From positions 1 to 35,007 of the forward strand of contig PFBJ01000018.1 in assembly GCA_002778575.1 (NCBI GenBank): a DNA stretch of 35,007 nt. The letters run 5' to 3'. This stretch comes from Candidatus Kaiserbacteria bacterium CG10_big_fil_rev_8_21_14_0_10_49_17 (lineage in GTDB: Bacteria; Patescibacteriota; Minisyncoccia; Phycocordibacterales; JABMNX01). The notes under the pieces are model-generated. The model did no database searches. It was given only the letters and a program-made list of their open reading frames with translations, and had not been told where the DNA came from. The translations under genes and the position numbers were made by a program. This document shows positions 1 to 35,007 of this stretch, piece by piece (the stretch's first letter is position 1; every line of letters starts with the position of its first letter).

Positions 1-57
1 GAACCCCCGGCCTACCCGGTGTAAACGGGTTGCTCTAACCAACTGAGCTAATCGCCC
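1..57 (-). tRNA. tRNA-Val (anticodon TAC), truncated at the window edge
   Basis: Reverse complement GGGCGATTAGCTCAGTTGGTTAGAGCA-CCCG-TTTACAC-CGGG-...GGGGGTTC shows acceptor 5' strand, D arm, anticodon stem-loop with TAC and start of T arm. Confidence 0.93.
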
Positions 58-111
58 TCGACAATATATAGATTCTCATTTTTCCAGACGAATGCAAGGG
101 TTTGGCAAATT

Positions 112-402
112 GTGTACTCTTCTTTTATGGAAGGATTCAGAGCCATTGTCTCAGGTAAAGTGCAGGGCGTACTGTACCGAGACTTTGTGTACCGCAAAGC
201 GCGCACGCTCGCACTGCGCGGCTTTGTCCGCAACAGTGAGGGAGGGAAGGTTGAGGTGGTGGCGCAAGGACCGCGAGTAAAACTCGACTCTCTCATTGAG
301 CATCTCTGGAAGGGGCCGTTCCTTGCTACGGTTTCGGGTATTGATTTAGAGTGGCGGGATGATTTGTCAGAGGATTTGGCATATTTTCAAATTATGTACT
401 AG
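112..402 (+). CDS. acyP: Acylphosphatase (start may be the ATG at 127)
   Basis: Small ORF with AIVSGKVQGVLYRDFVYRKA...GFVRNSEGGKVEVVAQGP, the acylphosphatase signature. Confidence 0.9.
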   Translation: MYSSFMEGFRAIVSGKVQGVLYRDFVYRKARTLALRGFVRNSEGGKVEVVAQGPRVKLDSLIEHLWKGPFLATVSGIDLEWRDDLSEDLAYFQIMY

Positions 403-404
403 GT

Positions 405-1172
405 ATGGAAGCGGCGGGAACTATAAAAAAAGAAGCAATAGAAATTCTGTTCGAGAACCACGATGTAGTGATTATTAACAAGCCCGCAGGGCTCATTGTG
501 CACTTTGACGGACGAAACGCCGAGCCGTCGGTGGTTGACTGGGTCCGAGCGCATTACCCTGAAATGGAGGGGGTCGGGGAAGACTGGAAAAGTCCGCAAG
601 GTGAAATTGTCCCCCGTCCCGGTATCGTGCACCGACTTGATCGAAGCACATCAGGCGTCATGATACTGGTCAAAAACCAGAAGGCACACGCATTCATTAA
701 GCGTCAGTTTCAAGAGAGAAGTATTGTAAAAAAGTATCGCTTATTCGTGTACGGACAACCGAAAGCAGATGAAGGAATAATTGAAGCAGAAATCGGTCGG
801 ACCAAAACAAAGCCGAGAAAGTGGTCCGCGCAATTTGGAAAAAGCGGAAACCTTCGCGCCGCAATTACAGAGTGGAACGTACTTGCGAGAAAGGTGGATC
901 CTGAGAGCGGCGAAGCGCTTTCCTATATGGAAGCGTCGCCAAAAACAGGCAGGACGCACCAAATCCGTGTGCACATGAAGGCACTACACCATCCGATTAT
1001 ATGCGATCACATATACGCCCCTAAAAAACAGTGCCTACTTGGCTTTGGAAGGCCGGCACTTCATGCGCATTCCGTATCTCTCACACTTCCAAGCGGCGAA
1101 GAGAAAGTATTTGCGGCACCACTGCCCGGTGACTTTGTCAGGGCACTCAATAGTCTTGGTATTGAAGAGTAA
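405..1172 (+). CDS. RluA-family 23S rRNA pseudouridine synthase
   Basis: Contains HRLDRSTSGVMILVK catalytic motif and GRTHQIRVHMKALHHPIICD. Confidence 0.92.
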   Translation: MEAAGTIKKEAIEILFENHDVVIINKPAGLIVHFDGRNAEPSVVDWVRAHYPEMEGVGEDWKSPQGEIVPRPGIVHRLDRSTSGVMILVKNQKAHAFIKRQFQERSIVKKYRLFVYGQPKADEGIIEAEIGRTKTKPRKWSAQFGKSGNLRAAITEWNVLARKVDPESGEALSYMEASPKTGRTHQIRVHMKALHHPIICDHIYAPKKQCLLGFGRPALHAHSVSLTLPSGEEKVFAAPLPGDFVRALNSLGIEE

Positions 1173-1229
1173 AAGCTCCTGTGGTACAGTTGCTCGCGTT
1201 ATCGGCACAATACGCCGAAAGATATATAT

Positions 1230-1790
1230 ATGGAAACAGCAGTCATTTCACCAGTAAATATAGAAGCACGCAAAAGCCTCGGTATTAAAGCGGGGGATAC
1301 GGTGCGCGTGTGGCAAAAGATTGAAGAGAAGGGCAAGACCCGCCTTCAGGCTTTTGAGGGGCTCGTACTCGCACGAAAGCACGGCTCTGAGCCAGGCGCG
1401 ACATTTACCGTGCGCAGGGTTTCAAGCGGAGTGGGAATTGAGAAAATTTTCCCGCTCTATTCACCAAGTATTGATAAGATTGAAATTGTGAAGCGCTCAA
1501 AAGTGCGCCGGGCGAAGCTCTACCACATCCGAGATAAGGTTGCTCGCGAAATTAAGCGGCAGATGCGCCGAATGAGCGATGTGTCGCTTTCAACCGGCTC
1601 AGATATGGAAGAAAAAGTTGCGGCGCAGAAGGCTGAGGAAGAAGCAGCAGCGAAAGCGGCTGAAGAAAAAGCAAAGGCACCAGAAGAGGTAGTAGAAGAA
1701 AAACAAGAGGAGAAGACGGAGGAGGAAACCACCCCTGCAGACCCGTCTGCGCAGACAGGGGAGGTAGAGGGATCAGACAAAAAAGAGTAA
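1230..1790 (+). CDS. rplS: 50S ribosomal protein L19 with acidic low-complexity C-terminal extension
   Basis: GDTVRVWQKIEEKGKTRLQAFEGLVLARKHGSEPGATFTVRRVSSGVGIEKIFPLYSPSIDKIEIVKRSKVRRAKLYHIRD is typical L19. Confidence 0.95.
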   Translation: METAVISPVNIEARKSLGIKAGDTVRVWQKIEEKGKTRLQAFEGLVLARKHGSEPGATFTVRRVSSGVGIEKIFPLYSPSIDKIEIVKRSKVRRAKLYHIRDKVAREIKRQMRRMSDVSLSTGSDMEEKVAAQKAEEEAAAKAAEEKAKAPEEVVEEKQEEKTEEETTPADPSAQTGEVEGSDKKE

Positions 1791-1871
1791 AACATCCTGC
1801 ACACAACAACAGTGTATTTTTTGTTCAAAAATAAATGGTATACGCTATGTAGTTGAGGTATTATAGTGTGA

Positions 1872-2546
1872 ATGAGCGGGGGAGAGGTGATAAGAAAACA
1901 AAGTCAACGAAAAACACCCATAGAGTGGTCTTCTGATGTTGCGTATGCCATTGGACTTCTTGTTACTGATGGGTGCTTGTCTAATGATGGAAGACATATC
2001 GACCTTACCTCGGCTGATTTAGAGCAACTACATAATTTTAAAAAATGCCTTAGTTTAAAGGCTCCAATTTCATACAAAAAATCAGGGTTTACCGGCGCAA
2101 AGCATGCACGTGTGCAGTTTAGTGATGTTGTCCTATATCGTTTTTTGCTCAGCATCGGGCTTACTCCCGCAAAGACAAAAACTATTGGTGCTGTGAGTAT
2201 TCCTGATATATATTTCTTTGATTTTCTTCGAGGGCACCACGATGGAGATGGCTCCTTCTACTCGTATTGGGACAAAAGGTGGAAGTCTAGTTTTATGTTC
2301 TACACAGCTTTTACTTCTGCTAGTTCAAGACATATTGAGTGGCTACGTTCTGAGATTGAGAAAAAACTAGACATTAAAGGATATGTTTCAAACGATCCCA
2401 AAAAGAGTGTGTACCAATTAAAATATGCCAAAAAAGAATCCCTGAAAGTGCTCAGGAAAATGTATCCTAAAAAGAAAGTAACGTGTCTTTCCCGGAAGCG
2501 CTTGAAAATTATAGTGGCATTGCGTACAGTTGGTGAGGAATTGTAA
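1872..2546 (+). CDS. LAGLIDADG-type homing endonuclease-like protein, free-standing
   Basis: Two LAGLIDADG-like motifs: AIGLLVTDGCL and FLRGHHDGDGSF; basic C-terminus. Confidence 0.82.
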   Translation: MSGGEVIRKQSQRKTPIEWSSDVAYAIGLLVTDGCLSNDGRHIDLTSADLEQLHNFKKCLSLKAPISYKKSGFTGAKHARVQFSDVVLYRFLLSIGLTPAKTKTIGAVSIPDIYFFDFLRGHHDGDGSFYSYWDKRWKSSFMFYTAFTSASSRHIEWLRSEIEKKLDIKGYVSNDPKKSVYQLKYAKKESLKVLRKMYPKKKVTCLSRKRLKIIVALRTVGEEL

Positions 2547-2630
2547 GCCCAGGTGATGAAATTGGTAGACATGCACCCTTGAGGGGGGTGTGCCCGTATG
2601 GGTGTGCTGGTTCAAGTCCAGTCCTGGGCA
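2547..2630 (+). tRNA. tRNA-Leu (anticodon GAG)
   Basis: Acceptor GCCCAGG/CCTGGGC, anticodon arm CACCC-TTGAGGG-GGGTG, long variable arm, T arm GGTTCAAGTCC; CCA not encoded. Confidence 0.95.
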
Positions 2631-2687
2631 CAATTAAAGATTCAAGTTTTTCGATATGAATTTTATTAGATAGAATTAAAAAAGAAT

Positions 2688-3326
2688 ATGGATATATCTT
2701 TAGGACTCCTAACCATTGGAAGCATAAGTCTCTTGGCAGCAATGAGCCCTGGACCAGATTTTGCTGTCGTTTTAAAAAACAGTATCTTTGGCTCTCGTAG
2801 AGCAGGCCTGTTCACATCTCTTGGAGTTTCTGCAGGTATTTTTGTACATGTTACATATACTGTGCTCGGCATTGCGCTTATCATTTCTCAATCAATTTTT
2901 CTCTTCTCAATTATCAAATACCTCGGTGCCGCATACTTACTGTATCTCGGTATCCAATTGCTTCGAACGAAGCGAGGAAGTATGGAAGCCGCAGAGGGAG
3001 ACGGTGAGTCGGTCACTATTTCTGACTGGAATGCATTTCGCGATGGTTTTCTCACAAATGCACTAAATCCAAAAGCAACACTTTTCTTCTTAAGCATTTT
3101 TACACAAATTATTGGTCCGCAAACACCACTATACCTACAGGGGGTGTATGGTGCGGAAGTCGCGCTTATTGTTCTTGCGTGGTTTATCACCCTGTCGATT
3201 CTCTTTACGACAGGGATAGCAAAGGGTGCTTTTGCTCGATTCCATTATTACCTAGCAAAAGTAATGGGTGTAGCACTGCTAGCACTTGGTATTAAAGTGG
3301 CTTTTGCCACACAAGATCATCACTAA
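2688..3326 (+). CDS. LysE/RhtB-family translocator
   Basis: LAAMSPGPDFAVVLKNSIFGSRRAGLFTSLGVSAGIFVHV... and GFLTNALNPKATLFFLSIF are LysE-family motifs. Confidence 0.9.
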   Translation: MDISLGLLTIGSISLLAAMSPGPDFAVVLKNSIFGSRRAGLFTSLGVSAGIFVHVTYTVLGIALIISQSIFLFSIIKYLGAAYLLYLGIQLLRTKRGSMEAAEGDGESVTISDWNAFRDGFLTNALNPKATLFFLSIFTQIIGPQTPLYLQGVYGAEVALIVLAWFITLSILFTTGIAKGAFARFHYYLAKVMGVALLALGIKVAFATQDHH

Positions 3327-3886
3327 TGACCCTCTTTACCGGAAAAGGTGATGACGGCACCACAAAAACCTTTGACTCAAAGCCAGGTGAGAGAATTTCA
3401 AAAGCCTCAGCTATTTCAGAAGCGCTCGGAACGCTCGATGAGCTTAATTCGTTTCTCGGACTCTCTAAGGTTGAAAGCGAGAAGCACTCTTTTACAATTT
3501 CAGGAAGAGCGTTTGGAAAAGTAGTGCACGACATACAAGAAAATCTTTTCACCATTCAGGCAGAGCTCGTAGGGGCAGAGAAAACAATTGCAAAGGAGAA
3601 GCTTCGCGAGTGCGAGGCCTACATATATGACGCGGAGAAAGAGCTCCCGCCGATTACGACATTTTTTATCTCAGGGGGGACAGAACTCGCGGCACAATTT
3701 GATGTGGCGCGCACCCTTGCGCGGCGCGCGGAGCGTAGAGTGGTTGCGGTTGTTGAGTGTAACAAGCGGGAGATAGGAGAGTGGAGCCGCGCCTACCTCA
3801 ACCGCCTCTCCTCGTTACTCTATGCGCTCGCTCGACTAAGCAACCATAAATCTGGTATAAGTGAAGAGTCTCCAAAATACGAATAG
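3326..3886 (+). CDS. Cob(I)yrinic acid a,c-diamide adenosyltransferase (PduO type)
   Basis: FTGKGDDGTTKTF...RISKASAISEALGTLDELNSFLGL...FISGGTELAAQFDVARTLARRAERRVV...YLNRLSSLLYALAR. Confidence 0.93.
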   Translation: MTLFTGKGDDGTTKTFDSKPGERISKASAISEALGTLDELNSFLGLSKVESEKHSFTISGRAFGKVVHDIQENLFTIQAELVGAEKTIAKEKLRECEAYIYDAEKELPPITTFFISGGTELAAQFDVARTLARRAERRVVAVVECNKREIGEWSRAYLNRLSSLLYALARLSNHKSGISEESPKYE

Positions 3887-3892
3887 TTTGAA

Positions 3893-3949
3893 AAATGGCT
3901 TACATAAGCCATTTCAATTGACTCATTCATGTGAATGAGTCAATTGAAA
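3893..3949. terminator. Two adjacent perfect hairpins with dinucleotide loops
   Basis: AAATGGCTTA-CA-TAAGCCATTT (3893-3914) and TTTCAATTGACTCATTCA-TG-TGAATGAGTCAATTGAAA (3912-3949). Confidence 0.6.
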
Positions 3950-3954
3950 GAGAT

Positions 3955-4028
3955 GGTGGCTGTAGCTCAGCGGTAGAGCTCCCGGTTGTGGTCCGGGCGG
4001 TCGCAGGTTCAAATCCTGTCAGCCACCC
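3955..4028 (+). tRNA. tRNA-His (anticodon GTG)
   Basis: GGTGGCTG.../CAGCCACC acceptor with extra 5' G, anticodon arm CCCGG-TTGTGGT-CCGGG, T arm GCAGGTTCAAATCCTGT. Confidence 0.95.
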
Positions 4029-4050
4029 AAAAATACAGTACAATTGATTT

Positions 4051-4269
4051 GTGAGCTCAGATTCACTTCAAAACTCAATAGATAGACTCGAGGCACGGAT
4101 GCGAAAAATTTATTCATTTCGCGGCCAGCTCTTTAATGGAGTCATCTCAGGTGTCGGATTTGCAATTGGTACTACTATTATTGCGGCGCTCCTCTTTTGG
4201 GGACTCAATACAATTTTTCATTTCAACATCCCGCTTCCTGACAGGTACGTTGAACACATAGCACAGTAG
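4051..4269 (+). CDS. Small hypothetical membrane protein (GTG start)
   Basis: 72 aa, one clear hydrophobic segment; tightly linked to downstream gene. Confidence 0.65.
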   Translation: MSSDSLQNSIDRLEARMRKIYSFRGQLFNGVISGVGFAIGTTIIAALLFWGLNTIFHFNIPLPDRYVEHIAQ

Positions 4270-4270
4270 T

Positions 4271-4900
4271 ATGGCATTAACACGCGCTCAGTGGATACTC
4301 TTTCTCTTTAACGCTCTCTATATTCTTGGTTTTGCCATTTATTACCTCTCTATACAGAGTTACGAATTTCTTTGGTACATAGCGGTAATGATTTTCTTCT
4401 TTGGGCTCATTGCGATTACGCTTCACCGCTCACACTTCACCAATACAATTCTCTGGGGGCTTTCTCTCTGGGGACTGCTTCACGTTATGGGAGGTGGTAT
4501 TCCTGTTGGCGACTCTGTACTCTATGCGTACCGCATTCTTCCACTCTATGACGGCGGGGGTGATTTTTTTATTCTGAAATTTGACCAATTTGTACACGCA
4601 TTCGGCTTCGGTGTCTCCACGCTCGTTGTCCACCACCTGCTCCGGCCGTACCTCAATGAGCGCACCAACTGGAAAGTGGTATACCCGCTCATCATTGCCG
4701 GAGCGATGGGACTCGGCGCGCTCAATGAGATAGTTGAGTTTATTGCAGTACTTTCATTTTCAAATACTGGCGTTGGTGGGTACGCAAACACTGGGCTTGA
4801 CCTCGTCTTTAATATGATTGGGGCAATAATCGCCATTTTCTTTATCCACTTTCAACGGAAAAAGGAGCGGCCTGCGAAGGAGACAGTTTCTATGGCATAA
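4271..4900 (+). CDS. Multi-pass membrane protein, DUF2238 (YjdF)-like
   Basis: KFDQFVHAFGFGVSTLVVHHLLRPYL...GALNEIVEFIA...NTGLDLVFNMIGAIIAI resembles the DUF2238 pattern. Confidence 0.75.
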   Translation: MALTRAQWILFLFNALYILGFAIYYLSIQSYEFLWYIAVMIFFFGLIAITLHRSHFTNTILWGLSLWGLLHVMGGGIPVGDSVLYAYRILPLYDGGGDFFILKFDQFVHAFGFGVSTLVVHHLLRPYLNERTNWKVVYPLIIAGAMGLGALNEIVEFIAVLSFSNTGVGGYANTGLDLVFNMIGAIIAIFFIHFQRKKERPAKETVSMA

Positions 4901-4907
4901 TCGGGCA

Positions 4908-5606
4908 ATGGAAAACGAAACAAATCAAAATAAAAACAATCCGTACCTTATTCCTGGAGCCATTATTGTAGCCGGTGCCCTTATTGCTGCGTCGGTGTAT
5001 GTCTCTCTCAGTAACTCCTCCGGTGGGGGGCCAGAGGGATTCGGCAATGGCAACTCTGCCTCTGCTGAGAATGTCCGCCCGCTCAATGACGACGACCATG
5101 TATTCGGCAATCCGGACGCGCAAGTCTCTATTATTGAGTTCTCAGACTTCGAGTGTCCGTTCTGCCAAGTTATACACAGCACGCTGAAACAAATAGTTTC
5201 TGAATCAAACGGGGAAGTGAACTGGGTGTACCGGCATTTCCCGCTCACGTCGCTTCACGCTGGTGCGCTCCCCGGCTCGGTGGTAAGTGAGTGTGTCGCG
5301 CGGTTTGCCGGCAACGATGCTTTTTGGAGTTTTGCCGATACGCTTTTTGCAAATCAGGATAAATTCTCTCCGGCATTCTTTGAACAAACGGCACGGTCGC
5401 TTGGCTTGACCGAACAGCAGTACACAGCATGCACTGAGAGCAATGCCACTGTGGCGCTTGTACAAGAAGACTTCGAGGAAGCGGTAACAGCTGGCGGACA
5501 GGGAACTCCGTTCGTTGTGGTTATGAATAAGGATGGAGAAACATTTCCGTTTTCGGGCGCACTTCCATACGAGCAGGTAAAAGCAATTGTAGAATCGGCT
5601 CAGTAA
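4908..5606 (+). CDS. DsbA-family thioredoxin-fold protein, membrane anchored
   Basis: N-terminal TM helix; IIEFSDFECPFCQVIHSTLKQI (CPFC active site), GTPFVVVMNKDG cis-Pro region. Confidence 0.92.
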   Translation: MENETNQNKNNPYLIPGAIIVAGALIAASVYVSLSNSSGGGPEGFGNGNSASAENVRPLNDDDHVFGNPDAQVSIIEFSDFECPFCQVIHSTLKQIVSESNGEVNWVYRHFPLTSLHAGALPGSVVSECVARFAGNDAFWSFADTLFANQDKFSPAFFEQTARSLGLTEQQYTACTESNATVALVQEDFEEAVTAGGQGTPFVVVMNKDGETFPFSGALPYEQVKAIVESAQ

Positions 5607-5610
5607 AACA

Positions 5611-6369
5611 ATGGTATCGCTTACACTCATTTTCTCAGCGTTCTTTGCGGGACTACTTACATTTCTCGCACCGTGCACGCTGCCGCTTGTGCCAGGGTAC
5701 CTCGCATTCATTAGTGGAGTTCCGCAGGCAGACGTAAATGACCCAAGCAAGCGAGCGTGGGTGCGGAGAAGGATTTTCTTAAACGGCCTCTTCTTCATCC
5801 TCGGCTTCACTGCTATTTTTGTCGTCTTTGGCAGCGCGGCAGGATTTATCGGGCAGAATCTTGCAGAGGTGCGCATATGGATGACGCGAATCGGCGGGCT
5901 GTTCGTAATCCTCTTCGGGCTCTTCATGCTCGGCGTGTTGAGGATTCCGTTTTTGCAAAGTGAGAGGCGCGTCCGCACACCAAGGTGGCTTACCGTTGGC
6001 AAACCCTCAAGCTCATTTCTTATTGGAGGCGCATTCGCATTTGGGTGGAGCCCGTGCATTGGACCGGTTCTCGGATCGATTCTGCTTCTCGCGTCAACCT
6101 CGGCGACAGTGCTGGAGGGGGCACTGCTCCTTTTGGTATTTTCATTTGGCCTTGCGATACCGTTTCTGCTTGTTGCGGCAAGTTTCTCGCACGCAGCGGC
6201 GTACATCACGGTTATTTCTCGGTATTTGAAGTGGGTATCGGTTATAGGCGGCGTATTTCTTATCTTCCTCGGAGTGCTTCTACTCACCGGAAATTTCAAT
6301 CTTCTCATCACATGGGGATTTGAATTCTTTGGATTTCTTGAATACGACGCTATTTTGCAACACTTGTAA
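5611..6369 (+). CDS. CcdA/DsbD-like cytochrome c biogenesis transmembrane protein
   Basis: AFFAGLLTFLAPCTLPLVPGYLAFISG and GGAFAFGWSPCIGPVLGSIL paired Cys motifs. Confidence 0.93.
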   Translation: MVSLTLIFSAFFAGLLTFLAPCTLPLVPGYLAFISGVPQADVNDPSKRAWVRRRIFLNGLFFILGFTAIFVVFGSAAGFIGQNLAEVRIWMTRIGGLFVILFGLFMLGVLRIPFLQSERRVRTPRWLTVGKPSSSFLIGGAFAFGWSPCIGPVLGSILLLASTSATVLEGALLLLVFSFGLAIPFLLVAASFSHAAAYITVISRYLKWVSVIGGVFLIFLGVLLLTGNFNLLITWGFEFFGFLEYDAILQHL

Positions 6370-6438
6370 GAAACGCAGTACAGGCACGTCTTTTAGGGTA
6401 CCCGTGGTAGAATGGGTTTACTTATAAATTTCTAGTTA

Positions 6439-7254
6439 TTGTTTATGGATACAGAAACATCACGCCTTATGGGCGATAGGAAAGTGCGCACAGCGACACT
6501 CATGGTGCTTGGTCTGCTCGCGCTCTTTCTTGCAGTGCAAGCTGTTGCTGGGGTTATTGGGTGGCGTTACATTGGCGATGAGTCGCCGGTACAAAATACT
6601 ATTTCTCTGACCGGCTCGGGAGAGGTCTTTGCGGTGCCTGACATTGCAACTTTTTCTTTCTCAGTCATCGTTGAGAAGCCCACCGCATCAGCAGCGCAAG
6701 ACGAAGCTGCTCGACTTTCAAACGCCGCAATTGAGTACCTTAAAGAGAATGGCGTAGAAGAAAATGATATTAAAACAGTTGGGTACAATGTCTACCCTCG
6801 ATACGAGTACCCACAAATTCAGTGCATTACCTACCCATGTCCGCAGGGGGAGCGAACACTTGCTGGTTTTGAGGTCAGTCAAAACGTCCAAGTAAAGGTA
6901 CGAGACACGAAGATTGCTGGTACACTTCTCTCGGGAATTGGAGAGATTGGTGTTGAGAACATCTCAGGTCTTTCGTTCACGATAGATGATGAAGAAACGC
7001 TTCAGGCAGAAGCGCGAGCAAAGGCTATCGCTGATGCGCGAGCAAAGGCAAAACAGCTCTCAGACGACCTTGGCGTACGCCTCGGACGCATTGTCTCCTT
7101 CAGTGAGAACAATGGCTACTACCCTCGATATGAGGCCGCATACGACTCTGCGGTTTACGGGATGGGTGGTGCAGACGGAAAGGTGTCTCCTAACATTCCA
7201 ACCGGAGAGAATCGCATCTCTTCTGAGGTGTACATCACCTACGAGATTCGCTAA
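6439..7254 (+). CDS. SIMPL (DUF541) domain protein
   Basis: N-terminal TM; ISLTGSGEVFAVPDIATFSFSVIVEKPTASAAQDEAARLSNAAIEYLKENGVEENDIKTVGYNVYPRYEY. Confidence 0.9.
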   Translation: MFMDTETSRLMGDRKVRTATLMVLGLLALFLAVQAVAGVIGWRYIGDESPVQNTISLTGSGEVFAVPDIATFSFSVIVEKPTASAAQDEAARLSNAAIEYLKENGVEENDIKTVGYNVYPRYEYPQIQCITYPCPQGERTLAGFEVSQNVQVKVRDTKIAGTLLSGIGEIGVENISGLSFTIDDEETLQAEARAKAIADARAKAKQLSDDLGVRLGRIVSFSENNGYYPRYEAAYDSAVYGMGGADGKVSPNIPTGENRISSEVYITYEIR

Positions 7255-7270
7255 AGCGAACCCACTCACT

Positions 7271-7300
7271 TCAAATGCCCCCACTTTCGGGGGCATTTGA
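7271..7300 (+). terminator. Rho-independent terminator-like hairpin
   Basis: TCAAATGCCCCC-ACTTTC-GGGGGCATTTGA, 12-bp perfect stem followed by CCTTTTT. Confidence 0.8.
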
Positions 7301-7368
7301 CCTTTTTGGGTCAATGCAGTACTATTCTTTTATACCCCGGGAGGGGTTTTTTCTTAGGAGAGAAATAT

Positions 7369-7548
7369 ATGAGCAAATTCATACAGTATTTAAGGGACAC
7401 GCGGGGCGAGCTCCGGCACGTTTCGTGGCCGACCCAGAAGCAGACTATCGTCTTTACGGCGCTTGTTATTGCAATTTCTATCCTCACGGCGATTTACCTC
7501 GGCGTCTTTGACTTCTTCTTTACTAAAGGAATTTCACTTTTCATTTAA
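7369..7548 (+). CDS. secE: Preprotein translocase subunit SecE
   Basis: MSKFIQYLRDTRGELRHVSWPTQKQTIVFTALVIAISILTAIYLGVFDFFFTKGI; SD AGGAGAG upstream; directly before nusG. Confidence 0.93.
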   Translation: MSKFIQYLRDTRGELRHVSWPTQKQTIVFTALVIAISILTAIYLGVFDFFFTKGISLFI

Positions 7549-7553
7549 TCAGT

Positions 7554-8099
7554 ATGAGTCAGCACATTGAGAGCAAAGAGCGGCACTGGTATGCCATTCA
7601 CACTTACGCCGGGTATGAGAATGCAGTGGCACGCAACCTTAAACAGCGTATCGATTCTCTTGGTATGGAGGATCGTATTTTCAATGTTATTGTTCCAACT
7701 GAGAAGAAAATAAAAGTGAAGGGCGGGAAGCGCGTTGAGGAAGCGGAGAAGGTATACCCAGGCTACGTTTTGGTGGACATGATAGTAACTGAGGATTCGT
7801 GGTACGTGGTTCGCAACACCCCTCGCGTTACTGGTTTTGTGGGCTCTGGAACACAACCGGTGCCACTTGAACAGAAAGAAGTAGACGCGCTCTTCGCGCG
7901 CATGCAGTCAGATACTGCCAAGCACACCATTGATTTAGCGCTCGGGGATCCGGTAACTATTGTTGACGGTCCGTTTAAGGAGCTTGAGGGTAAGGTTGGA
8001 GAGATAGACGAAGAGCGAGGCAAGGTGAAGGTGCTCGTCCCAATGTTTGGGCGCGAAACGCCGGTTGAGCTCGACTTCTTGCAGGTTAAGAAAATCTAG
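7554..8099 (+). CDS. nusG: Transcription termination/antitermination protein NusG
   Basis: WYAIHTYAGYENAVARNLKQRI...YPGYVLVDMI...GFVG...DPVTIVDGPFKELEGKVGEIDEERGKVKVLVPMFGRETPVELDF. Confidence 0.97.
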   Translation: MSQHIESKERHWYAIHTYAGYENAVARNLKQRIDSLGMEDRIFNVIVPTEKKIKVKGGKRVEEAEKVYPGYVLVDMIVTEDSWYVVRNTPRVTGFVGSGTQPVPLEQKEVDALFARMQSDTAKHTIDLALGDPVTIVDGPFKELEGKVGEIDEERGKVKVLVPMFGRETPVELDFLQVKKI

Positions 8100-8118
8100 G
8101 TAGGATAGCGCTACACAT

Positions 8119-8541
8119 ATGGCAAAGAAATTAGTACGAAAAATTAAATTACAGATTCCAGCAGGCAAAGCAACGCCGGCTCCTCCTATTGGAACCGTGC
8201 TTGGTCCGGCGGGAATCAACATCGGAGATTTTGTCAATCAATTCAATGAAAAGACCCGCGAGCTTAGCGGAGACATTATCCCGGTTGAGCTTACTGTCTA
8301 CGATGACCGTAGTTTTGACTTCATAATGAAGAAGCCGCCGGCATCCCGACTACTTCTCAAAGCGCTCGGCAAACCAAAGGGTTCTGGGAAGAATCTCGTC
8401 TCAAAAGCAGGCACGATTACGAAAGAGCAAGTACGTCAGGTGGCCAAGGAGAAGATGCCAGACCTCAATACCAACGATATCGAGCAGGCAAGTAAAATTA
8501 TCGAAGGTACCGCTCGCTCGATGGGGGTGGAAGTGAAATAA
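8119..8541 (+). CDS. rplK: 50S ribosomal protein L11
   Basis: KIKLQIPAGKATPAPPIGTVLGPAGINIGDFVNQFNEKT...DFIMKKPPASRLLLKA...GTARSMGVEVK. Confidence 0.97.
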   Translation: MAKKLVRKIKLQIPAGKATPAPPIGTVLGPAGINIGDFVNQFNEKTRELSGDIIPVELTVYDDRSFDFIMKKPPASRLLLKALGKPKGSGKNLVSKAGTITKEQVRQVAKEKMPDLNTNDIEQASKIIEGTARSMGVEVK

Positions 8542-8642
8542 GAAACTTCCACCGGCCGGAGGCTGATACGCCGAGGCGGGCCCGCGCAAAATCCCCGAAG
8601 GGATTTATGTGGGGGTGGAAGCGAAGTAATGAAAAAGAAAAT

Positions 8643-8669
8643 GGCGACTCGTGAGAGTCGCCGTTTTTT
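8643..8669 (+). terminator. Rho-independent terminator
   Basis: GGCGACTC-GTGA-GAGTCGCC followed by GTTTTTTA. Confidence 0.85.
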
Positions 8670-9633
8670 ATTGAGTCTTGAGTATCGTAAGCACTTCTGT
8701 GACCTCTCGTTCTGAAAGGCCATCGAGCGCTGCTTCAAAAGCTCCAATGTCCAAGCTTTTCCGGAGCGCTTCGACAACCTGACTTGAAAAAGTAACAGCG
8801 CCGAGGCGATAGTCTCTGAAAGCTTCACAGGCAATCGGAACCCATTTCTCTACAATTTCGAGCATATACTCAGCGTAGACACGAATTTCGTACTGTGCAT
8901 GTGGGTCTGCGCGAAGGGAAAGAAAGTGAAAGAGGTTGTGCAGATCGGTTTTCCAGTACCACTGTGTATAGATGTTTAGTGGCAAGTTCATTCGGGCGAG
9001 TTCTCTCGCAAGTCCGTCTCTGTTCGGATCGAGCGGCTCACCGTCTTCGTCTTCATTTAGCATTTCGACATAGTGATCGTATGCAGTGAAGGCGTCATCC
9101 TTTAGGATTTGAAGCACGCGCTCTGCTTCTTCGCCTTCCAGAACAACACCGCGACCTTGGCGGTTACTCTTTGACTGAGTGGCAAGATGTTCCTGCTTCG
9201 GAATGTAGAATTCTCGGTCGAGTATCGAATACCGAGCCGAGTATTCGTTTACATTTGCCGTTCGGTGGCGAATCCATTGACGAGCAACAAATACTGGAAG
9301 CTTGACGTGAAATTTAATTTCACACATCTCAAACGGAGTCGTGTGGCGGTGGCGCATCAGGTAGCGAATGAGCCCGCGATCATTGCGAACATTCTTCGTT
9401 CCTATACCGTACGAAACGCGCGCTGCCTGTACAATTGAAGTGTCATCTCCCATGTAGTCGATAACACGCAAAAGCCCATGATCGAGCAGTTCAATGGGGC
9501 TATGCAAAATTCGCTCGAGTGCGGATACCGTCGGTCGCTTCGTTGTGTGCGAAACTTCCGACGCGGCACGCATTTCTGCGCGCTGCTCTCTGCTTACTGT
9601 CATTGCCCTTCTCCTTTTCAGAATGCAGTCCAC
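8668..9633 (-). CDS. thyX: Flavin-dependent thymidylate synthase ThyX
   Basis: [43 protein letters not shown], the ThyX signature. Confidence 0.96.
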
Positions 9634-9729
9634 AGTGAGCCTACCAAGAATTAAGCGACACGCAATGCTAGCCGGTCTTCGTTCTATGTGTTAAGAAAGG
9701 GCAGGAAAGAACACTAAAAGGAGGGCATC

Positions 9730-10824
9730 ATGCCCAATCATAAAGGGGCAGTACCTCGCCAGATTCTCGCTGACATGCTGGGAAGTCAGATTAAAGGAGC
9801 GAACGCTGAACACTTACAGCCCTCTTCTCTTGATCTCACTCTCTCTTCTACGATGTTTCGGATGCCTGGGACTGTACAACCTGATTCAAGTGAGACGATT
9901 GAAGAGCTAGTCAATGAAGTTGGTGCTGAGCGTCATAATTTGGCGAATTCTCTCGAGCGTGATGTCGTGTACCTCGCACGACTGAATGAAAAAGTAAGTC
10001 TCTCTCGTGGTGTGTATGGATATTCAAATCCAAAAAGTACCACTGGGCGCCTTGATGTCCACGCTCGACTGCTTGTCGATCGGATGCCCCGATTCGACAA
10101 AGTGCCGGAAGGGCACAGCGGGAAACTTTGGGCGCTCATTGTTCCGCGCTCATTTCCAATCCGTGTGCATTCTGGTTCACCTCTCACACAACTCCGTCTA
10201 TTTACAGGAGATACGCGCCTCTCCGAATTAGAGCTTCAAATAGAGTTTGAGAAGGGTAAGCTCCTCTACACGTCGCACGGAGAGCGTCTTTCGTACTCAG
10301 ACTTGGAAATAACCGACCAGGATGGCTCAATAATTCTCACTGCGGACTTAACGAGCAATCCTGTTGGGTGGGAGTGCACATCTCCGAGTGAGCCGCTCGA
10401 TCTCGGGAGACAGCATTTCTACAATGCGGAGCAATTCTTCCGTCCTGTCAGGTGTGACGGTGGGTATCTGCATCTTAAGAAGGGGCGGTTCTACATACTC
10501 TCAACTGCTGAATTTGTAAGAGTACCCCCACATCTGGCGTGCGAAATGCGTCCAATGGATGATAGAGCTGGCGAGTTCCGAGTGCACTATGCTGGATTTA
10601 TCGACCCAGGGTGGGGATATGGCAAAGAGGGGAAAGGAAAAGGGCGACCACTTACCCTTGAGGTGAGACCGCATGAAGATATGATCGTTCGGTTGCGACA
10701 ACCAATTGCTAAAATCCGCTTTGAGCGGATGCTGGTTGAACCTGACACGCACTACGATGCCGGAAGTCCTAACTACGGCATTCAATCGGGTCCGCGATTG
10801 GCAAAGCAATTCAAAACTACATGA
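9730..10824 (+). CDS. dcd: 2'-deoxycytidine 5'-triphosphate deaminase, long two-domain form
   Basis: LQPSSLDLTLSS...; SPLTQLRLFTGD; C-terminal second dUTPase/DCD-like half (FYILSTAEFVRVPPHLACEMRPMDDRAGEFRVHYAGFIDPGWGYG). Confidence 0.88.
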   Translation: MPNHKGAVPRQILADMLGSQIKGANAEHLQPSSLDLTLSSTMFRMPGTVQPDSSETIEELVNEVGAERHNLANSLERDVVYLARLNEKVSLSRGVYGYSNPKSTTGRLDVHARLLVDRMPRFDKVPEGHSGKLWALIVPRSFPIRVHSGSPLTQLRLFTGDTRLSELELQIEFEKGKLLYTSHGERLSYSDLEITDQDGSIILTADLTSNPVGWECTSPSEPLDLGRQHFYNAEQFFRPVRCDGGYLHLKKGRFYILSTAEFVRVPPHLACEMRPMDDRAGEFRVHYAGFIDPGWGYGKEGKGKGRPLTLEVRPHEDMIVRLRQPIAKIRFERMLVEPDTHYDAGSPNYGIQSGPRLAKQFKTT

Positions 10825-10828
10825 AATA

Positions 10829-10858
10829 CGACCCGGCAATTGCCGGGTCGCTCTTATT
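10829..10858 (+). terminator. Terminator-like perfect palindrome
   Basis: CGACCCGGCAATTGCCGGGTCG (22 nt, 11-bp arms) followed by CTCTTATT. Confidence 0.6.
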
Positions 10859-10903
10859 CGGTACAACTACCGCAGAAGAAATAGATGAACAAAGGAGACA
10901 GTG

Positions 10904-11546
10904 ATGTCAAAAGGCAAGTTTGTCGTTATTGACGGTGGTGATGGTGCAGGAAAAACCACATTAATAAAACAACTCGAGGCAGAGTTCAAGCAAAGAAACA
11001 TTCTCTTTCACGATACGAGGGAGCCTGGCGGTTCTCGATACGCTGAAGAAATCCGTTCACTTATTCTAAACAAAGCGGAGGCCAGAAATGCGGACGCGGA
11101 AACAATGTTCGCTCTTTTTTGGGCAGCGAGACGAGACCATGTCGTTAACACTATCTCTCGTCTTTGTGAGAAGGGAATCCTTGTCGTTTCAGATCGTTTT
11201 GATTCTTCCACATACGCGTATCAAATTTTCGGTCAAGAAGAAAAACAGCTTGAGGATTTGTTCTGGGTTGTGCGTAACCACTACCTTCGTGGGTGTGAGC
11301 CAGATGTATATATCTGGATTGATGTGGATCCGCACGTTGGCATGAGAAGGCGTGCTTTTCAGAGAGATGAAAAGAAACAACCATTTTGATGAGCGACAGC
11401 TTGCTTTCCATCTGCGAGTTCAGGAAGGATTCCGCACATTTATGAGTAAATGTAGCAGCGTGCACTTCGACGGGAACAAAGCACCCGAAGAGGTATACAA
11501 AGAGGTTTTGGATTATCTCCTCAGTTTCACCACTAAGCGACAATAG
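10904..11546 (+). pseudogene. tmk: Thymidylate kinase, split between two frames near 11370-11377
   Basis: Frame of 10901-11389: GKFVVIDGGDGAGKTTLIKQLE...TREPGGSRYAEEIR...SDRFDSSTYAYQ...DVDPHVGMRRRAFQRDEK; continuation in another frame (11352-11546): RNNHFDERQLAFHLRVQEGFRTF. Confidence 0.8.
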
Positions 11547-11555
11547 ACATTTCCC

Positions 11556-11583
11556 GCGACCCATCAATGGGTCGCTCTTTTTT
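11556..11583 (+). terminator. Rho-independent terminator
   Basis: GCGACCCAT-CA-ATGGGTCGC followed by TCTTTTTT. Confidence 0.85.
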
Positions 11584-11600
11584 ATGTATACTGCAGGGTA

Positions 11601-12680
11601 ATGACAGAGAAATTTAAGAGTCTTTACGCATACGCCAAATTGCACCGCCGGCACTTGCCGACAGTCGCGCTTATTGCGGGGTTCCTCTGGGACTCGCTGA
11701 CGCTCGGTCGTCCCGACCAGCTATTTGATAATGCGGTTATACTTTTCTACCTCACGGTAGCTGGCGTGTGTATCGGACTGCTTACGCGGCACCGCGAACG
11801 GGGGAGCACGTCACGACTGCCAATTGTACTCATATTCCAGTTTGCCATTGGTAACCTCTCAAGCGGACTCTTCGTGCTCTACGGTGTCTCAGGCACGCTC
11901 GTGGGGAATTGGCCGTTTTTGCTTTTCCTCGCGGCGCTCCTTATCGGAAATGAATTTCTGCGCGACCGATACGGCAAGACAACATTCCGTATTATCATTT
12001 TTTATGTACTCTTGCTCTCGTACCTTATCCTCTCGCTTCCGGTTGCACTGCGCGAGATGGGCGCGGGCGTGTTTCTTGCCAGCGGATTCCTCTCGGTGAT
12101 ATTTATTGCTGGTTTTGTCGTGTGGCTTCACTTTTTGGCGCCGAAGGTTGTTGCGGCGTCAAAGAGCACCATCACAGCATGGGTAGCAACAATTCTTGTG
12201 TTATTTAACATCCTGTACTTCACGCACCTCATTCCGCCGGTACCGCTGGCGCTTCGCGATATCGGCATTTACCACTTTGTTGAACGAAATCCGTCAGGGA
12301 ACTATACGGTCTCATTTGAAAAACCAAAGTGGTTTGAGTTTTTCAAAAGTTCTGACCGCGTATTCCACAGAAAGGTTTCAGAAAAGGCGTACTGCTTCAG
12401 CTCTGTTTTTGCTCCGGCGCGGCTAACAACTCCGATTTACCACGTCTGGGAATATTACGATGAAGAAGAGGAAAAGTGGGTAGAGAGGTCGCGCATATCA
12501 TTTGGCATCATCGGAGGGCGTGACGAGGGGTTCAGAGGGTTCTCTGAAAACGGAGTACTCACCGACGGGCGATGGCGGTGTTCGGTGAAGACTGACAGAG
12601 GAGCGCTTATCGGCAGACGAGATTTTGTTGTCTCGCGTGATACTAAAGCAGAAGTTGAGCTCATTCAAGCAGTCCGCTAG
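11601..12680 (+). CDS. Multi-pass membrane protein with C-terminal DUF2914-like domain
   Basis: N-terminal TM segments; C-terminus AYCFSSVFAPARLTTPIYHVWEYYDEEEEKWVERSRISFGIIGGRDEGFRGFSENGVLTDGRWRCSVKTDRGALIGRRDFVV. Confidence 0.75.
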   Translation: MTEKFKSLYAYAKLHRRHLPTVALIAGFLWDSLTLGRPDQLFDNAVILFYLTVAGVCIGLLTRHRERGSTSRLPIVLIFQFAIGNLSSGLFVLYGVSGTLVGNWPFLLFLAALLIGNEFLRDRYGKTTFRIIIFYVLLLSYLILSLPVALREMGAGVFLASGFLSVIFIAGFVVWLHFLAPKVVAASKSTITAWVATILVLFNILYFTHLIPPVPLALRDIGIYHFVERNPSGNYTVSFEKPKWFEFFKSSDRVFHRKVSEKAYCFSSVFAPARLTTPIYHVWEYYDEEEEKWVERSRISFGIIGGRDEGFRGFSENGVLTDGRWRCSVKTDRGALIGRRDFVVSRDTKAEVELIQAVR

Positions 12681-12714
12681 TCAAGCGTGGGTGGCTACGA
12701 TACGATAGCGAATA

Positions 12715-14352
12715 ATGATACAAGAGACGCTCAGAAAACTGATAGCGGATGCGGCCGGTGTTTCGGCTGATGAAGTGCCGCTGGAGCATCCGGTTGACAT
12801 AGCACACGGGGATTATGCAAGCCCCATAGCTCTTTCTCTTGCGCAAAAAGAAAAAGAGGCACCGCGTGCCGTGGCTGAGCGGATTGCCGCTCGAATTGAG
12901 AAGAATGAAAACATTGAAGCAGTTACCGTGGCTGGTGCGGGATATATCAACGTTACTCTCTCGAAAACGTTTTTACATACTGAGATACAGCACGCACTTC
13001 AAGAACAGGATTCTTACGGTAAAGGAAAAAGTGGGGAAGGCAGGAAAGTGATGGTCGAGTATACCGATCCAAATCCGTTTAAAGAATTCCATATTGGACA
13101 CTTAATGAGCAATACTATTGGAGAAAGTATTGCGCGCATAATTCAGTGGAGCGGCGCAGAGGTAAAACGGGCCAATTACCAAGGAGATGTCGGTCTGCAT
13201 GTCGCGCAAGCGATTTGGGGTTTAAAGCACATGGGCGTTGAGCCAACGGATACAAAAATACTTGGCACGGCGTACGCGCTCGGGGCGCAAAGATATAAAG
13301 AAGACAGCACCGCAAAAAATGAAATTGATGCAATAAACAGAGCTGTGTATTCCGGAGAGGATGAGACTGTGCAAGAACTGTACAGGAAAGGGAGAGCGGT
13401 ATCGCTTGCGCACTTTGAAGAGATATACAAAATACTCGGAACCAAATTCGATTTTTACTTTTTTGAATCCGAGAGTACGCCAATCGGTAAAGAAATGGTA
13501 AAAAGCCACCTCGATGTATTTGAGGAAAGCGACGGAGCAGTAATTTACCGGGGAGAGCAGGACGGTCTTCATACGCGCGTATTTATCACTGCACGCGGCA
13601 TACCGACATATGAGACTAAAGACCTCGGGCTGACACAGCTAAAAGAAAAAAAGTGGGATTTTGATACTTCAATTACCATTACCGCATCCGAACAAGCAGA
13701 GTATTTCAAAGTCATGCGTGCGGCTCTACGGAGAGTTGCTCCCGAAAGCGCTGAGAAGATTGAGCATATTACCCACGGCATGATGCGACTGCCAAGCGGA
13801 AAGATGTCATCGCGAACCGGCGATGTTATTGCCGCAGAAGCGTTTCTTGAAGAAGTGAAAGATACAGTGCTCACGCGAATGGGGGATAAAGACGAGACGA
13901 TCGCGGAGCAAATCGCGCTCTCTGCGGTGAAATACATTATTCTTCGTCAAGCCACAGGGAAGGACATAGTGTACGACAAAGAGCAGGCAACACGTTTCGA
14001 GGGGGACACCGGGCCATACTTGCAATACACATACGCACGCATACAGGCACTCTTAAGTAATGCGGGGGGTGCGACAGTTGAGGTTATGGATACAGCTGAG
14101 AAAACAGATATTGAACGTCTCCTCTATCGTTTTGCTGGAGTGGCAAAACGCGCAGCAAAGGAGCGCGAGCCACACCATCTCGCGACATATCTTGCAGAAG
14201 TTGCAAGCGCTTTTAACTCCTGGTACGGGAAGGGGAAAATTCTTGATGGTACGCTTGGGCAAGCGCACAAACTGGCGCTCGCAAGCGCCACTGCAGTGGT
14301 GCTTAAGAATGGTCTTTGGCTTTTAGGTATTGAAGCACCGGAGCGGATGTAG
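12715..14352 (+). CDS. argS: Arginyl-tRNA synthetase
   Basis: VEYTDPNPFKEFHIGHLMSNTIGESIARI (HIGH region), GMMRLPSGKMSSRTGDVI, C-terminal anticodon-binding region. Confidence 0.96.
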   Translation: MIQETLRKLIADAAGVSADEVPLEHPVDIAHGDYASPIALSLAQKEKEAPRAVAERIAARIEKNENIEAVTVAGAGYINVTLSKTFLHTEIQHALQEQDSYGKGKSGEGRKVMVEYTDPNPFKEFHIGHLMSNTIGESIARIIQWSGAEVKRANYQGDVGLHVAQAIWGLKHMGVEPTDTKILGTAYALGAQRYKEDSTAKNEIDAINRAVYSGEDETVQELYRKGRAVSLAHFEEIYKILGTKFDFYFFESESTPIGKEMVKSHLDVFEESDGAVIYRGEQDGLHTRVFITARGIPTYETKDLGLTQLKEKKWDFDTSITITASEQAEYFKVMRAALRRVAPESAEKIEHITHGMMRLPSGKMSSRTGDVIAAEAFLEEVKDTVLTRMGDKDETIAEQIALSAVKYIILRQATGKDIVYDKEQATRFEGDTGPYLQYTYARIQALLSNAGGATVEVMDTAEKTDIERLLYRFAGVAKRAAKEREPHHLATYLAEVASAFNSWYGKGKILDGTLGQAHKLALASATAVVLKNGLWLLGIEAPERM

Positions 14353-14424
14353 CACCTGACACTTTTCATTTTTATGGGAGCTTGCTACACTGCTTGCTTA
14401 GGAAAAACGCTCGGGGGACTAGAG

Positions 14425-14631
14425 ATGACCGCTGGCTTTGAGTGTTGCGATGAGGTTGATGTCAGCTTGGCAATGAAAGAAATTGGATACCCGGTGAAAG
14501 TAATCCCTTCGTTTTCTTTGGGATACGGAGAAGCTGAGGTCGCCAATTCGCCCGCAGAGCTTGCCAGTATCACAACAAAAGCATTCCAACAGTCTCCACT
14601 TCATCGAATCAGAATAGAGACGATGGAATAA
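14425..14631 (+). CDS. Free-standing CarB-like ATP-grasp fragment (about 68 aa)
   Basis: DVSLAMKEIGYPVKVIPSFSLGYGEAEVANSPAELASITTKAFQQSPLHRIRIE resembles the carbamoyl-phosphate synthase large subunit segment ...IGYPVIVRPSFTLGG...YNREEL...SP...LIE; likely start is ATG 14425 within ORF 14374-14631. Confidence 0.6.
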   Translation: MTAGFECCDEVDVSLAMKEIGYPVKVIPSFSLGYGEAEVANSPAELASITTKAFQQSPLHRIRIETME

Positions 14632-14642
14632 CAGCATGGCTT

Positions 14643-14669
14643 GCGACCCCTCTGGGGTCGCTTTGTTTT
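14643..14669 (+). terminator. Rho-independent terminator-like hairpin
   Basis: GCGACCCC-TCT-GGGGTCGC followed by TTTGTTTTG. Confidence 0.75.
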
Positions 14670-14701
14670 GATTTCATCAGTGTTATTATAAGCGACGTAG
14701 A

Positions 14702-14746
14702 GCGAGAGAAATGCCGAGCTCTAAGCTCGAGCATTTCCGAGCCGAG
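14702..14746. repeat. 45-bp hairpin repeat, copy 1
   Basis: gcgagagaaatgccgagctctaagctcgagcatttccgagccgag; exact second copy 81 bp downstream. Confidence 0.97.
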
Positions 14747-14782
14747 GAGCTTATATAGCAAAGCAATATAAGCGAGCGTTAT

Positions 14783-14827
14783 GCGAGAGAAATGCCGAGC
14801 TCTAAGCTCGAGCATTTCCGAGCCGAG
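14783..14827. repeat. 45-bp hairpin repeat, copy 2
   Basis: Identical to 14702-14746. Confidence 0.97.
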
Positions 14828-14854
14828 TTATATGAGGAGATATATGCCGAAACA

Positions 14855-17800
14855 ATGGGGACTCAATCAGAAAAAGACAACATAGAGAAAGGGAAAAGTA
14901 CAATCTCCCTTCGCGAGGAGGAAATACTCTCGTTTTGGCGAGAGAATGACATATTTAAAAAGACTGAAAGAAAGGACGCGCCGAAAGGCGAGTTTGTATT
15001 TTACGATGGCCCGCCGTTTGCAACCGGTATTCCGCATCACGGACACATGCTCGCAAGCACTATTAAGGATGCTATTCCTCGATATCAAACAATGCGTGGC
15101 CATAGGGTATCTCGTCGGTGGGGGTGGGACTGCCATGGGCTTCCGCTTGAGACACACGTTGAAGACGAGCTTGGTTTTAAAACAAAAGCCGAGATCGAAC
15201 AGTACGGAGTGGGGAAGTTTAATAAAGCGGCACGAGGCGCAGTGCTTCGGTATGCAGATGTATGGAAGGAAGTCATCCCGCGTATTGGGCGGTGGGTGGA
15301 TATGGAGAATGACTATAAAACCATGGACGCTTCCTATACCGAGAGCGTGTGGTGGGTCTTCCGCTCTCTCTACCAGAAAGGCCTTATTTACAAAGGCTAT
15401 CAGGTGCTCCACCTCTCGCCACTGCTTGGCACTGAGCTCTCAAACTTTGAGGTTTCCCAAAACTACCAAGATATTGACGACATAGCAGTATTTGTAAAAT
15501 TGCCTCTCTTAGACGAACGAGGAACATCACTGCTCATTTGGACAACGACTGCATGGACACTGCCGGGCAATATGGCAGCGGCGGTTAATAAAGATTTCAC
15601 GTATGCCAAGGTGCGCATTGGTGATGAAATTGTAATTCTCGCAAAAGAGCGTGTCGTTGATGTTGTTGGGGAGAGCGCGGAAATAATCGAAGAAGTGCAG
15701 GGGAGCGAACTTGTGGGGCGCGCGTACCAGCCGCCATTTGATTATTTCAAAAATGCGGATATTGAAGGCAAAGAAAAAGCGTGGCAGGTGTACCACGCGC
15801 CGTACGTAACCCTTGAAGACGGAACCGGTATCGTGCACCTCGCACCCGCTTACGGCGCTGAAGATATGGCACTTGCTCAAGAGAATGGTATTCCGGTAGT
15901 GCACCATGTTGCAAAGGACGGCACTTTTATGGATTTTGTCCGTGACTTTCGCGGAATGCAGGCAAAACCAAAAGGGGATCACCAGCGCACCGACTCGCTC
16001 ATAGCCGAAAACCTCAAAGCGCGCGGGCTGCTTTACAAAAAAGAAATAATCAATCACTCCTATCCGCACTGCTGGCGAACCGACGCACCACTGCTTAACT
16101 ACGCGATGGACTCGTGGTTTGTGAAAGTCACTGACTTTAAAGACGAGCTTGTTTCAGAGAATGAGAAAGTGCATTGGGTTCCAAGCGAGGTAGGAGAGAA
16201 ACGTTTTGGCAACTGGCTTAAAAATGCCCGCGACTGGTCAATCAGTCGGCGTCGGTACTGGGGTGCGCCACTTCCGGTATGGGAGAAAAAGAACGGTGAA
16301 GCAGTGGTGCTCGGCAGTGTTGAAGACATAAAGAAGTATGTGAAGAAAAGTGGCAACACGTACTTCCTTATGCGTCACGGAGAAGCCGTCAGCAATGCGA
16401 CCAGTATTGTCAGTTCAGGTCTTACGGATAAAAATCCGCTTACTGAAAAAGGTAAGGAGCAGGTGCGTGGTGCGGTAGAAAACATCAAATCATTTAAACC
16501 GGATTGCATTATTACCTCTCCACTTGAAAGAGCGATGGAAACAGCGCGCATAGTTACAGAAGGACTTGCCCTTTCTGATGATGCGCTTATTACGGACATG
16601 CGTCTCCGGGAAATTGACTTCGGTGTGATGAATGGGAAAAGTAGGGAGGAATACTGGGCGCTTTTTTCTTCTCCTGAAGAGCGCTTTGAAAAAGCTCCAG
16701 AGAAAGGCGAGACAGTCCCGGACGTTAAGCGACGCGTCGGAGAGTTTCTATATGACATAGAGAAGAAATACTCAAACAAGAAAATACTTATCGTAGCGCA
16801 CGAGGACATTTTATGGATGCTCTCTGCTGTAGCTCTGGGAGCGCGAAATAATACGTGTCTTGAAATCAAAAGTTCGTCTGATGATGTATTTAGAAATGCT
16901 GAGATTCGCACGCTTGATTTCACTGTACTTCCGCACAACGAAGAGTATGAGCTTGACCTGCACCGACCGTACATTGATGAAGTTGAACTTGTTGACAACG
17001 ACGGAGACGTGCTGAAACGGATTCCAGACGTCTTTGACTGTTGGTTTGAGTCAGGTTCAATGCCGTACGGGCAAAATCACTATCCATTTAACAAGAACAG
17101 CCAATTTGAGCCGAAGAGCGGATTCTTTAAGCGCTCCCGCGGTTATCCGGCCGACTTTATCGCAGAGGGAATGGATCAGACACGCGGCTGGTTCTATTCG
17201 CTCATCGTCCTCGGGACAGCACTCTTCGGGAAATCACCGTATAAAAATGTCATTGTAAACGGTTTGGTTTTGGCTGCGGACGGACGAAAGATGAGCAAGC
17301 GGCTGAAGAATTACCCCGAGCTTATGGATGTGGTCAACCAGTACGGTGCCGATGCGCTCCGGTACTACCTGTTGTCTTCTCCAATTATGCGCGGCGAGGA
17401 CCTTAACTTTTCCGAGCAAGGGGTCGATGAAGTGCAGAAAAAAATAATTACGCGGCTTGATAATGTGCGCAGTTTTTACGCACTCTACGGAAGGAGCACA
17501 GGGGAAGCAAAAAATACTTCCGAGAATATCCTTGACCGGTGGATACTTTCACGACTCGGGCAACTCATCAAAGAGACAACTGCCGGCATGGAAGCCTACG
17601 AGCTTGATCGGGCAAGCCGCCCCCTCCTTGAATTTATTGATGATCTCTCTACGTGGTATGTACGTCGTTCTCGAGATCGCATGAAGAGCGGCTCCTCCGA
17701 GGGTGCGGCCGCTCTTGCGACGCTTAAGTACACACTACTGACGCTTTCGAAAGTCATGGCGCCCGCCACACCGTTCTATGCCGAGTATCTCTACCGTGAA

Positions 17801-18349
17801 TTGCGAGAAAAGAATGATCCTGAGAGCGTGCACCTCTCCTCATGGCCTGTCGCAGAGAAGGTGGACGAGGAGCTTATCGCGGATATGAAACAAGCGCGAA
17901 GCATTGTTTCTTCTGCTCTTGAGGCTCGAGTGAGCGCCGGAATAAAAGTTCGACAGCCGCTTGCATCTCTGACAATCAAAACGACCGCGCTTTCTGACTC
18001 ACTGAAAGAAGTGATAGCAGATGAGGTAAATGTAAAGGAAGTAATCGAGGACTCAACTCTGGCTGCTGATATACGGCTTGATACCACGCTCTCAGAAGAA
18101 TTGAGAGCAGAAGGACTTGTGCGTGATTTTATCCGAACGGTACAACAGGCGCGGAAAAACGGAGGGTTTGCACCAGGAGAGAGGGCGGTACTTACAGCAT
18201 TTGTTCCAGAATCACTTCAAAAACATATCAATAACGCGAAAGAAGAAATTCTCGAAAGTGCGTGTCTCTCTAAAATGTCTTTTGACCGGGTGGATGGCGA
18301 GCCTGTAACGGTGGGGGACAGCGAGGTTGTGGTGGTACTCTCTCGATAA
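14855..18349 (+). CDS. ileS: Isoleucyl-tRNA synthetase with inserted histidine-phosphatase domain (about 16355-16940)
   Basis: [46 protein letters not shown]; CP1 editing region; [14 protein letters not shown]; insert [10 protein letters not shown]...[10 protein letters not shown]...LREIDFG...ILIVAHED. Track ORF begins at 14792 but that start lies inside repeat copy 2. Confidence 0.95.
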   Translation: [1164 protein letters not shown]

Positions 18350-18943
18350 ATGGCATATCGGCAATACGAATCCAAAGGACTGGTTCTCTCCGGAAGTGAT
18401 GTCGGAGAGCAGGAGCGGCTCGTCGAGCTCTTTACGTGTGAGCTCGGGCTTATCCGTGCCATAGCCCGAGGCGTCCGCAGAGAAAATTCAAAGCTGCGCT
18501 ACGGGTTGACCGACTTTACGGTCGGGACTTTTTCATTTGTACGAGGCAAAGAACTGTGGCGCCTCACTGGAGCTGTCGCTGAGAGTAATGCGTACAGAGA
18601 ATTGGAGCGCATGCCTGAGCGGCAGGACGCGCTTGCACGGATCGTCTCTCTTGTTCGTCGCCTCGTTCCAGGAGAAGAAACAAATCAAGAGCTTTTCGAC
18701 ATACTCCTTGGCGCAATTGCTTACCTATGCTCTGAGGCTTACACCGGAGAGCGAGATGACCGTTTCGAAATTGTGACTGTGCTCCGCATTCTCCATACGC
18801 TTGGTTATGTGGCCAAGGAGGCGCCATATGGAACACTGCTTGATTCGGCAGAACTTTCTGAATCTGTGGTCGCGGACGTGACGAATATACGCAAAGAGAT
18901 GGTTGAGGCGATTAACACATCGCTTCGCGAAAGCCAGCTGTAG
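18350..18943 (+). CDS. recO: DNA repair protein RecO
   Basis: YESKGLVLSGSDVGEQERLVELFTCELGLIRAIARGVRRENSKLRYGLTDFTVGTFSFVRGKELWRLTGA. Confidence 0.88.
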   Translation: MAYRQYESKGLVLSGSDVGEQERLVELFTCELGLIRAIARGVRRENSKLRYGLTDFTVGTFSFVRGKELWRLTGAVAESNAYRELERMPERQDALARIVSLVRRLVPGEETNQELFDILLGAIAYLCSEAYTGERDDRFEIVTVLRILHTLGYVAKEAPYGTLLDSAELSESVVADVTNIRKEMVEAINTSLRESQL

Positions 18944-19043
18944 CACTGTTGTAAAAAAGCAGGTTGCATGCCCCGTGAGATAACACGCAGTAAGCTTCTC
19001 TTATACGTAGAACTTCCGTATCTCACGGGGTATACTGCTACAT

Positions 19044-20954
19044 ATGGAGGAAGATAAAGGCCGAATTGACGAGTTGAAAGCACGACTCTACTCGCGGAGC
19101 AAAGGAAAAGAGCGTGTGTATCGGCGTCGTACGTTGCGCGAACAGCACTATGACGTAAAGCGTGGGTGGAGTCCCCGCATGAGGCCGGTAGAGCGAAAAG
19201 CTCGTCCGCAGAAGAAGCGATCCTTCCTTTTGCTCTTTCTGATTTTTTCCGCGGTGTTTTTTATACTCTCAGCGGGCTTCTCAGCTTTTTATTTTTTCGG
19301 CGGCAGCAATATTGTGTCAGCTGACAATGTTGCTATTGAAATTCAAGGGCCGACATCTATAGCCGGCGGCGAAGAATTGCAGCTGCAAATTAGCATTGCG
19401 AATAAAAATAATGTGGAGCTCCAACTCGCTGATCTTATTATTGAGTACCCGGATGGCACGCGTGTCGCTGGCAATCTTTCAAAAGAACTTCCGCGGTACC
19501 GTGAGTCGATTGGGACGGTCAAGCCGGGTGAGCGAATCAAAAAAACTGTCAGCGCAGTGCTCTTTGGTGAGGAGAATACTCCGAAAGACATAAAAGTAAC
19601 TGTTGAATATAGAATTCCGACTTCAAACGCCATCTTCTTTACGGAAAAAGAATATCCGCTGACGCTCTCATCTTCTCCAATGGGTGTTGCGGTTCGCGGT
19701 GTGGAAGAAATATCATCAGGACAAGACATTTCATTTACAGTAACTGTCGTTTCAAATGCAACTGCGGTTATCAAAGACGCACTGCTTGAGGCGGAGTATC
19801 CGTTTGGTTTCTCATTCATTTCAAGCGCACCGTCGCCGGATGCACGCAATAGCGTGTGGCAGCTTGGCGATCTTCAGCCGGGAGAGGAACGAACGGTACG
19901 CATCATTGGAAAGATGTCGGGGCAGGACAATGAAGAGCGAGTATTTCGCTTTTCCGGCGGCTCGGCGGATCAAAATGACGATACGAAACTGGCAACCGCA
20001 TTTGTCACAGTGGTCAAACCGGTCCTTATTGCTCGTCCATTTATTACCACGGAGGTAGCGCTAAACGGTGAGACTGCTTCAGAGTACATAGCAAATACCG
20101 GTGAGCGAATTCGAGCTGATATTTCGTGGCTCAATAATCTTGCAACCCGTGTCGAAGATGCAAAAATTTCCGCGCGCATTATCGGTTCGGTGCTTGATAA
20201 AAATACTGTCTCGGTGGAGCGGGGGCAGTACCTCTCTGGGCAGAATCTCATAGTGTGGGATGAGAACACCGACGCAAGCCTGGCAACGCTCGAGGCTGGC
20301 GAGAGCGGACGCGTGTCATTTACATTCTCACCACTCACTCTCGCCCAGTTAGGTAATTTAAAAAATCAAACAATCAATCTCGAAGTGTCCGTTTCGGGAA
20401 GACGTGTTTCTGAAGACGGCGTATCGGAAACTATCGAGTCGAACGTTACCCGCACAGTAAAGATAAATTCCAACCTCCTCCTCTCTTCTCGCGCGCTCTA
20501 TTTTTCAAGCCCCCTTTCAAATAATGGGCCAATACCACCGCAGGTAGATAAGGAGACAACATATACAATTGTCTGGACTGTCACCAACTCTTCAAATCAG
20601 GTGAGTGGCGCAAAAGTTGTTGCAACACTGCCGTCATATATGCGATGGATAGGTATTGCAAGCCCGGCGAGCGAGAATGTGTCATATAGCCCAGTTGGAG
20701 GTACGGTGACGTGGGAATTGGGCGAGGTGTCTGCGGGCGTGGGAAGTGTTACATCTCCGAGAGAAGTACTGTTTCAGGTTGCTCTGGTGCCAAGCGCATC
20801 GCAGATTGGTAACGCGCCGGCACTCATTGGCACCCAAACACTCGTCGGGTATGATCGGTTCACGGAAACTGAAATCCGTGCCACAGAAAGGGAACTCACA
20901 ACAAATATCAACGAGTCAGGTTTTAATGCTACTGATGCGCTTGTTGTTCCGTAA
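19044..20954 (+). CDS. Single-pass membrane/surface protein with tandem beta-sandwich-like extracellular repeats
   Basis: Basic cytoplasmic N-terminus, one TM (SFLLLFLIFSAVFFILSAGFSAFYFFGG), then repeats such as VTNSSNQVSGAKVVATLPSYMRWIG and LLEAEYPFGFSFISSAP...WQLGDLQPGEERTVRI. Confidence 0.75.
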   Translation: MEEDKGRIDELKARLYSRSKGKERVYRRRTLREQHYDVKRGWSPRMRPVERKARPQKKRSFLLLFLIFSAVFFILSAGFSAFYFFGGSNIVSADNVAIEIQGPTSIAGGEELQLQISIANKNNVELQLADLIIEYPDGTRVAGNLSKELPRYRESIGTVKPGERIKKTVSAVLFGEENTPKDIKVTVEYRIPTSNAIFFTEKEYPLTLSSSPMGVAVRGVEEISSGQDISFTVTVVSNATAVIKDALLEAEYPFGFSFISSAPSPDARNSVWQLGDLQPGEERTVRIIGKMSGQDNEERVFRFSGGSADQNDDTKLATAFVTVVKPVLIARPFITTEVALNGETASEYIANTGERIRADISWLNNLATRVEDAKISARIIGSVLDKNTVSVERGQYLSGQNLIVWDENTDASLATLEAGESGRVSFTFSPLTLAQLGNLKNQTINLEVSVSGRRVSEDGVSETIESNVTRTVKINSNLLLSSRALYFSSPLSNNGPIPPQVDKETTYTIVWTVTNSSNQVSGAKVVATLPSYMRWIGIASPASENVSYSPVGGTVTWELGEVSAGVGSVTSPREVLFQVALVPSASQIGNAPALIGTQTLVGYDRFTETEIRATERELTTNINESGFNATDALVVP

Positions 20955-20957
20955 TAT

Positions 20958-22265
20958 ATGAATGAAAAAGAAACAATGGAAAAACTGGTGGCGCTTTCAA
21001 AGAGGCGCGGTTTTATCTTCCAAGGGTCAGAAATCTATGGAGGGCTTGCAGGCACATGGGACTACGGACCGTACGGCGTCGCGTTAAAAAATAATGTCAA
21101 AAATCTGTGGTGGAAGAAATTTGTTGATACTCGCTTTGATATGTTCGGCGTGGATGCGGCAATTCTAATGAATGAAAAAGTGTGGGAAGCATCAGGGCAC
21201 ACCGGCGCCGGATTTACCGACCCGCTCATCGAGTGTGCAAACTGCAAGAAGCGTTTCCGTGAGGATCACCTTGCAGGCGCGAAATGCTGCCCTGAGTGTG
21301 GCGGCGTCCTTGGTGAGGCGCGTGACTTCAATCTTATGTTTCAGACACAGGTAGGCTCGCAGGGGGATACGAAGAGTTACCTGCGTCCAGAAACGGCTCA
21401 GGGAATGTTTGTAAATTTTAAAAATATTCTCGACACGCTGCACCCACAACTGCCGTTTGGTCTCGCGCAAATAGGGAAAGCATTCCGAAACGAAATAGCT
21501 CCGCGGGATTTTATTTTTCGCACCCGCGAGTTTGAGCAAATGGAAATCGAGTATTTTGTGCGAGAAGAAGACTGGGAGAGCGCATTTACCGGCTGGAAAG
21601 CGGCAATGGAAGAGTGGATGGAAGAAATCGGTTTGCCGAAAGAGGCACTACACGAACTTGAAGTGCCGGAAGAGGACAGGGCGCACTACAGCAAGCGAAC
21701 AATTGATTTTGAATTCGACTTTCCGTTCGGAAGAAAGGAACTCTACGGTTTGGCGTATCGGACAGACTTTGACCTCAAAAATCACATGGAGCACTCCGGT
21801 GTGGATCTGCGCTACAGTGACCCTGCAACGGGAGAGAAGTTTATCCCGCACGTTATTGAGCCTACATTCGGGCTCGACAGAACGGTGCTCGCGGTGCTTG
21901 TAAGTGCATACACTGAAGATGAACTCGATGGCGAACAACGGACGGTGCTAAAACTCGCGCCATCAATTGCGCCGGTTCGTGTCGCTGTATTTCCATTGCT
22001 TAAAAACAAACCTGAACTTGTTGAGAAAGCGAAGAGCGTATACTCGCAACTGAAGGCTGTTTTTGGAAATGTTTCGTTTGATGACAACGGCAATATCGGA
22101 AAGCGCTATCGACGGCAGGATGAGATCGGAACGCCGCAGTGCGTCACTGTTGACTTCGAAACGCTTGAAGATAATGCGGTTACGGTACGGGATAGAGATA
22201 CAGGCACGCAAGAGCGGGTAGCGCTCGTAGAACTTCAGGCATACATTACCAATACCGCCAAGTAG
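20958..22265 (+). CDS. glyS: Glycyl-tRNA synthetase (alpha2 type)
   Basis: RGFIFQGSEIYGGLAGTWDYGPYGVALKNNVK...ASGHTGAGFTDPLIECANC...LRPETAQGMFVNFKN. Confidence 0.97.
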   Translation: MNEKETMEKLVALSKRRGFIFQGSEIYGGLAGTWDYGPYGVALKNNVKNLWWKKFVDTRFDMFGVDAAILMNEKVWEASGHTGAGFTDPLIECANCKKRFREDHLAGAKCCPECGGVLGEARDFNLMFQTQVGSQGDTKSYLRPETAQGMFVNFKNILDTLHPQLPFGLAQIGKAFRNEIAPRDFIFRTREFEQMEIEYFVREEDWESAFTGWKAAMEEWMEEIGLPKEALHELEVPEEDRAHYSKRTIDFEFDFPFGRKELYGLAYRTDFDLKNHMEHSGVDLRYSDPATGEKFIPHVIEPTFGLDRTVLAVLVSAYTEDELDGEQRTVLKLAPSIAPVRVAVFPLLKNKPELVEKAKSVYSQLKAVFGNVSFDDNGNIGKRYRRQDEIGTPQCVTVDFETLEDNAVTVRDRDTGTQERVALVELQAYITNTAK

Positions 22266-22281
22266 TGCTACCATAGGGCTA

Positions 22282-23355
22282 ATGTCAGAGCAGGGGCGAA
22301 ACATTACGATTCGGATAAATTCCGGGACGATTATCCGCGCCATTCTCATTGTTGTGGGGGCGGCATTACTGTTTTACCTCCACGAACTTGCGCTGGTAGT
22401 GCTCACCGCGATTGTCATTGCCTCTTCAATCGAGCCCGCAACCAAGTGGTTTATGAAGCGGCGCGTGCCGCGCGTTGCCGCCGTTCTTTCCGTGTATCTT
22501 CTTTTCTTCGGTACGCTGTTTGGACTTTTCTTCTTTTTCTTGCCGCCAATCCTCTCTGAGGCAGTGAAGTTTTTAGGAGCCCTGCCGCACTACCTGCAAG
22601 CATTCGATGCGCTTAATCCGTTCACACACAATACATTTCTCGGCAATCCGTCATTTGCTGAAGGATTCTCTTCAAGTCAGGTTATTGCGGACTTGCGTGC
22701 CCTTTTCAGTAGTGCGTCAGACAGCTTTTTCTCTACCGTTAACATTGTATTCGGCGGAGTGCTTTCATTTGTACTTATTATCGTATTCTCATTTTACTTT
22801 GCGATGCAGGAGACGAGCATTGATGGATTTCTTCGCGTTGTCACGCCAGTAAAGCATCAGGACTATGTAGTGGATCTCTGGAGGCGCTCTCAATTGAAGA
22901 TCGGCCTGTGGATGCAGGGGCAGCTCCTCCTGGCTCTTATTGTGGGCGTTTTGGTGTACCTCGGTCTCACTATTCTTGATGTTAAACACGCGCTCCTCCT
23001 TGCGCTTATCGCGGCTCTCTTTGAACTGATACCTGTCTTCGGGCCGATTCTCTCTGCAATACCCGCAACGATAGTTGGATTTGTGGACGGCGGCGCGACA
23101 ATCGGTCTCCTTGTTATTGGCCTGTACATCATTATTCAGCAATTTGAAAATCATCTCATCTATCCGCTTGTTGTCACAAAGGTGGTTGGCGTGCCGCCAC
23201 TGCTTGTTATTCTCGCGCTTCTTGTCGGCGCGCAATTAGCCGGGTTCTTGGGCATTATCCTTTCAGTTCCAGTGGCCGCGGTTATTCAGGAGTTGGTGAG
23301 CGATATGCAACGGACACGCAACGGAAAACTTGAAACTGCCTCAGGGGAGGCGTAG
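22282..23355 (+). CDS. AI-2E/PerM-family transporter
   Basis: Multi-pass protein with FELIPVFGPILSAIPATIVGF and QQFENHLIYPLVVTKVVGVPPLLVILALLVGAQLAGFLGIILSVPVAAVIQEL. Confidence 0.9.
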   Translation: MSEQGRNITIRINSGTIIRAILIVVGAALLFYLHELALVVLTAIVIASSIEPATKWFMKRRVPRVAAVLSVYLLFFGTLFGLFFFFLPPILSEAVKFLGALPHYLQAFDALNPFTHNTFLGNPSFAEGFSSSQVIADLRALFSSASDSFFSTVNIVFGGVLSFVLIIVFSFYFAMQETSIDGFLRVVTPVKHQDYVVDLWRRSQLKIGLWMQGQLLLALIVGVLVYLGLTILDVKHALLLALIAALFELIPVFGPILSAIPATIVGFVDGGATIGLLVIGLYIIIQQFENHLIYPLVVTKVVGVPPLLVILALLVGAQLAGFLGIILSVPVAAVIQELVSDMQRTRNGKLETASGEA

Positions 23356-23366
23356 AGTACGGCGAC

Positions 23367-24797
23367 ATGGCAGAAAATCGATATATCACGACAACGCTTC
23401 CGTATGTTAATGATGTGCCACACATCGGACACGCGCTTGAGTTTGTGCAGGCAGATACGCTCGCGCGCTTCTGGCGGCTGGTGGGAGATAACGTATTTTT
23501 CAATACAGGGACGGACGAGCACGGGCAGAAAATTTTTGATGAGGCGCAAAAGGCAGGGGAGGACGTACACGCGTATGTTGATCGTTACGCTAAGACATTT
23601 CTTGAACTCGGTGAGTCGCTCAACCTCTCGTACGACAGATTCATTCGCACTACCGAGGAAGGACACTGCCGAGCGGCGCAAGAGCTTTGGAAGCGGTGCG
23701 ATGCAAAAGGAGATATTGAAATGCGAGAGTTCGAAGGACTCTACTGCATCGGGTGCGAAAAGTATCTCACGGAGCGCGATTTAGAGAACGGAAAATGTCC
23801 GCTCCACCCAAATAGAGAACCGGAGACGGTAAAAGAAGAAAATTACTTCTTTAAACTGAGCAATTACCAAAGCGAACTGCTGGCATACCTCTCTGTCGAG
23901 GGTGCAATTCTGCCGGAGTGGCGACGGGAAGAAGCGGTACAGTTTGTAAAAAATGGACTCGAGGACTTTAGTATTTCCCGAAATAAAGAACGCATGAGCT
24001 GGGGAGTACCTGTGCCGGGAGATGACAGTCAGGTAATGTACGTGTGGTTTGATGCCCTTACCAATTACATCTCGACACTCGATTGGCCAAGAGAAGATGG
24101 AAAGTTCAAAACATTCTGGAGTGATGGCAAAACCCTCCAGCTTGCCGGCAAAGATCAGGTTCGTTTTCAGTCAATTATGTGGCAAGCAATGCTCCTCTCT
24201 GCAGATATCAAGCCAACAGACACTATTTTTTATCATGGATTCATTAACTCTGGCGGGCAGAAGATGAGCAAATCGCTCGGCAATGTTATCGGACCGAAGG
24301 ATTTGGTAGAACGCTATGGCACGGATGCGACGCGATTTTTGCTCCTGCGTCACGTGCACCCATTTGAGGACACAGATATCACTTGGGAGCGGCTTGATGA
24401 GTGGTATACGGCAGATTTGGTAAATGGGCTTGGTAATCTTGTGTCGCGCATTATGAAATTGGCACAAGACAATCTCGATGCCCCGATTGAAAAGCCGGCT
24501 ATTGGTTCGTTCGAAAACGAGTATACCGGTGCGCTCGAATCGTTCCGTTTCGATCAAGCAGCAGATCACGTATGGAAACGCATTAGCGCACTCGATGCGC
24601 GCATCACAGAGACGGAACCCTTCAAGCTTGTTAGGAGTAATCCAGAAGCGGGAAAGGTGCTTATCGCCGAGATGGTTGAGGAACTCTACCGTATTGGAAG
24701 GCTGCTTTACCCACTACTACCTGAGGCAAATACGGCAATCAAAGAAGCGGTGCTTGAAAATAAAAAGCCGGAAAATCTTTTTCCGCGACTTGCATAA
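23367..24797 (+). CDS. metG: Methionyl-tRNA synthetase
   Basis: YITTTLPYVNDVPHIGHALEFVQADTLARFWRL...NTGTDEHGQKI...MSKSLGNVIGPKDLVERYGTDATRF. Confidence 0.97.
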   Translation: MAENRYITTTLPYVNDVPHIGHALEFVQADTLARFWRLVGDNVFFNTGTDEHGQKIFDEAQKAGEDVHAYVDRYAKTFLELGESLNLSYDRFIRTTEEGHCRAAQELWKRCDAKGDIEMREFEGLYCIGCEKYLTERDLENGKCPLHPNREPETVKEENYFFKLSNYQSELLAYLSVEGAILPEWRREEAVQFVKNGLEDFSISRNKERMSWGVPVPGDDSQVMYVWFDALTNYISTLDWPREDGKFKTFWSDGKTLQLAGKDQVRFQSIMWQAMLLSADIKPTDTIFYHGFINSGGQKMSKSLGNVIGPKDLVERYGTDATRFLLLRHVHPFEDTDITWERLDEWYTADLVNGLGNLVSRIMKLAQDNLDAPIEKPAIGSFENEYTGALESFRFDQAADHVWKRISALDARITETEPFKLVRSNPEAGKVLIAEMVEELYRIGRLLYPLLPEANTAIKEAVLENKKPENLFPRLA

Positions 24798-25585
24798 TGA
24801 AGTACGAGTACGTAGACATACATTGCCACATTGCATTTCCACAGTACGAAGCAGATCGGGAAGAGGTGCTTTCACGAATGCGTGAGAAAAATATATTTGC
24901 CATCACTATTGGCACAGATGCCGCTCGTTCAAGTGATGCGCTTGCCTTTGCGGAACTCCACAGCGACGTGTACGCAACAGCCGGATTGCACCCCGCTGAC
25001 AATTCAGAAGAGTCTTTTGATCCGTATTTCTACGGAGATTTAGTAAAGAGTGAAAAAGTCGTCATGGTTGGGGAGTGCGGCCTCGATTACTTTCACGGGA
25101 AGGGAGAGAAGGAGCACGCGCGGCAGCAGGAAGAGTTTGAAAAGCAGATAGAATTTGCGCTCGTGCACGATATGCCGCTCATGCTCCACGTCAGAGATGC
25201 CCACAATGACGCGTGCGTACTGCTAGAGCGATATGCAAAAAAGGCAGGAAGCAAACTGCGGGGGAACAGTCACTTTTTTACCGGTACGCTCGAGGAAGCA
25301 AAACGGTACTGGAATATAGGGTTTACTACTTCATTTCCCGGAATTATCACTTTTACCCATGATTATGACGACGTGCTGCGTAACGCTCCGAAAGAGCTGA
25401 TCCTCTCTGAGACAGATGCTCCCTACGCAACTCCCGTGCCGCATCGTGGGAAGCGTAATGAACCCTCATTTCTTCCGCTTATTGTTGCCCGTATGGCGGA
25501 GATTCGAGGAGAGGATGAAGAAATGCTCAAGGAACAACTGCTTAGAAACGCTTCAGCACTGACGGGGATTAATTTACTAGTCTAA
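24797..25585 (+). CDS. TatD-family hydrolase
   Basis: VDIHCHIAFPQYE...GLHPAD...GECGLDYFHG...LMLHVRDAHND...LSETDAPYATPVPHRGKRNEP. Confidence 0.94.
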   Translation: MKYEYVDIHCHIAFPQYEADREEVLSRMREKNIFAITIGTDAARSSDALAFAELHSDVYATAGLHPADNSEESFDPYFYGDLVKSEKVVMVGECGLDYFHGKGEKEHARQQEEFEKQIEFALVHDMPLMLHVRDAHNDACVLLERYAKKAGSKLRGNSHFFTGTLEEAKRYWNIGFTTSFPGIITFTHDYDDVLRNAPKELILSETDAPYATPVPHRGKRNEPSFLPLIVARMAEIRGEDEEMLKEQLLRNASALTGINLLV

Positions 25586-25694
25586 TTGCGAGAGAAGGAG
25601 GGCTGTGGTACTCTCCCTTGCGAAGCCCGTTTCGCCTCAGGAGTACTTCTGAGGCCATAGGTCCGAGGAATGGGTTAGAACAATCGTATTTAAA

Positions 25695-26198
25695 ATGGCA
25701 GAAGAAAAAGAACATAACACACAAGAGGAAAGCGAGTCGCGAGTATACGAGCTTGGGTACCACATACTCCCGTCTGTTACGGAAGAGAACCTCTCAGATG
25801 AAGTAGCGGCACTTAAGGCTCTTGTGACAAAACATAACGGTACTCCGGTATCTGAGGAAGCGCCAAAAATGCTTGATCTTGCGTACACTATGCGAGTGCG
25901 CGAGGGTGGAAAGTTCAAAAACTACAACAGTGCGTATTTCGGCTGGATGAAGTTTGAAATGGATCCTGAGCAGGTGGTAGTACTCGAGGAGTCGGTGCGC
26001 GCAATGCCTACTGTATTACGCTCTATTGTCTTTAAGACAGTAAAAGAGAATACTCGGGCAGGAATCCGCGCGCCACAGCTCTCTGAGCGGCCAACACCGA
26101 CCCGCGAGCGGCAGCCAATCCGACGCGAGGAAGAAAACACCGGTCCGGTTTCTGAGGAAGAGCTTGATAAATCCATTGAAGAACTTGTGGTAGAGTAG
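25695..26198 (+). CDS. rpsF: 30S ribosomal protein S6 with extended termini
   Basis: YELGYHILPSVTEENLSDEVAALKALVTKHNG...LAYTMRVREGGKFKNYNSAYFGWMKFEMDPEQV; followed by ssb and rpsR. Confidence 0.9.
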   Translation: MAEEKEHNTQEESESRVYELGYHILPSVTEENLSDEVAALKALVTKHNGTPVSEEAPKMLDLAYTMRVREGGKFKNYNSAYFGWMKFEMDPEQVVVLEESVRAMPTVLRSIVFKTVKENTRAGIRAPQLSERPTPTRERQPIRREEENTGPVSEEELDKSIEELVVE

Positions 26199-26202
26199 AC
26201 TC

Positions 26203-26661
26203 ATGTATCTCAACAAAGCATTCATTATCGGCAACCTGACCCGCGATCCGGAGCTCCGGTCGCTCCCATCTGGTGTTCAGGTAGCATCATTTTCTGTTGC
26301 AACGAATCGTGTATGGAAAGACCAGAGCGGTCAGAAGCAAGAGGCGACAGAATTCCACAATATAGTGGTCTTCGGACGCCAGGCAGAAACGGTGTCGCAG
26401 TACCTAAAAAAGGGCAGCAGTGTTCTCGTTGAAGGGCGGCTGCAGACCCGCAGTTGGGAAAGCGACGGCACGAAAAAGTACCGGACAGAGATTGTCGCAG
26501 ACAGGGTACAGTTTGGTCCGCGTTCTGCCGGAGGAGGAAATACAGGAGAGAGCGCCCCACAGTTTGAAGGTGGTGGCGATGCTTCGCAGAAACAAGCAAG
26601 CGGCGGGGATACAATTGAGTATCCAGACGAAGATATTAACCCTGAAGACATACCATTCTAA
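26203..26661 (+). CDS. ssb: Single-stranded DNA-binding protein
   Basis: MYLNKAFIIGNLTRDPELRSLPSGVQVASFSVATNRVWKDQSGQKQEATEFHNIVVFGRQAE...; acidic tail DINPEDIPF. Confidence 0.97.
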   Translation: MYLNKAFIIGNLTRDPELRSLPSGVQVASFSVATNRVWKDQSGQKQEATEFHNIVVFGRQAETVSQYLKKGSSVLVEGRLQTRSWESDGTKKYRTEIVADRVQFGPRSAGGGNTGESAPQFEGGGDASQKQASGGDTIEYPDEDINPEDIPF

Positions 26662-26759
26662 TACCCCCAGTGAAATGCAGCTTCGCTGTCCTTCCATCAC
26701 CAGATTTCACGGGGTCACAGATTTTCTCAACTTATTATCATTCATTAAGCAAATCTAAG

Positions 26760-26960
26760 ATGGCTAGTGATTATTTTTCAACACACGGCATTAAGCATGT
26801 CGACTATAAAGATGTCGACATTCTTAAGCGATTTCTCAATCCGCACGGGCGGCTGTTGAATCGGCGAAAGACTAACCTCTCGGCGACTCATCAGCGGCAG
26901 CTTGAGCAGGCCGTAAAGCGAGCGCGCTTTATGGGGCTCTTGCCGTACGTGTCACGGTAA
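26760..26960 (+). CDS. rpsR: 30S ribosomal protein S18
   Basis: HVDYKDVDILKRFLNPHGRLLNRRKTNLSATHQRQLEQAVKRARFMGLLPYVSR; ORF 26670 extends upstream but ATG 26760 is the better start. Confidence 0.95.
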   Translation: MASDYFSTHGIKHVDYKDVDILKRFLNPHGRLLNRRKTNLSATHQRQLEQAVKRARFMGLLPYVSR

Positions 26961-26975
26961 ATACACCGAAGAGAG

Positions 26976-27021
26976 AAGTAAAAAATCGACTCATTCATCT
27001 GAATGAGTCGATTTTTTACTT
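26976..27021. terminator. Bidirectional terminator hairpin
   Basis: AAGTAAAAAATCGACTCATTCA-TC-TGAATGAGTCGATTTTTTACTT, 22-bp perfect stem, between convergent rpsR and efp. Confidence 0.85.
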
Positions 27022-27585
27022 TTTCCCTACACGTTCAACATACTCACCAGTCTCAGTATTGATGCGTATGACGTCTCCTTCATTGATAAAAAGGGGAGTA
27101 ATTGTCGTGGCGCCTGTCTCAAGTACCACTTGCTTGGTACCTCCTTGCGCCGTGTCGCCGCGCACGGCCGGCGGTGCTTCAGTAACTTTTAAATCCACTT
27201 TAATAGGGATGCTGACGCCGATAATTTTCTCATCAAACACAAGCGCTTCAACTACCTCATTCTCCTTCATGTACGGGAGAGAATCTGAAATAAGCTCCGC
27301 GTCAATCAAAAAACGGTCACTCGGCTTGTTTGGATTGCAAAACCACGACTCTCCTTTATTTGAGTAGAGGTACTTCACCTCTCTCTTTTCAATATCAGCC
27401 TCGTCTACCTTATCGCTCTGGTGGAATGTCCGCTCGACGACTGAACCGGTGACGAGATTTTTGAGCTTGGTCTGATTGGTTGGCTTCTGGCGCTGTTTCT
27501 TGACGGTCTGTGCGGAAAGAACGATGTAGGGTTCACCGTCAAGGATGATTGTCTTTTTGGACTGTATTTCGTTGTAATTCAGCAT
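27016..27585 (-). CDS. efp: Elongation factor P
   Basis: LDGEPYIVLSAQTVKKQRQKPTNQTKLKNLVTGSVVERTFHQSDKVDEADIEKREVKYLYSN...PPAVRGDTAQGGTKQVVLETGATTITPLFINEGDVIRINTETGEYVERV. Confidence 0.95.
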   Translation of the reverse strand: MLNYNEIQSKKTIILDGEPYIVLSAQTVKKQRQKPTNQTKLKNLVTGSVVERTFHQSDKVDEADIEKREVKYLYSNKGESWFCNPNKPSDRFLIDAELISDSLPYMKENEVVEALVFDEKIIGVSIPIKVDLKVTEAPPAVRGDTAQGGTKQVVLETGATTITPLFINEGDVIRINTETGEYVERVGKK

Positions 27586-27623
27586 ACGGAATGTCTTAGC
27601 AGGGAGAGTATAGCACAGGAAAG

Positions 27624-27642
27624 GCGCCCCGGAAGGGCGCCT
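27624..27642 (-). terminator. GC-rich hairpin downstream of minus-strand ORF
   Basis: GGCGCCC-CGGAA-GGGCGCC; no strong U tract. Confidence 0.5.
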
Positions 27643-27645
27643 GAA

Positions 27646-27927
27646 TTACTCGAAGGGGTTCGTGCAGAACTCCTCCGGAATATAGAGAACATTGTGCGGA
27701 AGTATTCGCGACCGGCACTGCCGCTCTTGGATATCGGTGACCTTGAAATTCCTGCTTCGCAACAACTCCACAGCCTCCGCGGTCAACTGTATTTTGTGCT
27801 CCCGTGTGCCATTCCTGTCATTGGACCTGCCGCCGATAACGGGAAATGTCATCCCATCGAGATGGGCAAACCACGGGAAGTGTTTTTCATTCCAAGATGC
27901 CCAGTTAAAGTGGACTACCGTTTTCAT
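27646..27927 (-). CDS. Hypothetical protein (93 aa)
   Basis: ORF preceded by SD-like GGGGGTG and followed by a GC hairpin; no recognised family. Confidence 0.5.
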   Translation of the reverse strand: MKTVVHFNWASWNEKHFPWFAHLDGMTFPVIGGRSNDRNGTREHKIQLTAEAVELLRSRNFKVTDIQERQCRSRILPHNVLYIPEEFCTNPFE

Positions 27928-28189
27928 AGCACCCCCATTTTTCTACGGATAGTTTTACCACAGTATGTAACCTTTCGCGAATTTTCCTGTTGCAGAGAGT
28001 ATGGGAGCATTTTTAAAAGCCGGGTTCCCAATTCAACAGCGATGTTTTGTTGGCGAGCTGCGAATCGGAGGCAGAGGCGCGCTGGCGGCGCGACGATGCC
28101 GAGGTGAAGCCGAGTAGCCCAAAGAGCGCTGTGCAGATAGGGAGGGCTTTCAAAAATGCTCCAGGTCGATTAGCATAAATGAGGCGGCA

Positions 28190-28211
28190 GGAGGCAGAGT
28201 GCTCTGCCTCC
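28190..28211 (+). promoter_or_regulatory. Strong hairpin in the 5' leader of the sigma factor gene
   Basis: GGAGGCAGAG-TG-CTCTGCCTCC perfect 10-bp stem ending 10 nt before ATG 28222. Confidence 0.65.
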
Positions 28212-28221
28212 AGACCTCACT

Positions 28222-28812
28222 ATGGGATTACTTGATACACATACAGAGACAGCGACACTCGAGCACATGGATGACGAGACCGTGCTTGCTCTCTCTGTGC
28301 GTCACCCTGATCAATTCAGAGAGATTCTGCGTCGGTATCAGAGCGCATTTGTACGAAAAGCAGAGTCGGTTTTAGGCAATCGGGAGGACGCGGAAGAGGT
28401 GGTGCAAGAAGCGTTTACAAAGATATACAGGAATGCGGAGAAGTTCCAGGTGATTGAGGGCGCATCATTTAAATCGTGGGGATATAAAATTCTCATGAAT
28501 ACGGCATTTACCCGCTACCAGAAACTCAAAAAGGAGCGGGGTGCAACCATAAAGCTCGATCCTGAGTTCTACGAGATGCTTCCGGATAATACAAGCATGC
28601 AGTTTGAGAAATTTGAACTCTCTGAATACCTTGTCTCAGTGCTCTCAAAGATGCCGGATCAGCTTGCGCGGGTACTGGAGCAACATTTCATAGAAGGAAA
28701 GCCGCAAAAAGATATTGCGAAAGAAGAAGGAGTTTCAGTTGGTGCTATTAAAACTCGAGTCCACAGGGCAAAGGAAGCATTTAAGAAAGTCGAAGAATCA
28801 TTTGTTATATGA
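28222..28812 (+). CDS. RNA polymerase sigma factor, sigma-70/ECF-like
   Basis: FREILRRYQSAFVRKAESVLGNREDAEEVVQEAFTKIYRNAEKF (region 2) and LEQHFIEGKPQKDIAKEEGVSVGAIKTRVHRAKEAFKK (region 4). Confidence 0.92.
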   Translation: MGLLDTHTETATLEHMDDETVLALSVRHPDQFREILRRYQSAFVRKAESVLGNREDAEEVVQEAFTKIYRNAEKFQVIEGASFKSWGYKILMNTAFTRYQKLKKERGATIKLDPEFYEMLPDNTSMQFEKFELSEYLVSVLSKMPDQLARVLEQHFIEGKPQKDIAKEEGVSVGAIKTRVHRAKEAFKKVEESFVI

Positions 28813-29129
28813 ATGAACAAGAACTGACACACACTATACTGAGGCGCGTAAAGCGCACATACTACTTAAAGCAGGTGCTCTCACCGATGCTTTTGAAATG
28901 CTACTTTTTTGCGGTATTTCTCATTTCAATATTCACGCTCGTCTCTGTGAAGGACGTATTCGCCAATATGCCTGATTCTCTCTCGGAGCTCTACGCATTT
29001 ATGAGCTATGCGTTCTTGCATACAGAGATTGCGGTACAGGCAGCTCTCTTTGGTATCGCTATCGCACTCGTTTTAATTGTGCGTGACAGTCTGCGAAGCT
29101 CGGTAGGAGGTTTTGCGCACGCGCTTTAG
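28809..29129 (+). CDS. Small membrane protein overlapping the sigma factor stop; candidate sigma regulator
   Basis: ATGA overlap with upstream gene; two hydrophobic segments. Confidence 0.65.
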
Positions 29130-30139
29130 TTGCCAAGCTCTTTGCGGATTTCTTTCAGTATTGCGTTTGCTACCTTTTTGTTTTCTTTCAGGTACACGCG
29201 TGTTGCGTCGTATCCGCGGCCGAGTGACTGGTCTTGAAATTTATACGAGGCGCCTGACTTCTGTACGACTCCCAGCTTCTCGCCGAGAGCGAGTATCTCT
29301 CCTTCGCGCGAGATTCCTTCGTTATACATAAGGTCAAACTCAGCAACCCGGAATGGTGCCGCGACTTTGTTTTTGACGACTTTCACGCGGTGGCGGCCGC
29401 CCATTACCTCGTCGCCTTTTTTGATCTGAGCAATACGGCGAATATCGAGACGAACCGAAGTGTAGAATTTCAATGCCTTGCCTCCTGGCGTTGTTTCAGG
29501 GTTGCCAAACATGACGCCAATCTGCATACGGATTTGATTAATGAAGATAACAACAGTTTTCGAGCGCGCGGTAATGGCGGTTAGTTTTCGAAGCGCCTGA
29601 CTCATGAGGCGTGCCTGTTTGCCGACGTGCGTCGCACCCATATCGCCTTCGATCTCATCTTTTGGCGTAAGGGCGGCAACGGAGTCAATAACGATTACGT
29701 CGAGTGTTCCAGAGCGTACCAGACTCTCGACGATTTCAAGCGCCTGCTCGCCGGTATCCGGTTGAGATATGAGAAGGTCCTCAATCTTTACGCCAAGCTT
29801 TTTTGAGTACTCGGGATCCATTGCGTGCTCCGCGTCGATAAACGCGCAGACACCGCCAAGTTTCTGGGCTTCCGCAATAGTCTGAAGGGCAAGTGTTGTC
29901 TTTCCTGATGATTCCGGACCGAAAATTTCAATGATGCGCCCGCGCGGGAAGCCACCGATACCAAGCGCCCAATCAATACCAATTGAACCGGTTGAAATTG
30001 CATCGACATTTACCCTCGGTTTTTCACCGAGCTTCATTATCGCTTCATCGCCAAATTTTGTTTTTATTTCGTCAATTGCCGCGTCGACGTTGCCGTGATT
30101 TGTTTTCTTTGCCTCTTTCGCTGCCTTTTTTGCCGCCAT
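29126..30139 (-). CDS. recA: Recombinase RecA
   Basis: [51 protein letters not shown]...[27 protein letters not shown]. Confidence 0.98.
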
Positions 30140-30151
30140 AGTATTAGGTGT

Positions 30152-30496
30152 TTACTGATATACAAGTTCGAGTGTTTTGATGGTCTCTCTCCCGAATCGA
30201 TCTGATGCCTTAAGAGTCATTATAGAGTAGCCAAAGGGGAGCAGCAATTGCTCTTTAAATACGCCACTTTCATCGACAAAAATAGGGCGATCGTTAAGAG
30301 AAATTCTGGAAATGTTCCGAGCAATACCTTCAACCGTAATGAGTTGCTCTGTACTTCGTGTGCCAGTAGCAGGGGAAGAGATTGAAACAGTCGGACCCAG
30401 AATTACATTCCGCATCTCGTAGAGCGTGTACCCTCCGATAATGAGTACAAGAACAAGAGAGAAAAAGATTTTTGTCTGCAATCGCCCGGCTGCCAT
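30152..30496 (-). CDS. Membrane-anchored small protein with Ig-like/glucodextranase-B-like domain
   Basis: TM KIFFSLVLVLIIGGYTLYEM then VSISSPATGTRSTEQLITVEGIARNISRISLNDRPIFVDESGVFKEQLLLPFGYSIMTLKASDRFGRETIKTLELVY; start chosen to avoid overlap with ftsK. Confidence 0.65.
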   Translation of the reverse strand: MAAGRLQTKIFFSLVLVLIIGGYTLYEMRNVILGPTVSISSPATGTRSTEQLITVEGIARNISRISLNDRPIFVDESGVFKEQLLLPFGYSIMTLKASDRFGRETIKTLELVYQ

Positions 30497-30497
30497 A

Positions 30498-32690
30498 CTA
30501 ACTCTGCGTTCCCTCGTTGTACTCTTCTTCTGAATCACTATCGAGGTCTGAGTCGCCGCCAATCAGCACTTCTCTTGGTTTTGATCCATCAGCCGGACCG
30601 ATGACGCCGCGTTCTTCAAGCATATCCATCAGTCGTGCCGCTCGGGCGTACCCAACTCGAAGTTTTCGTTGAATGTAGGAGGTAGACGCTTTGCCGGCCT
30701 CCATAACCACATGGCGGGCGTCATCGTAGAGGTCGTCGTCATCGTCTTCCAGCGATTCAGATACGAGTGAGCCGATGTTTTTTGCTTCAGCAAAATCGAT
30801 TTCATCAGGCACTTCGTCCTCGTATGATTTTTTAAGGTATTTCACCACACTTTTCACTTCATTCTCAGAGAGGTGCGGTGCTTGAATTCGCCGAGGTTTG
30901 CCCATGTCAGATGAAAGGTAGAGCATGTCTCCCGCGCCAAGCAGTTTCTCCGCGCCGCCCATATCGAGGATAGTGCGTGAGTCTATCTGACTCGCCACCT
31001 GAAGCGCAATTCGCGCCGGAATGTTTGCTTTAATCAGCCCGGTGATAACCTGAACGCTCGGCCGTTGTGTAGAGAGAATGAGGTGAATACCAACAGCGCG
31101 GCTCATTTGTGCAAGGCGCACAATACCGGCCTCGAGTTCTCTCGGGTAGGCTTGCATGATATCCGCCAACTCATCGACAATGAGCACAATATACGGCATT
31201 GCTTCCGGCAGTTCCGCCTCTTCATCGGGAGACTTCTTCGCTTTCTCAAGTGCTGGAGCAAGAATGGTGTTGTGGTATGAGGAAATGTCTCGGACTTGCT
31301 CTGTCTCAAGCACATCGTATCGGCGGTCCATTTCATTTGCGAGCCACTTCAGTGCAAGAATGGCTTTCTTCGCATCGGTAATAACAGGCGAGAGAAGGTG
31401 CGGGATATTGTTGTAAAGAGTGAGCTCGACACGCTTCGGGTCAACCATCACAAAACGCAATTGTTCGGGCGAGGCTCGGTAGAGAAGCGACATGACCAGG
31501 TCGTGAATCATTACCGATTTACCAGAGCCGGTTGCTCCAGCAATGAGCAGGTGTGGCATTTTTGCGAGATCTGCGAAATGCGCCTGACCGGTAATATCCT
31601 TTCCAAGAGCAGCAAGGAGTGTCTTATCAGATTCTTTATACTGTGGAGACGAAAAGAGCGAAGCAAGCCCGAGTGTCGTCTTTGATGTGTTCGGCACCTC
31701 AATACCGACTAATGATTTTCCAGGAATGGGCGCTTCAATACGAACCGGATATGCCGCAAGCGCAAGCTCCATGTTGTGCTGGAGGGCGATAATTTTTGAA
31801 AGACGCACACCTTCGGCAGGCTTCAGTGCGTAACGCGTTACCGTTGGGCCGATTGATATTTCGTCCACTTCCACCTGAATCCCAAAATTTTGCAGGGTGC
31901 GCTTGATAATGTTTGCATTTGCCTTAATATCACCGACACCAGGCTTGCCTTTGTCTTTCTCAAGAAGGGAGAGAGGCGGCGGTTCATACGGATTAAGACT
32001 CGCCGAGAGCCCGACAGCTTTCTTTTTACCGATTCCAAAAAAGCCAGCACTTTCCTCTTCTTCTGTTTCTTCTTCGTCTTCCTCTTCCTCGTAGTCTTCC
32101 TCGTCTTCCTCTTCCTCATCACCATCCTCTTCCTCGGTCATACCACCAATAGAAACATCGTCTCCAAGGCTTTCGTCTTCCCGTTTGCCAAAGAGGTGGT
32201 GGAGCGTTTCAATACCGAATGTTGGACGGACATCAAAAGTAATAAGAAGAGAGATGGTGGTGAGGGCAACGAGTATCAGAATTCCTCCAAAGAAGTCAAA
32301 ATATGAGACGAGCGGGGAGGCAACAAGAGAACCAACAAGTCCGCCCCTCTCAGGAATAATCATTTCAATAAGGCCAAGTCCGGAAAATAGAAAAATAGCG
32401 GCAGTAATTGCCTTGAGGGTCGTGAAAGGATTATCAAATGCCCGGAAAAATGAAAGTGCGATGAGAAGGGCGAGAAATGGAAGGAGAAAATAACCAATGC
32501 CGAAGAGGTAGGTAAGCCCGTCATATGAGGCGTTTCCGGCAATGCCTGCATAGCCAAGCGCTGAGAGGACAAGGAAAATAGCAACAACAAAAAGCAGGAC
32601 TCCCCATATTCCTGCGCGAGTGTCTTCCCGTAGATCTTCAAATACTGCGCTAATGCGGTTCTCTTTTTCTTTCTTCTTCTTTTTAGCCAT
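30498..32690 (-). CDS. ftsK: FtsK/SpoIIIE DNA translocase
   Basis: N-terminal TM region, acidic linker, PHLLIAGATGSGKSVMIHDLVMSLLYRASPEQLRFVMVDPKRVELTLYNNIPHLL..., C-terminal gamma-like wHTH (SYIQRKLRVGYARAARLMDMLEERGVIGPADGSKPREVL). Confidence 0.97.
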   Translation of the reverse strand: MAKKKKKEKENRISAVFEDLREDTRAGIWGVLLFVVAIFLVLSALGYAGIAGNASYDGLTYLFGIGYFLLPFLALLIALSFFRAFDNPFTTLKAITAAIFLFSGLGLIEMIIPERGGLVGSLVASPLVSYFDFFGGILILVALTTISLLITFDVRPTFGIETLHHLFGKREDESLGDDVSIGGMTEEEDGDEEEEDEEDYEEEEDEEETEEEESAGFFGIGKKKAVGLSASLNPYEPPPLSLLEKDKGKPGVGDIKANANIIKRTLQNFGIQVEVDEISIGPTVTRYALKPAEGVRLSKIIALQHNMELALAAYPVRIEAPIPGKSLVGIEVPNTSKTTLGLASLFSSPQYKESDKTLLAALGKDITGQAHFADLAKMPHLLIAGATGSGKSVMIHDLVMSLLYRASPEQLRFVMVDPKRVELTLYNNIPHLLSPVITDAKKAILALKWLANEMDRRYDVLETEQVRDISSYHNTILAPALEKAKKSPDEEAELPEAMPYIVLIVDELADIMQAYPRELEAGIVRLAQMSRAVGIHLILSTQRPSVQVITGLIKANIPARIALQVASQIDSRTILDMGGAEKLLGAGDMLYLSSDMGKPRRIQAPHLSENEVKSVVKYLKKSYEDEVPDEIDFAEAKNIGSLVSESLEDDDDDLYDDARHVVMEAGKASTSYIQRKLRVGYARAARLMDMLEERGVIGPADGSKPREVLIGGDSDLDSDSEEEYNEGTQS

Positions 32691-32720
32691 AGAGGCCTAA
32701 CAATGATAGCACGCAACAGC

Positions 32721-32759
32721 AATATAATCCCTCGCAGATTCTCCACGAGGGATTATATT
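32721..32759. terminator. Hairpin upstream of ftsK
   Basis: AATATAATCCCTCG-cagattctcca-CGAGGGATTATATT, 14-bp perfect stem. Confidence 0.55.
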
Positions 32760-32811
32760 AGCTCCTCGATTCGGAAATGTTCAAGCCTTTGGCTTGGCAT
32801 CCCTCTCATTT

Positions 32812-32831
32812 CCTGCCTGCCGGCAGGCAGG
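32812..32831. repeat. 20-bp perfect palindrome CCTGCCTGCCGGCAGGCAGG
   Basis: Read directly in the sequence. Confidence 0.9.
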
Positions 32832-33009
32832 TACGTCCCTAATAGCAAACGACAAAACACCCTTTGTGAACACGTGTATGAATGAAAATTTGATTGCTGG
32901 AAAAAGCTATGGCATGGGTATGTTGCACGCTTGATTAAGGACATACACTCGATATAATGGACGTATAATTTTGTCCTAAACAAAAGGACATATTCTAAAA
33001 GACAAAGTC

Positions 33010-33777
33010 ATGGACAGAGAAAAAGACATAAAACTGTCCAATAAGGAAAATGACCTTGAGGAATACCGCAGTGCCAATCCATTTGGAAACAATAAGGCTG
33101 CGGTATTTGTGTATCAAAAAATGGAAAGGCTATCTCTCGCATTGCATCTTGTTACAAATTGTGTCCCTGAAGAGGAGCCGATCCGCCGAGCTATAAGGGA
33201 CAAATCTATCGGTATGCTATCGAATGTCCTTGAATTGCGTTCCGGCTTTCGCAGTGTCGGACCGGAATTTGTAAATACGATTATTGCAAAGCTCTATGAA
33301 CTATCTTCGCTTACTGAAATGCTCAATGCGGCGGGATACATGTCTCAACAAAATCTTTTAGTCCTCAAAAGGGAGATGAATAAGCTCTGTGTATTTCTCA
33401 GACAGGTGGAAGATGTCCCTGAATCTGAGGGTGTTGATTTTCACAGCAATTTCTTTGAGACAGATCTCCCGCAAAATGTCCAAAAGGACATTGTAGATAA
33501 AAGACATTCATATAAGACAAGTAATAGGACATCATTGGGTGTAAGTGAAAAACAGGTCATTAAAACTTCAAAAAGACAAAACACAACACAGAACGAAAGA
33601 AGGAATGCAGTATTTCGACTCCTTAAAGACAAACCAAGGATTACTGTAAAAGACGCTCTTTCTGTTATACCGGGGTGCTCCTCAAAGACAGTGCAGCGGG
33701 AGTTGGTGGCAATGGTTGCAGACGGTCTTTTACACAAGGAAGGGGAGCGCCGATGGAGTACCTATACTCTTGCGTAA
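33010..33777 (+). CDS. Hypothetical protein with C-terminal winged-helix/HTH-like domain
   Basis: C-terminus RRNAVFRLLKDKPRITVKDALSVIPGCSSKTVQRELVAMVADGLLHKEGERRWSTYTLA; helical N-terminal half. Confidence 0.8.
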   Translation: MDREKDIKLSNKENDLEEYRSANPFGNNKAAVFVYQKMERLSLALHLVTNCVPEEEPIRRAIRDKSIGMLSNVLELRSGFRSVGPEFVNTIIAKLYELSSLTEMLNAAGYMSQQNLLVLKREMNKLCVFLRQVEDVPESEGVDFHSNFFETDLPQNVQKDIVDKRHSYKTSNRTSLGVSEKQVIKTSKRQNTTQNERRNAVFRLLKDKPRITVKDALSVIPGCSSKTVQRELVAMVADGLLHKEGERRWSTYTLA

Positions 33778-34040
33778 AGATTGACAAAATAGGTTTTTAT
33801 TGTAAAAAATGCAGCCTTTTCGATGCTGTTGACTTTTAACGGTGCTCTCGATACGCTTCTTCTGTGTGGAAATGAGACAGAAAAAAGGCCTCGCAATAGC
33901 TGGGCTTTTTGTGTTTCTCTCCACATACACATCTTATATAGGGAGGCGCTCTTGAATTAAGAGTCTCTCAAACTTTCAGAAAGTAGCACTCTTCTGTGAT
34001 TTTTCACTGAAGTTATGCCACTTTTATCCACACACACGCT

Positions 34041-34068
34041 TTGCTGCAGTATTTTTCCACCGTATAAT
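34041..34068 (+). promoter_or_regulatory. Candidate sigma-70-like promoter
   Basis: TTGCTG - 16 nt - TATAAT. Confidence 0.5.
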
Positions 34069-34487
34069 CAGTGTCAAGGCATTGTACCTAGTTTAGGTAT
34101 AGTGTCGGTACTGTGCGATGAGAAGTATCGACAGCAGGGGAATGAACTTTGAAAACTGAATATTCCCGTGTAATAGATTGGCGATCTACTCGTCATCTAT
34201 AGAGTTTTCTGCATTACTGAACATATCCCTTTACGGAAGCAAAAAGACAGACACGCGGTCTAACATCTGCCAACTAGCCTGCACATCTTTCTCGTGTCGA
34301 TACCATTGAGAAAGGGCGGGATAGTTACAATTACACAGCTTGACCCTCTGCTTATTTTAAGGAGAGGTGTTGGGCAACTGGTTCGAATGTACTTTGGGTC
34401 GACTGGGTATATTCGTGCCTATACATTGCTCGCTTCCATTTATTAATCATGGCGAGTAATTATAGGAAAAGATAAAAAGGTCAAAAC

Positions 34488-35007
34488 ATGTATAAAACAT
34501 TAGCAATTCACAAGATTGTTGCAGTGGCAGTAGCTTTTGCAATGATCTTCGGTGTAACTTTCGCGGTTTCGGCTTCGAAAGCACACGCACTTACGGAGGA
34601 TCAAATTAGCGCGATCCTCTCACTGCTCTCATCGTTCGGCGTCGACTCAACGACGTACGCTAACGTTGAAGCTTCACTTCGCGGACAGGCAACACCTGGA
34701 GCAGGTTCCGGAACCGGAACTTCAACAGGAGTTGGTCTCTGTGGGGTAACCTTCACGCAGAGTCACTCACAAGGTGATTCTGGTGGAGACATTATGAACA
34801 TCCAGAAGTTCCTCAACTCTGACCCTGACACGCAGATCGCGTCAGCACCAGATGCAGGAGCACCTGGATACGAGACAAGTTACTTTGGTTCTCGAACCAA
34901 GGCAGCGGTAATCAAGTTCCAAGACAAGTACACAGCAGAAGTTCTCGCTCCGGTGGGACTTTCAAAGGGTACTGGATACTGGGGAGCATCTTCACGCGCG
35001 AAGGCTA
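34488..35007 (+). CDS. Secreted peptidoglycan-binding-domain protein, S-layer-like, truncated by window end
   Basis: MYKTLAIHKIVAVAVAFAMIFGVTFAVSASKAHA signal peptide; CGVTFTQSHSQGDSGGDIMNIQKFLNSDPDTQIA...GYETSYFGSRTKAAVIKFQDKY (PG_binding_1-like); open to the window end. Confidence 0.85.
   Translation, partial: MYKTLAIHKIVAVAVAFAMIFGVTFAVSASKAHALTEDQISAILSLLSSFGVDSTTYANVEASLRGQATPGAGSGTGTSTGVGLCGVTFTQSHSQGDSGGDIMNIQKFLNSDPDTQIASAPDAGAPGYETSYFGSRTKAAVIKFQDKYTAEVLAPVGLSKGTGYWGASSRAKA

Follow-up and report, generated by a model that had tools for sequence, protein, structure and literature searches.

Within the 35,007-nt window, the whole stretch of contig PFBJ01000018.1 that we analyzed, an ileS gene stands between argS and recO (Table 1). 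Its product scores above the cut-off of the NCBIfam ileS equivalog model TIGR00392 (894.9 bits against 621.4), and Pfam resolves it into a tRNA-synt_1 stretch at residues 45–516, a second such stretch after an insert, and an Anticodon_1 domain at residues 915–1057. Between the two tRNA-synt_1 stretches, in one open frame, lies a His_Phos_1 domain. The preliminary description of this locus had proposed exactly such an in-frame insertion rather than two adjacent genes, with both synthetase halves, the CP1 editing motifs and KMSKR intact, and the domain search and translation bear it out. The HxGH, KMSKS and CP1 editing motifs are all present, the threonine-rich editing motif WTTTAWTLPGN being placed at residues about 250–260 by translation and alignment. 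The half downstream of the insert contains the CP2 return strand (DLHRPYID), the KMSKR motif, the anticodon-binding domain and DUF5915.

Table 1 Features of the ileS locus, in window positions
Feature	Position	Strand	Remarks
argS, upstream neighbor	12715..14352	+	PF00750, PF05746, PF03485
45-nt repeat, two perfect copies in the ileS leader	14702-14746, 14783-14827 (span 14702..14827)	+	repeat search
ileS, coding for isoleucyl-tRNA synthetase with an inserted histidine phosphatase	14792..18349	+	1185 aa; uninterrupted open frame
IleRS catalytic half 1 and CP1 editing domain	14924..16339	+	residues 45-516, PF00133 stretch
HHGH motif of IleRS	15035-15046	+	residues 82-85
Full insert with linkers	about 16343-16954	+	encloses His_Phos_1 core
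His_Phos_1 domain core	16364..16867	+	residues 525-692; PF00300 E 5e-34
Arg528-His529, predicted phosphate-binding Arg and nucleophilic His	16373..16378	+	conserved in 149/149 IleRS inserts
Arg580, predicted phosphate-binding	16529..16531	+	conserved in 149/149 IleRS inserts
Glu607, predicted proton donor	16610..16612	+	148/149 IleRS inserts, Asp in one
His670, predicted second catalytic His	16799..16801	+	149/149 IleRS inserts
IleRS half 2	16955..18334	+	PF00133 second stretch, PF08264, PF19302
KMSKR motif of IleRS	17288-17302	+	residues 833-837
recO, downstream neighbor	18350..18943	+	PF11967

An AF2 model of the full-length protein has a mean pLDDT of 91.9 and a pTM of 0.86; it is confident through the phosphatase insert, with values >90 across most of that domain. 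Structural comparison places it closest to type-2 IleRS enzymes, 8c8v among them, and the gene encodes a type-2 IleRS. Residues 18–31 are predicted at low confidence, and the listed start codon (14792) falls within the downstream member of a pair of 45-nt direct repeats; translation may therefore begin later, for example at Met22 (14855), which leaves the finding unaffected. The repeat has only these two copies within the window, each with a short palindrome-like stem. Rfam gave no credible match to a T-box or other leader RNA 5′ of ileS, and likewise none of note for the repeat.

The insert occupies the CP2 hairpin of IleRS, between “GSVEDIKKYVKKSG” and DLHRPYID. Approximately 200 residues fill this hairpin in the window IleRS, whereas in insertless relatives the stretch from the GSxxEL helix to DLHRPYID measures about 8–20 residues, in keeping with the short linker that had been claimed for other IleRS enzymes. 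Many of these relatives carry hairpin cysteine pairs, zinc-ribbon-like in appearance, which are gone in the window protein. The boundaries first given for the insert, 16355–16940 (residues 522–716), prove right to within a few residues. At 118.1 bits against a gathering cut-off of 21.7, the PF00300 match identifies a branch-1 histidine phosphatase, the sole PF00300 domain that a profile search recovers from the window's 643-kb genome. Foldseek aligns the AF2 insert with PhoE, PspA and Rv2419c at a probability of 1.00, as expected of a phosphoglycerate-mutase-like fold, and the insert alone also matches a riboflavin-pathway phosphatase.

The window insert retains the full RH...R...E...H catalytic set, as originally noted, and all five residues are complete in 148 of 149 IleRS inserts, in six of six free copies adjacent to ileS and in both of two tandem second domains. 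Among close-relative pairs with measurable dS, dN/dS of the insert ranges from 0.03 to 0.25. Conserved catalytic residues and low dN/dS are marks of a working enzyme, and an active phosphomonoesterase is strongly implied by them. In two Nomurabacteria IleRS proteins (L112, L113), the insert is ~30 residues shorter in mid-domain with all catalytic residues retained.

Against the curated subfamily models, the insert reaches no cut-off. The best score, to dPGM_arch, is 95 bits against a required 225, far below threshold; scores for the CobC alpha-ribazole phosphatase (84.2 against 162.9 bits), the PspA phosphoserine phosphatase (63.6 against 350) and the SixA phosphohistidine phosphatase (29.9 against 74.5) also fall short. 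No substrate can therefore be named from the family.

The distribution of the architecture was determined with a profile of the insert plus its flanks in samples of 147 genomes of the order, 144 of the class, and the phylum. Carriers are tiny, host-associated bacteria with minimal genomes. An inserted IleRS is found in 136 of the 147 order genomes, a count that includes a few proteins cut at contig ends; the 11 genomes without it are G026, G033, G042, G058, G059, G063, G077, G092, G103, G109 (at a contig edge) and G142. The class sample yields 97 of 144, and in the phylum sample every one of the 9 genomes belonging to the class has the insert, as do 12 of the 137 from outside it. In all, more than 200 sampled genomes carry the insert. 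The best 80 matches listed of a wider search are nearly all labeled Patescibacteria or unclassified bacteria, and the names among them include Kaiser-, Taylor-, Wolfe-, Adler-, Nomura-, Lloyd-, Yonath-, Vogel- and Campbellbacteria and other Paceibacteria/Parcubacteria. Two contigs labeled Spirochaetia/Spirochaetales (L048, L085) encode a typical Patescibacteria-like IleRS with the insert; these labels are probably wrong or the bins mixed.

The phosphatase also occurs as a free protein beside ileS. Six class genomes with an insertless IleRS encode a ~190-aa phosphatase in the gene immediately 5′ of ileS, in the same orientation, and these proteins match the insert profile at E values of 1e-55 to 1e-46. 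The two genes overlap through ATGA in L175, L176 and L179 and by 7 nt in L177, and are separated by 14 nt in L178 and 4 nt in L180. In some relatives, the free gene sits between argS and ileS; thus, the L175 order of argS, phosphatase, ileS and recO is that of the window with the phosphatase outside IleRS. In the tree, the free ileS-adjacent copies nest in a clade of inserts (98/92 support), where an inserted copy is the sister of one of them (96/92). In L206 and L210, which have a free copy, the host linker resembles the standard insertless one. Since free copies nest among inserts, yet these linkers look like those of ordinary insertless enzymes, both pop-out and repeated insertion are possible.

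ValRS proteins from scattered lineages (L027, L190–L195 and further genomes) bear a histidine phosphatase at the equivalent hairpin, and L027 scores above the valS equivalog cut-off. The ValRS insert at L191:1526-4504 (genome G329) has Ser in place of the second catalytic His and, judged by this substitution, is probably a dead copy; no other clear case was encountered. Doubling is found in both synthetases. In about ten genomes of one family, f214, IleRS has two tandem phosphatases, the second of which groups with the ValRS inserts at moderate support (82/79); the ValRS of G331 (L190) likewise contains two in tandem. The 1451-aa IleRS of that same genome (L189:1638-5990), which belongs to the phylum sample, carries two inserted domains elsewhere: a GNAT acetyltransferase follows the CP2 region, and a HisPhos domain follows the KMSKS region.

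Modules have been exchanged in place. A second lineage of inserts, the B type, groups as a single clade (98/61, with 100/97 at an inner node) but has scattered hosts, and holding those hosts together is rejected by the AU test at p = 6e-62, a value to be taken as indicative because the B group was named after the insert tree had been seen. A pair of IleRS proteins, L049 and L056, shows an in-place module swap directly: the hosts are 88–91% identical and the inserts 42%, and by block the synthetase is 85–100% identical in most blocks and the insert 25–55%, with sharp edges at the hairpin. A second block of low identity (14–50%) lies in the CP1 editing region of this pair, at alignment columns 280–320. 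Occupants of the CP2 slot change, yet it stays filled, which is what one would expect of a site where a phosphatase is of use. Loss is documented within one genus, in which the whole domain has been cleanly deleted in G033 (ELKKYIPDSAS-LPQNENGEPDLHKPYID) and kept in its sister G111 (ELKKYTKKSGN-[domain]-FPHNENYELDLHRPYID). A profile search of the G033 genome finds no PF00300 match anywhere. Because this clean loss came without another PF00300 protein, the domain is dispensable for charging, though few genomes of the order leave the slot empty.

In our best explanation, a type-2 IleRS bears in cis, on its CP2 hairpin, a branch-1 histidine phosphatase resembling PhoE and PspA; the data show this architecture directly, along with the predicted fold, conservation, selection, distribution, operon form and module swaps. 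By family precedent, His529 would attack a phosphomonoester and become phosphorylated, after which the phosphoenzyme would be hydrolyzed; Glu607 would serve as proton donor, and Arg528, Arg580 and His670 would hold the phosphate. The genetics points to a phosphatase that would act jointly with IleRS, and with ValRS in certain lineages, as an accessory outside the aminoacylation core. Its most likely role would be the removal of a phosphorylated small molecule that inhibits the branched-chain synthetases or is made near them. Chemistry, coupling and substrate are steps that we infer, and functional coupling is likely; on balance, we favor an active phosphatase in cis, functionally coupled to IleRS/ValRS, over an enzyme that is simply parked there. 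Counted against coupling are the 11 of 147 order genomes without the domain, the clean loss in G033 and the lost second His in L191, and insertion into a tolerant hairpin together with the operon position could have come about without it. More tentatively, IleRS and ValRS of these bacteria may possess a second, phosphatase-based accessory activity. It would remove a phosphorylated compound that inhibits, mimics or arises as a by-product of branched-chain aminoacylation, or would adjust charging by sensing that compound. Kept in most of the order and diversified by in-place swaps, this activity would be supplied either within the synthetase or by a separate partner whose translation is coupled to it.

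A possible but less probable explanation is that an active phosphatase with a housekeeping task in metabolism was inserted into a tolerant surface hairpin, co-expressed with the synthetase and uncoupled from it. The IleRS of G033, which works without the domain, fits this account, as do the free HisPhos genes found in many of the sampled genomes and the other domains inserted elsewhere in relatives' IleRS, such as the GNAT domain of L189 and that of the NCBIfam model ileS_w_GNAT. However, the domain occurs in ValRS as well as IleRS, has been replaced in place by different HisPhos lineages, has doubled in tandem and also lies as a free gene at ileS, more than random parking would be expected to produce, and few metabolic uses are left for the sole PF00300 protein of a 643-kb genome without enolase or iPGM.

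An unlikely third reading is a protein phosphatase switch, in which the domain would dephosphorylate IleRS or a partner, for example by reversing HipA-type phosphorylation of the KMSKS loop. HipA-type kinases phosphorylate other synthetases, and the location in cis would suit self-dephosphorylation. Some branch-1 members, SixA among them, do act on phosphoproteins (PMC7948535), but the SixA model score is far below its cut-off. A HipA_C domain is found in none of the 147 order genomes, which argues against antagonism of HipA in particular.

We consider a moonlighting glycolytic phosphoglycerate mutase very improbable. In its favor, the best NCBIfam model is dPGM_arch, albeit far below threshold, and the window genome lacks both a PF01676 iPGM and any other PF00300 gene. 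Yet enolase was found neither in the window's genome nor in its five family members or ten other genomes of the order, and is missing from most others tested, which leaves no lower glycolysis to serve, and the nearest solved structures are mostly phosphatases. The glycolytic role is rejected here on the missing enolase, the low dPGM score and the lack of iPGM in each of the 20 genomes tested. Finally, a degenerate, dead spacer present by chance in one assembly, the outcome that the preliminary description said would overturn it, is refuted: nothing favors a spacer or assembly artefact beyond the apparent oddity of the protein, whereas the catalytic residues are intact across hundreds of independent assemblies and the insert is under purifying selection.

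Synthetases rank among the most conserved enzymes. The type-2, eukaryote-like IleRS structures of Priestia megaterium (IleRS2, 8c8v) and yeast (8wnd) share its whole scaffold (TM-score 0.83 to the target) and its catalytic and editing motifs, but no solved IleRS has a phosphatase in CP2, and the insert profile aligns to solved IleRS chains through its flank alone. PhoE (1h2e), PspA phosphoserine phosphatase (4ij5), Rv2419c (4qih) and the riboflavin-pathway HFP (9mmh) share the fold and catalytic residues of the insert but are free-standing and 24–28% identical to it, so that their specificity is not transferable. The family described by ileS_w_GNAT (NF040702) is also an IleRS with an extra enzymatic domain, in that case an acetyltransferase; the window IleRS scores 281 bits against its cut-off of 1999. 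The CP1 editing domain of IleRS, ValRS and LeuRS is likewise a catalytic domain within a class Ia core, one coupled to quality control, but it differs from the phosphatase in site, fold and chemistry and is general to these synthetases, whereas the insert is lineage-restricted. To our knowledge, editing is the function of the catalytic insertions found in class Ia enzymes.

Synthetases into which a catalytic domain has been inserted are a known kind of enzyme, and what is new here, as far as we found, is the type of activity, apparently undescribed in a synthetase. The preliminary description knew of no published account, and none was found in literature on IleRS and other synthetases with a histidine phosphatase or phosphoglycerate mutase, on Patescibacteria/CPR/Parcubacteria, or in domain-insertion surveys, a search in which subscription papers and preprints were thinly covered, so that absence is no proof. 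An apparently active phosphatase shares one polypeptide with IleRS across an order of minimal-genome bacteria, recurs in ValRS and has a counterpart in an upstream gene that overlaps ileS. This suggests that phosphate-ester chemistry is tied to the charging of branched-chain tRNAs, a connection undescribed in the literature searched.

Several minor observations accompany these results. A defense gene was considered and rejected, with no PADLOC family match at E <= 0.001. Other HisPhos fusions occur, with pyruvate kinase (HisPhos-pyruvate kinase, L198) and with 2-hydroxyacid dehydrogenase (2-hydroxyacid dehydrogenase-HisPhos, L199 and L200). Elsewhere in the window, the tmk (thymidylate kinase) frame at 10901–11550 stops at 11389 after 162 aa; because the rest of the protein seems to run on in another frame, the gene appears frameshifted or misassembled. 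A LAGLIDADG-like ORF at 1872–2631 (PF14528, 25 bits) ends exactly where tRNA-Leu(GAG) starts and may be a homing endonuclease associated with that gene.
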